In this document: in pieces, positions 1-64,000 of the stretch
Layout: every line of letters begins with the position of its first letter
Numbering within the stretch: the stretch's first letter is position 1
DNA from: Desertivirga arenae
Lineage (GTDB): Bacteria > Bacteroidota > Bacteroidia > Sphingobacteriales > Sphingobacteriaceae
Assembly (NCBI RefSeq): GCF_017355785.1
Contig: NZ_JAFEWE010000002.1
Coordinates: 174,618 to 238,617, forward strand
Reading direction: 5' to 3'
DNA length: 64,000 nt
The notes under the pieces: model-generated
Databases searched by the model: none
Seen by the model: only the letters and a program-made list of their open reading frames with translations
What the model was told of the DNA's origin: nothing
Made by a program: the position numbers and the translations under genes

Positions 1-1455
1 TAATTTCCTCAATTCCGAGGTGATCTCCTGATGAACAGTGAACAAACTATGATCGCAGTAAATCTCAGAAGTTTTTTCGTTAAAGTTTCCGGTTGAAAGA
101 TTTGCATAATGAACGAGGTTTCCTTTTTCCTTCCGGGTAACAAGACAGACTTTGGAATGGACCTTATAATCCAGAAGACCATAATTTACCAATACCCCAC
201 CCTCTTCGAGTCTGTTTGTCCACTTGATATTATTTTCTTCGTCGAAGCGTGCTTTCAATTCCACCAGGCAATTCACCTTTTTGCCATTTTTAGCGGCATT
301 AATTAAGGCATTGATAATGCGGGAATTTCTTGCAAGCCTGTATAAGGCGATGTTGATTTCGGTTACCTTTGGATCTATTGCAGCTTCCCTCAGGAAGTGA
401 ATAATGTAGTCGAAAGACTGATAAGGTAAGCTGATCAGATAGTCTCTTTTTGCGATCTGGTTGAAAATACTTCTACCCGGATCAAGTCCCCTAACCGGCA
501 GTACAGGGTCTTTGGGATACTCCAGTTCCTTTCTTCCTACATTGGGAAAACTGATAAAGTCTTTAAAATTATGATAGCGGTTACCAGGGATAAGCCCATC
601 GGCGCTCAGGTGTAATTTCTCGACCAGATAGGTAAGCATATCAAGAGGCATGTTGTTATCATACAACAAGCGCATTGGTTTGCCTTTTTTCCGTTTCTGC
701 AAACTTTTACTGAGCGCTTCGATAAACTTCTCACTTACGCTTTTATCAAGCTCAAGCTCCGCATCTCTGGTAACTTGTATAGAGTAGGCCTCAATAGAGG
801 TGTACTCAAAAATGAAAAAGATCTGATCCAGGCAATACCTGATAATATCATCCAAAAGGATAATAAACTTCAGGTTATTCGTTTCGGGCAAGACTATAAA
901 GCGTTCAAGGCTGTCGGTAGGTATTTCTATAAGACTGTATTTGACCTTCTCATTTTCCTTTGCCAGCTTAACCAGAAAGTAAATAGCCCGATCCTTCAAT
1001 TCCGGAAACGGCTTATCGTCTTCGAGCATTAGAGGCACGAGTGTTGACAAAAGTTTTACCCTGAAATAGTTTCTTAAAAACTCTCCCCTGGTTACGTTAA
1101 GTTGCTTCTCGTTAATGATAAATATCTTTTCCTCCGCCAGCTCTTTGATGATCTCATCCTCAAACAAATGATTGAACCGGCGCTCTTGCCTTACAACGAT
1201 CTCCTTGATCTGTTTAAGTATCTTTTTGGGATTGTATCCAAAAAGCTCCTTAGCCTTAGTATTTACATTAGCAAGCCTGTTAAGCGTGGGAACTCTGACA
1301 CGGTAAAATTCGTCGAGGTTGGATGAGAAAATAGCAAGGAAACGAATGCGTTCAATTAAAGGCACACTTTTATCCGCAGCCTCTTGTAATACCCTCTCAT
1401 TGAAGTACAACCAGCTAATTTCACGATTCGTAAAGAGTATCTTTTGCTTGGGCAT
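1..1455 (-). CDS. ppk1: Polyphosphate kinase 1, 5' part (runs off the window)
   Basis: Catalyses reversible transfer of the ATP gamma-phosphate onto inorganic polyphosphate. The reading frame is open from the ATG at 1455 to base 1, giving the first 485 of an expected ~690 residues. The N-terminus (MPKQKILFTNREISWLYFNE) and FSSNLDEFYRVRVP are typical PPK1 N-domain sequence. The motif VHSKVCLV carries His433, which matches the autophosphorylated histidine of the family (His435 in E. coli). FNEKTSEIYCDHSLFT follows near the window edge. The gene starts only 13 nt downstream of a terminator-like hairpin (1468-1494). Family assignment is firm; the C-terminal domain is outside the window. Confidence 0.95.
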   Translation of the reverse strand, partial: MPKQKILFTNREISWLYFNERVLQEAADKSVPLIERIRFLAIFSSNLDEFYRVRVPTLNRLANVNTKAKELFGYNPKKILKQIKEIVVRQERRFNHLFEDEIIKELAEEKIFIINEKQLNVTRGEFLRNYFRVKLLSTLVPLMLEDDKPFPELKDRAIYFLVKLAKENEKVKYSLIEIPTDSLERFIVLPETNNLKFIILLDDIIRYCLDQIFFIFEYTSIEAYSIQVTRDAELELDKSVSEKFIEALSKSLQKRKKGKPMRLLYDNNMPLDMLTYLVEKLHLSADGLIPGNRYHNFKDFISFPNVGRKELEYPKDPVLPVRGLDPGRSIFNQIAKRDYLISLPYQSFDYIIHFLREAAIDPKVTEINIALYRLARNSRIINALINAAKNGKKVNCLVELKARFDEENNIKWTNRLEEGGVLVNYGLLDYKVHSKVCLVTRKEKGNLVHYANLSTGNFNEKTSEIYCDHSLFTVHQEITSELRKL

Positions 1456-1467
1456 TGAAAATTAAAA

Positions 1468-1494
1468 CAGTCCCGCACAAAGAAGCCGGGACTG
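1468..1494 (-). terminator. Intrinsic terminator between the H1-like gene and ppk1
   Basis: Perfect 8-bp stem CAGTCCCG/CGGGACTG with an 11-nt loop. On the minus strand it is followed by TTTTAATTTT. It lies 62 nt after the stop of the H1-like gene and 13 nt before the ppk1 ATG, so it ends the upstream transcript and may also form part of the ppk1 leader. Confidence 0.7.
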
Positions 1495-1555
1495 CAAATC
1501 TGTATAATTAATTGTTAAGTTAATATTAATTCACGCAAACCTATTAACAAAGCTT

Positions 1556-2200
1556 TTATTCCTGGTCGGTTGTATCGCTTTCTTTCGAAAGATTTTCTTC
1601 AGGTGCCGGTTCAGCTTCAGTCTTCTTTGATGCTGCAGGTTTACGTATACGTTTAACGGGAGATTTTGCGGCCTGGCCAGCAGTGGCTGAAGCCGCTTTC
1701 GGCCTTCCCTTCGCAGCAGCAGGCTTTTCCTCAGGTTTAGTTCCCGCCTGACTTACTGCTTTCGTCCTGGTTCTGACGCGCTTATTAGTTTCAGCCTGTA
1801 ATTCATCAACCGGAGTAACCTCTTGTTTAGGCGCGTCTGCAGGTTTAGTCTTTCTACCCGCAACTTTAGCTACTACTTTTTCAGCTCGTATCTTTTCCTC
1901 CTCCTTCTTCGGAGATCTCTCCTCCACCTTAGCTACTACAGATTTTTTAGTTTTTTTCCTGGCAGCCTTTCGCTCTTCTTCCTTTGCTTTTTTGATCCTT
2001 TCAGATAGCTTATCAGCTACCTGCTTACTCATTTTTTTTATATCCTTAGCAATCCGTTCCGCATCGTGCCCTAAAGTATTTACAGCATCCAGAAATTTCT
2101 GAGCTAAACCACTTTCAAGCTCTTTCCTTTCTGCCTTCTTTACACTTTTTTTAGCAGACTTGCCTGATTCAGTTTTCTTCTTCATGCTTTTTATTTTCAT
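1556..2200 (-). CDS. Lysine/alanine-rich histone H1-like basic protein
   Basis: About 214 residues, very rich in Lys, Ala, Glu and Pro, with no membrane segment or enzyme motif. Residues ~25-75 could form an amphipathic helix or coiled coil (LAQKFLDAVNTLGHDAERIA, KQVADKLSERIKKAKEEE). The rest is low-complexity with KK, AAK and KPA repeats, resembling histone H1-like or phasin-like proteins, and is probably disordered. I chose the ATG at 2200; an upstream TTG and a downstream ATG (2185) are alternatives. Binding to nucleic acid or polyphosphate is inference from charge. Adjacency to ppk1 is suggestive because polyphosphate interacts with Lys-rich tails. Confidence 0.75.
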   Translation of the reverse strand: MKIKSMKKKTESGKSAKKSVKKAERKELESGLAQKFLDAVNTLGHDAERIAKDIKKMSKQVADKLSERIKKAKEEERKAARKKTKKSVVAKVEERSPKKEEEKIRAEKVVAKVAGRKTKPADAPKQEVTPVDELQAETNKRVRTRTKAVSQAGTKPEEKPAAAKGRPKAASATAGQAAKSPVKRIRKPAASKKTEAEPAPEENLSKESDTTDQE

Positions 2201-2273
2201 AAATACTTTTGTTAACAAATTTGTTTTATTATTAAATCTAAGGACATATTTTTAACGCCTTAAATCATTGTAT

Positions 2274-2765
2274 ATGCCTTCATTTGATATAGTAAGTAAG
2301 ATTGATGCACAGACACTGGATAACGCTATCAATAACGCTAAAAAAGAAATTTTGAACCGTTTTGATTTTAGTGATTCCAAAAGCACGGTCGAACTTGATA
2401 AAAAAACGAATCAGATAACTATCGTTACTGAAAACGACATGCGCCTGAAAGCTATTCAGGATTCCATTATTTCACGTATGGTTAAGCAAAGCCTGGATCC
2501 AAAAGCCCTTGATATGGGAAAGGAGCAGTATGCCTCAGGAAATATGCTGAGAAAGGAGATCAAGATCAAAGAAGGTATTGACAAAGACGCCGCTAAAAAA
2601 ATTGTGAAAGCCATTAAGGATAGCGGACTTAAAGTACAAGCTTCTATTATGGATGATCAGGTTCGTGTACAGGCAAAGAAAATTGACGATTTGCAGGCAG
2701 TTATAGCACTATGCCGGAAAGATGATTTCGGTCAGCCATTGCAGTATATTAATATGAGGGCTTAA
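2274..2765 (+). CDS. yajQ: YajQ family nucleotide-binding (cyclic di-GMP-binding type) protein
   Basis: 163 residues covering the full family length. The N-terminus MPSFDIVSKID and the segment DKKTNQITIVTENDMRLKAI are diagnostic, as is the end of the protein (VIALCRKDDFGQPLQYINMR). Family members bind nucleotides or c-di-GMP and act with transcription factors, but the target here is unknown. I chose ATG 2274 over the in-frame TTG at 2268 because MPSFDI is the conserved family start. A GNAT gene follows 11 nt downstream, so the two may be co-transcribed. Confidence 0.93.
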   Translation: MPSFDIVSKIDAQTLDNAINNAKKEILNRFDFSDSKSTVELDKKTNQITIVTENDMRLKAIQDSIISRMVKQSLDPKALDMGKEQYASGNMLRKEIKIKEGIDKDAAKKIVKAIKDSGLKVQASIMDDQVRVQAKKIDDLQAVIALCRKDDFGQPLQYINMRA

Positions 2766-2776
2766 GGGAACTTAAA

Positions 2777-3211
2777 ATGCCACAACTACTGATCTCTACA
2801 GATAAAACAAAACTAGACATTCCGCTGATTCACTCGTATTTGAGCAAGGAATCTTATTGGGCTAAGGATATTCCACTCGAGATTGTAGAACGAGCCATAG
2901 AAAATTCCCTGTGCTTCGGTGTTTATCTGGATGAAAAGCAGATCGGCTTTGCCAGGATAATGTCTGACTATGCTACGTTCGCATACCTTGCTGACGTCTT
3001 TGTGCTTCCTCAATACCGTAAGAAAGGTGTTTCTAAAAAGCTGATGGAGTTTATAAAAGAGCACCCTTCTTTACAAGGATTGAGAAGATGGATGCTTGCA
3101 ACTGCCGATGCACACGGTCTATACAAACAGTTTGGCTTTAAAGCGTTAGAAAGCCCAGACCGGATAATGGAAATAACGAAGCCGGGTATATATTCGGCAG
3201 CCTCTTCCTAA
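2777..3211 (+). CDS. GNAT family N-acetyltransferase
   Basis: 144 residues, a single GNAT domain. The acetyl-CoA-binding beta4-alpha3 segment reads VFVLPQYRKKGVSKKLMEF, with the Q/R-x-x-G-x-x motif at QYRKKG. The C-terminus (HGLYKQFGFKALESPDRIME) is the usual GNAT beta6-beta7 region. The substrate cannot be read from sequence. It starts 11 nt after yajQ. Confidence 0.9.
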   Translation: MPQLLISTDKTKLDIPLIHSYLSKESYWAKDIPLEIVERAIENSLCFGVYLDEKQIGFARIMSDYATFAYLADVFVLPQYRKKGVSKKLMEFIKEHPSLQGLRRWMLATADAHGLYKQFGFKALESPDRIMEITKPGIYSAASS

Positions 3212-3272
3212 TTTAAACCGGACTAAACTTTTTATCCTCATATGTTGTTCTGAAACCACGATAAGAAAACAT

Positions 3273-3728
3273 ATGAAGATAAAAACAGTATTTGAACACA
3301 GTCAGGAAATCCCCACACCTTACACATGTATGGGTCAAAACATCAACCCTCCCATGCAGTTGGAAGATGTACCAACCGGTGCAGAAAGCTTCGTATTAAT
3401 AATTGAAGATGTTGACGCTACTCCAAAGCCATGGACGCATTGGATGGTATTTAACATTCCGGCAGTCACTCAAAATGTGGAAGAAGGTAAAGTACCTGTT
3501 GGCGGAGTAGAGGGCTTATGCAACAATCATACATTTGGATATGAAGGCCCGTGCCCACGTTATTTTCAGGGAACACACCACTACTGGTTCAGAGTATATG
3601 CCTTAGATACCATGTTAGATCTTCCTGCAGCTTCTGAGCGCGAAGACGTTGAAAAAGCAATGGAGGGACATATCTTAGACAAAGCAGAATTACTGGGCCT
3701 TTGCACCCGCCCAGACAATCTCGAATAA
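3273..3728 (+). CDS. YbhB/YbcL family (PEBP-like) protein
   Basis: 151 residues, similar to Raf kinase inhibitor/phosphatidylethanolamine-binding proteins. The ligand-pocket motifs are visible: DVDATPKPWTHWMVFNIP (D-x-D-x-P-like followed by HW) and YEGPCPRYFQGTHHYWFRVY (GPCPP-like motif and the GxHHYWF strand). No signal peptide, so probably cytoplasmic. The cellular role of bacterial members is poorly defined. A glycosyltransferase gene starts 14 nt downstream. Confidence 0.93.
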   Translation: MKIKTVFEHSQEIPTPYTCMGQNINPPMQLEDVPTGAESFVLIIEDVDATPKPWTHWMVFNIPAVTQNVEEGKVPVGGVEGLCNNHTFGYEGPCPRYFQGTHHYWFRVYALDTMLDLPAASEREDVEKAMEGHILDKAELLGLCTRPDNLE

Positions 3729-3742
3729 AAGTACTACTACCT

Positions 3743-4861
3743 ATGACAAACATTTCCAATCCTAAAAAAATAGCTGTTTTAAGAGCTAATGCTCTGGGCG
3801 ACTATATATTTGTATTGCCGGCACTACAGGCTTTACGAGAAAAATTTCCGGAAGCCGAAATGGTGCTGCTGGGAAAACCCTGGCACAAAGAATATCTGGA
3901 GGGTAGGCCTGGACCAGTAAACCGGGTTATTGTAGTGCCCCCCTACCCTGGTATAAGCGAGCGTGAGGGCTTTGAGGCCGACCAAAACGAAATGAATGCC
4001 TTTTATGAGGAGATGAAAAAGGAACAGTTCGACATCGCCTTTCAGCTTCACGGTGGCGGTGGCAACTCTAACCCCTTCATACTTAAACTCGGGGCAAAAC
4101 TTACTGTTGGACTAAAAACTCCGTTTGCTGCAGCATTAGATATATCAGTGCCTTATGTTTATTACTTCAGTGAAGTTTTACGATATCTTGAAGTGGTTGC
4201 AAAGGTAGGGGCTAAAACAACAGAAATAGAACCTGTAACAAGCGCGATGGAGGAAGATTTGGAGGAAGCAAGGAATGTTATTGGATTCCCCGACAAACCG
4301 ATTGCAGTAATCCATCCGGGAGCTTCAGATCTTCGTCGCCGCTGGCCAGCGGAAAATTTCGCCCTGATCGCAGATGATCTTGTATCCAGAGGGTACAAGG
4401 TATATATAACGGGTGTTCCCTCTGAGCAGGAAGTTGTTGATAAAGTTATGCAACATGTAGGAGTGAAAGAGGAGGTTGTCAATCTATGTAATAAATTGAA
4501 ACTGTCGGGAATGACCGGATTGCTGTCTCTGGCAGATCTACTAATTTCAAATGATACGGGACCTTTACATCTTGCACGTGCTTTACAAACTCCTACCGTC
4601 GGCATTTATTGGTTCGGTAACTTAATTACCGGCCTTCCAATGAGCACAAGTTACAACAGATCCCTTTTATCAGGAATTCTGAATTGCCCTTTATGCGGAC
4701 TTGCCTCTGCCCGCTTTGGAAAAGACGATCCGGGTACCTGTAAGCACGAAGCTTCTTTTGTAGCAGAAGTGAGTGTTGATGCTGTTAAGGAAGCCATAGA
4801 GGAGTTAATTGAATTAAGAATCCCGGAGGAAAAAATAGTAACACAATCAGAAGCAGCATAA
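3743..4861 (+). CDS. Glycosyltransferase family 9 (ADP-heptosyltransferase-like)
   Basis: 372 residues with a GT-B fold. The N-terminus KIAVLRANALGDYIFVLPAL is the heptosyltransferase start motif (R-x-x-x-x-GD). The C-terminal donor-binding region has VIHPGASDLRRRWPAENFA and SNDTGPLHLARALQTPTVGI. It probably adds a sugar to lipopolysaccharide core or another glycan; donor and acceptor are not known. I chose ATG 3743 over an in-frame start at 3701 that lies inside the PEBP gene. It is followed after 2 nt by a GT2 gene, so the two are an operon. Confidence 0.93.
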   Translation: MTNISNPKKIAVLRANALGDYIFVLPALQALREKFPEAEMVLLGKPWHKEYLEGRPGPVNRVIVVPPYPGISEREGFEADQNEMNAFYEEMKKEQFDIAFQLHGGGGNSNPFILKLGAKLTVGLKTPFAAALDISVPYVYYFSEVLRYLEVVAKVGAKTTEIEPVTSAMEEDLEEARNVIGFPDKPIAVIHPGASDLRRRWPAENFALIADDLVSRGYKVYITGVPSEQEVVDKVMQHVGVKEEVVNLCNKLKLSGMTGLLSLADLLISNDTGPLHLARALQTPTVGIYWFGNLITGLPMSTSYNRSLLSGILNCPLCGLASARFGKDDPGTCKHEASFVAEVSVDAVKEAIEELIELRIPEEKIVTQSEAA

Positions 4862-4863
4862 TC

Positions 4864-5670
4864 ATGAAAGTATCTGTATTAATCCCTACATACAACCGAC
4901 CTAATGCCCTGGTTGCAACCTTAACGGCACTTTCGGCCCAAACGTTTAAAGATTTTGAAGTGGTGGTATCAGACCAAAGCGATGTTTTTGCCGGTGATGA
5001 TCAGACTATTCAAACTATTAGCCGCTTAATTGAATTTCACGGAAATCCTATAAAGATCCTTCAAAACTTTCCCAAAAAGGGAATTGCGCATCAGAGGCAG
5101 TTCCTTCTGGAGAACTCTTCTGGAGAGTATTCTTTATTTCTGGATGATGATGTAGTATTGGAACCGGATGTTATTGCACGTATGGTCCAGGCTTTGGAAG
5201 AAGAAAAAACAGGTTTTGCTGGTATGGCTTTGATAGGCCTAAGCTATCTTGATGATGTAAGACCCCATCAACAGCTTATCGAGTTTTGGGAAGGTGAGGT
5301 ACAACCTGAAGTTGTACGCCCGGGAACAGAGAAATGGCAACGTTATCCTCTTCATAATGCGGCAAACATTCACCACGTTGCGGAACGACTAAATATCAGC
5401 GCTGATGATCAGAAAAAGTATAAGGTTGCCTGGGTAGGTGGCTGTATCCTTTATGACACTGCTAAACTGAAAGAGACGGGAGGTTTTGATTTTTGGGAAG
5501 AATTACCTGAAGAACATTGTGGAGAGGATGTTCTTGCACAGGTTCGATTAATGGAAAAGTACGGTGGCTTTGGAATTATTCCGTCCGGAGCTTATCATCT
5601 GGAGTTGCCTACCACTATTGAAAACAGGGAAGTTAATGCTCCTGAATTCTTCCTAAGCAAGAGTGCCTAA
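4864..5670 (+). CDS. Glycosyltransferase family 2
   Basis: 268 residues with a GT-A fold: MKVSVLIPTYNRPNALVATL at the start, VVVSDQSD, and the metal-binding DxD-type motif LFLDDDVVLEPDVIARM. AWVGGCILYDTAKLKETGGF corresponds to the acceptor-side GGxxxx/GGFD region. No membrane segments. The ATG is 2 nt after the GT9 stop, so they are translated from one message and probably work on the same glycan. A long hairpin (5689-5736) follows the gene. Confidence 0.92.
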   Translation: MKVSVLIPTYNRPNALVATLTALSAQTFKDFEVVVSDQSDVFAGDDQTIQTISRLIEFHGNPIKILQNFPKKGIAHQRQFLLENSSGEYSLFLDDDVVLEPDVIARMVQALEEEKTGFAGMALIGLSYLDDVRPHQQLIEFWEGEVQPEVVRPGTEKWQRYPLHNAANIHHVAERLNISADDQKKYKVAWVGGCILYDTAKLKETGGFDFWEELPEEHCGEDVLAQVRLMEKYGGFGIIPSGAYHLELPTTIENREVNAPEFFLSKSA

Positions 5671-5688
5671 GCATTTACGGTTGTAGGA

Positions 5689-5736
5689 TAACTATGGTCT
5701 TAACGAGGTAAATCAACTACGTTAAGACCATAGTTA
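5689..5736. terminator. 17-bp perfect hairpin between convergent glycosyltransferase genes
   Basis: The arm TAACTATGGTCTTAACG (5689-5705) is repeated exactly inverted at 5720-5736 around a 14-nt loop. It lies between two convergent genes, so it can serve transcripts from both sides. The stem is only moderately GC-rich and no T-run follows it, so intrinsic termination is inferred from position. Confidence 0.5.
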
Positions 5737-5755
5737 ATATTGGGGTTACTTGCGA

Positions 5756-7612
5756 TCAGGCACTTGCTTTACTTGTTATTTCCCTGGCCTTCCGTGCAGC
5801 GATTACTTCCCTGAAGAAAGCTATGAGGTCTGAAGTATGTTGGTCAAACGAGAAACTAAACCTTTTTTCCCAAACATTCTTTCTGATCTGGTCAAGCGTT
5901 TCTTTATCCTTGAGTTGTTCCGCCAAGTCGTTCATCGTATTAAAAAACACACCTAGTCCCTCTTGTTTAACCAGGGTCTGAGTAGCCACGATATGACCAG
6001 TATTATCCCTTTGGAGCATTGGTAAACCTGCAACAGCTAAGGTAGCCATCCGTGCAGGGTAATTAAGATCGTCCCAGTTTGCACGCATAAGCTCTCCGTT
6101 ATTCTCGCTCTGGAAAAAGTGCAGCCATCCCGCATCGTACTGAGAAAACTCCTTTACCCAGTTTTCCTGGGTAACATTAGAATGAGTGTGAAGATAACCC
6201 GGTGCCATCAGATGTGTCTTCTCTATCCACTGCTTCCATTGGCCGTGAGTAAAATCTCCGTAGAAATGCAGGTGAATCTTATGTTCCGCCAATTCGGCTA
6301 CGGTATGAGGATGTAACCCTATAGGTCGCCCCGGCACTACCGTATGGATCTCTCCATCGATCTCTGATAATCTTGGAGAAAGCTCTGTTTTAAACCATTC
6401 TTTTTTAGGTAGATCTCCGTCGAGTATAAAATCATTATCCGCTTCCGGCGGAAGGAACTGCGCAAACCAGTCTCTCATCTCAGGACTGGAATAGATCTGG
6501 CCATCCGACTTGGAATACAGATCTATTAGTTCATTCCAGGTGCCTTTTTCAAGACAAATAAAGGGACCCTCTTTAAAATGCCATACAAACGGAATTCCAG
6601 GATTATTTATTAAAACTTCATGTGCAACCGGTACCGCCTGCCAGTTGAGCAAGGCGTAAATAATATCTGGCTGGATCTCTTCTATTCTCTTCTGCCAATT
6701 CTCATAAGGAATATCTTCTACATGGCCGAAAGGTAAGGGGCCTACTGAATTATACCAATAAGGGTCCTTCATCCATAAGCCGTAAAGCTTATGCCCTTGT
6801 TCCTCCAAGGCTAATATCCGTTCGGAGTTATAGGCAAGTTCACCTACTATCAAAATTTTAAGACCATCTTCAGAATGTGGAGTATCTCTTCTGTTACGAA
6901 AACGTTCGAAATAAGAAACCTCATCTATAAAATTACCTACCGTTGTGTGATAGCGAAGAGGCTGTTTCACTTTATAGTGCAGCTTGTAGGGGTTTATGCC
7001 TCCGATCGGCTCCTGCAGGATCTTATGCCGCTGCTGTGGATGATCTACCCACTCGCAGCTTACTTCATTCGTTGGAACAGCAAGGCCTCGTTGCAATAAA
7101 GTATTCCAGAACATCCTGTCAAGATTATCCGTTACCAGCTCATCCCTTTCTATCCATTTGTCGGCAGTCTTACGGTGAAGGACCTGAACTAACTGAAACC
7201 AGAAGTTTTCCAGTTTCTGAGGACAAGAGCGATTATAATGATGCCTCATTCCGGAAAAAACCATAGTGGCATCCGGGTTTTCTACAAGCTTGTCATATAA
7301 AGATTGCAGGTGGTTTTTATAGTAAAGGTCGTCTGCAGGCAAATAAGCAATGAATTCTTGCCTTGCATTTTCCAATCCCTTATTTAAGCAAAAACCAAGT
7401 CCTTTGTTCACTGGATTAACAAAATAGCGGATTCTTTGATCTGCAAGATAAGGACTGATAAGATCTTCCAGATGATCAGAAGAACCATCGTTTATTAATA
7501 ACAATTCCCAATTGCTGAACTCCTGACTTCTAAGGCTTTCTATTGCCCTTAAAATAAAAGAAGCCTGGTTATATACAGGCATTATTACAGATATTCCATT
7601 ATTTTCCTTCAT
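5756..7612 (-). CDS. Two-domain glycosyltransferase (GT2 plus C-terminal GT-B-like domain)
   Basis: 618 residues. Residues ~1-230 are a GT-A/GT2 domain (GISVIMPVYNQASFILRAIE, LLLINDGSSDH, FIAYLPADDLYYKNHL). From ~250 the protein changes to a GT-B-like region beginning LKILIVGELAYNSERILALE and including EEIQPDIIYALLNW, GIPFVWHFKEGPF and a C-terminal LATLAVAGLPMLQ segment, as in GT4-type donor sites. No signal peptide or TM helix. It is convergent with the GT9-GT2 pair and probably belongs to the same surface glycan pathway. Donor and acceptor are unknown, and the C-terminal half is assigned only by pattern. Confidence 0.85.
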   Translation of the reverse strand: MKENNGISVIMPVYNQASFILRAIESLRSQEFSNWELLLINDGSSDHLEDLISPYLADQRIRYFVNPVNKGLGFCLNKGLENARQEFIAYLPADDLYYKNHLQSLYDKLVENPDATMVFSGMRHHYNRSCPQKLENFWFQLVQVLHRKTADKWIERDELVTDNLDRMFWNTLLQRGLAVPTNEVSCEWVDHPQQRHKILQEPIGGINPYKLHYKVKQPLRYHTTVGNFIDEVSYFERFRNRRDTPHSEDGLKILIVGELAYNSERILALEEQGHKLYGLWMKDPYWYNSVGPLPFGHVEDIPYENWQKRIEEIQPDIIYALLNWQAVPVAHEVLINNPGIPFVWHFKEGPFICLEKGTWNELIDLYSKSDGQIYSSPEMRDWFAQFLPPEADNDFILDGDLPKKEWFKTELSPRLSEIDGEIHTVVPGRPIGLHPHTVAELAEHKIHLHFYGDFTHGQWKQWIEKTHLMAPGYLHTHSNVTQENWVKEFSQYDAGWLHFFQSENNGELMRANWDDLNYPARMATLAVAGLPMLQRDNTGHIVATQTLVKQEGLGVFFNTMNDLAEQLKDKETLDQIRKNVWEKRFSFSFDQHTSDLIAFFREVIAARKAREITSKASA

Positions 7613-7714
7613 TATTTTAAAAAAATTAACTCAGAACACTAACCTTGCTATTTGCGCCAATGTTTGAGTTAACTCTTTTTTGTTCCTTTAAAAAGTATTT
7701 ATACCGACAAAAAA

Positions 7715-8557
7715 TCACTTTTTTAAATCCCTTTTGAAAGCCGTCGGAGTTTGTCCGGTATGTTTTTTAAAGATCCGGTTAAAATGGCTTTGATCTGAAA
7801 ATCCTGTCAGATAGGCAATTTCGGTAAGAGCATACTCAGACTCCTTCAAATAAGCTATCGCTTTTTCTATCCTCAATTTCCTGATATAATCCCCAAAGGT
7901 GAGATTATCAAAGTGTTTACTAAATTCCCTCGAAAGATATGCCGGATGAATATTTAACTCTTTTGAAATATCTGAAAGGCTCAATGACAAATTGGTATCG
8001 ATCTGATCCTGAATGGCATCCTTTATTTCCTTCACCCATTTAGGGGCTTTCCTACCCTTTCCATAGCCCTCCTCGAGCAACTTGTTGTAGACCTGTAACA
8101 ACAGCTGTTCGTTCTTACCCTCGGTATGCTTAACATTCTGTAAATGCTTAGCCCAGGAATATAAGGCGTCATAAATGAGCATTCCAGCCTGGAGCAATTC
8201 CTGATCATCCTTAATATTATAAGCCATACCAGCAGAAATGGCCCAAAGCCCAGCTGCCTGAACTGCAAAATCATGCCGGTCAGTATCAGCCCCTCTAACG
8301 ATAAGAGCCATGGTGTGAATTGCGGGGTCCTTTATTTCATGTTTCTTTACTAAATAGTCGAATGTACATTCATCCTGGTAATGGGTATATTCAACGTCGG
8401 GTATGTCAAAAGGGGTGGCTTCCAGCTCTGTAGCTAATCTCTTAACATCGGCAAAAGGCACATATAGGAATTCGGCTTCAGGATCAATAAAATTCCTGAT
8501 CAGCCATGGACATGCAATCCTATCAATTTTAGGTCTTTCTCTGGTAATCCACTTCAT
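7715..8557 (-). CDS. ChrB-like domain fused to an AraC-type DNA-binding domain
   Basis: 280 residues. Residues 1-~150 match the C-terminal domain of chromate-resistance protein ChrB: KWITRERPKIDRIACPWLIR, VEYTHYQDECTFDYLVKKH, MALIVRGADTDRH. Residues ~185-280 form a double HTH AraC domain (LSDISKELNIHPAYLSREFS; ALTEIAYLTGFSDQSHFNRI; FKKHTGQTPTAFKR). ChrB proteins act in chromate response, and the AraC part should bind DNA, so a metal/oxyanion-sensing regulator is a reasonable inference. No chrA transporter is in the window. The divergent neighbour is a histidine kinase. A palindrome lies in the promoter spacer (8617-8630). Confidence 0.9.
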   Translation of the reverse strand: MKWITRERPKIDRIACPWLIRNFIDPEAEFLYVPFADVKRLATELEATPFDIPDVEYTHYQDECTFDYLVKKHEIKDPAIHTMALIVRGADTDRHDFAVQAAGLWAISAGMAYNIKDDQELLQAGMLIYDALYSWAKHLQNVKHTEGKNEQLLLQVYNKLLEEGYGKGRKAPKWVKEIKDAIQDQIDTNLSLSLSDISKELNIHPAYLSREFSKHFDNLTFGDYIRKLRIEKAIAYLKESEYALTEIAYLTGFSDQSHFNRIFKKHTGQTPTAFKRDLKK

Positions 8558-8605
8558 CTCTTCTCTAGTATAAGCTTTTACATTTCAATTATTGCAAGGG
8601 AAGGG

Positions 8606-8630
8606 CAAAAATAAATCATGTTAGAACATG
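8606..8630 (-). promoter_or_regulatory. Promoter -7 box with an embedded palindrome for the ChrB/AraC gene
   Basis: On the minus strand TATTTTTG (8613 to 8606) fits the Bacteroidota -7 consensus TAnnTTTG. Just upstream, in the spacer, is the dyad CATGTT-AG-AACATG (8617-8630). A spacer palindrome is a plausible operator for autoregulation; this is inference. Confidence 0.45.
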
Positions 8631-8725
8631 TTTTTCTCACCCTTACTAAATTTTTCATAATTATTACACAATCCTTAAGCTAATAAAACTTTTTAACTAC
8701 CTATTTATTAATCATTTATCGCTCA

Positions 8726-10162
8726 ATGAAAGACATAGTAGGAAGCAGGTTTAGGTATAGGTGGATCTTAGCGACAGTTATTCTACTGTCGTCTATGGCC
8801 CTTATTGCTTTCAATTACTATTCTATCAAATTACTCGCCTCGGTACGTGCCTTAAGAAATGCTCAATTTGTGTATGTAAAAGCCCAAAAGAGCGCAATCA
8901 GAGGACTAAGTGTGTTTGTGTATAACCAGAGATCCGAATATTACGAGATTTTCAAGTCAAATATTTCAATTCCTATCGCCGACAGTTTGGCGCGGACAGG
9001 ATGGGAAAAGGGAAAATCTCATGACTTCGTTAAGAAAGCCTATTTAAAGGGTCAAAATTACCCTCATGATTTAGGCGATATTCTCTGGCTCTTTCAGAAT
9101 TTCTCACAGTTAAACTATTTCAAAACAGGATTCCATTACTGGCGATCATCCGACTACTACGTGGGGCAACTATGGATACTGGGAGAGAAAATTCACAGGG
9201 AAAGTACTACCCATCAGTTCTCGATTCAAAAAAAAGAAATATTTACGAAAGCTATCAACCAGGTTTGCAGAAATTTAGATGGGACAGAAGAAAAGTTTAG
9301 TGAAATGCTGGTTAATATTTCCAATAGCGTTTCCCGATGGTTACTGATTCTAAATATCATTTTTATTCTACTGGTATTTCTGAATGTGGGACTGTTTTTC
9401 AACAAGCTGATGAAGCAATTGAAGGATGCTCTTCAACAGATTGAAGCGCAGAATAAGGCCAAAGAGGAGTTTTTAAGCGTAGCTTCCCATGAGCTGAAAA
9501 GCCCTATCACCTTTATGAAGGCTTCTATTCAGATTCTTGAACGATTTGCTAAAAACACTCCTGAAACAAAGAAGATACACCCCTTTATTGTAAATTCAGG
9601 AAAGCAGGTAGATCGCCTCAATAACCTGGTGAAAGAACTTCTTGATGTTACGAAGATCCAAAGTGGCAGGTTGACATTAAACAAAGAAGAATTCGATATC
9701 GATGCGCTGATCCAGGAAGCAGTTGAAGAGAAAAAACAACTGCATACCCACTTTCTGCTGATCAAAAGCCTTGCTTCGGCAAAAGTATATGCAGATCCGA
9801 ATCGTATTTACCAGGTACTTGAAAATCTGCTGTCGAATGCCATGAAATACTCACAATCTGAGACCGAGATCGTGGTATGGTCAGAAATCCAGGGCGATAA
9901 AATTAAAGTGTGTATAAAAGATGAAGGCAAAGGAATACCTGAGGAAAATCAGGCCATGCTCTTCGACCGCTATTACCGGGTTGAAAGCACACAGCACACA
10001 GTCCAGGGACTCGGACTAGGTTTATACATCTGCAGCGAGATCATTAAAAGCCACGACGGAAAAATTGGAGTGGAAAGTAAGTCTGCTGAAGGAAGCACAT
10101 TTTGGTTTTGCCTGCCCCTGCTAAAAGCTGAATCTAAAATAGAAATTCCAATCGGAAAATAA
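8726..10162 (+). CDS. Membrane sensor histidine kinase
   Basis: 478 residues. TM1 is at ~12-35, followed by an extracytoplasmic sensor region (~36-200) of no recognised family and TM2 at ~204-227 (LLILNIIFILLVFLNVGLFF). HisKA has EFLSVASHELKSPITFMKAS with His255 as phosphoacceptor. HATPase_c shows the N box (ENLLSNAMKYS), G1 (KDEGKGIPEE) and G2 (GLGLGLYICSEII). No receiver domain and no adjacent response regulator, so its partner is encoded elsewhere. It is divergent from the ChrB/AraC regulator. The ligand is unknown. Confidence 0.93.
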   Translation: MKDIVGSRFRYRWILATVILLSSMALIAFNYYSIKLLASVRALRNAQFVYVKAQKSAIRGLSVFVYNQRSEYYEIFKSNISIPIADSLARTGWEKGKSHDFVKKAYLKGQNYPHDLGDILWLFQNFSQLNYFKTGFHYWRSSDYYVGQLWILGEKIHRESTTHQFSIQKKEIFTKAINQVCRNLDGTEEKFSEMLVNISNSVSRWLLILNIIFILLVFLNVGLFFNKLMKQLKDALQQIEAQNKAKEEFLSVASHELKSPITFMKASIQILERFAKNTPETKKIHPFIVNSGKQVDRLNNLVKELLDVTKIQSGRLTLNKEEFDIDALIQEAVEEKKQLHTHFLLIKSLASAKVYADPNRIYQVLENLLSNAMKYSQSETEIVVWSEIQGDKIKVCIKDEGKGIPEENQAMLFDRYYRVESTQHTVQGLGLGLYICSEIIKSHDGKIGVESKSAEGSTFWFCLPLLKAESKIEIPIGK

Positions 10163-10281
10163 TTCCCTTTTGACTAAAGGCACCCTCAGGATGTTCTCGA
10201 AAACATATTGAAAACATTATGCTTTGGCAGTAGTTAAAACTTAACATTTACTATTAAGTCTTGGCGACCAAAATTTAATGT

Positions 10282-11262
10282 ATGAAAGACAATAGCAGCA
10301 TTAAAGGAAAAACAATCGTAATTACAGGTGCATCCAGTGGAGCGGGTAAAGCAATTGCATTAGAGTTAGCGCAATACGGAACCAATCTTATACTTGCCTC
10401 CAGGAATGAAGAGGCTTTACAGGATGTGATCGGGGAATGTGTCGCTCTGGGTTCGGTTGCAATGGCTGTAACGGTTGATGTAACAGATCCAAAAGACTTA
10501 ATAAAGCTGGCCGATCAAGCCAAACAGTTCGGGAACAAAATAGATGTTTGGATAAACAACGCTGGCGTATTAGCGGTGGGTGATTTTGGACAGACGCCTA
10601 CCGAAGTTCACGAACAGGTGATTAAAATTAACCTTTTAGGTTATATGTATGGAGCTCATGCCGTACTCCCTTACTTCAAAGAGCAAGGCAAAGGCATCTT
10701 GATTAATAATATTTCGGTTGGCGGTTTCCTACCGGTTCCCTTCGGGGCTAGTTATTCAGCCAGCAAATTCGGTTTGAAAGGTTTTTCTTCTGCGCTCAAA
10801 GCAGAGTTAAGTTCTTTCGCTAATATTCATGTTTGCGATCTTTACCCGGCTTTTCTGGATACGCCAGGAATTCAGCATGCTGCGAATTATACAGGGAAAG
10901 CTTTACGTCCCGCACCTCCCGTATATGATCCTAACCGGTTGGCACTTGCTGTCGCATCTTTAATCGAACGTCCAAAACCTGAATTACATATAGGTAGTGC
11001 CAGCACGATGCTTTGGCTTGCCTGTAAACTATTCCCCTCCCTAACGAGAGGTGCTACAAAAAAATTTATAGACGTCTATCTAAAAAATGCGGAACCCACG
11101 CCCAGCACTAATGGTAATCTGTTCAATACTGTAAATTACGGCACAGCTATTCATGGAGGATGGGGGATGCCAGGTAAACCAAAAGCTCACCGCAAATTTA
11201 TTGCAGCCGGTCTGCTTTTGGCAACAGCAGGAATCCTGCTGAAGTCTATTAGCAAGGGATAG
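10282..11262 (+). CDS. SDR family oxidoreductase with a hydrophobic C-terminus
   Basis: 326 residues. The Rossmann NAD(P)-binding motif TGASSGAG is at 15-22, followed by NNAGVLAVGDFG and the catalytic YSASKFG (Tyr-x-x-x-Lys). After ~240 residues of SDR core there is an extension ending in a hydrophobic stretch (FIAAGLLLATAGILLKSI, ~303-322) that may anchor the protein to the membrane. Substrate unknown. It stands alone; a weak hairpin with a TTATATT tail follows at 11292-11306. Confidence 0.92.
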   Translation: MKDNSSIKGKTIVITGASSGAGKAIALELAQYGTNLILASRNEEALQDVIGECVALGSVAMAVTVDVTDPKDLIKLADQAKQFGNKIDVWINNAGVLAVGDFGQTPTEVHEQVIKINLLGYMYGAHAVLPYFKEQGKGILINNISVGGFLPVPFGASYSASKFGLKGFSSALKAELSSFANIHVCDLYPAFLDTPGIQHAANYTGKALRPAPPVYDPNRLALAVASLIERPKPELHIGSASTMLWLACKLFPSLTRGATKKFIDVYLKNAEPTPSTNGNLFNTVNYGTAIHGGWGMPGKPKAHRKFIAAGLLLATAGILLKSISKG

Positions 11263-11466
11263 ACTAAAGATGCTAAAGTCTCCAGAAAAAGAACCGAAAG
11301 GCGGTTTTATATTCAGTATTTAATCTACTCTTTAAGGTTTTTCACGAAGCTCCGTTGTTTCTTTAAAAGCCATAAAGAACCGCAGGGTTGATTTATCTCT
11401 CCGTTCTTACTTTTGCTCCTGAAGGTTTTATATCTTAGCCAGACGCATAGTAATCAATTTAAAATC

Positions 11467-12768
11467 GTGAAAAAGGCCCTTCTAGCTCTCCTTACTATTC
11501 TTTCAAGCTTGTGTGCTGTTGCACAGAATTACCCTTATCAAAGTGATGTTTTATGGGTAACTACTCCAAACCATACAAATTGGCTCTACAAGTTGAATGA
11601 AGAAGCTAAAATCGAGGTTTCCCTATATGAATATGGTATTCTTAAGGATGGAATTGACATAACCTACAGCATAGGACCAGAGCTAATGCCTGTAGAGAAA
11701 AACGGAAAAGTGAGGCTCAAAGACGGGAAGACGCTGATCTCCTTAGGATCTCTTAGTCAACCGGGATTTAAGGATTGTCAGCTAGTAGTGAACATCAAGG
11801 GAGAGGAATACAGACATCATATAAAGGTGGGCTTCGAGCCAGAAAAGCTAAGTTCCTTCACAAAATTACCTTCTGATTTTTCGGAATTCTGGACCAACTC
11901 AAAGGAAGAGGCAGCGAAATGTCCGGTTGAAATATCCAGGAGTTTTGTTCCTCAGTATTCTACCGACAAGGTAAACTGTTACCTGGTAAAATTACAGGCT
12001 TTCAAAAAAGGGAACTATGTTTACGGTTACCTTACGATGCCGAAAAAAGAAGGCAAGTATCCTGTTGTATTTTCTCCCCCGGGTGCAGGGATCAAGCCAA
12101 TGAACCCCTTGAAAGACTTTTTCTACGCCGAAAATGGCTGCATCCGCTTTGATATGGAAATACATGGGATCCGGCCCGACCTTAGTGATTCTACTTACCA
12201 GGAAATAAGCAGATCCTTTGGGAACGGAAATAACAGTTACCTGGTTAATGGAATAGCAAACAGGGATACTTACTACATGAAGAAAGTGTACCTGTCATGC
12301 CTTCGGGTAATTGATTACCTAACGTCTCTTCCTCAATGGGACGGAAAAAACGTTATTGCACAAGGTGGAAGTCAGGGAGGAGCATTGGCCATTGTTGCCA
12401 CAGGCCTTGATCACAGGATCACCGCTTGTTCTGCAAATCATCCCGCACTCAGCGACATGGCCGGATACAAGGCAGGAAGAGCAGGTGGCTATCCTCACTT
12501 ATTTAAAAATTTTCAAGGTACAGATACGCCGGAAGTTTTAAAGACCCTGGAATATTACGATGTAGTTAATTTTGCTAAGCAGATCAGAGTACCTACGTTT
12601 ATGACCTGGGGTTATAATGATAATGTTTGTCCTCCTACTACCAGTTATATTGTCTATAATAGTTTAAACACAAAAAAAGAATCCCTGATCACTCCGGTTA
12701 ATGAACATTGGATTTCAACGCACACGCGTCATCTTATTCTGGATTGGATAAAGCGGAACCTGCGTTAA
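11467..12768 (+). CDS. Secreted acetylxylan esterase/CE7-like alpha/beta hydrolase
   Basis: 433 residues from a GTG start chosen because a clean signal peptide follows (VKKALLALLTILSSLCAVAQ); an in-frame TTG at 11413 would bury it. A beta-rich N-terminal domain (~20-140) precedes an alpha/beta hydrolase domain of the AXE1/CE7 type. The catalytic triad can be placed: Ser302 in GGSQGG, Asp385 in GYNDNVCPP and His414 in NEHW. Likely deacetylates carbohydrates in the periplasm or outside the cell. The two GH2 genes at 16.5-22.8 kb are possible partners, but they are on the other strand and not adjacent. Confidence 0.88.
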   Translation: MKKALLALLTILSSLCAVAQNYPYQSDVLWVTTPNHTNWLYKLNEEAKIEVSLYEYGILKDGIDITYSIGPELMPVEKNGKVRLKDGKTLISLGSLSQPGFKDCQLVVNIKGEEYRHHIKVGFEPEKLSSFTKLPSDFSEFWTNSKEEAAKCPVEISRSFVPQYSTDKVNCYLVKLQAFKKGNYVYGYLTMPKKEGKYPVVFSPPGAGIKPMNPLKDFFYAENGCIRFDMEIHGIRPDLSDSTYQEISRSFGNGNNSYLVNGIANRDTYYMKKVYLSCLRVIDYLTSLPQWDGKNVIAQGGSQGGALAIVATGLDHRITACSANHPALSDMAGYKAGRAGGYPHLFKNFQGTDTPEVLKTLEYYDVVNFAKQIRVPTFMTWGYNDNVCPPTTSYIVYNSLNTKKESLITPVNEHWISTHTRHLILDWIKRNLR

Positions 12769-13146
12769 AACTCCCGCCTCCACAACCCGCTGAACTACGC
12801 GGAAAATTAGCTATAAGGGACCTGAAGCTGGATGTAAACCTGAGGGCGATCCAGGCTGTGCTGAACCCTGTTTATGTAATGGCACAATGGTTCCTTCTGG
12901 CAGTTTCAGGCCTAACGCTTCCTTATTTTATGAAGGTTCCTTTCCTTTCCTTTCCTTTCCTTTCCTTTCGGACCCCGCCTGGCTTGCAATCCGCCTAGTA
13001 GTATCATTCTTGCTTAGCGGATGGGCGGAGCATTTCTGATGGCAACGAAACGCTTTGCCGAATATAGGTTTAGCGATAATCCGGAACAAGGAAGTCTTTA
13101 TCCTAATTCTTCCAATTACTGTTATGGTTCTTTGCTGAACAAATAG
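12769..13146 (+). pseudogene. Remnant of a UbiA-family prenyltransferase-like gene
   Basis: Three reading frames must be joined to recover a protein. 12769-12960 gives LDVNLRAIQAVLNPVYVMAQ and a membrane-like stretch ending LTLPYFMKVP. From 12968 in another frame comes DPAWLAIRLVVSFLLSGW. From 13024 in the third frame comes GGAFLMATKRFAEYRFSDNP. The last block is typical of the UbiA subfamily with KRFAEYR. The second shift is explained by loss of one G near 13023-13025. The first falls at a TTTCC tandem tract (12937-12969). No start codon or N-terminal half is present. Family call is by pattern recognition. Confidence 0.6.
12937..12969. repeat. Pentanucleotide microsatellite (TTTCC, ~6.6 copies)
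   Basis: 33 nt of uninterrupted period-5 sequence: TTCC, five full TTTCC units, then TTTC. It sits inside the UbiA-like remnant where the frame is lost. Such tracts change copy number by slippage, and a non-triplet unit shifts the reading frame. Confidence 0.95.
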
Positions 13147-13281
13147 TACTGAACATCAAACTCTGCAAAAGTTATAACCGCATCGGGTTATTTATACTTA
13201 TCTCATTAAGGATTTTTACCCTATTTTAAATTAAGCTAAACCTTAAGATGATTCGCTCTTTTAGTCTTATAAATCAAGCAG

Positions 13282-15144
13282 ATGCAAACACGTAAACAGA
13301 GGTTTAGTAAAGCAGGGTGTGTTGCAGCTTTGGTGCTCTCACTCCTTATTATATCGGTGATCTTGTACCTTACAAGGAAACCAGGAACAGAACCGTTGTC
13401 AAAGATCGGGAAGAAGGTTAGGGAGCGGGTATTACCTGATATAAAACAAGCTCTTGAAGATAAAGTTAAGGATATGATAGTAGAAGCCAGTGACAGCCTT
13501 TACCATGTCCAGTATTCTAAATTCAAAATCAGCATCGACTCCGGCTACCTACAGGTTAAAGATTTGGAAATCCTGCCAGACCAAAAGGTGCTCAACAAAC
13601 TGATAGCCGAGAAGCGGGCCCCGAATAATGTCTTTAGAATTCGTGTTCCGGTTGTTTCAATGCGAGGAATTGGATTCAAGAAAACCGGATCAGGACAACG
13701 TTTCAGTGTTACCGAAATTTATGCACATAGCCCTTCCGTGTCAATTATTAACAGGCTTCGATCCTACAACAATGATCCGTCTGATCCATCAAATTTGTAT
13801 AAAGCTTTCCGGGCTCTCTTTAACAGGATGTATGTAGCCAGGACCAGAATTAACAATCTCGATTTTAAATACATCAACAACAACCGGGATGTGGTGGATC
13901 ATTTAAAAAATGTAGATCTCCTGATAACAGGCTTCCGAAGCAGTCCTGCTACAAACGCAAGCGGCAAGGGACGGACCAATCTGCATCTGGATTACTTTCG
14001 AATGCGTACTCCTGATAGATACTACCATATTGTGGTCAGGAACCTGGATCTAATACCAGCTAATAAATCCCTGATTATGGGCCATGCGTCTGTAATTCCT
14101 CTTTACAGCAAAGCACGCTTTCATCAGGTGGCGGGCTTTGCGAAAGATCGCTATCATTGGGAGTTTAACCAAATCGTATGGACAGGGATAGACGTAGACC
14201 AGTTCATTAAAACTCAGCAGTTGTTTGTAGGTAAACAAACTATCCGAAGCTCATGGATGGAAATCTATACCAACTATAACTACGCGCTAAAAGAAAAGCC
14301 AAGACGTAATGCTTATCCCCAGGAAAAGTTCCAGACGATCGCCTTCGACCTCACATTTAAAAGAACCAATATTTTACGCGGAAGTATTCTTTACAGGATA
14401 CTTGCGAAGGAAACAGACAGTGTTTCAACGCTCGAATTAACAGAGTCAAGTACTACAATAAATAATCTCACTAATAACACTTCCATAAAAAAAAGACATC
14501 CCAATACTACTGTTCACTCCACAATGAAAGTGATGAATGCTGGAGTAATGGAATCCTGGTACACTTTCAGCTTAAAAGATAAAGCGGGTGGCTTTACTTC
14601 CTATTCAGTACTCGGACCTATGAATGCTAAGGATTTCAATATCCTTTCACGCCCTCTGGCTAAAATTGAGGTCCGCAAAGGGAGGATCAACAAGCTGGAA
14701 ACCTATTTAAAAATGAATGAATACACCGGGCGAGGCTATGTGAATTTCTATTACTCGGATATGAAAGTTGCCTTTCTTGAACAAGATAAAGGTAAGGATA
14801 CGCTCGACCGGAAGAGCTTTTTATCTTTTGTATCCAACTTAGTGCTACCGAATGATAATCCACGTAAAAACGGCGAGTTTAAAAAAGGACTGGTCAACGT
14901 GAAACGGGAAAACTGGCAATCATTCTTCAAAATACAGCTGGATGCCACTCTCGATGGTATGTCATCAGCTATGATGGGGGTGTATCAAAGAGAAAAAGGC
15001 GCCGATAAAAATATTATCCTGAATACCGCGAAGGCTATTGCCGGATCGAACCGGGAAGATAAAGAAACGAGAAACCAAGAACGACGTGAAGAACGTGAAA
15101 AGCGGAGAGAGGATCGGAAAAAGAAGAAAAAGAATGAGAATTAA
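13282..15144 (+). CDS. AsmA/DUF748-like envelope protein of unknown function
   Basis: 620 residues. One N-terminal TM helix (~10-30, VAALVLSLLIISVILYL) follows a basic head (MQTRKQRF), so the bulk should be periplasmic. The body is beta-strand rich with AsmA-like phrasing (SDSLYHVQYSKFKISIDSGY, LQVKDLEILPD), and the C-terminus is a highly charged Arg/Lys/Glu tail (QERREEREKRREDRKKKKKN). I do not recognise a catalytic motif. AsmA-like proteins are linked to lipid transport between membranes, but that role is inference. The stop overlaps the next gene by 11 nt. Confidence 0.8.
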   Translation: MQTRKQRFSKAGCVAALVLSLLIISVILYLTRKPGTEPLSKIGKKVRERVLPDIKQALEDKVKDMIVEASDSLYHVQYSKFKISIDSGYLQVKDLEILPDQKVLNKLIAEKRAPNNVFRIRVPVVSMRGIGFKKTGSGQRFSVTEIYAHSPSVSIINRLRSYNNDPSDPSNLYKAFRALFNRMYVARTRINNLDFKYINNNRDVVDHLKNVDLLITGFRSSPATNASGKGRTNLHLDYFRMRTPDRYYHIVVRNLDLIPANKSLIMGHASVIPLYSKARFHQVAGFAKDRYHWEFNQIVWTGIDVDQFIKTQQLFVGKQTIRSSWMEIYTNYNYALKEKPRRNAYPQEKFQTIAFDLTFKRTNILRGSILYRILAKETDSVSTLELTESSTTINNLTNNTSIKKRHPNTTVHSTMKVMNAGVMESWYTFSLKDKAGGFTSYSVLGPMNAKDFNILSRPLAKIEVRKGRINKLETYLKMNEYTGRGYVNFYYSDMKVAFLEQDKGKDTLDRKSFLSFVSNLVLPNDNPRKNGEFKKGLVNVKRENWQSFFKIQLDATLDGMSSAMMGVYQREKGADKNIILNTAKAIAGSNREDKETRNQERREEREKRREDRKKKKKNEN

Positions 15145-15613
15145 AGAAGTTTTATTATCAAGCATAGCAGCAACGTCAATTATGACGGCTTTTAGCTATC
15201 TGGCTAGCGAAAGAAAAAAAGAGAATTATCGCGAACCTTTATTACTCGCCGGCTTAATAAACAGTCTTACAACATATCGCGGATCCCGCAAGCGACTGGA
15301 ACCTTGTGGATGGCTGCTGCATTACAGTATGGGGGCAGCATGGTCACCCATTGAATATCTTTTCCTTCGACAGAAGCGGGGCAAGTCGGATGTAAAAGAT
15401 TCTGCAGCATTCGGAATTTTTGGAGGTGTATGCGGACTATTGATCTGGGATCTGATGTTCAAAGTTACAAAGTACTCTCCTGACACCAACAAACGTCGTT
15501 TTTACGTTCATTTAGTGCTGGCCCATGTCATCTACGGCATTGCTTTACAACAGGTGATGAAAGCTCAAATCAGGTTTCAAGAGGACCGGAAACCCAGGTT
15601 TTTGCTTCCTTAA
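15134..15613 (+). CDS. Small membrane protein of unknown function
   Basis: 159 residues, start ATG 15134 overlapping the previous stop, so translationally coupled. Hydrophobic segments occur near residues 7-22 (LLSSIAATSIMTAFSYL), 60-78, 95-115 (AAFGIFGGVCGLLIWDLMF) and 125-145 (VHLVLAHVIYGIALQQV), suggesting four TM helices. No enzyme motif seen. Its 3' end overlaps the convergent STAS-like gene by 44 nt. Confidence 0.75.
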   Translation: MRIKEVLLSSIAATSIMTAFSYLASERKKENYREPLLLAGLINSLTTYRGSRKRLEPCGWLLHYSMGAAWSPIEYLFLRQKRGKSDVKDSAAFGIFGGVCGLLIWDLMFKVTKYSPDTNKRRFYVHLVLAHVIYGIALQQVMKAQIRFQEDRKPRFLLP

Positions 15614-15944
15614 ATCTTCCTAGCGGATATGTTTTAATAACACCAGGCACCAACAAACTGAGCGTTTCATATGCCATACGCAGCCATCGCTCGTCGCTCA
15701 CAATGGCCATTCTTTTCCATTTGCTGAAATGCTGAAAACTGATTTTCACATAATTGAAGAAAGCTCCAATGCTGTAGTTATCCATATCCGTTTCAAGGCG
15801 TACAATAAAGTTAATCATCCCAAACTCCTCAGCAACCTCGTTAACCCTTTGCATTATGATTTCGGTATATTCTTCTTTACTTATAGCTCCTGATGCTTTA
15901 TACGCAACTACATGTTCCGGAAAATCTTCTAATAATTCAACCAT
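15570..15944 (-). CDS. STAS/SEC14 (SpoIIAA-like) domain protein
   Basis: 124 residues from the ATG at 15944 (MVELLEDFPEHVVAYKASGA), which matches the usual start of SpoIIAA-like proteins; upstream in-frame codons do not. The order of strands and helices (VVAYKASGAISKEEYTEI, NFIVRLETDMDNY, RMAIVSDERWLRMAYETL, KTYPLGRFKEAKTWV) fits the STAS fold. Function unknown. The last 44 nt overlap the convergent gene at 15134-15613. Confidence 0.8.
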   Translation of the reverse strand: MVELLEDFPEHVVAYKASGAISKEEYTEIIMQRVNEVAEEFGMINFIVRLETDMDNYSIGAFFNYVKISFQHFSKWKRMAIVSDERWLRMAYETLSLLVPGVIKTYPLGRFKEAKTWVSGPLET

Positions 15945-16056
15945 ATTGGATAGCACGAAAATTCTGTGCCAGAAAGAATTAAAATGCAAAATTCTATGCC
16001 CGAAGAATTCCGATTGATCCGTTTTAGACGATATGGACTAAAATAATAACGAAAAA

Positions 16057-16082
16057 AGCCCTTAATCATATAATTAAGGGCT
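16057..16082 (-). terminator. Terminator of tRNA-Pro
   Basis: Perfect 10-bp stem AGCCCTTAAT/ATTAAGGGCT with a 6-nt loop, followed on the minus strand by TTTTTTCG. It lies 28 nt beyond the 3' end of the tRNA. Confidence 0.85.
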
Positions 16083-16109
16083 CTTTGACGAGATTTGAAT
16101 CTCTTTAAG

Positions 16110-16183
16110 TCGGGGTGGCAGGATTCGAACCTACGACCTCCACATCCCAAATGTGGCGCGATACCGGGCTACGCTACACCCCG
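16110..16183 (-). tRNA. tRNA-Pro (anticodon UGG)
   Basis: 74 nt on the minus strand with a 7-bp acceptor stem CGGGGTG/CACCCCG and discriminator A. The anticodon arm CCACA-TTTGGGA-TGTGG gives anticodon TGG at positions 34-36. The T arm contains GGTTCGAATCC. CCA is not encoded (CTT follows), as is usual in Bacteroidota. Confidence 0.97.
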
Positions 16184-16291
16184 AAATGGTTATTTTAATT
16201 AGAATTAAAATTGGGAATCTAACTAAAAACGCTTTCAAAATGACCTTGTGAATGATTAACATTCTTTTTAGCCCTTCTGCTAAGCGTGGTG

Positions 16292-16321
16292 CAAATATAG
16301 GAAAAATCCTCTTCTAACAAA
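16292..16321 (-). promoter_or_regulatory. Consensus Bacteroidota promoter for tRNA-Pro
   Basis: On the minus strand TTTG (16321-16318), an 18-nt spacer and TATATTTG (16299-16292) match the -33/-7 consensus TTTG-N19-TAnnTTTG. It points to the tRNA 109 nt downstream. No other gene lies between. Confidence 0.7.
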
Positions 16322-16473
16322 CAACAAAGCTAAAATTCCTGAAATTTGTAGAAAGAATCGTCTAAACAACTAATAAACAGTTAATTTATTTTGCAAGTTA
16401 AGAAACCGCCGCCTTCTTTCCTCGATCTGATTCTTCCCAAAACAGGAATGAAAGGTAAGCGGCAATAAAAGAG

Positions 16474-16494
16474 GGCGCAACAAATTGCTGCGCC
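16474..16494 (-). terminator. Terminator after the first GH2 gene
   Basis: 6-bp GC stem GGCGCA/TGCGCC around a short loop, followed on the minus strand by CTCTTTTATT. It lies 28 nt after the GH2 stop. Confidence 0.65.
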
Positions 16495-16522
16495 TGTACA
16501 AATGCCCTTAATTAAACCTTTA

Positions 16523-19500
16523 CTACTGGTTGGCAAACTTGATCATATTAAGCAATAGCTGTTGTGCCACAATGTTCGCCTTGTTCTTAGACGAATTATT
16601 AAATGTTGTCATGGCGGCATTCTCGCCATCGCCCTCTGCCCTTTTGCCTACATTCACATCTTTAATGGTAGACATTATATCGAGCGATGAAAGAATTATT
16701 TTCCCTCTGCCATGTGGCAGGATGCTTAATGCGGAATATACCTCAGCCTTATGATCGGCAACACAGGCAACCACAGTCACCCCATTCTCGATCTTTAATC
16801 CTAAACGCGCTTTATTATAGGTAGCAAGACTTTGATACTCCCAATTGAACACACAATTTTGAGGCAGACCTTTAAACAGTTCATGTTCTTTAACAAAATA
16901 GTTTCCTCCGTACCAGGTACTTCTCAATTCCCTGCTTCCGCGGTAATCTACAATTTCCTTTCTGTTAAGGAAGGCAGCCCACTTCTCAATATTTGCGATT
17001 ACAATCAGGGTATTCCCTTCATTCACCCACTCTAATATCTCGGTTACCAGCGGATTTCCGGTTTGCTGTGGCTCAAAAGCGCCAACTACCAAATACTTAC
17101 CTGATGGTCTCCCTGATTTAAACTCTTTAAATGATCTAACGTTTACAGAATTCAGGAAACTGGCCACTACTCCGCTCGTATCAGCCACCATGCCGGTCGC
17201 AGGAATTCCTTCGCGATTAAGAGCCACGGCAAACAACTTGTCATCCCCTTCTGCCAATACCTGATCTTTATTCTTTAGCACTGCTTTTACAGTGGTGTAT
17301 CCTGCACTTTGTGGGACAACCATAAATCCTGGTGACAATAGCTCTCCATAGGTAACTCCTCCGGTGATCTTTACAGGAATAGTTCTTCGGTTGAACACCT
17401 TACCATCCGGAGCAACTAAAGAAATTTCAAGATCATAATTACCACTTATACCCGCTTCATTCACTATATGAAAATCGACCACGGAAGTATCCTTAACTTC
17501 CAATACTTTTCGATTCATTTTAACGGCAACATACAAGGGCTTCATATATCTGGAGATAAGCTCCGGATCGCCTTTTGCATTCCTGTAGTTATCCACAATC
17601 CCTGAATGATTTTCCAGTTTCATACTTTCCCAACCATTTATGGCATAACCGTCCGTCTGATTTGAAATCCTTACATTCTCAATTACTCTGCCCTGGTAGT
17701 AATAAGCTACATTCCCCATGCTTCTGGTGAGTGAATCTACATTAGAAAAAGCCTTACGGAAACCCGGGTTAGTTTTCAAGAAATTGTCATATGCGTCATA
17801 CCACTTTAAGTAATCGCTGGTTTCCCATCCAATCTTTGCTCCTGTCTTTAGAATTTCCTCTCTGATCAGTTGCAATCTTGGAGGAGTTCCGATAGCTCCT
17901 TCTTCTCCCCAATATTGGATCTCATCTTTATGATCAAAGTATCTCAGGAAGTCTTTAGGACCTTTATAGAGATTATCATGATAGGTTCCAGGCCCTCCTG
18001 CATGGTGCTGATCAAACCAACCATAATCTTTAAAGGTAAAGTCATAGGGCATCAAGTGCAATTTAAAACGGGGGTCAGGTCCTATCTTTATATCTCCATT
18101 AGATGAATTATAAGTAATGATCCTTGTCTCGTCCAGCTTGTGCGCTGCCAGCATCTGTAGACTATCCTGCTTCTGAGGTTGAGCCCCTCGCTCATTATGC
18201 ATATTGTAAATAACCAGTGAAGGATGATTCCTATCTCTCCTGATCATGCGGAACAACTTCTCATTCCTTGCTGCAAAGTAAAAGTCTGCCTGTTTCTTCC
18301 CCAGAGGATCTTTCGCATTAAACCGGTCTGCAGGATACTGGTTCCCTCCGGGTTCTTCGAAATAAAGAAGACCCAGTTCATCTGCGTAATCCAGGACGTT
18401 CTGCTGACCTATCGTCCTGTGAAAATTCAGCATATTCAATCCAATCCTCTTCGCTGTTTCTATTTGCTTTCTTGCGAGCTCATCTGATGGTGCAATACCG
18501 TTTACCGGCCAGAATCCCCAGCTGATGGAGGTAAGCGCGAAAAAGCGCTTCCCATTGAGATAGAATTGCTTATCTCCATTAATATCCCTTACTTGGAACC
18601 ACCTGAACCCAAACCGCTGTTGGTACTCGTCCTCACTTTTATCAGCACCGCTCACCTTAGCAACAATGGTATAAAGGTCAGGGTTATTTGGGCTCCACAA
18701 CTTCGCATCACTAACGGTGATCGTATAGGTGTTAGAAGACCGCCCTTTGGCAAGGTTTGGGTAAGAATAAGTTTTTTCGAATACCACCTTTTGATCTCCT
18801 TTCGCCTCTTTAACCTGTATTAGAAGACTGCCGGTTTTCGCTCGCGACTGGTTAATCGTCGTTACCTGTACATCTACTTCATTAGCTTTAGGCTTGTTTT
18901 TAACAAAGATATCCTCAACATAAAACTTGTCAGTGGCCACTAACTTTACCCTTCCTGTAATCCCACCAAATCCATGAGTAGGATTTGTCCTGTAACTACC
19001 CCACATAAAGTTTTGTGAGTCCCGCCAGTCGAAATTTCCGTTTGGATCAGTTATTCTTACAGCGATCTCATTTGATTTACCCAATATTACGGCATCTGTT
19101 ATGTCAACATCGAAAGGGGTTCCATTCACCAGATCATATCCCACCAGCTTTTTATTGACAAATACCTCAGCTCTGAATCTGATGCTTTCGAAATGCAGCA
19201 AAATTCGTTTATTCCTAAATGCAACAGGTACTTCTTCGGTTGTGGTAAACCATGAAACTCCAAGGTAATTTCCTGCTACACCATACGAGTTCCCGTTCTC
19301 TCCCCAGTAATATTGTTCTACGGTTGCAGGTACTTTAGTTATAACTCCTTGCTTCTTCTCCAAGGCAGACCAGCCGCCAGTAGGCAGATTTATTTTAAGG
19401 TTTTTGAGCTTTACCGGAGGAGCAAACAGCTCGTCATTTATCCAGGTAGCCTCCTTATCCAGCACCAGCTTCCAGTTGTTATTGGAAATGTCTTTAACCG

Positions 19501-19588
19501 TGCGACCTGGTTGAGCAAAAGATACGTGGAACAATAGCAATAAAGCAAGTTGCAAAAAGGGCCAGAGGCAATTTCTTAAAACTGACAT
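16523..19588 (-). CDS. Secreted glycoside hydrolase family 2 enzyme
   Basis: 1021 residues. Signal peptide at 1-25 (FLQLALLLLFHVSFAQ). GH2 order: N-terminal sugar-binding jelly roll (~60-220, WFTTTEEVPVAF, VFVNKKLVGYDLVNGTPFDV), Ig-like domain (~220-330), TIM barrel (~335-620) and a C-terminal extension. In the barrel, Glu466 in YNMHNERGA fits the acid/base position and Glu562/563 in QYWGEEGAIG the nucleophile region. The C-terminus (~780-1020) resembles a glutamine-amidotransferase-like or Ig module (VVGAFEPQQ, HGRGKIILSSLDIM). Beta-galactosidase, glucuronidase or mannosidase cannot be separated by eye. It probably works with the GH2 gene upstream. Confidence 0.88.
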   Translation of the reverse strand: MSVLRNCLWPFLQLALLLLFHVSFAQPGRTVKDISNNNWKLVLDKEATWINDELFAPPVKLKNLKINLPTGGWSALEKKQGVITKVPATVEQYYWGENGNSYGVAGNYLGVSWFTTTEEVPVAFRNKRILLHFESIRFRAEVFVNKKLVGYDLVNGTPFDVDITDAVILGKSNEIAVRITDPNGNFDWRDSQNFMWGSYRTNPTHGFGGITGRVKLVATDKFYVEDIFVKNKPKANEVDVQVTTINQSRAKTGSLLIQVKEAKGDQKVVFEKTYSYPNLAKGRSSNTYTITVSDAKLWSPNNPDLYTIVAKVSGADKSEDEYQQRFGFRWFQVRDINGDKQFYLNGKRFFALTSISWGFWPVNGIAPSDELARKQIETAKRIGLNMLNFHRTIGQQNVLDYADELGLLYFEEPGGNQYPADRFNAKDPLGKKQADFYFAARNEKLFRMIRRDRNHPSLVIYNMHNERGAQPQKQDSLQMLAAHKLDETRIITYNSSNGDIKIGPDPRFKLHLMPYDFTFKDYGWFDQHHAGGPGTYHDNLYKGPKDFLRYFDHKDEIQYWGEEGAIGTPPRLQLIREEILKTGAKIGWETSDYLKWYDAYDNFLKTNPGFRKAFSNVDSLTRSMGNVAYYYQGRVIENVRISNQTDGYAINGWESMKLENHSGIVDNYRNAKGDPELISRYMKPLYVAVKMNRKVLEVKDTSVVDFHIVNEAGISGNYDLEISLVAPDGKVFNRRTIPVKITGGVTYGELLSPGFMVVPQSAGYTTVKAVLKNKDQVLAEGDDKLFAVALNREGIPATGMVADTSGVVASFLNSVNVRSFKEFKSGRPSGKYLVVGAFEPQQTGNPLVTEILEWVNEGNTLIVIANIEKWAAFLNRKEIVDYRGSRELRSTWYGGNYFVKEHELFKGLPQNCVFNWEYQSLATYNKARLGLKIENGVTVVACVADHKAEVYSALSILPHGRGKIILSSLDIMSTIKDVNVGKRAEGDGENAAMTTFNNSSKNKANIVAQQLLLNMIKFANQ

Positions 19589-19648
19589 GTAATAATTGAT
19601 TAAGTAATAATTCTATTGGTTAAATCATCAGAAGCGAGAATGCCAACG

Positions 19649-19665
19649 TTGACATTTTATGTCAA
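19649..19665. promoter_or_regulatory. Small palindrome upstream of the first GH2 gene
   Basis: TTGACAT-TTT-ATGTCAA, 7-bp arms with a 3-nt centre, 61 nt before the GH2 ATG and downstream of the -7 candidate. It could be an operator or an RNA hairpin in the leader. Confidence 0.35.
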
Positions 19666-19746
19666 AAAAATAAAGCTTCTAAATGATCCTGGTTATAAAA
19701 ATATTTCTCCGCGTGTTAAAACGAGTACATTTTAGATCTACCCGGG

Positions 19747-19754
19747 CAAATATA
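19747..19754 (-). promoter_or_regulatory. -7 promoter box for the first GH2 gene
   Basis: TATATTTG on the minus strand, an exact TAnnTTTG match, 158 nt upstream of the GH2 ATG. No convincing -33 element is seen at the expected distance, so it may need an activator. Confidence 0.45.
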
Positions 19755-19915
19755 AAAGTATGACTTACTTCCACTGTAAATTCCTCGACAAAATTCTCGT
19801 TACATATTCCAATTTCAGAAAAGATCTTTTAGGTTTTCCTTTTTATCTACCTAAGATCCTTTTAGAATTTCGGTAATTGATTACGAAAAAGGAACCACGA
19901 TATGTTCGGAAGATC

Positions 19916-22816
19916 CTATAAGGGTTTTCCTTTAGGCTGGTTTGAATTCGGCTTCATCTCATCCGGACTATCTTTTGTATAAGTGCTGAATCTTTCTCTG
20001 GATGGATTTACAAAGACATCTTTTACCACCTCAAAGCTTACCTCATCCTTTGGAGCGAAGCTATCAGTATTCATATATTCCTGCAAACTATAGTATAATT
20101 GCTTAGCAGCGGGTTGATCTGTGTCTGCCCTTAGATCTGCACTACTAACCACTATCTTCCCTTTTCCTACTTTTGCCTCGTATACCAGTGCAAGCCGGCG
20201 GTTGATGAACCAGGTATCAATAGGTTGTACCAATGGCTTAAAACCCTGCGGAAAGTCTTCCAGGATCATCACCTGCGAACGATTAGCAATATCCCACCAC
20301 TGCAGGTCACTATGAAAGCTGGTAGGAAAATTAGCGAAGGCTCCACTTCTATCTTTGATCAGCATGCCAGTAACGTGAGGGGGACGCATTTTAAACCAGG
20401 AAGTATTCCAAAAAACAGGTAAAAAGTGCATCGCTACTTCCTTACCTTTGATCACCTTTCCTGATGCATTAAGAAATACTTTTCCACCTTTTTTTAAAAC
20501 AGCTTTCGCCTTATCGTCCAATTCTGTGGTGTAATATACCTCTGATTTAACAGTAGGGTTCTTTGTTGGATAAACCCAAAAGTCCCAGTCGTTTGCGAAA
20601 TCTGTCCCTTCAACACGAAGCTCAAGATTTAATTTAGAGGCCTGAGATATAGTATTCAATGGAAAACTAACTTTCCCTAAAGGAATACCATTACCGTTTT
20701 CGATAGTAGTGGGAGTGAAAATGCCAGTCTTCAAAACCTTTCCACTTGCGTCTTTGATTTTCCACGTGATCACTGGTGATCGGAGAGCGTTCTCGCCTGA
20801 ATGAAATATTTCCGCTGCAGCCTCAAATGTTTCATCATTAGTGAAAACGAATTTAGGGACGCGGGCAAGCGGAACAGTCTCATTACAAAAACGCGAAAAC
20901 TCTTTAGAGGAAATGTATCCTTTCTCGTCCCAAAAAGCATCCAGAACTCCAACGAGGGCAGTGCCCTGACCCGGAAAGTCCTGCAGCCCGAGTAATTGAA
21001 ATCCCCCATACCCAGGCGTTCTTAAAGTTTTTTCAATTTCGTTCTTATAACAAATGGCCTGCAGCTTTCCTGATGCTTTTAGAAAATCATTTGCCTGATC
21101 CTCCATTCCCCTGTCTTGCAGATCCTGCCGGAAAAGCTCAAAATTCTTTGCCCGGTAAACACCTGTGTACTTTTTAATCTCCTGAAAATTAGGATAGGCA
21201 CACCACTGCCCCATCTCATGGGCAATAAAAGGTACAGCGAACTTAGCTATCCCGGCCTTAAAATCAGATTCTGATTCAGGGCGCTTATCCCAGGTTAACC
21301 CACGCACTCCCCCTCTTACCTGGTATTCAGCATTTTCGATAACAGGCCAGCTTCCGCCGACAGACATCCCCGTATATACTCGCCTTGAATCCTTTTTCTT
21401 CCAGTACTCAACAAACTCATTCAGATACTTTACCTGATTCCCGGCAGGCTCATTACCAGCAGAAAGCATCGCGAATGAAGCAAAATTCCCGTATACCTTC
21501 GCCATACGATTCGTCTCTTCATATAAGAACTGGTCTACTGGCTGCCCTAGCCCAATCTTCGGACCATGATTCGGCCAGCTTGGGCCTTCCGGCTGCAAGT
21601 AAAACCCTAACTTATCTGCAGCAGTAAAAGCAGCTTCAGGAGGGCACCAGGAATGAAAGCGCATATGGTTTAATCCGTGAGCCTTTGCTATTTTAAAGAT
21701 CCGCTCCCATTCATCCACGGATGTTGGTGGATAGCCAGTGAGAGGAAACTCACAATTGTTTACCGTTCCCCGTAGAAATACCGGTCTGCCATTAATCATG
21801 AACTTATTTCCTAAGATCTTGAACTCACGCATTCCAAACTGAAGCTCTTTAGAACTTTGGTCATCTTTGGTTTTTATGGTAGCACTAAGTTTATATAAAG
21901 AAGGATGAAATTCGTCCCAGGTAAGAAGTCCCTCTCCAAAAGGTAGGTCTATCTCAAGGTTAGCAGCCCCTGAACTCGACAGGGAAAAACTTGCCCTAAC
22001 CGGCCTTGTTTCATCAATTTTTGAACTATTAAAACTTCTGGCAGATAGAATGACAGATCCTGAAACCTTCGAAGATCCAATATTCCTTATAGACATTCTA
22101 ACTTTGGCTTTTTTGTTGCCAAGGTCAGGGAAAACCTGTATGTCATCAAAAAAAACCTTAGAGCCTGCATAAAGAGCTAAATTACCAATAATACCATTCC
22201 AGTTCCCCTGAGTATGGTCAGTTATACTGTGTGAATCCGGTCCAACATTAATTTCTCTGATCCTGTTATCAATACGTATAGAGATCCGGTGCGTTCCGGG
22301 ACTAAGACTATTACTAAGATCGTATTCATGGGCAGCTACAAGAGAGTTTTGCTGCCCCAGCTCCTGATCATCAACCCACACCCGGGTTTGAATATGGCAA
22401 CGTTCAAGCTGAAGAATAATTCGCTTTCCCTTCCAGTTGGCAGGAATTTGGACATCCTTCTGATACCAGGCAGCACCAACATAGTGTTTTGCAGGAGTAA
22501 GCCAAAACGGGATATGTATATTTCCAGGTTGACGGTATTTTTCCAACCTTGGATTATAATAAAAGGAACTATCATAAATACTTCCTGTCCATTTTGTTTG
22601 TAAAGTTATATCGTCACCCTTCAGGTTCTCAGCCATGGAACCAGGCAGGCTTATAGTACCGGTTAGAGACCTTAAGAACCATTTTTCAGCAATCCCCTGA
22701 TCGTTAGGGTCAGTTTGAAAATACCATTTTCCTTTTAAAGCAATCGTATCAGTATCAAAGCCCCAAAGAAGAATCACAAATGGAAGCAGTAGCAATAACA
22801 GGGATCGTAAGCGCAT
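19916..22816 (-). CDS. Secreted glycoside hydrolase family 2 enzyme (second)
   Basis: 966 residues. Signal or anchor peptide at 1-20 (LRSLLLLLLPFVILLWGF). A sugar-binding domain (~25-215: GAAWYQKDVQIPANWKGKRI; RVWVDDQELGQQNSL), an Ig-like domain and a TIM barrel follow. Glu456 in LSAGNEPAG is the likely acid/base and Glu534 in FIAHEMGQW the likely nucleophile. The substrate-side loop NHMRFHSWCPPEAAF differs from the paralogue at 16523-19588, so the two should have different specificities. Glycan target unknown. A TATACTTG sequence 19 nt before the ATG may be its -7 box. Confidence 0.88.
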   Translation of the reverse strand: MRLRSLLLLLLPFVILLWGFDTDTIALKGKWYFQTDPNDQGIAEKWFLRSLTGTISLPGSMAENLKGDDITLQTKWTGSIYDSSFYYNPRLEKYRQPGNIHIPFWLTPAKHYVGAAWYQKDVQIPANWKGKRIILQLERCHIQTRVWVDDQELGQQNSLVAAHEYDLSNSLSPGTHRISIRIDNRIREINVGPDSHSITDHTQGNWNGIIGNLALYAGSKVFFDDIQVFPDLGNKKAKVRMSIRNIGSSKVSGSVILSARSFNSSKIDETRPVRASFSLSSSGAANLEIDLPFGEGLLTWDEFHPSLYKLSATIKTKDDQSSKELQFGMREFKILGNKFMINGRPVFLRGTVNNCEFPLTGYPPTSVDEWERIFKIAKAHGLNHMRFHSWCPPEAAFTAADKLGFYLQPEGPSWPNHGPKIGLGQPVDQFLYEETNRMAKVYGNFASFAMLSAGNEPAGNQVKYLNEFVEYWKKKDSRRVYTGMSVGGSWPVIENAEYQVRGGVRGLTWDKRPESESDFKAGIAKFAVPFIAHEMGQWCAYPNFQEIKKYTGVYRAKNFELFRQDLQDRGMEDQANDFLKASGKLQAICYKNEIEKTLRTPGYGGFQLLGLQDFPGQGTALVGVLDAFWDEKGYISSKEFSRFCNETVPLARVPKFVFTNDETFEAAAEIFHSGENALRSPVITWKIKDASGKVLKTGIFTPTTIENGNGIPLGKVSFPLNTISQASKLNLELRVEGTDFANDWDFWVYPTKNPTVKSEVYYTTELDDKAKAVLKKGGKVFLNASGKVIKGKEVAMHFLPVFWNTSWFKMRPPHVTGMLIKDRSGAFANFPTSFHSDLQWWDIANRSQVMILEDFPQGFKPLVQPIDTWFINRRLALVYEAKVGKGKIVVSSADLRADTDQPAAKQLYYSLQEYMNTDSFAPKDEVSFEVVKDVFVNPSRERFSTYTKDSPDEMKPNSNQPKGKPL

Positions 22817-22923
22817 GATCTTAAGTTGAGTTTACAAGTATAATTGAAAAACAGTTGGCCGTTTGTAAAAATCTCCAGGACAAGCGCGATATTTAACAGG
22901 AAATAAGTGGATAAAATATTAGA

Positions 22924-22963
22924 AGATAAATTTGTCCTTATTTAAATAAAAGATAAATTTGTC
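22924..22963 (+). promoter_or_regulatory. nos promoter with two overlapping operator copies
   Basis: Two copies of GATAAATTTGTC (22924-22935 and 22952-22963). The TTTG of the first (22931-22934) is exactly 19 nt from the TAAATTTG of the second (22954-22961), which gives a perfect TTTG-N19-TAnnTTTG promoter. The second copy extends to AAAGATAAATTTGTCTTT, a near-perfect 18-bp dyad. A protein bound to these repeats would cover both promoter elements. The same dyad occurs in the ric promoter (36428-36439), which points to the Rrf2 regulator at 30818-31246. Confidence 0.7.
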
Positions 22964-23019
22964 TTTCTAAAAATGAGTAACAAATCTGTCAACCGAATTA
23001 TTATAGCAGCAAAATAAAA

Positions 23020-23031
23020 GACAATTTTATC
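23020..23031. promoter_or_regulatory. Third operator-like site in the nos leader
   Basis: GACAATTTTATC within AAAGACAATTTTATCCTT, the same dyad as at 22924-22963 with weaker symmetry. It lies 22 nt before the cytochrome ATG and about 50 nt downstream of the predicted transcription start. Confidence 0.5.
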
Positions 23032-23053
23032 CTTAACAAAATCAACGTAAATA

Positions 23054-23554
23054 ATGAAACGAAAATTAATCTCCAGCTTCTTTATCTCATTTCTTATCGC
23101 CGCTATGTCTGCCTGCGGTAGCAGTGACACATCCTCCTCTGCCGAAAGTGAGAGTTCTTCAACTGCAGCAACACCTGCAACTACAGAAAGCACTGCGGTT
23201 AGCAATCCTGAGGACAAAAGTGACAGCAAAGGTGTAGGAAGGTTCAGCTCAGTGGAAATCGGCGCCTTAGATGCTGCAATGGCAACTAAAGGAGAAGCTG
23301 TATTTACAGCTAAGTGTGCTGCCTGTCACAAAACAACTGGTGAAAAACTAGTCGGACCAGGCTTAAAGGGTGTTACACAACGTCGTACTCCTGAATGGAT
23401 TATGAATATGATCACTAATCCTGAGGAAATGACTAAAAATGATCCGGTAGCAAAGGCTTTGTTTGAAAAGCATTTGGTGCAGATGACCTTCCAAAATGTA
23501 AACGATGAGGAAACCCGTCAAATTCTCGAATTCTTCCGGAAAAACGACCAGTAA
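23054..23554 (+). CDS. Lipoprotein c-type cytochrome of the nos cluster
   Basis: 166 residues. Signal peptide with a lipobox at AMSAC, then a Ser/Thr-rich linker (~22-65) that would tether the domain to the membrane. One class I cytochrome c domain with the haem-binding motif CAACH at 88-92, and Met144 or Met33 side candidates in HLVQMTFQNV as the distal ligand. It is the first gene after the nos promoter and ends 24 nt before nosZ. It most likely donates electrons to NosZ; that role is inferred from position, as in other clade II clusters. Confidence 0.88.
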   Translation: MKRKLISSFFISFLIAAMSACGSSDTSSSAESESSSTAATPATTESTAVSNPEDKSDSKGVGRFSSVEIGALDAAMATKGEAVFTAKCAACHKTTGEKLVGPGLKGVTQRRTPEWIMNMITNPEEMTKNDPVAKALFEKHLVQMTFQNVNDEETRQILEFFRKNDQ

Positions 23555-23578
23555 AGGAAATATTTAAACGATAATAAA

Positions 23579-25552
23579 ATGAAACTCAATTATCAACCCG
23601 CCTTGTTGTTTACGGCGCTAACCGCCCTTACTTTTACTGCCTGTAAACCTGGTAAGGTTAGCCAGGCAACTGATGAAGACGCAGCGAAAAAAGTATACGT
23701 AGCGCCAGGAAAATATGATGAACTTTATATGTTCGCGTCAGGCGGCTTTAGCGGACAGGTGGCGTCTTATGGTATTCCATCAGGAAGAATGCTGAAAGTT
23801 ATTCCTGTGTTCTCGCAAAATGCTGAAAATGGCTACGGATACTCTGAAGAGACCAAGCCGATGTTAAATACCTCTCATGGGTTCGTTCCCTGGGACGATA
23901 CTCACCACCCGGAACTGTCAAAAACAAATGGTGAAGATGACGGAAGATGGTTATTCATTAATGCGAATAACACTCCACGCATTGCGAGATTAAACCTCGC
24001 TACCTTCAAAACAGATGAAATCCTCGAACTTCCTAATGTGGGAGGAAATCACGCTTCTCCTTTCTGTACAGAGAACACAGAATACGTGGTAGGAAACACC
24101 CGTTTCAGTATCCCTTTGGATGCGGCAAAAAACGTTTCAATAGCTGACTATAAGAAGCAATTTAAAGGAGCTGCTACTTTCATTAAGGTAGATAAGAACA
24201 GCGGGAAGATGAATATTGCCTTCCAACTGGTTATTCCTGGTTTCAATTACGACCTGGCTCACGCTGGTAAAGGCCCCTCACACGACTGGATATTCTTCAC
24301 CTGTTATAATACGGAGCAGGCGAATACTTTACTGGAAGTAAATGCAAGTCAACGTGATAAAGACTTCATCATGGCGGTGAACTGGAAAAAAGCCGAAGAG
24401 CTTATTGGACAGGGCAAAGGATCTAAAGTTCCTGCTAAGTATGCTCATAATGTCTGGGATGAAAAAACGCATTCAGCAAGCTCAACTATGATGAATGAGG
24501 TTACGATGCTGGATGTGCAAAAGTATCCTGGCTTGATCTATTATATTCCATGTCCTAAATCTCCCCATGGTGTTGATGTTGAACCTAATGGTGAACTATT
24601 TGTAGCCAGTGGAAAACTTGCGGCTGTAATTCCGGTATTTTCTTTCAAAAAAATGCTTAAAGCGATTGAGGGCAAACAGTATGATGGAGACTTCGACGGA
24701 ATTCCTGTATTGAAATACAACGCGGTATTAGAAGGTGAAGTAGAAAAACCCGGTTTAGGTCCCTTACACACCGAGTTCGATGGGCAGGGCTATGCCTATA
24801 CTTCTATGTTCGTTTCCTCTGAAATCGTAAAATGGAAAATTGCCACACGGGAGATCATTGACCGTATTCCTACGTATTATTCTATTGGGCACCTATCCGT
24901 TCCCGGAGGCGACTCACGCAAACCATATGGTAAATATGTGATCGCTTTAAATAAAATAACTAAAGACCGTTATCTTCCAACTGGTCCGGAACTTACACAA
25001 TCAGCGCAGTTAATTGACATCACAGGAAACAAGATGAAGTTGTTGCTTGATTTTCCAACCATTGGTGAGCCTCACTATGCTCAAACCATTCCGGCAGAGA
25101 AGATCCAGAAGAACTCTGTGAAATTCTTCAAGCTGGAGGAGAATAATCATACTTATGCTACTAAAGCAGAGAAGGATGCAAGAGTGATCAGAAAGGGAAA
25201 CCGGGTAGATATTTATATGACGGCTATTCGTTCTCACCTTGCACCAGACAATATTGAAGGTATCAAAATGGGAGATGAAGTGTATTTCCATGTAACCAAC
25301 CTGGAGCAAGACTGGGACGTGCCCCATGGATTTGCGGTAAAGGGCTCTAACAACGCCGAACTGCTAATTATGCCGGGCGAAACAGCAACGCTGAAGTGGA
25401 ACCCCGATCGTTCCGGAATCTTCCCATTCTATTGTACCGATTTCTGCTCAGCATTGCACCAGGAAATGTCAGGATATGTAAGGGTATCAGATCAGGGATC
25501 TACAATTCCTATCTCTTATAAGATCGGAGACAATCCTCTGGCAAAAAAATAA
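23579..25552 (+). CDS. nosZ: Nitrous oxide reductase, clade II
   Basis: 657 residues. Reduces N2O to N2 in the periplasm using the CuZ and CuA centres. The N-terminus is a Sec-type lipoprotein-like signal (LFTALTALTFTACKPG) and lacks a twin-arginine motif, which is characteristic of clade II. CuZ histidine segments of the beta-propeller include DDTHHPEL, GGNHASPF, DLAHAGKGPSHDW, SPHGVDVEPNGE, GPLHTEF and EPHYAQ. The C-terminal cupredoxin domain has the complete CuA ligand set CTDFCSALHQEM (Cys619, Cys623, His627, Met630) plus an upstream His in DVPHGF. All expected ligands are present, so it should be functional. Confidence 0.97.
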   Translation: MKLNYQPALLFTALTALTFTACKPGKVSQATDEDAAKKVYVAPGKYDELYMFASGGFSGQVASYGIPSGRMLKVIPVFSQNAENGYGYSEETKPMLNTSHGFVPWDDTHHPELSKTNGEDDGRWLFINANNTPRIARLNLATFKTDEILELPNVGGNHASPFCTENTEYVVGNTRFSIPLDAAKNVSIADYKKQFKGAATFIKVDKNSGKMNIAFQLVIPGFNYDLAHAGKGPSHDWIFFTCYNTEQANTLLEVNASQRDKDFIMAVNWKKAEELIGQGKGSKVPAKYAHNVWDEKTHSASSTMMNEVTMLDVQKYPGLIYYIPCPKSPHGVDVEPNGELFVASGKLAAVIPVFSFKKMLKAIEGKQYDGDFDGIPVLKYNAVLEGEVEKPGLGPLHTEFDGQGYAYTSMFVSSEIVKWKIATREIIDRIPTYYSIGHLSVPGGDSRKPYGKYVIALNKITKDRYLPTGPELTQSAQLIDITGNKMKLLLDFPTIGEPHYAQTIPAEKIQKNSVKFFKLEENNHTYATKAEKDARVIRKGNRVDIYMTAIRSHLAPDNIEGIKMGDEVYFHVTNLEQDWDVPHGFAVKGSNNAELLIMPGETATLKWNPDRSGIFPFYCTDFCSALHQEMSGYVRVSDQGSTIPISYKIGDNPLAKK

Positions 25553-25574
25553 GATAAGGCTAAACTGAAAATAA

Positions 25575-25655
25575 TCCCGCGAAGACGGTAAGGAGTAAAA
25601 ATAGTACTATGGGCTAACCTGAACCTCCTTCTTTACTACAACCGTTTTTGCGGGA
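25575..25655 (+). other. Long imperfect RNA hairpin between nosZ and nosB
   Basis: Three paired blocks nest: TCCCGC (25575-25580) with GCGGGA (25650-25655), ACGGT (25585-25589) with ACCGT (25641-25645), and AAGGAG (25590-25595) with CTCCTT (25625-25630). No T-run follows. It could protect the nosZ mRNA 3' end or tune read-through to nosB. Confidence 0.5.
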
Positions 25656-25669
25656 ATTAATTCGAAATC

Positions 25670-26242
25670 ATGCAGGAAAAATCACGAATACTCATAGGAT
25701 TAAGTGCAATATTGATGCTTAGCGCCTATATCCTCCCTCTCTGGCAGATCTTTCTCGAAGCACCCCAATATCCTGAGGGACTCGAGATGAAAATCTGGTT
25801 GCATGGGATCACAGGTAATGTGGAGCAAATCAACGGACTTAATCACTACATAGGCATGAAGCACATTATTGTGTCAGAGTTCCTTGAGTTCAAAGTGCTT
25901 CCTTATATTTTTGGTTTCCTGATCGTTATCGGATTAGTAGCATCATTAATAAGCAGCAGAAGGCTTCTTAACATTTGGTTCTGTCTGCTCCTAATTTTTG
26001 CCGTAGCTGGTTTTATTGATTTCTATTTGTGGGAATATAATTATGGCCATAACCTTGATCCTCGAGCAGCTATTAAGGTCGACGGTATGAGCTACCAACC
26101 TCCCCTAATAGGCTATAAACAACTTCTAAACTTCCTTGCCGGCTCATTTCCGGCAATTGGTGGCTTAATTGTAGGACTCGCAGGTTTGATCGTCGCTGGG
26201 GTAGTATTATATGAACATCGTTTAAAAAAATCATTACAATGA
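25670..26242 (+). CDS. nosB: NosB-like membrane protein of clade II nos clusters
   Basis: 190 residues with about four TM helices (~8-25, 76-95, 103-122, 158-182). A conserved-looking periplasmic loop reads WLHGITGNVEQINGLNHYIG. Clade II nos clusters usually have a small membrane protein, NosB, next to nosZ, with no defined biochemical role. Position and topology support this name; I cannot confirm it by alignment. Its 3' end overlaps the nosL start by 4 nt. Confidence 0.7.
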   Translation: MQEKSRILIGLSAILMLSAYILPLWQIFLEAPQYPEGLEMKIWLHGITGNVEQINGLNHYIGMKHIIVSEFLEFKVLPYIFGFLIVIGLVASLISSRRLLNIWFCLLLIFAVAGFIDFYLWEYNYGHNLDPRAAIKVDGMSYQPPLIGYKQLLNFLAGSFPAIGGLIVGLAGLIVAGVVLYEHRLKKSLQ

Positions 26243-26670
26243 AAATTTCCAATTTACTGATAATCTGCCTTTTCCTTTTCAGCTGCAGCCGCAAACCGGA
26301 AGAGATCCATTTTGGAACTGATGCCTGTGATCATTGTAAAATGACTATCATGGATCAGAAATACGGTGCAGAAATAGTAACAGCAAAAGGGAAAGTCCTG
26401 AAATTTGATTCTGCAGAATGCATGGTTGATTTTCTGCATATCGGGAACGAGGAATTGAATAACCCTAAAACTATTTATTTAACCATTAACACGGCAGCTC
26501 CGGGTCAGCTAATTGAAACTTCAACTGTTAGCTTTCTAAAAGACAAAAATTTCAAATCTCCAATGGGAGGCAATCTGGCATCCTTCCCCTCAAGGCAATT
26601 GGCTGAAAACAACAAGCAAAGTGCTGATGCTCAAATTATGACCTGGGATGAACTCCTGAAAAGCCGGTGA
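26239..26670 (+). CDS. nosL: NosL copper-binding lipoprotein
   Basis: 143 residues. Lipoprotein signal (LLIICLFLFSC, acylated Cys16). The Cu(I)-binding motif DACDHCKM gives Cys30, Cys33 and Met35. VLKFDSAECMVDFL and PMGGNLASF are typical NosL segments. It delivers copper for assembly of the NosZ CuZ site at the outer face of the membrane. Start overlaps nosB (ATGA), and nosD follows 1 nt after its stop. Confidence 0.93.
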   Translation: MKISNLLIICLFLFSCSRKPEEIHFGTDACDHCKMTIMDQKYGAEIVTAKGKVLKFDSAECMVDFLHIGNEELNNPKTIYLTINTAAPGQLIETSTVSFLKDKNFKSPMGGNLASFPSRQLAENNKQSADAQIMTWDELLKSR

Positions 26671-26671
26671 A

Positions 26672-27904
26672 ATGAAAGCTTCAATCCTGTATCTTTTCTT
26701 TATTATTCTTTCCTCCCTGACTTCAGCAAACACAATTACTGTAGCTCAAAAAGGCAGGATCAATAATTTAGGGAAAGCCATAGCTCTGGCTAAGAATGGG
26801 GATACAATTATTGTGCAAAAAGGCCATTATCCTTCTTATAACACCATTATCAATAAATCACTGACTATTCTTGGAAAGGATTTTCCAGTTCTTGATGCTG
26901 GATTTCGCGAAGAAGTAATAACCATATTAGCCAGACAAGTTAAACTTGATGGCTTTGTAATAAAGAACTCAAAGGTGGGGTCTTTAAGAGACTATGCCGG
27001 CATCAGGATCCATCGAACAGAGCAGGTGCATATCAGCAATAATAAGCTGATGAATAATTTTTTTGGGATCTATATTTCCGACAGCAAACATGTAAGTATT
27101 TACAACAACAGTACGCAGGGAACAAATAGCGCACAGAACTCGGGCAATGGTATTCACATGTGGCAGTGCCAGGATATTAAAATTAATAATAACTACTCTA
27201 GCGGTCACCGTGACGGGATCTACTTCGAATTTGTCAAAAAAAGCACTATAAGCAATAATAGAAGTGTAAAAAACCTTCGCTATGGATTACATTTCATGTT
27301 CTCTGATGATAACCTATATCGGGGTAATACATTTAAGAATAACGGTTCGGGAGTAGCAGTAATGTACTCTAAACGGATCAGGATGTATAATAACCTTTTC
27401 CTCGAAAACTGGGGAAGCTCTATCTATGGCTTGCTATTAAAAGATATTTCAAACTGTGATATCAAACATAACCGCTTTATACGAAACACGACGGGCATTT
27501 ATATGGAAGGATGCCAGGGGATAAATGCCTGCAACAATCAATTCCTGAATAATGGCTGGGCTATGCGTGTACTGGCTAATTGCGTGAATGGAGAATTTAC
27601 AAGAAACAATTTTACAGCAAATTCTTTCGACGTAACGACTAACGGCAGCTTAAACCTTAACAATTTCAATAACAATTATTGGGACAAATACGAGGGCTAC
27701 GATCTTAACAAAAACGGAATAGGTGATATCCCCTACCATCCTATAAGCCTTTATGCTCAATTAATAGAACAGATTCCGCAAAGTGTAATGCTGATGAGAA
27801 GCTTTATGGTAAATCTGCTTGACAAAGTAGAACGTGCAATTCCTTCACTTACGCCAGAATCTGTTAAAGACAACCATCCAAAAATGAAACCATGGGAGAT
27901 TTGA
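26672..27904 (+). CDS. nosD: NosD periplasmic parallel beta-helix protein
   Basis: 410 residues. Signal peptide at 1-20 (ILYLFFIILSSLTSA). The rest is repeated beta-helix turns rich in Asn and Ile (VHISNNKLMNNFFGIYISDS; IKINNNYSSGHRDGIYFEFV), as in the carbohydrate-binding/sugar-hydrolysis (CASH) repeats of NosD. NosD works with the NosFY ABC transporter in maturation of CuZ, probably providing sulfur. The 3' end overlaps nosF by 13 nt. Confidence 0.94.
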   Translation: MKASILYLFFIILSSLTSANTITVAQKGRINNLGKAIALAKNGDTIIVQKGHYPSYNTIINKSLTILGKDFPVLDAGFREEVITILARQVKLDGFVIKNSKVGSLRDYAGIRIHRTEQVHISNNKLMNNFFGIYISDSKHVSIYNNSTQGTNSAQNSGNGIHMWQCQDIKINNNYSSGHRDGIYFEFVKKSTISNNRSVKNLRYGLHFMFSDDNLYRGNTFKNNGSGVAVMYSKRIRMYNNLFLENWGSSIYGLLLKDISNCDIKHNRFIRNTTGIYMEGCQGINACNNQFLNNGWAMRVLANCVNGEFTRNNFTANSFDVTTNGSLNLNNFNNNYWDKYEGYDLNKNGIGDIPYHPISLYAQLIEQIPQSVMLMRSFMVNLLDKVERAIPSLTPESVKDNHPKMKPWEI

Positions 27905-28602
27905 TCGAATTAAGGGATTTAAAAAAGTCATTTGGAAAACTGGAAGTATTAAAGGGAATTAACTGCGGTTTTGAAAAGGGCAAAGTGGTATCAGTACTGG
28001 GCCCTAATGCTGCAGGCAAAACCACATTGATTAAATCTGTTCTGGGAATGGTCATTCCCGATCAAGGTAATATACTTTACAAAGGAGAACTTGTGACCGG
28101 AACATTCGAATATAAAAAACATATTGGATACATGCCTCAGATAGGCCGCTACCCCGATAATATGAAGATCGGACAGCTATTCGAGATGATGCAGGACCTA
28201 CGAAAATTAAAATCAGATCTGGACACCGATCTTGTGGAAAGCTACCATTTGAAATCTATGTATAACAAGACTATGAGTACCCTTTCAGGAGGAACCAGGC
28301 AAAAAGTCAGCGCAGCGCTTGCCTTTATGTTTCAACCAGAGGTCTTGATTTTAGATGAGCCAACTGCAGGTCTTGATCCTATCGCTGCCGAAATCCTCAA
28401 AGACAAAATAATGGAACAGAAGAACAAGGGCAAACTAATCCTGATCACATCTCATATACTGACTGAAGCAGATGAACTGGCAGACATTGTAATGTACCTG
28501 CTGGATGGAAATATCAGGTTCTACAAACCTATTGATGTACTAAAATCAGAAACGGGCGAAACCAGGTTGGGCAAGGCTTTAACCAAAATACTAGCAGCTT
28601 AG
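27892..28602 (+). CDS. nosF: NosF ABC transporter ATPase
   Basis: 236 residues, one ABC domain. Walker A GPNAAGKTTL, signature LSGGTRQKVSAALAF, Walker B VLILDEPTAGLDP and a switch His in LITSHILTEADEL. It powers NosY for CuZ assembly. It overlaps nosD at the start and is 3 nt from nosY. Confidence 0.95.
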   Translation: MGDLIELRDLKKSFGKLEVLKGINCGFEKGKVVSVLGPNAAGKTTLIKSVLGMVIPDQGNILYKGELVTGTFEYKKHIGYMPQIGRYPDNMKIGQLFEMMQDLRKLKSDLDTDLVESYHLKSMYNKTMSTLSGGTRQKVSAALAFMFQPEVLILDEPTAGLDPIAAEILKDKIMEQKNKGKLILITSHILTEADELADIVMYLLDGNIRFYKPIDVLKSETGETRLGKALTKILAA

Positions 28603-28605
28603 CAT

Positions 28606-29373
28606 ATGTTTAAAATTGCAAAATACATCATGCTCGACATTATTCGAAGCAAAGTACTGATTGCCTACACTGCGCTTTTAGCCCTGATAAGTCTTAGCAT
28701 ATTTATGTCAGATGCTGATGTTACCAAAGGCCTCATTAGCATAACTACCATTGTAATGATCATCGTCCCCCTGGTGAGTATTGTTTATGCAACGACTTAT
28801 TACTTCAATGCAAGTGAATTTACCGAGCTCCTTGTCTCCCAACCGATAAGTCGCAGTGACATCCTCTGGGGAAAATTCATCGGTATTGCTTCCTCTATAC
28901 TTGGCTCTTATTTGATAGGGATATGTATTCCCGTTGCTCTTTTTGCTTTTTCCAGTACAGGTTTAATGCTGATGCTTTCCGGATGCCTGCTTAGTTTAAG
29001 TTTTGTATCACTGGCTTTTCTGGCCTCGACGAAGACGCGTGACAAAGCAAAGGGTATAGGGATGTCCCTGATCATTTGGTTTTATTGTTCTATAATCTTT
29101 GATGCAATAGTCCTGCTATTTCTATTTTCATTCTCAGATTATCCGCTCGAAAAAGTCATGATTGCTCTTACTGCATTTAACCCGATAGATCTTGCCCGCA
29201 TTCTTATTCTTCTTCAATTGGATATATCTGCATTAATGGGATACACTGGAGCCTTATACAGGGACTTTTTTGGAAGTGGAAGCGGTATTGCCTTCAGTTT
29301 GATCTTCCAAATCGCCTGGAGTGTTTTACCTATTCTACTGGCAACCAGAACCTTTAAGAAGAAAGACTTATGA
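28606..29373 (+). CDS. nosY: NosY ABC transporter permease
   Basis: 255 residues with six TM segments (~15-32, 45-70, 95-120, 122-140, 150-178, 230-250). VYATTYYFNASEFTELLVSQ followed by PISRSDILWGKFIGI is the usual NosY/ABC-2 coupling region. It is the last gene of the nos operon; no clear terminator is seen before the next gene. Confidence 0.93.
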   Translation: MFKIAKYIMLDIIRSKVLIAYTALLALISLSIFMSDADVTKGLISITTIVMIIVPLVSIVYATTYYFNASEFTELLVSQPISRSDILWGKFIGIASSILGSYLIGICIPVALFAFSSTGLMLMLSGCLLSLSFVSLAFLASTKTRDKAKGIGMSLIIWFYCSIIFDAIVLLFLFSFSDYPLEKVMIALTAFNPIDLARILILLQLDISALMGYTGALYRDFFGSGSGIAFSLIFQIAWSVLPILLATRTFKKKDL

Positions 29374-29448
29374 GATAGATCCCCTAAATAGTTACTAATT
29401 GTAACATTCGATCCGATCCTACGTAAAATTCATCATTAGGTGAACGAT

Positions 29449-30756
29449 ATGAGAGCGAGAAAGATCTACCAACTAACAACATTAATCTTATTTCTGCTTA
29501 CAGCAAAAACAAAGGCACAAAACGTAGGGATCAATGCAACGGGAACCGCACCTGACGCCTCGGCGGGGCTTGACATTGATTTTGAAAATAAAGGGATTCT
29601 AATTCCAAGGATAAATTTAATCAGTGATACTGATATCCTTACTATTCCGTCTCCAGCAGAATCCTTAATTGTATATAACAAATCTAATTCCGGGACACTT
29701 ACACCCGGCTATTACTACTGGAATGGGAGTATGTGGATTAGAATAGCAGTAACTTCAGATATTCAGGCGACACCAAGTACAAACGCATGGTCCTTGTCGG
29801 GAAACTCATTGAATACAAGCACCAACTGGCTCGGAACAATAAGTACGACAGACCTGCCCATCAGAACAAATTCGATTGAAAGAATGCGGATTAAGAGTAA
29901 TGGACAAGTCGGTATTGGAAGCAACAGTTTTAGCACAGCAAATCCTGAAAAACTGCTGGTAGATGCAGGAGCCACCTATAACAATGCTATTAATGCAATT
30001 GGCAATATTGATGGGTATTTACAAGTAGGAGTACAAAATTTATCTTCTGGCAGTAACGCAAGCTCTGATGTTGTTTCATCCTCTAGTAATCCTGATCATT
30101 ATGTAGATATGGGGATCAACAGCTCAGGATATATAACCAATAAATCGAATATCTTAAATCAGCCATACACTGCCTATTTATATTCCTCTACCCCAGAATG
30201 GTTTTTTATAGGAAATGGAGCCCCAAGCAAAGGCTTGATATTCTTCACCAATGGCGGCAATAGTTATAATGCAAATAACAGTGCTGACGGTACTGAAAGA
30301 ATGGTAATCACATCAAAAGGTATTGTTGGTATTGGTTATAACACCACCGCGAATGGAACTGTTAATACGCCAACAGATGTAAATTACTTACTGTCTGTCA
30401 ATTCAAAGGTTCTGGCCAACGCCTTTAATACGCCCTCAGATCTTCGCCTTAAAACTAATATTGCAGAACTTAATTATGGATTGAAAGACATTCTAGCGTT
30501 AAAACCTGTTTCTTATAACTGGATTGATCAGAGTCGCGGTAAAGAAAAACAACTGGGTTTGATTGCTCAGGACACAAGGAATGTTATCCCTGAAATAGTA
30601 AATGGAGACGAGGCAAAGGAAAAGCTTTCGGTTAACTACACAGAGCTAATCCCTGTTCTTATTAATGCAATCAAGGAACAACAGTCAGCGTTTGAACAGC
30701 AACAAAAAAAGATCGACCAGTTGGAAGAAAGGCTAAAAGCTCTTGAACAGAAATAA
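29449..30756 (+). CDS. Secreted protein with a C-terminal S74 intramolecular chaperone domain
   Basis: 435 residues from ATG 29449, chosen because a signal peptide follows directly (MRARKIYQLTTLILFLLTAK); a GTG at 29440 is possible. The middle is Gly/Ser/Asn-rich with GIGSNSFSTANPEKLLV-type repeats common in Bacteroidota surface proteins. Residues ~330-435 form a peptidase S74/tail-fibre chaperone domain with TPSDLRLKTNI (self-cleavage before the Ser is typical) and an ending coiled coil (QQQKKIDQLEERLKALEQ). A trimeric surface fibre is likely. No phage genes adjoin it. Confidence 0.85.
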   Translation: MRARKIYQLTTLILFLLTAKTKAQNVGINATGTAPDASAGLDIDFENKGILIPRINLISDTDILTIPSPAESLIVYNKSNSGTLTPGYYYWNGSMWIRIAVTSDIQATPSTNAWSLSGNSLNTSTNWLGTISTTDLPIRTNSIERMRIKSNGQVGIGSNSFSTANPEKLLVDAGATYNNAINAIGNIDGYLQVGVQNLSSGSNASSDVVSSSSNPDHYVDMGINSSGYITNKSNILNQPYTAYLYSSTPEWFFIGNGAPSKGLIFFTNGGNSYNANNSADGTERMVITSKGIVGIGYNTTANGTVNTPTDVNYLLSVNSKVLANAFNTPSDLRLKTNIAELNYGLKDILALKPVSYNWIDQSRGKEKQLGLIAQDTRNVIPEIVNGDEAKEKLSVNYTELIPVLINAIKEQQSAFEQQQKKIDQLEERLKALEQK

Positions 30757-30780
30757 TAATAAAGAGGTTTGACAAAACAG

Positions 30781-30808
30781 AAAGGTTTGAATTCTTATTC
30801 AGACCTTT
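30781..30808. terminator. Bidirectional terminator between the S74 protein and the Rrf2 gene
   Basis: 11-bp stem AAAGGTTTGAA/TTCAGACCTTT (one G-T pair), 6-nt loop and a T-rich tail on the plus strand. The Rrf2 operon ends 10 nt beyond it on the other strand. Confidence 0.75.
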
Positions 30809-30817
30809 TTAATGCTC

Positions 30818-31246
30818 TTATTTCAAAAAATACTTATTATCCTCATATTCCTGCACTAGTTCATAGACTGACTTCTTGCTGAACTCGATAAGAAGCTGGG
30901 TACGTATCGGCTTGATCTGCTCATGCATGGGGCAAGGCTTCACATCAGAACAGGCTTTTAATCCCATAACACAAGCGCTGAACAGATCATTCCCGTCAAT
31001 GGCACGAATAATATCAACAAGGTAAACCGCAGTAGGGTCCGTTATAAAGAAACCTCCATTCGGGCCTTTGATAGAAGAAATTACTTTCTGCCTCGACATC
31101 TCCTGAAGGATCTTGCCGGTAAAATGCATGGGCGAGCCTATTGCCTCTGATATTTCAGCAATGCCAGCCTTCTCTCCTTTATAAGTTTTATACGCCACAT
31201 ATACAGCGGCGCGAATTGCATATTCACAAGATTTAGAAAGTATCAT
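30818..31246 (-). CDS. Rrf2 family regulator with three cysteines (NsrR/IscR-like)
   Basis: 142 residues. Winged HTH at ~1-75 (MILSKSCEYAIRAAVYVAYK; GPNGGFFITD wing). Cys92, Cys99 and Cys105 lie in SACVMGLKACSDVKPCPMHE, the region that binds an Fe-S cluster in NsrR and IscR; spacing here is C-x6-C-x5-C. An NO- or redox-sensing repressor is the best inference, since it is the last gene of an operon with ric and hemerythrin genes. The dyads in the nos and ric promoters are its likely operators. Confidence 0.88.
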   Translation of the reverse strand: MILSKSCEYAIRAAVYVAYKTYKGEKAGIAEISEAIGSPMHFTGKILQEMSRQKVISSIKGPNGGFFITDPTAVYLVDIIRAIDGNDLFSACVMGLKACSDVKPCPMHEQIKPIRTQLLIEFSKKSVYELVQEYEDNKYFLK

Positions 31247-31269
31247 TCAGTACAACTATAGGTCCCAAA

Positions 31270-32484
31270 TTAAAGTGTTGAGAAAATCTTCCTGTTAATT
31301 TTCCCTGATCTAAAACAAAGCACAAACCAGGCAATTCCTAAAACCAGGAAGCAAACAGCGATCACCAGCAACACCAGCTGAAAGTTGGGGATCAAAATTC
31401 CGAACAAAGCTAATAAAGGTTGCATAAATAATAGAACAAGATATACCACAACTGTCAATACAAATAAAACATTGGTTCTAGTATTGGAAACAGTGTCTGG
31501 TAAAAAACCAGAATGGACGAATCCATTAAGGATTATCGGCATCAGAGTTCCTAAAGACAATAGGTGGATATAGCCTATAATTAGGTTTCTGTTCGAAAAG
31601 ACCCAATTTCCCAGAACAGGAAAGCCGGTTAAGACCTGGAAAAAGATCTTGAGGGTCAAGGCTAAAAGAGCAATAGTAACCAGGTAGGGCAGTTTACCTG
31701 GCAGCTTATTCAGATACTGTAAGATCTTCAGCCAACTAACAAAGTTCAGTATAGCTCCCGTCATTGCAAGGATCCTCAGTATCATAGGTGGATTACTCCA
31801 AAGCGTAAATAAGAAATATAAAGGAACTACCGACCATATAAAGATCTTTAACCAAAACAACAATTGCCCGCTTATCTCTTCCTTTTTTGGATACCGGTTA
31901 AAAAAAATGGCCAGTGCACTTAATATCATCCATCCATTCATTTGAAAATGCAGGTAGAAGTAGATAGCATCATTATAGAATGATGTTCCTTTTTGTCCGG
32001 TTGCCATTAAGGGTCCGAGAGTAAAGGGGCCAAGAGACGAAAGACAAAGAAAAATAAGAGAGGCTTTTAACATAAGCCTTGCAGCGGGATTGGTTGAAGC
32101 TTCCAGTTTTTTATCGTACCACACTTTATAAGCAAACCAGTAGCCATCGATAATAAAAAGCGTAGAGAAAAGTATAGAGATTGCTTTATAACCCTGAAAG
32201 GAAAAGCTTATAAGCATCCCAAAGGCTGCGACTATCCCTAAGGCAAGTATCTTTTGGTAATGAGAGTTTATTTCCCCGGCCGAGATTGTTTTAATGATCA
32301 ATAACGCCAGCGATAAAAATATCCAGCCGGCAAAGGCAAAGTGCGAATGTGCATGAAGGATATAGGTATAATTAATACCGGCAATAGGGAAAACAAACAT
32401 TAATCGAAGCAGAACTCCAAACAAGGAAAGAACTATAAAACCTCCCAAAGCCCACAACGCATAATTTTTGCCCTGTATATTCAT
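31270..32484 (-). CDS. Heme-copper-oxidase subunit I-like membrane protein
   Basis: 404 residues with about 12 TM helices. Histidines recur at helix starts: LHAHSHFAFAGW (~45-56), FYLHFQMNGW (~178-187) and GYIHLLSLGTL (~305-315), a three-fold pattern like that of heme-copper oxidases or NnrS. It lacks the length and canonical motifs of NorB or CcoN. A role in NO binding or reduction is inferred from the operon. Its ATG overlaps the stop of the MIP18-type gene (TAATG). Confidence 0.75.
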   Translation of the reverse strand: MNIQGKNYALWALGGFIVLSLFGVLLRLMFVFPIAGINYTYILHAHSHFAFAGWIFLSLALLIIKTISAGEINSHYQKILALGIVAAFGMLISFSFQGYKAISILFSTLFIIDGYWFAYKVWYDKKLEASTNPAARLMLKASLIFLCLSSLGPFTLGPLMATGQKGTSFYNDAIYFYLHFQMNGWMILSALAIFFNRYPKKEEISGQLLFWLKIFIWSVVPLYFLFTLWSNPPMILRILAMTGAILNFVSWLKILQYLNKLPGKLPYLVTIALLALTLKIFFQVLTGFPVLGNWVFSNRNLIIGYIHLLSLGTLMPIILNGFVHSGFLPDTVSNTRTNVLFVLTVVVYLVLLFMQPLLALFGILIPNFQLVLLVIAVCFLVLGIAWFVLCFRSGKINRKIFSTL

Positions 32485-32816
32485 TATCGCCGTCCCAGCT
32501 GTCTTAGACCTTCTTCAGTCAGGCTCTCATAGCTCCATCTTGGCTCCCAGGTAAGCTCTACCTTTGGTATGTAAGCCGGATAAAAATGCTCCAGGCAATT
32601 CTCCACCGACTGCAGAATAGCATCGCCCATTGGGCAATATTGGGAAGACAGTGTCATCGTTACTGTTATCGTTTTTGTTTCTTCATTCACGTCTATACCA
32701 TAAACCAAACCCAGGTCAATAATGTTCACATCCAATTCAGGATCAAGAACGGTCCTTAAGGATTCCTGAACCTGCGCCTTAAAAAAAGAAGTTTTGTCTC
32801 TTATATCTATTTCCAT
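32484..32816 (-). CDS. MIP18/DUF59 family metal-sulfur cluster assembly factor
   Basis: 110 residues. VLDPELDVNIIDLGLVYGID and TMTLSSQYCPMGDAIL (with the reactive Cys) are MIP18/PaaD/SufT signatures, and ELTWEPRWSYESLTEEG is the typical end. I chose ATG 32816 because AGGAGGGG lies 3 nt upstream, a strong ribosome-binding site for this phylum; it falls within a 5-codon longer alternative ORF. It probably helps build or repair Fe-S clusters, which fits an operon with ric. Confidence 0.9.
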   Translation of the reverse strand: MEIDIRDKTSFFKAQVQESLRTVLDPELDVNIIDLGLVYGIDVNEETKTITVTMTLSSQYCPMGDAILQSVENCLEHFYPAYIPKVELTWEPRWSYESLTEEGLRQLGRR

Positions 32817-32850
32817 ATCCCCTCCTATCATTATACTATTTATTCGATGT

Positions 32851-34134
32851 TTAATTTACGATTGCCTTATGCAATAAAACTTTTACCAGATTAACAAAGT
32901 AAACTATAGCCGTTAGGATTAAACAACCAAGTCCCGCAGAGGTTATTGGCTCTGATTTCAAAATAAAACCCAGGTAAAACGCGAGACAAAAAGCAAGGAA
33001 TAAGATTGTTTGTACCCGCAGCAGTAATTTGCTGTAAAGGTCAGCCGGCAGTGGCGTTTTGGACTTCCCGGCTAAGTGCTCATATTTTCGGGCCCACACA
33101 ATGAATGGTAGTGTTTTAAATGCTTGCCCAAGGATAAGAGCACTTAACCAACCCATGAAAAGTAAGGATCCATAAAGGGTAGTATAATGTACTGTTTGAG
33201 GGTCCTGCTTCAGCTGATAATAAATGATCAGGGGCAGAACAAATACTCCGGCAAGCATCAGCACAAAAGATATAATGGTGTTGGTGATGGGAAGTTCTAT
33301 CTGTTTCTTGATCCTTGATCTAAAGCAGTCCGAAACATACCTAAGATAAATAAGGATACCAGAAACAAGCACCATTGAAATAAAATAAGTCTTCGTGTTT
33401 ATTCCATTAATATAAGTGTCTATCAGAAATGCAATAAGGGCGCCGTTGATGAGGTAATAGCACCAATTTAAGAGTTTATCGTTAGTCTTCCTCGATACTA
33501 AAAACATAGGGATAAGTTTTGAGCTCACCCCTATTATTAACAACAAAAACCAACCAGCAATCCCCATATGAGCATGTAGTTTCAGGAAATGCAAATGATC
33601 TTTTGGAAGAAAGGCAAACCGGAAATTAAACACCAGCAATACTCCTAACAACGCTGTGCCTGCCAACCAAAGGGTTGAAGTCACCATAAATTCCTGCTGT
33701 ATACTTGCTTCCTTTTTGTTTGTTCTGGCTGTCAGGAAAACAATCAGGGCAAACAAAACTATGGAAATAAGTAAAAGCAGGCCTCCAAGCTGCATACAGA
33801 GTCCCGAATCAAATTGCCAGAAAGAGCATACAAGAAGAGTTAAGCCAGCAATGAAAGTTATGAAGCTAACCCAAGGAAGCCTATAACTGTACAGGTCCTT
33901 TTCAAAAATAACCGGAATTAGCTGGTAAGATGCTCCAAAAACGATAGTAGTACCCCAGCCAAGGGCGGCCATATGGGTAATAGCCAGGATCCTGGGATTA
34001 AAATAGTGCCCGGAGAGTTCAGCGACCGAATGGAAAAGCATCATTGTCAGGATCACGAAGCAAAGCGCAGAAAACAAATAATGCCCTACCACGATCTTGT
34101 ACAAAGCCTCCGATTGCTTATTGATCACCTTCAT
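32851..34134 (-). CDS. Heme-copper-oxidase-like membrane protein with internal three-fold repeat
   Basis: 427 residues, about 12 TM helices. Three segments repeat the same pattern: THMAALGWGTTIVFGASYQL-IP (~53-75), HAHMGIAGWFLLLIIG...LIP (~187-210) and YGSLLFMGWLSALILGQ...LP (~325-350), that is H/Y-x4-GW-x7-G-x4-5-(L/I)P. This resembles subunit I-like or NnrS-like folds. Possible haem or copper ligands are His53, His187 and His189 (approximate numbers). It overlaps the DUF2249 gene by 4 nt. NO-related function is inferred from the operon. Confidence 0.75.
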   Translation of the reverse strand: MKVINKQSEALYKIVVGHYLFSALCFVILTMMLFHSVAELSGHYFNPRILAITHMAALGWGTTIVFGASYQLIPVIFEKDLYSYRLPWVSFITFIAGLTLLVCSFWQFDSGLCMQLGGLLLLISIVLFALIVFLTARTNKKEASIQQEFMVTSTLWLAGTALLGVLLVFNFRFAFLPKDHLHFLKLHAHMGIAGWFLLLIIGVSSKLIPMFLVSRKTNDKLLNWCYYLINGALIAFLIDTYINGINTKTYFISMVLVSGILIYLRYVSDCFRSRIKKQIELPITNTIISFVLMLAGVFVLPLIIYYQLKQDPQTVHYTTLYGSLLFMGWLSALILGQAFKTLPFIVWARKYEHLAGKSKTPLPADLYSKLLLRVQTILFLAFCLAFYLGFILKSEPITSAGLGCLILTAIVYFVNLVKVLLHKAIVN

Positions 34135-34943
34135 GGCTTGTAGATCAGAAGTGAAATCTTTGCATTATCCTCTTCCTGGATAAGGTATTCATAACCTTTG
34201 TCATGCAAATGAGGTATTAAATATACCGGCACTTTTTTATGATGAACGAAAAGTGCCTCGTCAGGATTAAGGCTCTCCAGGTTCTCCAAAATAGTAACCA
34301 TGGGTCCCGGCATCTCTAAGTGGGTTACATCAATCTCTTTTAGTTTACCGCGGTACCGTGCAAGCAGATTATCAAATGAAATAAATGAACCCAACAAGCA
34401 ACTTTCCTCTGTTCTTTTTCCTTCTTTTGCTTTATCTTCAGATTTCCAGAAATAAGTTAGAATTACATTTTCTGAAACACGTTCAACGTGGCTTTTATAT
34501 CCCTTTTTACCAAGGAGTGTGATCAAAGGGATGGGTTCAAAGCTGTTGACGAGCTTAAGACACTCATCTTCTTTAAGCTTGTTAACATGGTCAAGGATAA
34601 GCTTAAGAGGGTCTTGATTTGCTGATATTACCGGTCTTACATCCAACTCCACTACCCTATCGTTAGCAGGTAACTCAAATATATCCCCTGCCTTCGTCAA
34701 TATACCTAGCCCATCTTCATTCAATCTGAATCCAATCTCGTTCATTGCCTTTAAAAAGTCTTCTTCCCTACAATTTGCAATCCTGCACGCATCTGATATC
34801 GATACTCTTTTAGCCAGTAATTTCCTTAAAGCAGGATTTCGAAGCCGTCGGAAATTTCTGTTCAATTTTTCGAGTGCCTGAATCACCTCCTCCTGTTTCA
34901 CATCCAGCAAGGCCTTAATTGTTGTTTGGCTATTAATCGTCAT
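34131..34943 (-). CDS. DUF1858-DUF2249 multidomain protein
   Basis: 270 residues from ATG 34943, overlapping the hemerythrin gene stop by 11 nt. Residues ~30-80 resemble DUF1858 (LLAKRVSISDACRIANCREE). Two DUF2249 domains follow: ~97-165 (VVELDVRPVISANQDPLKLI; FEPIPLITLLGKKGYKSHVE) and ~200-270 (KEIDVTHLEMPGPMVTILEN; VYLIPHLHDKGYEYL). Such domains often occur beside hemerythrins and NO-response genes. Biochemical role unknown. Confidence 0.82.
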   Translation of the reverse strand: MTINSQTTIKALLDVKQEEVIQALEKLNRNFRRLRNPALRKLLAKRVSISDACRIANCREEDFLKAMNEIGFRLNEDGLGILTKAGDIFELPANDRVVELDVRPVISANQDPLKLILDHVNKLKEDECLKLVNSFEPIPLITLLGKKGYKSHVERVSENVILTYFWKSEDKAKEGKRTEESCLLGSFISFDNLLARYRGKLKEIDVTHLEMPGPMVTILENLESLNPDEALFVHHKKVPVYLIPHLHDKGYEYLIQEEDNAKISLLIYKP

Positions 34944-35403
34944 ACTTCCAGAATTGATAAGGGTAATTATCTGTAAATATGGAATGGTCCTCATTTATCG
35001 CTTCTCCGATCTCAGCCAGCTCAGATTCGTTCAGCAACTGCTCGATATAAGGAAAAAGGGTCCTTTCCTCAAATCGTATATGGCACTCCAGAAGCCTTCC
35101 AATTTCGAGCAAGCTGGCCCGAGTATTATCCGATTCATTCAAACCTTTTACTAGCTGCTCAATCTCCTGGTGCTCCTGAAGGGTTTGTATTTTTAACCTA
35201 TCAGTATCGCTTAAATAGCCAAGGATCAATACTTCCTCTTCCCTGAAATGGGGCAACAGAGCTTTCTCAAAAAAATACGTTACATACTCTTTAATTACTC
35301 CTTCCGCCCTATTCCTCTTAATGCCTTCCCTAATCTTCCAGCTTAGGAGCAGACCATGGTGATGATCGCGTGACAGCTCCTGTAAGTTAACATTCCTCTT
35401 CAT
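34933..35403 (-). CDS. Hemerythrin HHE domain protein
   Basis: 156 residues, one four-helix hemerythrin domain. Di-iron ligands can be placed in SRDHHHGLLLSW, LLPHFREEEVLI, LQEHQEIEQL and CHIRFEERTLFPYIE (H, HxxxE, H, HxxxE). Probably binds O2 or NO through di-iron. Second gene of the ric operon. Confidence 0.9.
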   Translation of the reverse strand: MKRNVNLQELSRDHHHGLLLSWKIREGIKRNRAEGVIKEYVTYFFEKALLPHFREEEVLILGYLSDTDRLKIQTLQEHQEIEQLVKGLNESDNTRASLLEIGRLLECHIRFEERTLFPYIEQLLNESELAEIGEAINEDHSIFTDNYPYQFWKYDD

Positions 35404-35417
35404 AACCTTTTATTAAG

Positions 35418-35445
35418 CCGGGACAGACATGGGAGGATCTGCCCG
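35418..35445 (-). other. Intercistronic hairpin between ric and the hemerythrin gene
   Basis: On the minus strand GCCGGG-CAGA pairs with TCTG-T-CCCGGC around a 10-nt loop, one bulged T. The tail TTAATAAAAGG is not a T-run, so partial termination or mRNA processing is more likely than a full stop. It could set a higher level of ric than of the downstream genes. Confidence 0.5.
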
Positions 35446-35454
35446 GCATTCACA

Positions 35455-36408
35455 CTAATTTTTCAAACTCTTTTCTAATTCAAGAGACTTAGGAAACAAA
35501 ATATTATTCTCCAAATGAACGTGTTGAAACAGATCATTCTCAAATTCTTCAAGCTTTTGGAAAAGTATCCTGTAAGAAGTACAAGCATCTGCAGGAAGCT
35601 CATAATCATTGGTAAGCTGACGAATTTCAGACAAGTCTTCTCCTGCGCCTTCATGCTCCATTTCCATTACATTTATCGGATTGGCTACCTGTCCAAAATG
35701 AGATTCAGGTAAAGGCTGCCCTGTTTTCTTAGCTAAAACCATCTCCTTTATGTATGGGAACAGTATATTTTCTTCCTTCATTAAGTGCATGCTGAGGTCA
35801 TGTGCTATACCTGCAAACACCTCGGCAACTTTAATCAATTCAGGATGACGATCGCCATGAACCCGGGCCACTTTCTGAGAGATCTCAGTTAAAAATGGGA
35901 TGCTTTCACGAACGTAATTATGGTGAGTATTAATAACGTAATCACTCAGGAAATCAAGTTCCCAGCTTTGAAAATTCTGACCTGAGGCTTGTCCCTGCTT
36001 GTCAATTGCAGCGAGCTCTGCTTCTACTTTATGAATATCAATTCCTTTCTTGTCACAAACTTCAGACAAGGTTTTTTTTCCACCACAGCAGAAATCAATT
36101 CCGAGCTTTTTAAATACCTGGGCTTTGCGGAAATCTTTCGCAACCAGTTCTCCAACTGTAATTTCATCCTCTCCATCCTGTCTTTTTGTTATGCGCACCT
36201 GCCATACTTCAGGACCATTAGCCAGGTATTCCCAATTAAATATTTGTCCCCTTTCTGCCAGTAGCTGGTAGTATAAAGGTTTTGGATCATGATCGTTATG
36301 AATAATGAAGCCTTGACCGGGATTCATAGAATCGAACTTATCAAAAATTGTAGGATGTTTTAATCTTGGCTCTATTACCGTTACATTAAGGATATCTGCT
36401 GTTTCCAT
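35455..36408 (-). CDS. ric: Iron-sulfur cluster repair di-iron protein (RIC/ScdA/YtfE)
   Basis: 317 residues from ATG 36408. An N-terminal DUF2249 domain (~8-85, IHNDHDPKPLYYQLLAERGQ) precedes the ScdA_N/DUF542 segment (VGELVAKDFRKAQVFKKLGI; DFCCGGKKTLSEVC) and a hemerythrin-like di-iron domain (~155-310) with HHNYVRESIPFL, HLMKEENILFPYI, MEHEGAGEDL and HVHLENNILFPK. RIC proteins repair Fe-S clusters after nitrosative or oxidative damage. The DUF2249 fusion is an extra domain relative to E. coli YtfE. First gene of the operon; its promoter holds the Rrf2-type dyad. Confidence 0.93.
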   Translation of the reverse strand: METADILNVTVIEPRLKHPTIFDKFDSMNPGQGFIIHNDHDPKPLYYQLLAERGQIFNWEYLANGPEVWQVRITKRQDGEDEITVGELVAKDFRKAQVFKKLGIDFCCGGKKTLSEVCDKKGIDIHKVEAELAAIDKQGQASGQNFQSWELDFLSDYVINTHHNYVRESIPFLTEISQKVARVHGDRHPELIKVAEVFAGIAHDLSMHLMKEENILFPYIKEMVLAKKTGQPLPESHFGQVANPINVMEMEHEGAGEDLSEIRQLTNDYELPADACTSYRILFQKLEEFENDLFQHVHLENNILFPKSLELEKSLKN

Positions 36409-36427
36409 TTTGTTGTTATTAATTAAA

Positions 36428-36460
36428 GACAAAGTTATCTTTTATTATTTTATTTAGAAA
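36428..36460 (-). promoter_or_regulatory. ric operon promoter with embedded operator
   Basis: On the minus strand the -7 box TAACTTTG (36437-36430) is embedded in the dyad AAAGATAACTTTGTCTTT, the same motif as in the nos promoter. A TTTC (36460-36457), one mismatch from TTTG, sits 19 nt upstream as the -33 element. The predicted start leaves a leader of about 15 nt before the ATG at 36408. Confidence 0.65.
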
Positions 36461-36617
36461 GCTTCTAAGAAAGAATAATCAAGAATGACATTAAGATTAT
36501 AAAAAAGACTAATAAGTATTTTTTTACTTCAATTACTCATTCTGCTCGCCAGGCTCCAGGCCAAAATCTTATACATTAACCATAAAATAGTGTAAAGAGT
36601 GGATCGGCAATTGGAAG

Positions 36618-36625
36618 TACTTTTG
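36618..36625 (+). promoter_or_regulatory. -7 promoter box for the copper ATPase gene
   Basis: TACTTTTG, an exact TAnnTTTG match, 19 nt before the ATG, giving a very short leader. No -33 element is clear. Confidence 0.45.
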
Positions 36626-36644
36626 TATTATAAAATTTAAGAGT

Positions 36645-38882
36645 ATGGCAAGTGAAACTTTAACACATAAAGGAACGCGCAAAAATTTTCCGGTAACCGG
36701 GATGACGTGTGCGGGCTGTGCTGTGAGCGTAGAATCTATGCTTAAATCTTCTAAAGGTGTGTCTGACGCCGGTGTGAACTTTGCTACCCAAACTGCCTGG
36801 GCTGAGTATAATGAGGAAGAAACCAATCTGGCCGAGCTTCAAAAGTCGCTTCAGTCGGTGGGCTATGATTTAATCATCGACGAGGAAGATCCCTCCGCAA
36901 AGCAAGAAGAGATCCAACTAAGGAACTATCAGGAATCCCAGAGGCGTACTATTTGGGCAGCTGCTCTTTCCGTTCCGGTAGTGATCCTGGGAATGTTCTT
37001 TATGAATTTCCCCTATACACCATGGATATCCCTTCTTCTGACCATACCGGTTCTTTTCTGGTTTGGGAGGAACTTTTTCATAAACGCATGGAAACAGGCC
37101 AGTCATGGAAAAGCCAACATGGATACCCTTGTGGCTCTGAGCACAGGTATTGCTTTTATCTTCAGCGCATTTAATACCCTACACCCGGAGTTTTGGCATA
37201 GCAAAGGGCATCATGCTCATGTTTACTTTGAAGCAGCCTCAGTGATCATTGTCTTTATCAGTCTCGGTAAACTTTTAGAAGACAGGGCAAAATCCAACAC
37301 ATCATCGGCGATAAAGAAACTAATGGGGCTTCAACCTAAAACCGTAAAGGTCTTAGTAAATGGTCTGGAAGAAGAAATTCCAACCGGGTCTGTAGTGGCA
37401 GGAAATATCATAATCCTTCGTCCCGGAGAAAAGGTTCCAGTAGATGGAATAGTAGTATCCGGTACTACTTACATTGACGAAAGTATGATTACCGGGGAAC
37501 CTGTACCGGTTTTAAAGCTGAAAGCAGATAAGGTATTTGCAGGCACCGTAAATCAAAAAGGGAGTTTGCAGTTCAAGGCCGAAAAAGTAGGAAGCGAAAC
37601 TTTGCTTGCCCATATTATAAAAATGGTTCAGGAAGCCCAGGGAAGTAAAGCACCGGTACAAAAGCTGGTAGATAAAGTCGCGGGCATTTTTGTACCAACT
37701 GTTATTGTTATCTCCATCCTTACATTTATCACCTGGATGTTTTTAGGTGGCGAAAACGCTTTTACACACGCTTTACTTACCTCCGTTACAGTACTGGTAA
37801 TTGCTTGTCCCTGTGCACTCGGTCTGGCCACTCCTACCGCTATTATGGTAGGTATTGGCAAAGGCGCTGAGAATAATATTCTGATAAAAGACGCAGAGAG
37901 TCTGGAACTGGCGCACAAGGTAAATACCGTTATTCTTGACAAAACAGGAACGATAACAGAAGGAAAACCTGAGGTCAATGCTATAACCTGGGCCGAAGGT
38001 ATCTCAGATCTTGCTTCGCTTAAAAGCATTCTTTACAGTTTGGAAGTATATTCAGAACATCCTCTTGCAGAAGCTGTAGTTAAAAACCTGAAAGAGGAAG
38101 GTGTTAACAGCACCGAGTTAAAGTTTTTTGAAAGTATTACGGCCAGGGGGGTTAAGGGTATAACGGGAACAGGTGAGTACTTTGCCGGAAACAGAAAGTT
38201 GATTGAAGAAAACAACCTGATGATTGACCCTATACTAAACAAATATGCTGAAGACCTGCAAGAACAAGCCAACACGGTGATATTCTTTGCCAGCAGTAAA
38301 GGAGTCCTTGCAGTAATAGCTATTGCGGATAAAATAAAAACCAGCTCTAAAGCAGCAATTCAGGCACTGCAAAAAATGAATATTGAGGTGCTGATGTTGA
38401 CTGGAGACAACGCACAGACGGCAGCCGCAATTGCGAAACAAGCAGGACTTAACGAATTCCACGCAGAAGTACTTCCCTCTCAAAAGGCTGATTATGTTAA
38501 AAAACTTCAGGAAAAGGGCAAGGTAGTTGCCATGGTTGGTGATGGCATAAATGATTCTCAAGCGTTAGCGCAGGCCGATGTAAGTATAGCGATGGGTAAA
38601 GGCTCTGATATTGCTATGGACGTAGCAAAAATGACTCTGATAACTTCCGACCTTCAATCTATTCCTAAAGCTCTGAAATTATCCAGGAAAACTGTCGCTA
38701 CTATCAGGCAGAACCTTTTTTGGGCATTTATATATAACGTGATAGGGATACCTGTAGCAGCAGGAGCACTTTACGCTTTCAATGGGTTCCTTCTCGATCC
38801 GATGCTAGCAGGGGCGGCGATGGCACTTAGTTCCGTATCTGTTGTAAGCAACAGCTTAAGACTTAAGGCAGCACAGCTTTAG
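36645..38882 (+). CDS. copA: Cu+-exporting P-type ATPase
   Basis: 745 residues. One N-terminal heavy-metal-associated domain with GMTCAGC (~19-25). P1B-1 hallmarks: CPC in VIACPCALGLATPTAIM, the phosphorylation site Asp432 in DKTGTITEGKP, SEHPLAEA (HP motif) and MVGDGINDSQALAQADV. C-terminal helices carry YNVIGIPVAAG and MALSSVSVVSNSLRL, the Cu(I) site segments. Exports Cu(I) from the cytoplasm. A chaperone gene follows 72 nt downstream. Next to the nos/ric block, it may balance copper needed for NosZ, but I infer that only from proximity. Confidence 0.96.
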   Translation: MASETLTHKGTRKNFPVTGMTCAGCAVSVESMLKSSKGVSDAGVNFATQTAWAEYNEEETNLAELQKSLQSVGYDLIIDEEDPSAKQEEIQLRNYQESQRRTIWAAALSVPVVILGMFFMNFPYTPWISLLLTIPVLFWFGRNFFINAWKQASHGKANMDTLVALSTGIAFIFSAFNTLHPEFWHSKGHHAHVYFEAASVIIVFISLGKLLEDRAKSNTSSAIKKLMGLQPKTVKVLVNGLEEEIPTGSVVAGNIIILRPGEKVPVDGIVVSGTTYIDESMITGEPVPVLKLKADKVFAGTVNQKGSLQFKAEKVGSETLLAHIIKMVQEAQGSKAPVQKLVDKVAGIFVPTVIVISILTFITWMFLGGENAFTHALLTSVTVLVIACPCALGLATPTAIMVGIGKGAENNILIKDAESLELAHKVNTVILDKTGTITEGKPEVNAITWAEGISDLASLKSILYSLEVYSEHPLAEAVVKNLKEEGVNSTELKFFESITARGVKGITGTGEYFAGNRKLIEENNLMIDPILNKYAEDLQEQANTVIFFASSKGVLAVIAIADKIKTSSKAAIQALQKMNIEVLMLTGDNAQTAAAIAKQAGLNEFHAEVLPSQKADYVKKLQEKGKVVAMVGDGINDSQALAQADVSIAMGKGSDIAMDVAKMTLITSDLQSIPKALKLSRKTVATIRQNLFWAFIYNVIGIPVAAGALYAFNGFLLDPMLAGAAMALSSVSVVSNSLRLKAAQL

Positions 38883-38954
38883 TATAAGCTCAAACTCAAA
38901 AATTAGAATCTATTCAAAATATAGCCGGACGGCAAAACTTAAAAGAGAACAAAA

Positions 38955-39161
38955 ATGGAAACACTAAAATTCAAGACAAATATCAAATGCATGGGTTGTA
39001 TCAGCACAGTAACACCGGTTTTGAATGAAAAAGCTGGGACTGACAAATGGAAAGTTGATCTTCAGGATCCTGATAAAACGCTTGTTGTCGAAAGCGATAC
39101 GAAAGCAGAAGAGATTGTAGAGGCACTGAAAGGAGTTGGTTACAACGCAGAACGTATTTAA
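38955..39161 (+). CDS. CopZ-like copper chaperone (HMA domain)
   Basis: 68 residues, one ferredoxin-like HMA fold. The metal site is KCMGC (~13-17) instead of the usual MxCxxC, so the first Met is replaced. VEALKGVGYNAERI is the typical end. Probably passes Cu(I) to the adjacent ATPase. Confidence 0.9.
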   Translation: METLKFKTNIKCMGCISTVTPVLNEKAGTDKWKVDLQDPDKTLVVESDTKAEEIVEALKGVGYNAERI

Positions 39162-39173
39162 TTGATAAAACCA

Positions 39174-39201
39174 GGAAGGTCACTTTGAGGAGTGGCCTTT
39201 C
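39174..39201. terminator. Bidirectional terminator after the copper chaperone gene
   Basis: 11-bp stem GGAAGGTCACT/AGTGGCCTTTC with two G-T pairs and a 6-nt loop. It sits between the chaperone gene and the convergent small acidic ORF. Confidence 0.6.
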
Positions 39202-39221
39202 TAGTTTATCCGGTGCTTAGG

Positions 39222-39374
39222 TTAGCCCTGGTTATCTTCTTTTTTTCCGTCCTCACTCTCATCCGGAACTGGATGCAAATTGTCATCTTCCGGTGTAACA
39301 GTCTCTATGTCATTTCCAGGATGCTTTTCATCATTCTCGGAATTTACGGGTTTATTCTCTTCAGGTAAATGCAT
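39222..39374 (-). CDS. Small acidic protein of unknown function
   Basis: 50 residues, ATG at 39374 to TAA at 39222. The composition is extreme: about 17 Glu/Asp, many Asn and Pro, almost no hydrophobic residues (HPGNDIETVTPEDDNLHPVP). Probably disordered. It has its own intergenic space between two terminators/promoter regions. I cannot assign a family, and it may be a lineage-specific gene. Confidence 0.5.
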   Translation of the reverse strand: MHLPEENKPVNSENDEKHPGNDIETVTPEDDNLHPVPDESEDGKKEDNQG

Positions 39375-39533
39375 AAGATCAATTATTAGTGTAAAAATAA
39401 CAAGGCGGTTGTAATGAATTTGTTTTGCTAAATTTTAAATCGATCCGTCTCAAGCTATACGCCTTGCCATGTATTTAAACTTCGCTCTAATATCAGAAGG
39501 ATTTATATCTTAGAAGTTTCAATACCTCTAACC

Positions 39534-40529
39534 ATGGGCCGTTTAAAACATATCAGTATCCTTATCCCTGAAGGTGATTGCAGCATTACGCATATAGAAG
39601 CTACGCATCAGATCTTTTCTTCCCTTAACGATCTTTTGAATCGCCTGGAACGGCCCGAGCTATTTCAGGTACAGCTTGTTGGACTACACAGGGAAGCCCA
39701 GGTAAAGAAAGGCCTTTTTCGTGTTTATCCTGACATTGTAATTGATGACTTGAAGCATACCGACCTGGTGATCATTCCAGCTATTCAGGAAAGTGTTGAA
39801 AGGGGTATCGAAATGAATAAGGTGCTTGGCGAATGGATACTTAAACAATATAAAAATGGAGCTGAAATTGCTAGTTTTTGTATTGGCTCATTTCTACTTG
39901 CGTCTACAGGCCTTTTAAATGGCAGGAAGTGCACAACTCATTGGAGCGCCGCCTCCCAGTTCAAGGCTCTTTTCCCTGAGATAGAGCTTCTTCCCGATAA
40001 GATAATTACGGACGAGGGTGGAATTTATACTAGCGGGGGGGCGCTATCCTTTCAGAATCTGATCATTTACCTGGTGGAAAAGTATGCTGGAAGAGACACT
40101 GCTATCCTTGCAGCAAAAACTTTTATGATCGATATTGACCGTAATAGCCAGTCACCGTTCATGATTTTCAACGCACAAAAAGAACACGATGACGGGCCAA
40201 TTGGCAAAGTGCAGGAATTCATTGAAACGAACTTGCAGGAAAAGCTTTCCGTTGATCAGTTGGCAGGGATGGTAGCAATTAGTCGCCGAAACTTTGAACG
40301 AAGGTTCAAAAAAGCAACATCAAACTCTATTCTTGAATATATTCAGCGTGTTCGTATTGAAGCTGCTAAAAAAAGTCTTGAAACTTCAGGACTACATGTG
40401 AATGAAGTAATGTTTAATGTGGGTTATACGGATATCAAAGCGTTCCGTAACACCTTTAAAAAGATTACCGGCCTTTCCCCTATTGATTACCGGAATAAAT
40501 ACAACCGTCGTGCTGTCCGGATGAATTGA
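39534..40529 (+). CDS. GlxA-type AraC family regulator with DJ-1/PfpI domain
   Basis: 331 residues. Residues ~5-190 are a class I glutamine amidotransferase-like (DJ-1/PfpI) domain: HISILIPEGDCSITHIEATH, SFCIGSFLLASTGLLNGRKC (nucleophile-elbow Cys) and TTHWSAASQF. Residues ~220-320 carry the AraC double HTH (VDQLAGMVAISRRNFERRFK; VNEVMFNVGYTDIKAFRNTF; ITGLSPIDYR). Regulatory target and ligand unknown. TATCTTAG ahead of the gene may be a -7 variant, as also seen before the CE7 gene. Confidence 0.92.
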   Translation: MGRLKHISILIPEGDCSITHIEATHQIFSSLNDLLNRLERPELFQVQLVGLHREAQVKKGLFRVYPDIVIDDLKHTDLVIIPAIQESVERGIEMNKVLGEWILKQYKNGAEIASFCIGSFLLASTGLLNGRKCTTHWSAASQFKALFPEIELLPDKIITDEGGIYTSGGALSFQNLIIYLVEKYAGRDTAILAAKTFMIDIDRNSQSPFMIFNAQKEHDDGPIGKVQEFIETNLQEKLSVDQLAGMVAISRRNFERRFKKATSNSILEYIQRVRIEAAKKSLETSGLHVNEVMFNVGYTDIKAFRNTFKKITGLSPIDYRNKYNRRAVRMN

Positions 40530-40552
40530 CTTAAAAAACCTTTTTATAAACA

Positions 40553-42177
40553 TTATTCCGGGTCCTGATCCAGGGGTATTACGAACCAGAAAGTAGAACC
40601 TTTTCCCTGTTCACTCTCTACCCCCATGCGGCCCTGATGCCGTTTTATTATCTCACCGGAAATATAAAGTCCAAGGCCTAGTCCTGAGGTCTTATAGGAA
40701 TTTTCCTCTCCCCTGTAATAGCGCTCAAATATCAGTTGCAACTTTTCTTCGGGTATTCCAGGGCCAAAATCCCTGACCTCCAGTTTGAAATATCCCCTGT
40801 CCTCAGAAAGTCCTATCAATACCTCAGTAGCATCAGGAGAATATTTAATTGCATTATCAATGAGGTTAATAATCACCTGCTCTATCCTGTTCCTGTCTCC
40901 CCTGATCACAGAGTTCTGATCTCCAAATACCCGAATGTTATGCTTGTATTCGGCATTTTTAATATTAGCGATACAGTCAGCGAGCACCTCAGAAATTTTA
41001 AAATCAGAGAAATTATATTGTAATTTACCCGCCTCTAACTTCGATAAATTAAGAAGGTCATTCACAAGATGAATTACTTTATTCACCTGTTTATTAGCTT
41101 TCTGTATCAGTGGGAGATATCCTCCATTCCCTTCTTTAGAAACCTGCTTCTCAAGGATCTGGAGATATCCCTTCATGCTGGTGACCGGCGTTTTGAGTTC
41201 ATGACTGGCAATACTCAAAAATTCATCCTTCCTGAAGTTCTGTTCCGTCGCCTTCTCAAGCAGCCTCTCCTTTTCCTCGTTAGCTGAAACGAGTTTCTCA
41301 AACAACATGGCATTATCTAATGCAACGGTTGCCTGACTAACAACACCAAGGACCATTTCTTCGGCTTCTTTTGTAAATATACCCTCTTGTCCATGCCCCA
41401 ACATCAAACAACCGATGGTTTCCCCTGATTTTGAAGTGATTGGCACAGACATAAAGCTTTGCACAATCCAGCCCTCTGAGCGTGCTGCATTACCGTCGCC
41501 AAATATCTTTGAATTATACTTAGTTAGTTCTTGACGAGTAGTTAACCTTATCACCTGGTCTGTTATCAGGGTTTGAAATCCCGTTATGTCTTCCAGGTGA
41601 TCCTGAACATCAGAAGAATTTGTAGACAATGCAAAGAGATGCTCGCGTTGGATAGATCTTGCTGGAAGATCATAAAATAAGATCCCGAAATCCGCTCCAC
41701 TCAGTTGCAGAGAAGCGTCCGTTACTTTCTGAATAATAGATTGAAGATCAAGATCCTGGGAGATAGAGCTCCAATTGAAACAAGTATCTCGAAGTTCCGG
41801 GCTTGCCTCACCACCGAGCTAACATCATGGATATGAGCTAAGCGGCACTTCTTTTGTTTAAACTCAACGATGTAAGAAACGATCTGTACGTTTATTACCT
41901 TCCCGGAACGTAATAAATGTTGGCCTTCTGCAAAAACGTTATCACTTGCTTTAAACCGGCTTTTAAGGTTATCAAAAAGGACACGTTCTTCAGATACCCG
42001 TAGATCTCTTGTGCTTAGCGACAGAAATTCTTCGCGACTATAGCCATAATGTGCTATAGCGGCGGCATTGACTTCCAATATCAGATAAGTGTCAATGTCA
42101 AAAATCAGCATAGGCTGAGGGCTTTGATAAAAGAGATTATCAAAGTTCACATCTGCTATGTAGCTCGTACTTTCCAA
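40553..42177 (-). pseudogene. PAS-GAF sensor histidine kinase broken by a single frameshift
   Basis: Reading from a TTG at 42177, a PAS domain (FYQSPQPMLIFDIDTYLILE; AIAHYGYSREEFL) runs to RQARNFEILVSIGA, then leaves frame and stops at 41722. In the adjoining frame the protein continues ISQDLDLQSIIQKVTDASLQ (GAF start), HisKA (DEFLSIASHELKTPVTSMKG) and HATPase (NLIDNAIKYS, RDFGPGIPEEK, GLGLGLYISG) to 40553. One missing base near 41767 restores SIGA-x-ISQDLDL. Everything else is intact, so it is either a recent mutation or a sequencing error. No TM segments: a cytoplasmic kinase. Confidence 0.8.
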
Positions 42178-42320
42178 GGAATATTGATCAACTTAGTTAA
42201 ACTCAGCTGTTCACAAAATGTTCGGAATTGTGATTAGACCTTACGAACATAAGGTTTTTTAACTGAAAAAAACCGGAGTACGAGAAATTTCTTCAATCTT
42301 ACAAAAACCTGTAAATTACA

Positions 42321-44252
42321 TTAACCTAAAGAGACCCTTTGGATCCTGACAGCATTAAGGATAGCTAACAAAGCCACACCAACATCGGCAATTACAGCCT
42401 CCCATAAATTTGCCATACCTCCTGCACCCCAGATCAGCACCAGAATTTTTACCCCCATAGCGAGCGCAATATTTTGCCAGACAACAGATCGTGTAATTTT
42501 ACCAGCACGAATAGAGGTTAGAATTTTTGAAGGCTGATCGTTTTGAATAACAACATCGGCTGTTTCTATAGCCGCATCGGTCCCTAGCCCTCCCATTGCT
42601 ATTCCGGCATCTGCAATGGCTAATACTGGTGCGTCATTTATCCCATCTCCCACAAATGCGACAACTCCATATTTCTCCTTTAATTGCTGCAAATTCTTTA
42701 CCTTATCTTCAGGCATCAGGTCTCCATAGGCTTCCTCGATACCCAATTTCAGGGCAACAGAAGATACGACTTTCTGCTTATCGCCCGATAACATCACTAC
42801 TTTTAATCCCGATTTCATCAGATCGTTAACAGCTCTTTTTGCGTCAGCCTTTAACTCATCACCTATCCTGAAATTACCTGCGTATCTATTATTAACAGAA
42901 ACCAGGATAACTGTTTCCGCAATCTGATTCAGATGATCTGGATAAGAGATCCCGTACTTTTCAAAAAGGCGGTAATTTCCAATCAATACCAGCTGATCAT
43001 CAATTCGCCCTCTCATTCCCATTCCTGGTAGTTCTTCTGCATTGAGAACTTTTCCTTTTTCAGGTTTCCCGTAATAATCTGTTATTGCTCGCGCTATCGG
43101 ATGACCTGATTGACTTTCCAGTGTTCCTGCAAAATATAATAGAGTATCACGACTTAAACCATCCGCTTCCATGCTAAGCACCTTAAAGACGCCTTGAGTA
43201 AGCGTGCCAGTCTTATCCATTACTACTACATCTGTTTTCGCAATAACATCCAGAAAATTCCCACCTTTAAACAAAATACCATTTCTTGAAGCAAGGCCAA
43301 TGCCTCCAAAATAACCTAAAGGTATGGAGACCACCAATGCACAAGGACAACTGATCACCAGGAAAACAAGGGATCTATAGAACCAGGTGTTGAAATTATA
43401 ATCGGCAACAAAAAAATAAGGAAGTGTACAGAGTGCAAAAGCTAAAAAGAATACCACAGGTGTATATACCTTGGCAAAGCGGGAGATAAATAACTGGGTG
43501 CGGGACTTTCTGGAGGTGGCATCCTGCACCATCTCGAGAATTCTGCTTAAGCGACTATCTTTAAAAAGAGCATTTACTTTCAGATCGACAGGTGTGTTTA
43601 AATTAATCATGCCAGCAAGCACCTGCTGACCCTTGAGTTTTGTGTCCGGCTGGCTTTCTCCAGTCAACGCTGCCGAATTAAACGAAGCTGATTCGGTAAG
43701 AAGCTCTCCATCCAATCCTACCTTTTCTCCAGGTTTAACTTGTATTATCTCGTTTAATTTTACCGTGGATGAAGGCACTGTTTCTGAACTCCCATCCCTA
43801 AAGACGGTAACATGATCAGGGCGAACATCCATCAGACTTTTGATATTCCGCTTTGCCCGACTGACTGCAGCATCCTGAAACCATTCCCCTATGGAATAAA
43901 AAACCATCACCGCAACTCCTTCGCTATATTCTCCAAGTAGAAACGCACCAGTAGTAGCAACAACCATTAGAACAAATTCATTGAACACGTCTCCATGCTT
44001 TACTTTCCTGAATGCCATTTTAGCTACCTGCCAACCGGCCAAAAGCCAGGCAAGGCTATAAACTGTCAGGTTGATAGGATTAGGAAATTGTATATTAAAA
44101 CCATAAAGCAGTACTAACATGATAAGCAGTATAGCAAAAGCTGAAATCAGGTTAAGGTGGGCGCGCCAGCTACTTTCATCTGCTTTAAAAACTACTGCCT
44201 GTGGAGGGACAGTTTCGTGACCACAACAGTCGGAATGATGAGAATGTGCCAT
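42321..44252 (-). CDS. Zn2+/Cd2+/Pb2+-type P-type ATPase
   Basis: 643 residues from ATG 44252. The N-terminus is short and His/Cys-rich (MAHSHHSDCCGHETV) instead of a full HMA domain. P1B-2 type signature: SCPCALVVSIPLGYFGGIG, phosphorylation site Asp346 in DKTGTLTQG, SGHPIARAI (HP motif) and FVGDGINDAPVLAIADAG. The last helices have ILVLIWGAGGMANLWEAVIA-DVG with the Asp expected in Zn/Cd pumps. It follows a Fur-family regulator gene 40 nt upstream, its probable controller. Confidence 0.93.
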   Translation of the reverse strand: MAHSHHSDCCGHETVPPQAVVFKADESSWRAHLNLISAFAILLIMLVLLYGFNIQFPNPINLTVYSLAWLLAGWQVAKMAFRKVKHGDVFNEFVLMVVATTGAFLLGEYSEGVAVMVFYSIGEWFQDAAVSRAKRNIKSLMDVRPDHVTVFRDGSSETVPSSTVKLNEIIQVKPGEKVGLDGELLTESASFNSAALTGESQPDTKLKGQQVLAGMINLNTPVDLKVNALFKDSRLSRILEMVQDATSRKSRTQLFISRFAKVYTPVVFFLAFALCTLPYFFVADYNFNTWFYRSLVFLVISCPCALVVSIPLGYFGGIGLASRNGILFKGGNFLDVIAKTDVVVMDKTGTLTQGVFKVLSMEADGLSRDTLLYFAGTLESQSGHPIARAITDYYGKPEKGKVLNAEELPGMGMRGRIDDQLVLIGNYRLFEKYGISYPDHLNQIAETVILVSVNNRYAGNFRIGDELKADAKRAVNDLMKSGLKVVMLSGDKQKVVSSVALKLGIEEAYGDLMPEDKVKNLQQLKEKYGVVAFVGDGINDAPVLAIADAGIAMGGLGTDAAIETADVVIQNDQPSKILTSIRAGKITRSVVWQNIALAMGVKILVLIWGAGGMANLWEAVIADVGVALLAILNAVRIQRVSLG

Positions 44253-44292
44253 ATCACAAAGTAAGGAGAATGGCCAGTGCAATGGTATTGCA

Positions 44293-44712
44293 TTAATGCC
44301 TATTGCATTTATCGCATAAGCCTTTGATCACAAGATTTACTTCTTCAGATGCGTACTCTCCTGGTAAGCTTACCATAGGAATCTTTGTCTTAGGCAGACA
44401 ATGCGTCACCTTGCAGGTAGTACAATAAAAATGAACATGGAGATCGTGATGTCCTGTTTCATCACATTGGTCTGAGCATAAAGCATATTTAGGAGTGCCT
44501 GTTCCATCATCAATGGAATGGATTAATCCGTGCTCCACAAACGTCTTAAGGGTGCGGTAAATGGTGGTACGATCTGAGGGATAAAGGCCCTTTTCGATAT
44601 CTGTCAGGCTAAGAGCTGTTTTTCCTCCAAGCAAATAATCCACAACGAGCAGCCTCATTGCTGTCGGATTAATATTCTTGCTTAATAGCTTTTGTTCTGC
44701 AAACTCTGTCAT
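44293..44712 (-). CDS. Fur family metal-responsive regulator
   Basis: 139 residues from ATG 44712. Winged helix (NINPTAMRLLVVDYLLGGKT; TTIYRTLKTFVEHGLIHSI) and a dimerisation domain with metal ligands in HHDLHVHFYCTTCKVTHC and GLCDKC. The two CxxC pairs form the structural Zn site. A Zn-sensing (Zur-like) role is suggested by the adjacent Zn/Cd ATPase; Fur- or PerR-type alternatives cannot be excluded. Confidence 0.9.
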   Translation of the reverse strand: MTEFAEQKLLSKNINPTAMRLLVVDYLLGGKTALSLTDIEKGLYPSDRTTIYRTLKTFVEHGLIHSIDDGTGTPKYALCSDQCDETGHHDLHVHFYCTTCKVTHCLPKTKIPMVSLPGEYASEEVNLVIKGLCDKCNRH

Positions 44713-44717
44713 AATCA

Positions 44718-45131
44718 CTACTTCACTCTACTTGAACGCATTGCCTTCAAATGTTTGACCGAATCATCTTCCAGAAATTTTTTATATTCATCTGAATTGA
44801 ATCCATATAGTCCGATCTTCCCTTCGCTATTAAAATGTATTCCCCAGCCATACCTTTTTGGTAAAGCGGAAGCTCGAAGGCAGGCCTGCGATTTCGAAAA
44901 AAACTTCTCCCTTTCCACCTGCTTCTCCTGCTCCGTCATATTGTTCTTACTGGCATAGACGGCGAAAAGAATATCATCAGAAGTATACTCATACGGCTTA
45001 TTCATCAGAAGCTCGTATTGAATGGATGCGACTGTTTTATTTTCAGCCTTTACAGCCGGCACTTCGCCTTTTGTTGCAGGGCAATCCTCCGCAACCTCTA
45101 TAAATGTGTTATAATAATTCGTCGTTTTCAT
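44718..45131 (-). CDS. DUF6157 family protein
   Basis: 137 residues. MKTTNYYNTFIEVAEDCPAT, QYELLMNKPYEYTSDDILFA and GWGIHFNSEGKIGLYG are recognisable DUF6157 segments. Soluble, no signal peptide, function unknown. It ends 6 nt before the Fur gene and is probably the first gene of a DUF6157-Fur-ATPase operon. Confidence 0.82.
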   Translation of the reverse strand: MKTTNYYNTFIEVAEDCPATKGEVPAVKAENKTVASIQYELLMNKPYEYTSDDILFAVYASKNNMTEQEKQVEREKFFSKSQACLRASALPKRYGWGIHFNSEGKIGLYGFNSDEYKKFLEDDSVKHLKAMRSSRVK

Positions 45132-45169
45132 ATCGCTAAAATAAGAGGTTTATTTTTTTACGCTACCGA

Positions 45170-45811
45170 TCATTGTAAAACCTTACTTAGAACATCGTTT
45201 ATTTCTGCTGCGTTCATAAAAACACAGAGGTGCCCTCCGTTTATCACATAATCTGCCTTTATAAGCCGTAAGGGGAATGCTCTGTCTCTCTTTCCATGTA
45301 AATGAATATAAGGAACTGAGATCTCGGTATTCCTCCACATACTTATACGTCCGAGCGCCCAATTGATGTGTTTTGGTTGAGTTTGTTCAAAAAAAGCATC
45401 AATCAGCTTCCTACCTGGTTTGTCAAGGGGACCGAAAAACCAATAAAGAAAAGGCTTGATAAGGGAAGATTTCCTCTCAGGCAGGATCTTATATAATTTC
45501 AGATCACCGGCCAGCCTGTATGCGAAAGGTAAATTTTTATAGATAGCTACAGTAGAAATAAGAATGAGTTTCTGAGGAGGAAGGAACTTTGAAATCTCGA
45601 TGGCGACAATTCCGCCAAAAGAAAGACCTGCGAGCATAAAGGGCTGTTCGGCATCGATCTCTGCAGCCATTCGTCTCGCATACGATTCCAGCGACTCTTC
45701 CTCGAAATGATCGATCCAATCCAAATGTACCATCTCATAACCTTTTGGTAGCCGGACATTTTGAAATGCCCTTCTGTCGGCTCCCAGGCCTGAAAGGAAA
45801 TAGACTTTCAT
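45170..45811 (-). CDS. Alpha/beta hydrolase
   Basis: 213 residues. Oxyanion-side start VYFLSGLGADRRAF, nucleophile Ser64 in AGLSFGG, probable acid Asp in HGKRDRAFP and His in INGGHL. Small, without lid domain or signal peptide. Substrate unknown. Confidence 0.88.
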   Translation of the reverse strand: MKVYFLSGLGADRRAFQNVRLPKGYEMVHLDWIDHFEEESLESYARRMAAEIDAEQPFMLAGLSFGGIVAIEISKFLPPQKLILISTVAIYKNLPFAYRLAGDLKLYKILPERKSSLIKPFLYWFFGPLDKPGRKLIDAFFEQTQPKHINWALGRISMWRNTEISVPYIHLHGKRDRAFPLRLIKADYVINGGHLCVFMNAAEINDVLSKVLQ

Positions 45812-45861
45812 AGATTGTATAAGTTCTAAAAGTATAAGTTTCTCATAAATCAGACCAAAAT

Positions 45862-45896
45862 AAAAGAGGATGTCCCGTTGTAGGACATCCTCTTTT
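45862..45896. terminator. Strong terminator after the TonB-dependent receptor gene
   Basis: Perfect 14-bp stem AAAAGAGGATGTCC/GGACATCCTCTTTT with a 7-nt loop and T-rich tails on both strands. It lies 46 nt after the receptor stop on the minus strand. Confidence 0.85.
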
Positions 45897-45941
45897 ATTT
45901 TTTAAATATGATTGGCTCTTTGAAGTTGACAGAGCGTTTTC

Positions 45942-48900
45942 TTAATTAAATCTGTATCTCAAACCCATTTGAAGATAATAGGTTGAGGAGATTGTTTGAT
46001 TTGTACTATAAGTATTTCTAACAATATCACCCTGGGCATTAGCCAACCTGAAAGTAGGCTTAACTGAGCCGGTTGGTGAAAGTGAGGAAACATTCTGAGG
46101 CACTAAAATAGCTTGATTGTTAACGAAATCAACATTACCCCATTTACTGTTTAGGAGATTTCCGAAGTTGAAAATATCGATTGTAAATTGAAGTGAATTT
46201 TTTGATTTACCAACATTTGCAAATAGATCTTGAGCAAAACGTACGTCAACCTGATTTCTCCATGGAAGTTTAGCTCCATTTCTCTCAGCGTATTTACCTT
46301 TTCTAGTCTTCAAGTAATCGTCTTGTTCGATATAAGCAAAAAAGATATCGCTTTGCTCCTGAGGGGTGTAAGCCTTACTATAACCATTGGTATTTGCAGG
46401 AATATTTGCAAATGTTATTTCAGAAGGGTCGTTCGGCACGTAAATCAAGTCATTAGTTTGGTTATCTCTATTGAAATCAGAAGAGTAATAATAAGAATAA
46501 CGGCCCTGTATTGAACCCTCATAAAATAAGGAGAAGCTTGTAGCCAAATGCCTTAAAAACTCCTTACGGTATGTAACAGACGCAATTACCCGGTCAGGAA
46601 TAACGTTACTTGTATAACTTAGGGTAGGATTGTTCGAATTTCCAATGATGTATGGGTAGGACCATAAATTCGCAATTTGATCGCCTCCTAAATCACCATA
46701 ATTTTTTGCCTCGCTATGAGTATAGGCAGCGGTAGCAGACAAGCCTTTTGAAAACTGCTTATTCAACTGTCCTGTAACAGACCAATAGTGTCCGCCCTTT
46801 TTATTATCCATAACAATCGCGTCGGCACTTCCGGTTCCGCTGGCAGTTAGCCTTCCCTGAGCATCTAGCCTATTAATATATCTAGCCGCTCCACTTGGGT
46901 AAATCTCTCTGTTATCAGGATAACCTGTTATAGCCATAGCGGTTGGATCAACTAGGTTAGCATTCCTTGCATAAACTGCATTCAAATCCTTTTGGTAAAT
47001 ACCTTCAACAGTTCCTACCACCCCGAAAGGGAGCTTAAAATCTAATGCAAGACTAGATTTCCAACTTTGCGGGAATTTCAAATCCTTTGCCATTGCACTG
47101 ATACTACTCGGAATAGTTGTGCCGGCAGCAGCCTTGTTTACCGGAATGTACTTCGTCACATCAGGACTAAATTTGATGCCTGCTGCAGCAATATCTTGAG
47201 GTGTTGAATATGTCTGAAGGTACTGCAACATGCCCGAGTCCCCCGATTGAGATACAATCCAAACATAAGGTATACGACCTGTGAATATACCTGAACCACC
47301 TCTTAACTGTAGGCTTCTGTCTCCTTTGATATCCCAATTGAAACCAATTCTTGGAGAGAACATTAAAGAAGTCTTAGGCATTGATCCCGTGTTTATTTTC
47401 TCGTCATTTGCATAGGTCAAGCCAGCAACAAGAGGATGTGTCTTCATTTCTTCCACATCCGGATAAGTTGGTAACTCTAGGCGAATACCTCCTGTTAATT
47501 TCAACCTTTCATTAACCGAGTACTGGTCTTGAACATAAAATGAATATTGGGCAAACTTGAAGGTTGGGAATGCTTGAGAACCATCAGGGGTTAAGGAATA
47601 AGTTAATGCATAGTTAGTAGGATCTGCGCCATTCTTGAAGTCCTCCCATGACGCGAAGGTGTAAAAGCCCGTTGCATAACGTTGAAAACCGTTCTTTGTC
47701 TTACTAAACTCGGCCTGGAATCCTCCTAACAAGCTATGCTTCCCAAGAACCATACTTAAATCGTCATTAACAGAGTAGGTTTGCACATCCCTTAGATTTC
47801 CGTAAGTAAACGGTTCGTATCCAAATGTTGTAATAGGATTTCCTGCACTTAAAATATCAACTAAAGGAAAAACACCTCCACCAGAACTTCTAGGATCATT
47901 TTGATGGGTCCAGGTTCCCCGAAGAGTGTTAGTCACACGTCCAGCAAATAAAGATGAGTTTAACTCGCCAGAAACAGAGTATAAATTTTCTTCCTGAAAA
48001 TAGGCAGAATTCGCAAAATGTAACGCTTGATTACTTAATCGATTTACAGCTGACCCGTAAGTAACACCGGAATTTGTTGTTGAACTACTTAGCGGTCTCG
48101 GAGTTTTACTTTCAACCTGATTGTATCTAATGTTAAATCTGTGATTAGGAGCGATATTCCAATCCAGCCTTGCTAAGAACTTATCATTATTACTTTCGTT
48201 CTGATACCCTTGGTAAGCTCCCGGATCGTATTGATAGTTATTTATTAGATAAGACCGAACTTCATCAAGAAAAACAGCTGTAGGTCTTGCAACATTGGTA
48301 TTAGTCGGGCCAAACGGAACCTCTGGAGTTGCAGCAATCTTATTAGGACCAGGCTGAGTTATATCGTTAAACTCGGCATTAACAAAAAAGAAAAGTTTAT
48401 TTTTCAAAATAGGCCCCCCTATACTGAACCCATATTGAGTTTGTTCATAATTTTGTTTGGCAATACGGCTGCCGTTTACTTTACCTCCTTGTTGCTCATC
48501 TCCCCTTCCAAGGTAAAAAGCTGTACCTGAGAAGTTATTTGTACCTGAACGTGTTACAGCGTTAATAGCTGCACCTGTAAAACCTGTTTGGCGGATATCG
48601 TAAGGTGTAACATTAATTGAAATTTCGTCCAAGGCATCTAATGAGATTGGAGAACCACTCGCTGGAACATTTTGACCTATACCAAACTGGTTATTGAAAT
48701 TTGCTCCGTCAACGGTAAAATTGTTCGAGCGATAACTGCCTCCAGCAACCGATCCATTGGGTCCTCCAGCCTGTGGAGTAAGTCTGGTTATATCATTTAC
48801 ACTACGAGTTATAGTCGGCAACGCCTGAATTTGCTGTCTGGAAATGTTTGTAGTTGATCCTGAACGATCCGCGTTTAAAATAGAATTTCCATTAGCTGAA

Positions 48901-49256
48901 ATGACAACTTCACTTAACTGAGTTCCTGTCTCGTTTAAGGTAACATTTAGGACTAATGGCTCACTTAGTTTTAAATAAATATTTTGAAACTTCTTTGGGG
49001 CAAATCCGATAAAGGCAACCTCGATAGTATAAGGGCCACCTGCTCGTAGATTAGCGATTAAAAATCTTCCATCTGCTCTTGCTGCTGTACCAACAGCAGT
49101 TCCTGTCGGGAGGTGGGTAGCTTTTACTGACGCACCAACTAAAGGATCGCCCTTTTCGTCTTTGACTAAGCCTGTTAAGGTACTAGTTGTAATCTGCGAA
49201 AAAACAGAATTTACACCAAGTAACAAAAAGAGAGAAAAAAGTAAATACTTTCTCAT
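45942..49256 (-). CDS. Oar-like TonB-dependent outer-membrane receptor
   Basis: 1104 residues. Signal peptide (LLFSLFLLLGVNSVFSQ), carboxypeptidase-regulatory-like domain (~22-115: TGLVKDEKGDPLVGASVKAT), plug domain (VVISANGNSILNADRSGSTT; NFTVDGANFNN) and a long beta-barrel ending in YYLQMGLRYRFN with the C-terminal aromatic. The barrel wording (PYDIRQTGFTGAAINAVTRS; FFVNAEFND) matches Oar-like proteins. No SusD partner adjoins it, so it is unlikely to be a SusCD pair. Substrate unknown. Confidence 0.92.
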   Translation of the reverse strand: MRKYLLFSLFLLLGVNSVFSQITTSTLTGLVKDEKGDPLVGASVKATHLPTGTAVGTAARADGRFLIANLRAGGPYTIEVAFIGFAPKKFQNIYLKLSEPLVLNVTLNETGTQLSEVVISANGNSILNADRSGSTTNISRQQIQALPTITRSVNDITRLTPQAGGPNGSVAGGSYRSNNFTVDGANFNNQFGIGQNVPASGSPISLDALDEISINVTPYDIRQTGFTGAAINAVTRSGTNNFSGTAFYLGRGDEQQGGKVNGSRIAKQNYEQTQYGFSIGGPILKNKLFFFVNAEFNDITQPGPNKIAATPEVPFGPTNTNVARPTAVFLDEVRSYLINNYQYDPGAYQGYQNESNNDKFLARLDWNIAPNHRFNIRYNQVESKTPRPLSSSTTNSGVTYGSAVNRLSNQALHFANSAYFQEENLYSVSGELNSSLFAGRVTNTLRGTWTHQNDPRSSGGGVFPLVDILSAGNPITTFGYEPFTYGNLRDVQTYSVNDDLSMVLGKHSLLGGFQAEFSKTKNGFQRYATGFYTFASWEDFKNGADPTNYALTYSLTPDGSQAFPTFKFAQYSFYVQDQYSVNERLKLTGGIRLELPTYPDVEEMKTHPLVAGLTYANDEKINTGSMPKTSLMFSPRIGFNWDIKGDRSLQLRGGSGIFTGRIPYVWIVSQSGDSGMLQYLQTYSTPQDIAAAGIKFSPDVTKYIPVNKAAAGTTIPSSISAMAKDLKFPQSWKSSLALDFKLPFGVVGTVEGIYQKDLNAVYARNANLVDPTAMAITGYPDNREIYPSGAARYINRLDAQGRLTASGTGSADAIVMDNKKGGHYWSVTGQLNKQFSKGLSATAAYTHSEAKNYGDLGGDQIANLWSYPYIIGNSNNPTLSYTSNVIPDRVIASVTYRKEFLRHLATSFSLFYEGSIQGRYSYYYSSDFNRDNQTNDLIYVPNDPSEITFANIPANTNGYSKAYTPQEQSDIFFAYIEQDDYLKTRKGKYAERNGAKLPWRNQVDVRFAQDLFANVGKSKNSLQFTIDIFNFGNLLNSKWGNVDFVNNQAILVPQNVSSLSPTGSVKPTFRLANAQGDIVRNTYSTNQTISSTYYLQMGLRYRFN

Positions 49257-49618
49257 AAATGCTCTGATATTTGATTAATGTGAATATGGCCGCAAAGATC
49301 AAACCTTTATTTCTGTTTTACAAAGATTTACGTTAATTTAATATAGAATTACAAATAAATTAACCATATCCTTAACAAGTTTTTAAAAATGACGAAAATT
49401 TACTTTACAAGATTCGCGCATTGCTTTCGCTTTCACGAAATTGAATTAATCAAGCTCCTTTTTTTGAAACTTTACAATAAGGAAAGTATTTCTTTTTCGT
49501 AAAACCCTCACAATTTGTAGATTTGCCGCCGTTAATTTCGATTAAATAGGAACCTGCTGAACTTCCGCATGGGCGTTGAGTCGGCGTGGTTCTTCAGACA
49601 TTAAAAATAATTTATAGA
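49257..49618. other. Divergent intergenic region, TonB receptor / lpdA
   Basis: 362 nt. It contains a GATCTTTG (minus strand, 49300-49293) that is one mismatch from TAnnTTTG for the receptor, and TAGATTTG at 49518-49525 for lpdA. No gene is seen. Confidence 0.6.
49518..49525 (+). promoter_or_regulatory. -7 promoter box for lpdA
   Basis: TAGATTTG, an exact TAnnTTTG match, 93 nt before the lpdA ATG. A good -33 TTTG is not seen at 19 nt. Confidence 0.45.
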
Positions 49619-51007
49619 ATGAATTACGACTTAATAGTTATCGGTAGCGGCCCCGGAGGTTATGTGGCTGCAATTCGCGGAGCACAGTTGGGTTTAAAAA
49701 CAGCTGTAATAGAGCGCGAATCACTTGGCGGTATCTGCCTTAACTGGGGATGTATTCCAACCAAAGCCCTTTTAAAAAGTGCACAGGTATTTGAATACCT
49801 TCAACATGCAGAGGAATACGGAATCAAAGTTCAGGGCGGTGAGGCCGACTTCGGTGCTGTAATTAAACGTAGTCGTGGTGTTGCTGAAGGAATGAGCAAA
49901 GGTATTCAGTTCCTGATGAAGAAAAACAAGATCGACGTGATCATGGGTACCGCAAAAATCAAAAAAGGCGGAAAAATTGACGTTAAAGCTGCTGATGGTA
50001 CTTCAAAAGAGTACACGGCTAAACATACTATCCTTGCTACTGGTGCTCGCTCAAGAGAGTTGCCTAATTTGAAACAAGACGGTAAAAAGATCATTGGCTA
50101 CCGTCAGGCAATGAACCTTCCCGAGCAACCTAAAAGCTTAGTAGTTGTAGGTTCTGGTGCTATCGGTATTGAGTTCGCTTACTTCTACAACGCAATGGGT
50201 ACGAAAGTTACCGTAGTTGAGTTTATGGACCGCATCGTTCCTGTAGAAGACGAGGAAGTTTCAAAACACCTTGAAAGAAGCTTGAAAAAAGCTGGTATCA
50301 ACATCATGACTAAAGCTACTGTTGAGTCTGTCGACACTTCAGGTGCTGGTTGCAAAGCGCAGGTTAAAACTGAAAAAGGAGTTGAGATCCTTGAAGCTGA
50401 TATTGTTCTTTCTGCTGTTGGTATCACTCCAAACATCGAAAATTTAGGTCTTGAAGAAGTTGGTGTTAAATTTGACAAGGGTCGTGTAATTGTTGACGAC
50501 TTCTACAAAACTAACGTTGCTGGTGTTTACGCTATCGGAGACATCGTTAAAGGTCAGGCTCTAGCACACGTTGCTTCTGCTGAAGGTATCATCTGTGTTG
50601 AGAAGATCGCTGGTCACCATCCAGAGCCTTTAAACTACAACAACATCCCCGGCTGTACCTACTGTATCCCTGAAATTGCTTCAGTTGGTTACACTGAAAA
50701 GGCTGCAAAGGAAGCCGGATATGAAGTTAAAGTTGGTAAGTTCCCATTCTCTGCGTCAGGTAAAGCAAGTGCAGCTGGAACTAAAGACGGTTTCGTAAAA
50801 GTTATCTTCGATGCAAAATACGGTGAATTCCTTGGAGCACACATGATCGGTGCAGGAGTTACAGAGATGATCGCTGAGGTTGTTGTTGCTCGTAAATTAG
50901 AGTCGACAGGAATGGAGATCATTAAATCTGTTCACCCTCACCCAACCATGAGTGAAGCTGTAATGGAAGCAGCGGCAGATGCGTATGGGGAAGTGATTCA
51001 CTTATAA
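49619..51007 (+). CDS. lpdA: Dihydrolipoyl dehydrogenase (E3)
   Basis: 462 residues from ATG 49619 (MNYDLIVIGSGPGGYVAAIR). FAD-binding GxGxxG, redox-active disulfide Cys40-Cys45 in GGICLNWGCIPTK, NAD-binding VVGSGAIGIEFAYF, second FAD segment VYAIGDIV and catalytic HPHPTMSEA at the C-terminus. Reoxidises lipoyl groups of 2-oxoacid dehydrogenase complexes. It stands alone, away from E1/E2 genes. Codon use is biased to GGT/GCT/GTT, as in strongly expressed genes. Confidence 0.97.
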   Translation: MNYDLIVIGSGPGGYVAAIRGAQLGLKTAVIERESLGGICLNWGCIPTKALLKSAQVFEYLQHAEEYGIKVQGGEADFGAVIKRSRGVAEGMSKGIQFLMKKNKIDVIMGTAKIKKGGKIDVKAADGTSKEYTAKHTILATGARSRELPNLKQDGKKIIGYRQAMNLPEQPKSLVVVGSGAIGIEFAYFYNAMGTKVTVVEFMDRIVPVEDEEVSKHLERSLKKAGINIMTKATVESVDTSGAGCKAQVKTEKGVEILEADIVLSAVGITPNIENLGLEEVGVKFDKGRVIVDDFYKTNVAGVYAIGDIVKGQALAHVASAEGIICVEKIAGHHPEPLNYNNIPGCTYCIPEIASVGYTEKAAKEAGYEVKVGKFPFSASGKASAAGTKDGFVKVIFDAKYGEFLGAHMIGAGVTEMIAEVVVARKLESTGMEIIKSVHPHPTMSEAVMEAAADAYGEVIHL

Positions 51008-51051
51008 GAAAGTAAAAGCTAAAAGGCTTTTAGCTTAGGTAATAAATAGGA

Positions 51052-51073
51052 AGGCCTGCTGAGAAGCAGGTCT
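51052..51073 (+). terminator. Terminator of lpdA
   Basis: 9-bp stem AGGCCTGCT/AGCAGGTCT with a GAGA loop and tail TTTTTATTT. A second hairpin, AGCTAAAA/TTTTAGCT (51017-51035), lies between it and the stop codon. Confidence 0.85.
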
Positions 51074-51167
51074 TTTTATTTGGGCGTCTATATAAATTAA
51101 AGAGTTCAACAACCAATACAAATTCCGCCTGTTAATTTGTAAATCTAAAATCATAAATCGAAATCAA

Positions 51168-51488
51168 ATGGCATGGTTCTATTTAATACTTGGTGGATTA
51201 TTTGAGGTGGGCTTTACTACCTGCCTGAAATTCTCCAACAACTTTACTAACTGGAAATGGGGAGCCGGCTTTTTCATTTGCATCACCCTGAGCTTCCTTC
51301 TTCTTAATAAGGCAGTTCAAACCCTTCCTATTGGTACAGCTTATGCCGTGTGGACAGGCATTGGTGCTGCGGGTTCAACATTGGTTGGCATTGCCCTTTT
51401 TAAAGAACCTTCCGATTTCTGGAGAATGTTTTTCTTGTTCCTTTTAATCACCTCTATTCTTGGGTTAAAACTAACAGCCAAAGCTTAA
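51168..51488 (+). CDS. SMR family exporter (SugE/Gdx-like)
   Basis: 106 residues, four TM helices. The conserved membrane Glu13 is in LGGLFEVGFTTCLKFS, and GTAYAVWTGIGAAGSTLVG is the SMR signature. The SugE/Gdx branch exports guanidinium or quaternary ammonium ions by proton exchange; the subtype is inference. It is a single gene, so a homodimer is likely. Confidence 0.9.
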   Translation: MAWFYLILGGLFEVGFTTCLKFSNNFTNWKWGAGFFICITLSFLLLNKAVQTLPIGTAYAVWTGIGAAGSTLVGIALFKEPSDFWRMFFLFLLITSILGLKLTAKA

Positions 51489-51581
51489 CTTGGTAGAAGA
51501 TCATTTTTTAAAAGAACGAATACTTTAACTTAGCATTTTGAACTTGCCACGCAAATCGTAAATCGTAATACTTAAATCTGC

Positions 51582-52418
51582 ATGCAGCTCTTTACAATAG
51601 AAACAGGAAATTTCAAGCTGGACGGCGGGGCTATGTTCGGTGTCGTACCTAAAAGCATCTGGCAAAAAACTAACCCTGCGGACGAAAATAATCTTTGTTC
51701 TCTTGCTATGCGGTCACTGCTCATCGAAGACGGCGACCGACTAATTTTAGTGGATACAGGCATTGGCAATAAACAAAGTGACAAGTTCTTCAGCTATTAT
51801 CACCTGCATGGTGGCTATAGTCTGGATAGTTCGCTTAATTCTCATGGTCTTTCTAAAGACGACATAACGGATGTTTTCCTTACTCACCTTCATCTGGATC
51901 ATGTTGGAGGAGCAGTGGAAAGAAATGAAGACAATCTGACACCTACCTTCAGGAATGCTACTTACTGGAGTAATGAAAAACATTGGGATTGGGCACTTCA
52001 TGCAAATGACAGGGAAAAAGCTTCATTTTTGAAAGAGAATATCCTTCCTCTTCAGGAGAGCGGGCAGCTTAAGTTCATCAAAGAGGAATTTTCTCCTTTT
52101 GGTGATGATCTTCAAATTCGATTTACTTATGGCCATACGGAAGCTATGATGCTTCCTTTAATTAAATACAAGAACCAGACAATAGTCTTTGCAGCCGACC
52201 TTTTCCCAACCCTCGGTCATCTGCCTGTCCCCTACGTTGCTAGTTATGATATATTCCCACTAACTGCTATGGAGGAGAAAAAGAAGTTCCTTCAGGAAGC
52301 CTTTGACAACAACTATATCCTGCTGTTGGAGCATGATGCGTTGAATGAATGTATAAGTCTCGTCGAAACTGAGAAAGGTTTCAGGGCTGGCGACATTTTT
52401 AGACTTTCAGATCTTTAG
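51582..52418 (+). CDS. MBL-fold metallo-hydrolase
   Basis: 278 residues. Metal-binding motif THLHLDHVGG (HxHxDH), a later YGHTEAMM (His), FAADLFPTLGH (Asp) and LLEHD (His) complete the site. No signal peptide. Resembles lactonase- or quorum-quenching-like MBL proteins, but the substrate cannot be read from sequence. Confidence 0.9.
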   Translation: MQLFTIETGNFKLDGGAMFGVVPKSIWQKTNPADENNLCSLAMRSLLIEDGDRLILVDTGIGNKQSDKFFSYYHLHGGYSLDSSLNSHGLSKDDITDVFLTHLHLDHVGGAVERNEDNLTPTFRNATYWSNEKHWDWALHANDREKASFLKENILPLQESGQLKFIKEEFSPFGDDLQIRFTYGHTEAMMLPLIKYKNQTIVFAADLFPTLGHLPVPYVASYDIFPLTAMEEKKKFLQEAFDNNYILLLEHDALNECISLVETEKGFRAGDIFRLSDL

Positions 52419-52726
52419 GTTAATTCCCCAAGTAGCATTAAGCGAATGTTCAACAAAGGCGCTCCACTTGCCTTCAGAAGTAACTATCACTGTAAAGAGA
52501 ACTTCTAAATCCGACAAACCTGCTTTTTTATCCCTCGACAGAAAAGGGAGTTATAGAATTGTAAAAAACCTTAACATTTTGAATTTTAATGTGCTATGGA
52601 ATGATTATTGTTAAATAAGGTTTGTATTATTGAAATTTTTTTATTACAACTTTTTTCAATCTATCACGTTAAAGCAGTAAATTTTTTTAACTTTGCACAC
52701 GCTTAAGAAAGGGGTATCCTACTTTA
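52419..52726. other. rpoD upstream region
   Basis: 308 nt between the MBL gene and rpoD, AT-rich over 52555-52690. It holds the rpoD -7 box (52688-52695). No other feature supported. Confidence 0.6.
52688..52695 (+). promoter_or_regulatory. -7 promoter box for rpoD
   Basis: TAACTTTG followed by CAC, an exact TAnnTTTG match, 31 nt before the ATG. No TTTG at the -33 position, but the region upstream is T-rich. Confidence 0.6.
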
Positions 52727-53587
52727 ATGAGACAACTCAAAATAACACAATCAATTACCAATCGCGAGTCTCAATCACTCGATAAATATCTGCATGAGAT
52801 TGGTAAGGTAGATTTGATCACTGCCGAGGAAGAAGTTATCCTGGCGCAAAAAATTCGTGAAGGCGATCAAGCTGCACTTGAACGCTTAACAAAAACCAAC
52901 TTACGTTTCGTTGTTTCTGTTGCAAAACAATACCAGAATCAGGGTTTAACACTTGGTGACCTGATCAATGAAGGAAATCTTGGCTTGATTAAAGCCGCAA
53001 AACGTTTCGATGAAACAAAAGGGTTTAAATTTATTTCTTACGCTGTTTGGTGGATCCGTCAGTCAATCCTGCAAGCGATCGCTGAACAGTCGCGTATTGT
53101 ACGCTTACCTTTAAACCAGGTAGGTTCGTTAAGTAAGATCAGCAAGGCTTTTTCAAAGCTGGAGCAAGAATACGAGCGCGAACCCTCTCCTGAAGAATTG
53201 GCAGACATCCTTGAAACAACGGTTGACAAGATTTCTGACACTCTAAGTAATTCTGGTCGCCATGTATCCATGGATGCACCTTTTGTTCAGGGAGAAGAGA
53301 ATACTCTTCTTGATGTATTGGAAAACGATGATCCAAATACAGATAGTAACCTGATCAATGAATCATTATCTGAAGAGATTAAACGTTCTCTTCAAACACT
53401 TACTGAACGTGAGCGTGAGATCATCGTGCTGTTCTTCGGTCTTGGAACTAACCACCCTCTTTCCTTAGAAGAGATCGGTGAGAAATTCAATTTGACCAGA
53501 GAGCGTGTTCGTCAGATCAAAGACAAGGCACTACAACGCCTTCGCCACACTTCAAGAAGTAAAATCTTAAAATCCTATCTTGGTTAA
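52727..53587 (+). CDS. rpoD: Primary sigma factor RpoD/SigA (short Bacteroidota form)
   Basis: 286 residues. Lacks the long region 1.1 and the non-conserved insert of proteobacterial RpoD. Region 1.2 ([20 protein letters not shown]), region 2 ([37 protein letters not shown]), region 3 and region 4 ([20 protein letters not shown]) are complete. Directs RNA polymerase to TTTG/TAnnTTTG promoters, which fits the sites seen in this window. Confidence 0.97.
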
Positions 53588-53609
53588 TAGAATTTACAAG
53601 TATAAAAAG

Positions 53610-53628
53610 AGCTTCCTACCCGGAGGCT
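53610..53628 (+). terminator. Terminator of rpoD
   Basis: 7-bp stem AGCTTCC/GGAGGCT, 5-nt loop, tail TTTTTTATG. It lies between rpoD and the convergent hypothetical gene. Confidence 0.8.
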
Positions 53629-53640
53629 TTTTTTATGTTC

Positions 53641-54585
53641 TTAACTAAAGGAAATTTCACCCTTGGGCAACTCGAACTCATCCTCAGGGACCTTCTTCTT
53701 AACCTTTAAAGAACCTGCTTTTGCCTGATCTGGCTTATATTTCTTTTTATACAGTTCCTTCAACTTCTTCAATGGATCAGTAATAACAAAAGGAATATCT
53801 ACATCAACAATAAAACCATTGCCATTTAAATCCTTTCTGTCCAAATGCTCCTGCTTTTCTGAAGCGGACATATGCCATGCTCCAATGATTTCAGAGGGGC
53901 TCCATTCCTTTGAATTAATAGACCTTGATCCATCAAAAACATCATTAACATAAGCATGAACAGACATGGTTAAAAGCGCAACGCTGCCCTGAGGAATAAG
54001 ACCTTCCAATTCAATGTTCCCGCCATCAAAACCATTATCGTCAATTTTAATTTCTTTACAATCCAGATACCTGTATACCTTCTTCTTAAAATCAAAGGCA
54101 ACCAGTAACAACCTGATGATGCAATAGTTGGCTACTTTTTCTTTTATATCCTCCCTGGAAAAGGCAGGCAGAAAAACCCTTACAACACCGGTTTCCATAA
54201 TAGCATCAGGCCTGGCTTTCAACACCTTATCTAAGGGAGAATTATTATTGAATTGGAAGCCTCTTATGTAGGACAAGTCAGCATCATGCAGGTTCCGATG
54301 ACATCTGGGCTTAGTGCTACAAGCTCGTACGGCACTTTGAACTACAGAATTAAAGCGGTTTATCATAGGACCGTCGTATCCCCCCTTGTAAGTACGGTGA
54401 AAAGCTTCACGTATCACCCGGGCAGTACTGGCACACATACCGAACTCCAGTCCTGATTCCCTGGTAGCAATGGTCTGTTTTACCTTCCTGGCCTTCATTT
54501 GCACAATCTGCTGGCCGCGGTAACTCCGATAAGAAACGTCATCTACGCCTCCATGAATAATACCTTTCTTGTCAATTTTGCCCAT
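53641..54585 (-). CDS. Hypothetical protein
   Basis: 314 residues, soluble, no signal peptide. The N-terminus is basic (MGKIDKKGIIHGGVDDVSYR; KARKVKQTIATRES), the middle is beta-rich, and the C-terminus is Lys-rich (KKLKELYKKKYKPDQAKAG). No enzyme or binding motif recognised. Start ATG 54585 is clear. Function unknown. Confidence 0.7.
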   Translation of the reverse strand: MGKIDKKGIIHGGVDDVSYRSYRGQQIVQMKARKVKQTIATRESGLEFGMCASTARVIREAFHRTYKGGYDGPMINRFNSVVQSAVRACSTKPRCHRNLHDADLSYIRGFQFNNNSPLDKVLKARPDAIMETGVVRVFLPAFSREDIKEKVANYCIIRLLLVAFDFKKKVYRYLDCKEIKIDDNGFDGGNIELEGLIPQGSVALLTMSVHAYVNDVFDGSRSINSKEWSPSEIIGAWHMSASEKQEHLDRKDLNGNGFIVDVDIPFVITDPLKKLKELYKKKYKPDQAKAGSLKVKKKVPEDEFELPKGEISFS

Positions 54586-54947
54586 AATACAAGATTTGAA
54601 TAATTTCTTTAAATAAAAATGATCTTAATCAAAAAGATATAAATATTTCAAAAAAGAAGGCACTGAAAGATTCTAACCACAGTTTCAGGCTAACCTTGGT
54701 TAAAGGGTATTCAAATGTTTACCAAAACGAAAATGATTAACCACTATTTAATGGTTGTTCCTTCATTGAGTCCTCCTTTTACAAATTAAAGGAGGACTCA
54801 ATGAGGAGTTATCGAGGAAATATTGAGCTAATATTCAGGCTTTGGTTTCCCTTTGAATTACTGTTGGCTCCCAAAATGCAGCCCTTTAAGTATGCGGAAA
54901 TTAAGAGAAGGGAATGACACCGGATTAAATTACGGGCAGATCAGGGC
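54586..54947. other. Intergenic region with a 17-bp perfect hairpin
   Basis: 362 nt between the hypothetical gene's start and the response regulator's stop. The only clear structure is the inverted repeat at 54763-54804. The rest shows no gene. Confidence 0.6.
54763..54804. repeat. Perfect 17-bp inverted repeat
   Basis: TCATTGAGTCCTCCTTT (54763-54779) and its exact complement at 54788-54804, loop TACAAATT. No T-run follows on either strand, so it is not a standard terminator. It lies downstream of the response regulator on the minus strand. Confidence 0.8.
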
Positions 54948-55316
54948 CTATCTAACGAAGTCCATCAATTGCCCTTCAACTATTTCCACAAGTTTAGTGA
55001 TGTCGAAAGGTTTTGACAGAACATCCTCGGCACAATCCCCCTTCATCACATCGGCTCTCACATGGGTTGAGAGAACTATTACCGGAATTTGGCTAATCCC
55101 TTCTTCAGATTTCAATGCGCGGCACAGCTCTGTTCCCTGGGGAGTAGTACTTATTACGTCGAGCAAAATGGCATGTGGCTGCCTGTTCCTGATCTTTTCG
55201 AAGATACCAAATTCTGAATTAGCAGTAAAGACTTCATATCCTTCCTCCCTGAAAAGGTGTTCAATTACCTGTAGGATGTCATCGTCCTTTTCGATAATAA
55301 AAATTCGTTTTTTCAT
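54948..55316 (-). CDS. Single-domain response regulator (CheY-like receiver)
   Basis: 122 residues, one receiver domain only. Acidic pocket in FIIEKDDDILQV, phosphoacceptor Asp in HAILLDVISTTPQG, Thr/Ser switch in VIVLSTH and Lys in LSKPFDITKL. No output domain, so it acts by protein contact. No adjacent kinase. Confidence 0.92.
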   Translation of the reverse strand: MKKRIFIIEKDDDILQVIEHLFREEGYEVFTANSEFGIFEKIRNRQPHAILLDVISTTPQGTELCRALKSEEGISQIPVIVLSTHVRADVMKGDCAEDVLSKPFDITKLVEIVEGQLMDFVR

Positions 55317-55366
55317 GGCAAACGCAATAGATGGATCTTATCCTCTAAACTATAATAATGCCAAAT

Positions 55367-55394
55367 AAGCCGAATTGTTATATGCATTCCGGCT
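55367..55394. other. Hairpin in the divergent intergenic region
   Basis: AAGCCG-AAT pairs with ATTCCGGCTT with one bulge, about 9 bp. It lies between two divergent genes, where a terminator would not be expected. Confidence 0.35.
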
Positions 55395-55487
55395 TTAGTT
55401 TAACAGGTCGAGCAATTAGAATAAAACAATATAGGGCTGAAACATTAATATCACTCACTATCGTATACAGCAAAATAGAAAAGGGAA

Positions 55488-55748
55488 ATGATGAGTAATA
55501 AAAATGATCTATTCGAGAAATTAAAAGGAGACCTGGTGATAATTCAATTTCGAACCCTTCTGGATACAGTAAGGGCAAACAAAGGCTTACTTCCTGCAGA
55601 TTCAATTAAGAACCTCGACAGGATCATTCGGCAAGAAATGGCAGCCTATATATTTAAGGCTTATCCTGAATTAAATATTCCAGATGAGGAACACTATGCA
55701 GGAGAGAACCGTTGCTATTTTCCTGATAAAGAGATCTTCCTTAACTGA
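55488..55748 (+). CDS. Small hypothetical protein
   Basis: 86 residues, soluble and mostly helical (DLVIIQFRTLLDTVRANKGL; IKNLDRIIRQEMAAYIFKAY). Two adjacent ATG codons begin the ORF. It precedes the CYTH gene by 77 nt on the same strand. No family recognised. Confidence 0.6.
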   Translation: MMSNKNDLFEKLKGDLVIIQFRTLLDTVRANKGLLPADSIKNLDRIIRQEMAAYIFKAYPELNIPDEEHYAGENRCYFPDKEIFLN

Positions 55749-55825
55749 TGTCATCTATTTGATCACAATGATCCGGCGATTCAATTTCAAAAACTAATTT
55801 TGATGTCTTTCATTGATAGCTTAGT

Positions 55826-56311
55826 ATGAAATTTGAAATTGAACGCAAATACCTGCTGAATAAAGATAAGTGGGCTAATTACGAGAAACCCTCCGGCGAC
55901 TTTTACAGACAGGGTTACATTCTTAAGGACCCTGCAAAAACGGTGAGAGTAAGGCTGACAAATAGCAATGCTTACATCACCATAAAGGGCTCTGTAAAAG
56001 GAATTTCCCGAGTTGAATACGAGTACGAGATACCTCAGGCAGATGCGAAGGAACTTTTAGATCATTTTTGCAGCTCTGAACTGTCCAAAATCCGGTATAA
56101 GATCCTTTTTGAAGGAAAAGTTTGGGAAGTAGATGAATTTCAGGGAGATAATGAGGGACTAATCATAGCGGAGATAGAACTGGAAAGCGAAGATGAAAAA
56201 TACAACCTTCCCGATTGGGTTATAGAAGATGTAACGGGCGACGTACGGTATTATAACTCACAACTAACAGAATACCCATATAAAAATTGGGAAAAGAGTA
56301 AAGGCCTTTAA
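55826..56311 (+). CDS. CYTH domain protein (triphosphatase/adenylate cyclase-like)
   Basis: 161 residues. The family signature EIERKYLL is at 4-11, with tunnel residues in [24 protein letters not shown] and [24 protein letters not shown] proteins cleave inorganic or organic triphosphates, some being adenylate cyclases; which applies here is unknown. The last codons (KSKGL) lie in a 34-bp palindrome shared with pyrD. Confidence 0.92.
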
Positions 56312-56326
56312 AGGCCTTTACTCTTT
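56293..56326. terminator. Perfect 34-bp palindrome across convergent stop codons
   Basis: Two 17-nt halves (56293-56309 and 56310-56326) are exact reverse complements with no spacer. Both stop codons (TAA at 56309-56311 plus, 56310-56308 minus) lie at the centre. Both genes therefore end in codons for SKGL. Folded in RNA it could terminate transcripts from both sides. Confidence 0.85.
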
Positions 56327-57351
56327 ATCTTCTTTAAAATTCCTCTATTAATATTCTTTACGATGGATGGCCCTTCATATATAAAACCTGTATAGACCTG
56401 AACTAGTGCCGCCCCGGCTTCCAATTTTTCAATAGCGTCTTCAGCAGTCTGAATTCCCCCAACTCCTATGATCGGAAAGGCCTTGCCAGATTTCTCAGAT
56501 ATATAACGGATCACTTCTGTTGACCTTTGGGTTAAAGGTTTTCCGCTAAGTCCGCCTGTCTCTGATTTTAAGCTATTTTCAGAACGCAAACCCTCTCGGG
56601 AAAGGGTGGTATTTGTAGCGATGATACCAGCGATACCTGTTTCAGAAACTATCTCGACAATATCATCCAACTGAGCATTAGTTAAATCAGGAGCAATCTT
56701 TAATAAAATAGGTCTTGAAATGCCATTTTTAGAATTTCTCTGCTGGAGGGTATTCAGGATCCTTTTCAAAGGCTCCTTCTCTTGAAGCTCTCTTAGTCCC
56801 GGCGTATTTGGAGAACTAACATTTACCACGAAGTAATCTACCACATCAAACAGAGCATCGAAACACTTAATATAATCATTAACTGCTTCTTCGTTAGGTG
56901 TTACTTTATTTTTACCAATATTTCCACCGATGATCAACCCGTCCCTCTTGAGTTGCTTCAAACGCTGCACAACTACCTCAACGCCCTGGTTATTAAAGCC
57001 CATTCGATTTATTAACCCCTGGTCTTTAGGTAATCTGAACATCCTGGGTTTGTCATTACCAGGTTGTGGCAACGGAGTAACTGTGCCTATTTCTATAAAT
57101 CCAAATCCGAAGTTGGCCAGTTCAGAAATCATCGAAGCATTTTTATCAAAACCTGCTCCCAAACCAACCGGATTTTTGAACTTCAAACCGAAAACTTCCT
57201 TTTCAAGCGCAGGATCGTTAAGGTGAAAAAGGCCTTGCTGGATTGATTTAACACCCCATATCTTATTGGCAGTTTTTAGGGCCGCCGTAACAAAATGATG
57301 GATGTTTTCTGGATCGAAACGAAAAAGAATGGGCTTTATTAACTGGTACAT
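56308..57351 (-). CDS. pyrD: Dihydroorotate dehydrogenase (quinone), class 2
   Basis: 347 residues. Oxidises dihydroorotate to orotate at the membrane with quinone as acceptor. The N-terminal helix pair typical of class 2 is present ([20 protein letters not shown]). FMN and substrate segments: [57 protein letters not shown] (catalytic Ser) and [16 protein letters not shown]. Ends in KIKSKGL within the palindrome. Confidence 0.96.
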
Positions 57352-57430
57352 AGGCGCGAAATTACACAGAACTTTAATTAAAAAACATGATTTTAATTAT
57401 TATTGGACCTTCAAAGAAATATTTTAATAA

Positions 57431-58111
57431 ATGGAAAGCCCCGAATTAAGAATAGTTGAAACAGCAGACGGATCCAAAACTATATGGAATGAAGCAGTGG
57501 GAGAACATTACCATTCTAAACATGGAGCCTTCCAGGAAAGCGAACATGTATTCCTGAAATCCGGACTTCAGTTTTGGCAGGAAAGAACAGGAGCAACAGC
57601 AGTAAATATATTAGAAGTAGGCTTCGGTACGGGTCTTAATTTCCTTCTGACTGCAGAATATTGTACAAGTGCTAACCTTAATCTAAACTATTGTGGGATT
57701 GAAGCTTACCCTTTAAATCACGACTTGATCTGTCAAACCGGGTATGATAAGTACGTTAACGAAGAATTATGGAAAAACTTCTTGAATAAATATCCTTTGG
57801 TCCTGAACGAAGAACAAGACTGCAACACGCATTGCAAACTAAAGATCGCCCACACCCGGCTTGATAATTTTTCTGCAGACATCCTTTTCGATGTGCTTTA
57901 TTTTGACGCATTTGCTGCTGTTCACCAGCCAGAGATGTGGTCGGATCAGGCATTAGAAAGTTGCTGCCGATTTTTAAAGCCTGGTGGTGTATTTGTTACC
58001 TATGCCATAACAGGAAATCTCAAAAGATCTATGAAAGCATTGGGCTTTGTAATTGAGAAAGCAAAAGGAGCCCCCGGTAAACGGGAAATGCTCAGGGCTA
58101 TCAAACTTTAA
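57431..58111 (+). CDS. mnmD: tRNA U34 5-methylaminomethyl methyltransferase MnmD
   Basis: 226 residues. SAM-binding motif ILEVGFGTGLNFLLT, acidic YCGIEAYPL, DVLYFDAFAAVHQPEMWSDQ (the MnmD catalytic segment) and LKPGGVFVTYAITGNLKRSM. Matches the stand-alone methyltransferase half of MnmC; the oxidase half is absent, as is usual outside proteobacteria. Acts on the wobble uridine of several tRNAs. Confidence 0.93.
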   Translation: MESPELRIVETADGSKTIWNEAVGEHYHSKHGAFQESEHVFLKSGLQFWQERTGATAVNILEVGFGTGLNFLLTAEYCTSANLNLNYCGIEAYPLNHDLICQTGYDKYVNEELWKNFLNKYPLVLNEEQDCNTHCKLKIAHTRLDNFSADILFDVLYFDAFAAVHQPEMWSDQALESCCRFLKPGGVFVTYAITGNLKRSMKALGFVIEKAKGAPGKREMLRAIKL

Positions 58112-58160
58112 TTGTTTTTTAATTGTCAATTTACCTATTTTTAGCGTACACAAACCAACT

Positions 58161-58562
58161 ATGCTTAAAGTTAGAACTCTCGCTGTTATTGCCTCTATTA
58201 CTACGATAATCTTCGTTACCTCAGCCACCATGCCTGAAGACAACGAGCCCCAATACAAAAACCTGAAGGTGCTTCCTAAAAAAATAAGCCACGATGAAAT
58301 GGACAAAGTGATGCATCATTACAATAAGGCATTAGGTGTTAAATGTAATTTCTGCCACGCTAAAGCCTCCGATGGTTCTAATAAGCTTGACTTTGCGAGT
58401 GACGAAAAGCCCGAGAAGCAGTCGGCTCGCGAAATGATGAAAATGACCAATAAGATCAATCTTAAATATTTTGGAGGGAAAAAGGAGGTATTTAATCATG
58501 CGGCAATGGAAGTTAGTTGCAACACGTGTCACAACGGAAAGTCTCATCCTGAAGAGCATTAA
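58161..58562 (+). CDS. Secreted dihaem c-type cytochrome
   Basis: 133 residues from ATG 58161, with signal peptide LAVIASITTIIFVTSA; an upstream in-frame start lies inside mnmD and is rejected. Two haem motifs: CNFCH (62-66) and CNTCH (120-124), with Met in EMMKMTNKIN between them. Resembles the reaction-centre cytochrome (CytC_RC) family found in Bacteroidota. Redox partner unknown. Confidence 0.88.
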   Translation: MLKVRTLAVIASITTIIFVTSATMPEDNEPQYKNLKVLPKKISHDEMDKVMHHYNKALGVKCNFCHAKASDGSNKLDFASDEKPEKQSAREMMKMTNKINLKYFGGKKEVFNHAAMEVSCNTCHNGKSHPEEH

Positions 58563-58695
58563 ATACTTTTGCGCAAGATTAAACGTAAAACATTTTCAAG
58601 AATTTCCTATTAGGTAATAAGCATTTGGTACACTTTTGCTTAATTAAATCATACTTGCGCCTTATCCTCCTCACAGATTATTTAGGTTTAAATAG

Positions 58696-59451
58696 ATGTT
58701 TACTTGTTCGATAATTGATAACAATATTAGTATAGCAACACTGAAGGGCTATATTGAACTTGTAGATCATATGACTTTAGTGGGGGCTTATAATAGCCCT
58801 AAGAACCTGGTTGATATTTTCGTTATAACTAAGCCGGATATTATCTTTATGGATTTCAGTCTGGCTAAAGACCATTTTACGGAAACTATCCAGTTTAGTA
58901 ATATTTCCACGCTTATTATCACTGGGGATTCCCCTGCAAATGCATTTGAAGCCCTTGAAATGAACGCCATCGACTACCTTCTAAAACCTGTCGAATATTC
59001 AAGTTTTTTAAGAACCGTTATCAAGTCTAAAAAGATCCGGTTCAGAGAATTGGATAAGAGCCTTAGAAACTTAACAGAGGTTAGTGATCACTTTTTTATA
59101 AAGAAGGATTCAAGTGGGAAAAAAATAGTGAAAGTAAAATATGACGATATCATTTATATCGAGGGGTCTCAAAATTATATTTCGCTGATCATGGAGAATT
59201 GCAGTCACCTGACCTACCTTACAATGAAGGAGATCGAAGAAAGTCTTCCGGCTGACAAATTTATTCGCGTTCACAAATCTTACATTGTTAACATCAATAA
59301 GATCACTGCAGTAGACGGAAATCAGATTTTTTTAAATGAGCATGAAAAAATCATAGTAGGTTCTTCCTATAAAGGAAACTTCACGCAAAAGCTCAATGAA
59401 AAATTACTTAAGACCAAGCGGAATATAACCAAATTGCCGAATTCCGATTAG
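58696..59451 (+). CDS. LytTR-type response regulator
   Basis: 251 residues. Receiver at ~1-115 (CSIIDNN acidic pocket, Asp in DIIFMDFSLA, Lys in DYLLKPVEYS) and LytTR DNA-binding domain at ~130-235 (VKYDDIIYIEGSQNYISLIM; FIRVHKSYIVNINKI). No kinase is adjacent. The target genes are unknown. Confidence 0.92.
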   Translation: MFTCSIIDNNISIATLKGYIELVDHMTLVGAYNSPKNLVDIFVITKPDIIFMDFSLAKDHFTETIQFSNISTLIITGDSPANAFEALEMNAIDYLLKPVEYSSFLRTVIKSKKIRFRELDKSLRNLTEVSDHFFIKKDSSGKKIVKVKYDDIIYIEGSQNYISLIMENCSHLTYLTMKEIEESLPADKFIRVHKSYIVNINKITAVDGNQIFLNEHEKIIVGSSYKGNFTQKLNEKLLKTKRNITKLPNSD

Positions 59452-59951
59452 TGATCTAACGTCTTCTATTTCAGGTTTTTCAAACAGGTAGATGTTTAAA
59501 AATGATAAGGTTTAGGTTGCCTAATGAATTAGTAATAATGCTTAAGTTTAAGAATATCTTTTGTTTTCAACTCATCTTGTTGAATGTCAGTCAAAACCTT
59601 TATTGTTTTCTTGACACTTCAAATATATGTAAAGCCTCATTACTGTGAAAAATTATTACATGAACAGGGCCTAAAACTTGACCAACACCGATAAATGCTA
59701 CACCAAGCAAAATGAGGATTGGTTTTTTTTGAGTCCTAAAGTGGTTCCTCCAAGTTTGTTTTCAATGGTACTATGCAGGGTATATTGCACTGTAAGTGGT
59801 ATTAACGCTTTTATAGAAAGAATATTATTGCCAGAAAGAACAACCACACTGCCTCTCGGATAAAATCAGTCCTTAAATAATGCTTTGAAATACTATAAAG
59901 TTTTAAATGATAAAGGGATTTGTATTTTTGCGGAGCTAAAAAATCAATCGC
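59452..59951. other. Intergenic region before asnS
   Basis: 500 nt. The asnS promoter is at its end. A 61-codon frame at 59678-59863 starts with TTG, has no recognisable family and unusual Cys/Pro-rich composition, so I do not call it a gene. The rest is AT-rich with nothing identified. Confidence 0.6.
59901..59930 (+). promoter_or_regulatory. Promoter of asnS
   Basis: TATTTTTG (59923-59930) is an exact TAnnTTTG -7 box, 21 nt before the ATG. TTTT (59901-59904), 18 nt upstream, is a possible -33 element. Confidence 0.55.
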
Positions 59952-61397
59952 ATGAGCCGTACTAAAATTAAAGATCTGTTAAATTCAACCAGTTATGGTG
60001 AAATTGTTACTGTTAAAGGATGGGTGAAAACATTCAGAAATAATCAGTTCCTGGCAATTAATGACGGCTCTACCATTAATAATATTCAGGCTGTTGTTGA
60101 TTTTACCACTACTGATGAAGCTCTTCTTAAAAGGCTTACTACCGGCGCTGCTGTTTCTGTAACAGGAAAACTAATTGAGTCATTAGGAAAAGGACAGCGA
60201 GTGGAAGTACAGGTAGAAAGTCTTGAAATATTAGGAGACAGTGATCCTGAAAAGTTCCCACTTCAGCCTAAAAAGCACAGCCTTGAATTCTTGAGAGAGA
60301 TTGCGCATCTACGTTTTCGTACTAACACTTTCAATGCCGTTTTCAAAGTCCGTCACGCTTTAGCTTATGCCGTGCACAAATTCTTTAACGACAGAGGATT
60401 TGTATATATGCATACTCCCATTATCACGGGCTCTGATGCTGAAGGGGCAGGAGAAATGTTCCGCGTTTCTACTATTGATTTTGATAATGTACCTCGGAAT
60501 GAAGATGGATCAGTAAATTATAAAGAAGATTTCTTCGGTAAGCCTACAAATTTAACTGTTTCTGGTCAATTGGAAGGCGAGTTGGCGGCAATGGCCTTTG
60601 GCGAGATCTACACCTTTGGACCTACTTTCAGAGCTGAAAATTCGAATACAACACGTCACCTTGCCGAATTTTGGATGATAGAGCCGGAAATGGCCTTCTA
60701 CGAACTTGCGGAAAATATGGATTTGGCAGAAAGCTTACTGAAATATGTGATCAGGTATGCTTTGGACAACTGCAGTGAGGAGCTGGAATTCCTAAAAGGA
60801 CGCTTGCAGGAAGAAGAGAAACAGAAACCCCAGAACGAGCGTTCTGAATTAGACCTTTTAGCCAAACTAAACTTCTGTCTGGAAAACGACTTCGAACGCA
60901 TCACTTATACAGAAGCTATTAATATTCTGAGAAACTCTAAGCCGAACCAGAAAAAACAGTTCAAGTACCTGATCGAAGAATGGGGAGCTGATCTACAGTC
61001 GGAACACGAGCGCTACCTTGTGGAGAAGCATTTTAAAAAGCCTGTTATCCTCACTGATTACCCTGCTGAAATCAAAGCCTTCTATATGCGCCAGAACGAG
61101 GTCGACAGCGAAGGCCGTAAAACTGTAAGAGCAATGGACATCCTGTTCCCTGGTATAGGAGAGATCGTAGGGGGGTCACAACGTGAAGAACGGATAGAAC
61201 TTCTTGAGAAGCGTATGGAGGAAATGCATATACCTGCAGAAGAACTGAGCTGGTATCTTGATACCCGCCGTTTTGGTTCTGCTCCTCACGCGGGATTTGG
61301 ACTTGGTTTTGAACGATTAGTATTATTTGTAACAGGTATGACCAATATCAGGGACGTGATACCTTTCCCAAGAACACCGAAAAACGCCGAGTTTTAA
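59952..61397 (+). CDS. asnS: Asparaginyl-tRNA synthetase
   Basis: 481 residues. OB-fold anticodon-binding domain at ~1-110 ([20 protein letters not shown]), class II core with motif 2 ([20 protein letters not shown]) and motif 3 ([16 protein letters not shown]). Charges tRNA-Asn. [11 protein letters not shown] is typical of AsnRS. A terminator follows at 61426-61441. Confidence 0.97.
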
Positions 61398-61425
61398 GCT
61401 CAAATATATCTAAATAAAAAAACAG

Positions 61426-61441
61426 AAGCCCGAAAGGGCTT
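61426..61441 (+). terminator. Terminator of asnS
   Basis: 6-bp stem AAGCCC/GGGCTT, GAAA tetraloop, tail TCTTTTTT. It lies 28 nt after the stop. Confidence 0.85.
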
Positions 61442-61492
61442 TCTTTTTTATGTGGGTAGCAAACGGAACAAAGATTGCTGCGATCAGGGGTC

Positions 61493-61759
61493 ATGGCTAA
61501 AGCAGAGACCGGTGAACGGCTATTAAATACAGATCAGAAAATAATCACTTCCGCTTCTCAAACCACCCTGTATGTGGATTATTCAGTGAAGGAGGAGATC
61601 CTTGAAGTAGCTTACCGTCCTGATAAAATCTATCACTATTTTAACGTTAAAAGAAAAGTCTGGCAAGATTATAAGAACACGGTCGAAGCGGGGGAATCTT
61701 CGGGGCAATTTGTAAACTTCCGGATCAAACCCTTTTATAAGTTCGACCGGATTGTTTAA
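61493..61759 (+). CDS. KTSC domain protein
   Basis: 88 residues from ATG 61493, chosen because AGGGG lies a few bases upstream. The KTSC-type segment is SVKEEILEVAYRPDKIYHYF followed by VWQDYKNTVEAGESSGQFVN. Small and soluble, function unknown. Followed after 39 nt by the ferredoxin reductase gene. Confidence 0.8.
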   Translation: MAKAETGERLLNTDQKIITSASQTTLYVDYSVKEEILEVAYRPDKIYHYFNVKRKVWQDYKNTVEAGESSGQFVNFRIKPFYKFDRIV

Positions 61760-61798
61760 GGTCATGAACTTTGTCCCAAAATTTCCGTTCTTTTAGAA

Positions 61799-62845
61799 AT
61801 GGAAAAGAGCAAGCTTTTGGAGTTCTGTATCGTTGGTGTTATTGAAGAAAATCATCTGGCAAAAACCTACCAGCTGGAATTAAGGAATGCTGATCAATTA
61901 AGCTTCAAACCCGGTCAGTTCCTTACTTTCCTTATAGAAACTGAGAAACACGAAATACGGCGTTCTTACTCCATTCTCAGCTTACCCACTGAGCCACTGA
62001 AAATAACGGTAAAAAAGGTTGAAAACGGAGCTATCTCCCGGTTCATTTTACAAAACTGGAAGGTTGGTGAATTAGTGTACTCTCTCCCCCCCTTTGGACG
62101 CTTCTATGTAGAACCACAATCGGGTAAACCCCGGGATATTTTTTGTTTTGCTGCTGGAAGTGGCATTGTGCCTATCCTTCCACAGATCCGAAAACTTTTG
62201 GAAGATGAGCCGCAAAGCCGGATCCATTTGATATACAGCAACAGAAATGAGAAGGAAACGCTTTTTCTAAGAGAGATCGAAACTTTGGCACAAAATTTTG
62301 ATCAACTGCATTTAATAAAACAATTTTCAGAACCAGAAGAACAATTAGAACACAGGGGAAGATTAAGTAACATTAGCACAGAGATCCTGATCCAAAAATC
62401 CCTCGTCCATAATAGAACAGATGCTGTTTTCCTGCTATGCGGTCCCTTTGCATATATGCGGATGCTTCTGTTCACTATCGGCCTGATGGGTTTCAGAAAA
62501 GATCATATTAAAAAGGAGAGTTACATACCTTCCATTATGAATCCGGTAACAGCAACTTCTAAAACCTTTTCTGAACGGACTGTAACGATTATCCTTGATT
62601 CGACTTCTACCGTGATTAAAGTTGCCCCAGGCAATAGTATATTAGATGCTGCCATCAAAGCCGGGATTCACTTGCCCTATAGCTGCAGGGGAGGAGTTTG
62701 TGGCTCTTGCGCAGCGAAATGTAAATCTGGAAGTATCTATATGAGCATTAACGAAGTATTGACCGATAATGATTTGAAGCAAGATTGGGTGCTAACCTGT
62801 ACCGGCTTTCCGGAAGAGGACAGCGTGTTGGATTTTAATGCTTAA
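61799..62845 (+). CDS. Ferredoxin-NADP-type oxidoreductase with plant-type [2Fe-2S] domain
   Basis: 348 residues, order FAD-NAD-[2Fe-2S], as in PaaE. FAD motif RRSYSIL, NAD-binding AAGSGIVPILPQI and LLCGPFAYMRMLL, then the iron-sulfur motif CRGGVCGSC (Cys296, Cys301, Cys304) with the fourth Cys in WVLTCTGFP. Transfers electrons from NAD(P)H to a partner oxygenase or carrier. No paa genes are nearby, so the partner is unknown. Confidence 0.92.
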   Translation: MEKSKLLEFCIVGVIEENHLAKTYQLELRNADQLSFKPGQFLTFLIETEKHEIRRSYSILSLPTEPLKITVKKVENGAISRFILQNWKVGELVYSLPPFGRFYVEPQSGKPRDIFCFAAGSGIVPILPQIRKLLEDEPQSRIHLIYSNRNEKETLFLREIETLAQNFDQLHLIKQFSEPEEQLEHRGRLSNISTEILIQKSLVHNRTDAVFLLCGPFAYMRMLLFTIGLMGFRKDHIKKESYIPSIMNPVTATSKTFSERTVTIILDSTSTVIKVAPGNSILDAAIKAGIHLPYSCRGGVCGSCAAKCKSGSIYMSINEVLTDNDLKQDWVLTCTGFPEEDSVLDFNA

Positions 62846-62910
62846 TAATTTAAACTTTTTTAAATCTTTTCTTTTATAATTAGCGGTGATCGTTGCGAAC
62901 TAAATTCGCC

Positions 62911-62918
62911 TATACTTG
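62911..62918 (+). promoter_or_regulatory. -7-like box for the Sua5/YrdC gene
   Basis: TATACTTG, one mismatch from TAnnTTTG, 21 nt before the ATG. An identical sequence stands before the second GH2 gene. Confidence 0.35.
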
Positions 62919-62939
62919 TACAAGTTAATTTCTAAAGCC

Positions 62940-63560
62940 ATGCTCTTAAAAGTTTACGAAAGCAATCCTAGTCCCAAAGCTATCCAGCAAATTGTGGATG
63001 TATTGAAAAAGGGAGGTTTAATTATTTACCCCACCGATACCGTTTATGGTTTAGGTTGTGATATAACGAATCAGAAGGCAATAGAAAAAATATGTCAGAT
63101 AAGAGGACTAAAGCCAGAGAAAGCAAATTTATCTTTCATCTGCTACGATTTGAGTCACATCTCAGACTATGTGAAGCCAATAGATACTTCTACCTTCCGT
63201 TTATTAAAAAAAGCGCTTCCTGGACCCTTTACATTCATTTTTGAAGCAACTACCAGTGTCCCTAAACTTCTCAGTTCAAACAAGAAGACTGTGGGAATAA
63301 GGGTACCTGATAATGAAATTGCCAGAGAAATTGTGAAGCAGTTAGGTAATCCTATTGTATCAACTTCCATTCACGATGATGATGATATTATAGAATATTC
63401 GACAGACCCTGAGCTTATCCACGAGAAGTATGAAAAGCTGGTGAATATTGTTATTGATGGAGGTCCCGGTGGGAACATCCCCTCTACTGTAGTTAACTGC
63501 ACCTCAGGGGAGTTTGAAATTTTAAGACAAGGAAAAGGGATACTTGAAGAGTATGCCTAG
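62940..63560 (+). CDS. L-threonylcarbamoyladenylate synthase (Sua5/YciO/YrdC family)
   Basis: 206 residues from ATG 62940. [47 protein letters not shown] and [11 protein letters not shown] are the family's nucleotide-binding segments. Makes the threonylcarbamoyl-AMP used for t6A at tRNA position 37, or is a YciO-type paralogue. Only the YrdC domain is present, no Sua5 C-terminal domain. Confidence 0.92.
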
Positions 63561-63616
63561 TGAATATGGGGTTATCAACCAGGCCTTTCTAAAGCAGATT
63601 TGCTTAATTTAGCCGG

Positions 63617-64000
63617 ATGGCCAGGTTGATAAATATTAATGCATTCCGGGAATTTGTCAGATCAGGACAAACAGGAGGGCTGTTGCTCCTGCTATCAGTG
63701 ATCGTATCTTTGATAATTGCAAATTCAGTCTTTGCTCCGGAATTCCATCACCTACTTCAATTTTCGTTTGGGATAAAGTCGCTACATCTTCAATTCTCTC
63801 TGGAAACATGGATCAACGATGCCCTGATGTCGGTATTCTTTCTACTGGTAGGGCTGGAGATCAAGAGAGAACTCCTTGAAGGGGAATTATCAAGTTTCAA
63901 AAAGGCTGCACTCCCTATATTTGCTGCTTTGGGCGGAATGATCATGCCTGCAGTTATTTTCTCTGCAATCAATAGGGGTCATACCAGTGGTGCGGGCTGG
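63617..64000 (+). CDS. nhaA: Na+/H+ antiporter NhaA, 5' part (runs off the window)
   Basis: First 128 residues, open to the window end. ARLININAFREFVRSGQTGG then TM helices (LLLLLSVIVSLIIANSVF), WINDALMSVFFLLVGLEIKR and ELLEGELSSFKKAALPIFAA are NhaA signatures. Exchanges Na+ for protons across the inner membrane. Confidence 0.93.
   Translation, partial: MARLININAFREFVRSGQTGGLLLLLSVIVSLIIANSVFAPEFHHLLQFSFGIKSLHLQFSLETWINDALMSVFFLLVGLEIKRELLEGELSSFKKAALPIFAALGGMIMPAVIFSAINRGHTSGAGW

Follow-up and report, generated by a model that had tools for sequence, protein, structure and literature searches.

The repeated sequences upstream of the nitrous-oxide reductase genes of Desertivirga arenae are probably a pair of adjacent operators for an Rrf2-family protein that overlap the housekeeping-sigma promoter in front of cytochrome-nosZ, and the most likely regulator is the product of the gene at 30818-31246. 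Comparing sequences across the family gives good support for this assignment of a promoter with Rrf2 operators; binding by the Rrf2 protein, repression, NO as the signal, the start of transcription and the order of evolution are what we infer from it. Coordinates below refer to the window, the whole stretch of 64,000 nucleotides that was analysed.

The nos promoter and its dyads

The promoter region and the genes that follow it are arranged as listed here.

22918..22943, + strand: dyad O1, distal putative operator; core 22925-22936 exact, 26-mer with 5 mismatches; carries the -33 TTTG
22931..22934, + strand: predicted -33 element TTTG
22945..22970, + strand: dyad O2, proximal putative operator; core 22952-22963, 16-mer AAGAYAANNTTRTCTT exact, 26-mer with 4 mismatches; carries the -7 TAAATTTG
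22954..22961, + strand: predicted -7 element TAAATTTG, 19 nt from TTTG; consensus as in the available text of PMC7366714
23013..23038, + strand: dyad O3, weaker, in the predicted nos leader; 16-mer at 23018-23033 with 1 mismatch, 26-mer with 4 mismatches
23054..23554, + strand: c-type cytochrome (PF00034), with which the nos operon begins
23579..25552, + strand: NosZ, Sec-dependent nitrous-oxide reductase (TIGR04246, 950.7 bits, cut-off 625)
26239-26670, + strand: nosL, profile match
26672-27904, + strand: nosD, profile match
27892-28602, + strand: ABC ATPase ORF, assigned by position to the nosF/nosY block, from the ORF list
28606-29373, + strand: membrane ORF, likewise assigned by position to the nosF/nosY block, from the ORF list

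Two exact + strand copies of GATAAATTTGTC lie in the window at 22925-22936 and 22952-22963, as an earlier note on this DNA had seen, with a start-to-start offset of 27 and not the 28 nt given there. The identity shared by the two copies extends to 14 bp, AAGATAAATTTGTC, at 22923 and 22950, and one TTCC simple repeat aside this is the sole exact 14-mer repeated in the window at an offset of 15-60. Between TTTG of the first copy and TAAATTTG of the second the gap is 19 nt, just as the same note claimed, and TTTG-N19-TAnnTTTG has no other occurrence on either strand of the window, where TAnnTTTG by itself occurs 63 times (29 + 34 on the two strands). The spacing and both elements agree with the Bacteroidota housekeeping consensus, given in the available text of PMC7366714 as TTTG at -33 and TAnnTTTG at -7; according to the same text, the -33 motif is not identifiable in Flavobacterium johnsoniae. 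The nos promoter differs from this standard type in having both elements inside putative repressor dyads. Allowing up to 2 mismatches, GATAAATTTGTC is found 13 times in the window against 11.8 expected by chance, which is no excess. Since two such 12-mers about 27 nt apart automatically bring both promoter elements with them, it is the exact pair, together with the evidence of other genomes, that carries the argument.

Each 12-mer copy is a near-palindrome, and the full unit is a 26-bp dyad, AATAAAAGAYA-N4-TRTCTTTTATT, a motif that was widened from a 16-mer to a 26-mer by comparing nos upstream regions. The 26-mers of O1 and O2 are separated by a 1-bp gap. Beyond its core O1 is degenerate, its 5 mismatches being worse than most relatives' nos dyads. 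O3, which the coordinates of the earlier note omit, follows 68 nt after O2 and holds no -7 element on either strand.

In the 6.19 Mb genome the exact 16-mer AAGAYAANNTTRTCTT occurs at four places: in nos O2, in the ric promoter (36424-36439), before norB on the same contig, where the dyad starts 96 nt before the ATG of the NorB gene, and at the start of glyA. The last of these (C38), where the 16-mer covers the first codon of a glyA-like ORF, was set aside as probably due to chance. With 1 mismatch the 16-mer is found genome-wide at 21 places against 20 for the reversed control, and because this is background only the exact places were used; O1 and O3 are two further one-mismatch places. The norB dyad (L113 1501-1526; G000:C23:12601-12626) is a perfect 26-mer with the -7 element inside it. 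Also in L113, TACCTTTG lies 21 nt after the TTTG of that dyad, and the operator could instead supply a -33 element there.

The dyad and Rrf2 genes across the Sphingobacteriaceae

We searched 399 Sphingobacteriaceae genomes for the 26-mer at up to 2 mismatches and for close Rrf2 homologues (E 1e-25 or better). The dyad is present in 149 genomes and a close Rrf2 homologue in 167, and the two go together: 136 of the 149 dyad genomes have the homologue, compared with 31 of the 250 others (Fisher p=2.5e-59, a value that overstates independence, as the genomes are interrelated). The reversed-pattern control, found in 25 genomes, has no such link (11/25 vs 156/374, p=0.84). The exceptions are the 13 dyad genomes with no Rrf2 homologue at E 1e-25 and the 31 Rrf2 genomes with no dyad.

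Among the sites listed, dyads stand directly before ric, norB, cytochrome-nosZ, DUF2249 and Rrf2 genes, and in relatives also before globin-type hmp (flavohaemoglobin) genes and multicopper oxidase genes, one of them with a cytochrome domain; we take the multicopper oxidase genes behind dyads to be nirK. The predicted regulon is one of NO-handling genes: ric, norB and nos in this genome, and in relatives genes of the hmp and nirK-like types as well. Dyads before multicopper oxidase (nirK-like) genes (L114 1501 and L106 1501) occur in a same-genus genome that has no nosZ (G006) and in a further genome (G065), and the multicopper oxidase of L114 runs into a cytochrome c domain.

Upstream of nos, the 26-mer with up to 3 mismatches is found at 9 of the 15 nearest loci and 10 of 80 overall, several of the 80 ending at contig ends; the reversed 26-mer, at the same threshold, is found at none of the 80. 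Conservation of the dyad ahead of nos, which the earlier note had made its case depend on, is thus borne out among the nearest loci. Conservation of the paired arrangement is not, because the relatives' nos promoters have one dyad (20 upstreams read by region among 90 nosZ genomes, plus the named loci). In this comparison, in which the other nosZ genomes are all from outside the genus, the doubled dyad at nos is a single case, and it may be peculiar to this bacterium.

A -7 element inside the dyad

In the inner part of the dyad, GAYA-N4-TRTC, there is room for TAnnTTTG on one of the strands, as GA-TAnnTTTG-TC. From 41 of the 149 dyad genomes, together with L018-L032 and the window, we assembled 87 unique sites, of which 59 are one-directional, 17 are divergent (and stand outside the strand count) and 11 have no gene within 20-200 nt. 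TAnnTTTG lies on the coding strand in 18 of the 59 one-directional sites listed, on the opposite strand in 1 and on neither in 40 (sign test p=7.6e-5, for sites that are drawn from related genomes and hence not independent). Of the 19 ric sites listed, 12 have the element on the coding strand, none on the opposite strand and 7 on neither, and in those 12 the distance from dyad start to start codon is 38-44 nt. The Rrf2 sites listed have it in 0 of 8 one-directional cases, or in 0 of 14 once the divergent ones are given an orientation and counted too, and 9 of the 10 one-directional cytochrome sites listed are without it. The predicted -7 element within the dyad is a recurrent design, not a universal one.

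The divergent sites can be added where their target is known, giving 23 oriented sites listed with the -7 element inside the dyad. In 13 of these, all of them in relatives, TGAYNNNNRTCA starts 25-27 nt before the dyad, compared with a mean of 0.0085 and a maximum of 1 for shuffled upstreams. If the -7 element is taken to end some five bases short of the start of transcription, the centre of this FNR-type box would fall near -41 from the inferred start, the position of a class II activator of the FNR type. This arrangement of FNR-type box and dyad is that of the nos promoters of L020 and L021, and a TGAYNNNNRTCA box occurs within 320 nt in 16 of 29 nos upstreams scanned, duplicates counted (36 nos loci were taken, the 7 that gave no start codon were left out, and the 29 include near-identical pairs). 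The nos promoter of the window differs from FNR-type class II promoters in having no such box at the fixed distance, and no TGAYNNNNRTCA was found in the 320 nt before its cytochrome gene. Loss of an FNR-type regulator was considered as the reason for the missing box and was rejected, there being 10 Crp-type hits in the genome. The second dyad of the window (O1) has its centre about 23.5 nt upstream of the -7 element; the corresponding distance of the L020 and L021 boxes is 28.5-29.5, so that O1 comes near the place of the box without matching it exactly.

TTTG at a distance of 19-20 nt is present in 3 of the 23 promoters, namely nos of the window, ric of L132 and ric of L104, none of which has the box; 25 of 2000 shuffles reached three, and because the window seeded the hypothesis the -33 evidence excluding it is 2 of 22. 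At ric of L104 a second dyad lies 40 nt upstream, and its last base is shared with the TTTG. The -33 and -7 elements are both in dyad cores in the window only (1/23). Of the proposal that both promoter elements are parts of repeated operators, then, the half that concerns -7 recurs elsewhere on the coding strand (18 vs 1), and the combination with -33 was seen in the window only. A second 16-mer (up to 2 mismatches) within 110 nt accompanies 16 of 75 oriented sites, against 8 for the reversed pattern, and most of these are no evidence. Extra dyads are found before ric in L104 (offset 40) and L128 (offset 71) and before norB in L129 (offset 39). The 27-nt offset recurs once, between two weak ric dyads in L104 (1 and 2 mismatches) with no -33/-7 pair.

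In Mucilaginibacter about 85-115 nt separate the nos dyad from an FNR box downstream of it (some 85-100 nt at L024 and L025, the loci scanned), so the dyad could not act as proposed for the window and its role there must differ. An Rrf2 gene lies directly upstream of nos in the Mucilaginibacter loci L024, L025, L026, L027 and L032, ending about 12 nt before the dyad.

The ric region and the Rrf2 protein

The genome has two Rrf2 genes. The one in the window lies downstream of ric, as follows.

36421..36446, - strand: ric dyad, whose coding strand holds TAACTTTG at 36430-36437
35455..36408, - strand: ric/scdA, di-iron Fe-S repair protein (TIGR03652, 267 bits, cut-off 204.7)
31270..35403, - strand: genes between ric and Rrf2, being a hemerythrin-like ORF, DUF2249, a 427-aa membrane ORF, FeS_assembly_P and a 404-aa membrane ORF
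30818..31246, - strand: Rrf2-family regulator, proposed binder of the dyad (PF02082, 70.9 bits, gathering cut-off 30; C92, C99, C105)

The TTG listed as the start of ric, at 36432, falls inside the dyad, and the ATG at 36408 is the likelier start. At the position 19 nt upstream of TAACTTTG the sequence is TTTC, not TTTG. The genes probably form one operon behind the ric dyad, with ric first and the Rrf2 gene (30818-31246) last. The 404-aa (31270-32484) and 427-aa (32851-34134) membrane proteins belong to no Pfam family, the latter matching subunit I of cbb3 oxidase faintly, and homologues adjoin ric in relatives. The nos operon is separated from the Rrf2 gene by an ORF of 438 aa (29440-30756), whose C-terminal stretch presumably resembles a chaperone domain of the tail-fibre type.

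The Rrf2 protein passes the gathering score of PF02082 and falls below the curated cut-off of TIGR00738 rrf2_super (67.7 vs 73.3 bits). Against the NsrR equivalog NF008240 it scores far too low, 43.4 bits with a cut-off of 182, and on this ground NsrR orthology was rejected; the IscR, RirA and SUF-regulator models score it about as high as the NsrR model does. Its cysteines, C92-X6-C99-X5-C105, align with those of E. coli NsrR and IscR and recur in all 49 of the 49 rows aligned; since these rows had been selected for homology and take in IscR, the three cysteines are not specific to NsrR. The predicted structure (mean pLDDT 91) has RsrR as its best fold match, then CymR, IscR and NsrR, and the nearest proteins by sequence are RsrR and IscR.

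The known system closest in content is the NsrR regulon of Proteobacteria, Bacillus and Streptomyces. The likeness lies in an Rrf2 protein with the three-cysteine cluster motif and in the targets, which in the available text of PMC1274295 include ric/ytfE/dnrN, norB, nirK-like genes, hmp and nos. That text also predicts nos to be under NsrR in P. profundum and describes a B. subtilis hmp promoter that overlaps tandem predicted NsrR sites. The differences are the score far below the NsrR cut-off, the operator, which is AAAAGAYA-N4-TRTCTTTT instead of the NsrR consensus printed there, gATGyAT-N5-ATrCATc, and the Bacteroidota-type -7 element built into the dyad. The data fit a protein that would be NsrR-like in regulon content without membership of the NsrR family. 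The earlier attribution to an Rrf2/NsrR-like regulator is supported as to Rrf2 by the link between dyad and homologue; as to NsrR it suits the content of the regulon and fails in both the model score and the operator.

Rrf2 paralogues of about 41-48% identity to the protein of the window are preceded by the same dyad in L115, L118, L124-L126, L148, L153 and L166, so several paralogues may share one operator.

Proposed mechanism and alternatives

When NO is absent, cluster-loaded Rrf2 dimers would sit on O2, and probably on O1, and cover -7 and -33; with the former element in the proximal operator core and the latter in the distal core, the bound dimers would mask the two contacts of the polymerase. 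The 27-bp offset amounts to about 2.6 helical turns (at 10.5 bp per turn) and would place the dimers on roughly opposite faces of the helix, and O3 may add a roadblock. NO would destroy the Fe-S cluster, the repressor would leave, and nos, norB and the ric-to-Rrf2 operon would be released together. In evolution O2 may be ancestral, with the second dyad arising roughly in place of the FNR-type box of relatives and bringing the -33 TTTG, by which an activated-and-repressed promoter would have turned into one ruled by derepression. A more general scheme can be put forward tentatively, and with some doubt: in the Sphingobacteriaceae the same DNA would be both -7 element and operator for an Rrf2-type repressor that responds to NO, with an FNR-type box upstream at a fixed distance, making an AND-NOT gate reused at ric, nos and other promoters, and in this bacterium a second operator would have replaced the activator box and would supply the -33 element.

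It is also conceivable, if rather unlikely, that only O2 works, and that O1, either a partial tandem repeat of recent origin or a resemblance due to chance, has no useful affinity and a TTTG that merely improves the promoter. The arms of O1 are indeed poor (5 of 22 specified positions wrong), the nos promoters of relatives have a single dyad, and in the two other promoters with TTTG at 19-20 nt (L104, L132) it lies outside the dyad core. However, O1 keeps exactly the 14 bp most common to the other operators while the rest is different, and extra dyads recur elsewhere, at ric of L104 and L128 and norB of L129.

The identity of the binding protein and its mode of action can be questioned as well. 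Were the dyad bound by a non-Rrf2 regulator, such as a Crp/FNR-type protein or a factor encoded near ric/nor, Rrf2 would merely co-occur with it, and this would account for the 13 of 149 dyad genomes that have no close Rrf2; Crp/FNR-type genes do exist, 10 of them in this genome. We regard it as very improbable, as in many genomes the dyad immediately precedes Rrf2 genes, the FNR-type boxes have a sequence of their own and keep a fixed distance from the dyad, and a dyad length near 26 bp suits an Rrf2 dimer. The Rrf2 protein might, on the other hand, be an activator here, or sense Fe-S status, iron or redox rather than NO. IscR and RsrR respond to Fe-S status or redox, and these two are the nearest by sequence, RsrR being nearest by fold also; but the targets are related to NO and denitrification, and a dyad over the -7 element fits repression, and we consider this account unlikely.

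Significance

Metagenomic clade II nos scaffolds are described in the available text of PMC6264515 as enriched in Rrf2-family regulators, and the regulation of nosZ outside the Proteobacteria is called little known there; our locus resembles those in having an Rrf2-family regulator near nos, and adds an operator, a motif and a promoter architecture, none of which is given in that text. A search of the open-access literature, with most subscription journals and RegPrecise lying outside it, found no published description of the dyad, and no printed work on Rrf2 in Pedobacter or Mucilaginibacter was found.

Clade II nosZ of the Bacteroidota is important as a sink for N2O, a greenhouse gas. The analysis supplies a concrete operator, a likely regulator, a list of targets and a promoter layout, and it predicts that NO times N2O reduction through the Rrf2 protein. 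It also offers a natural comparison between an activator-plus-repressor promoter and a doubled-repressor promoter. If the interpretation is true, regulatory logic would have changed here through the replacement of an activator box with a second repressor site copied from the first.
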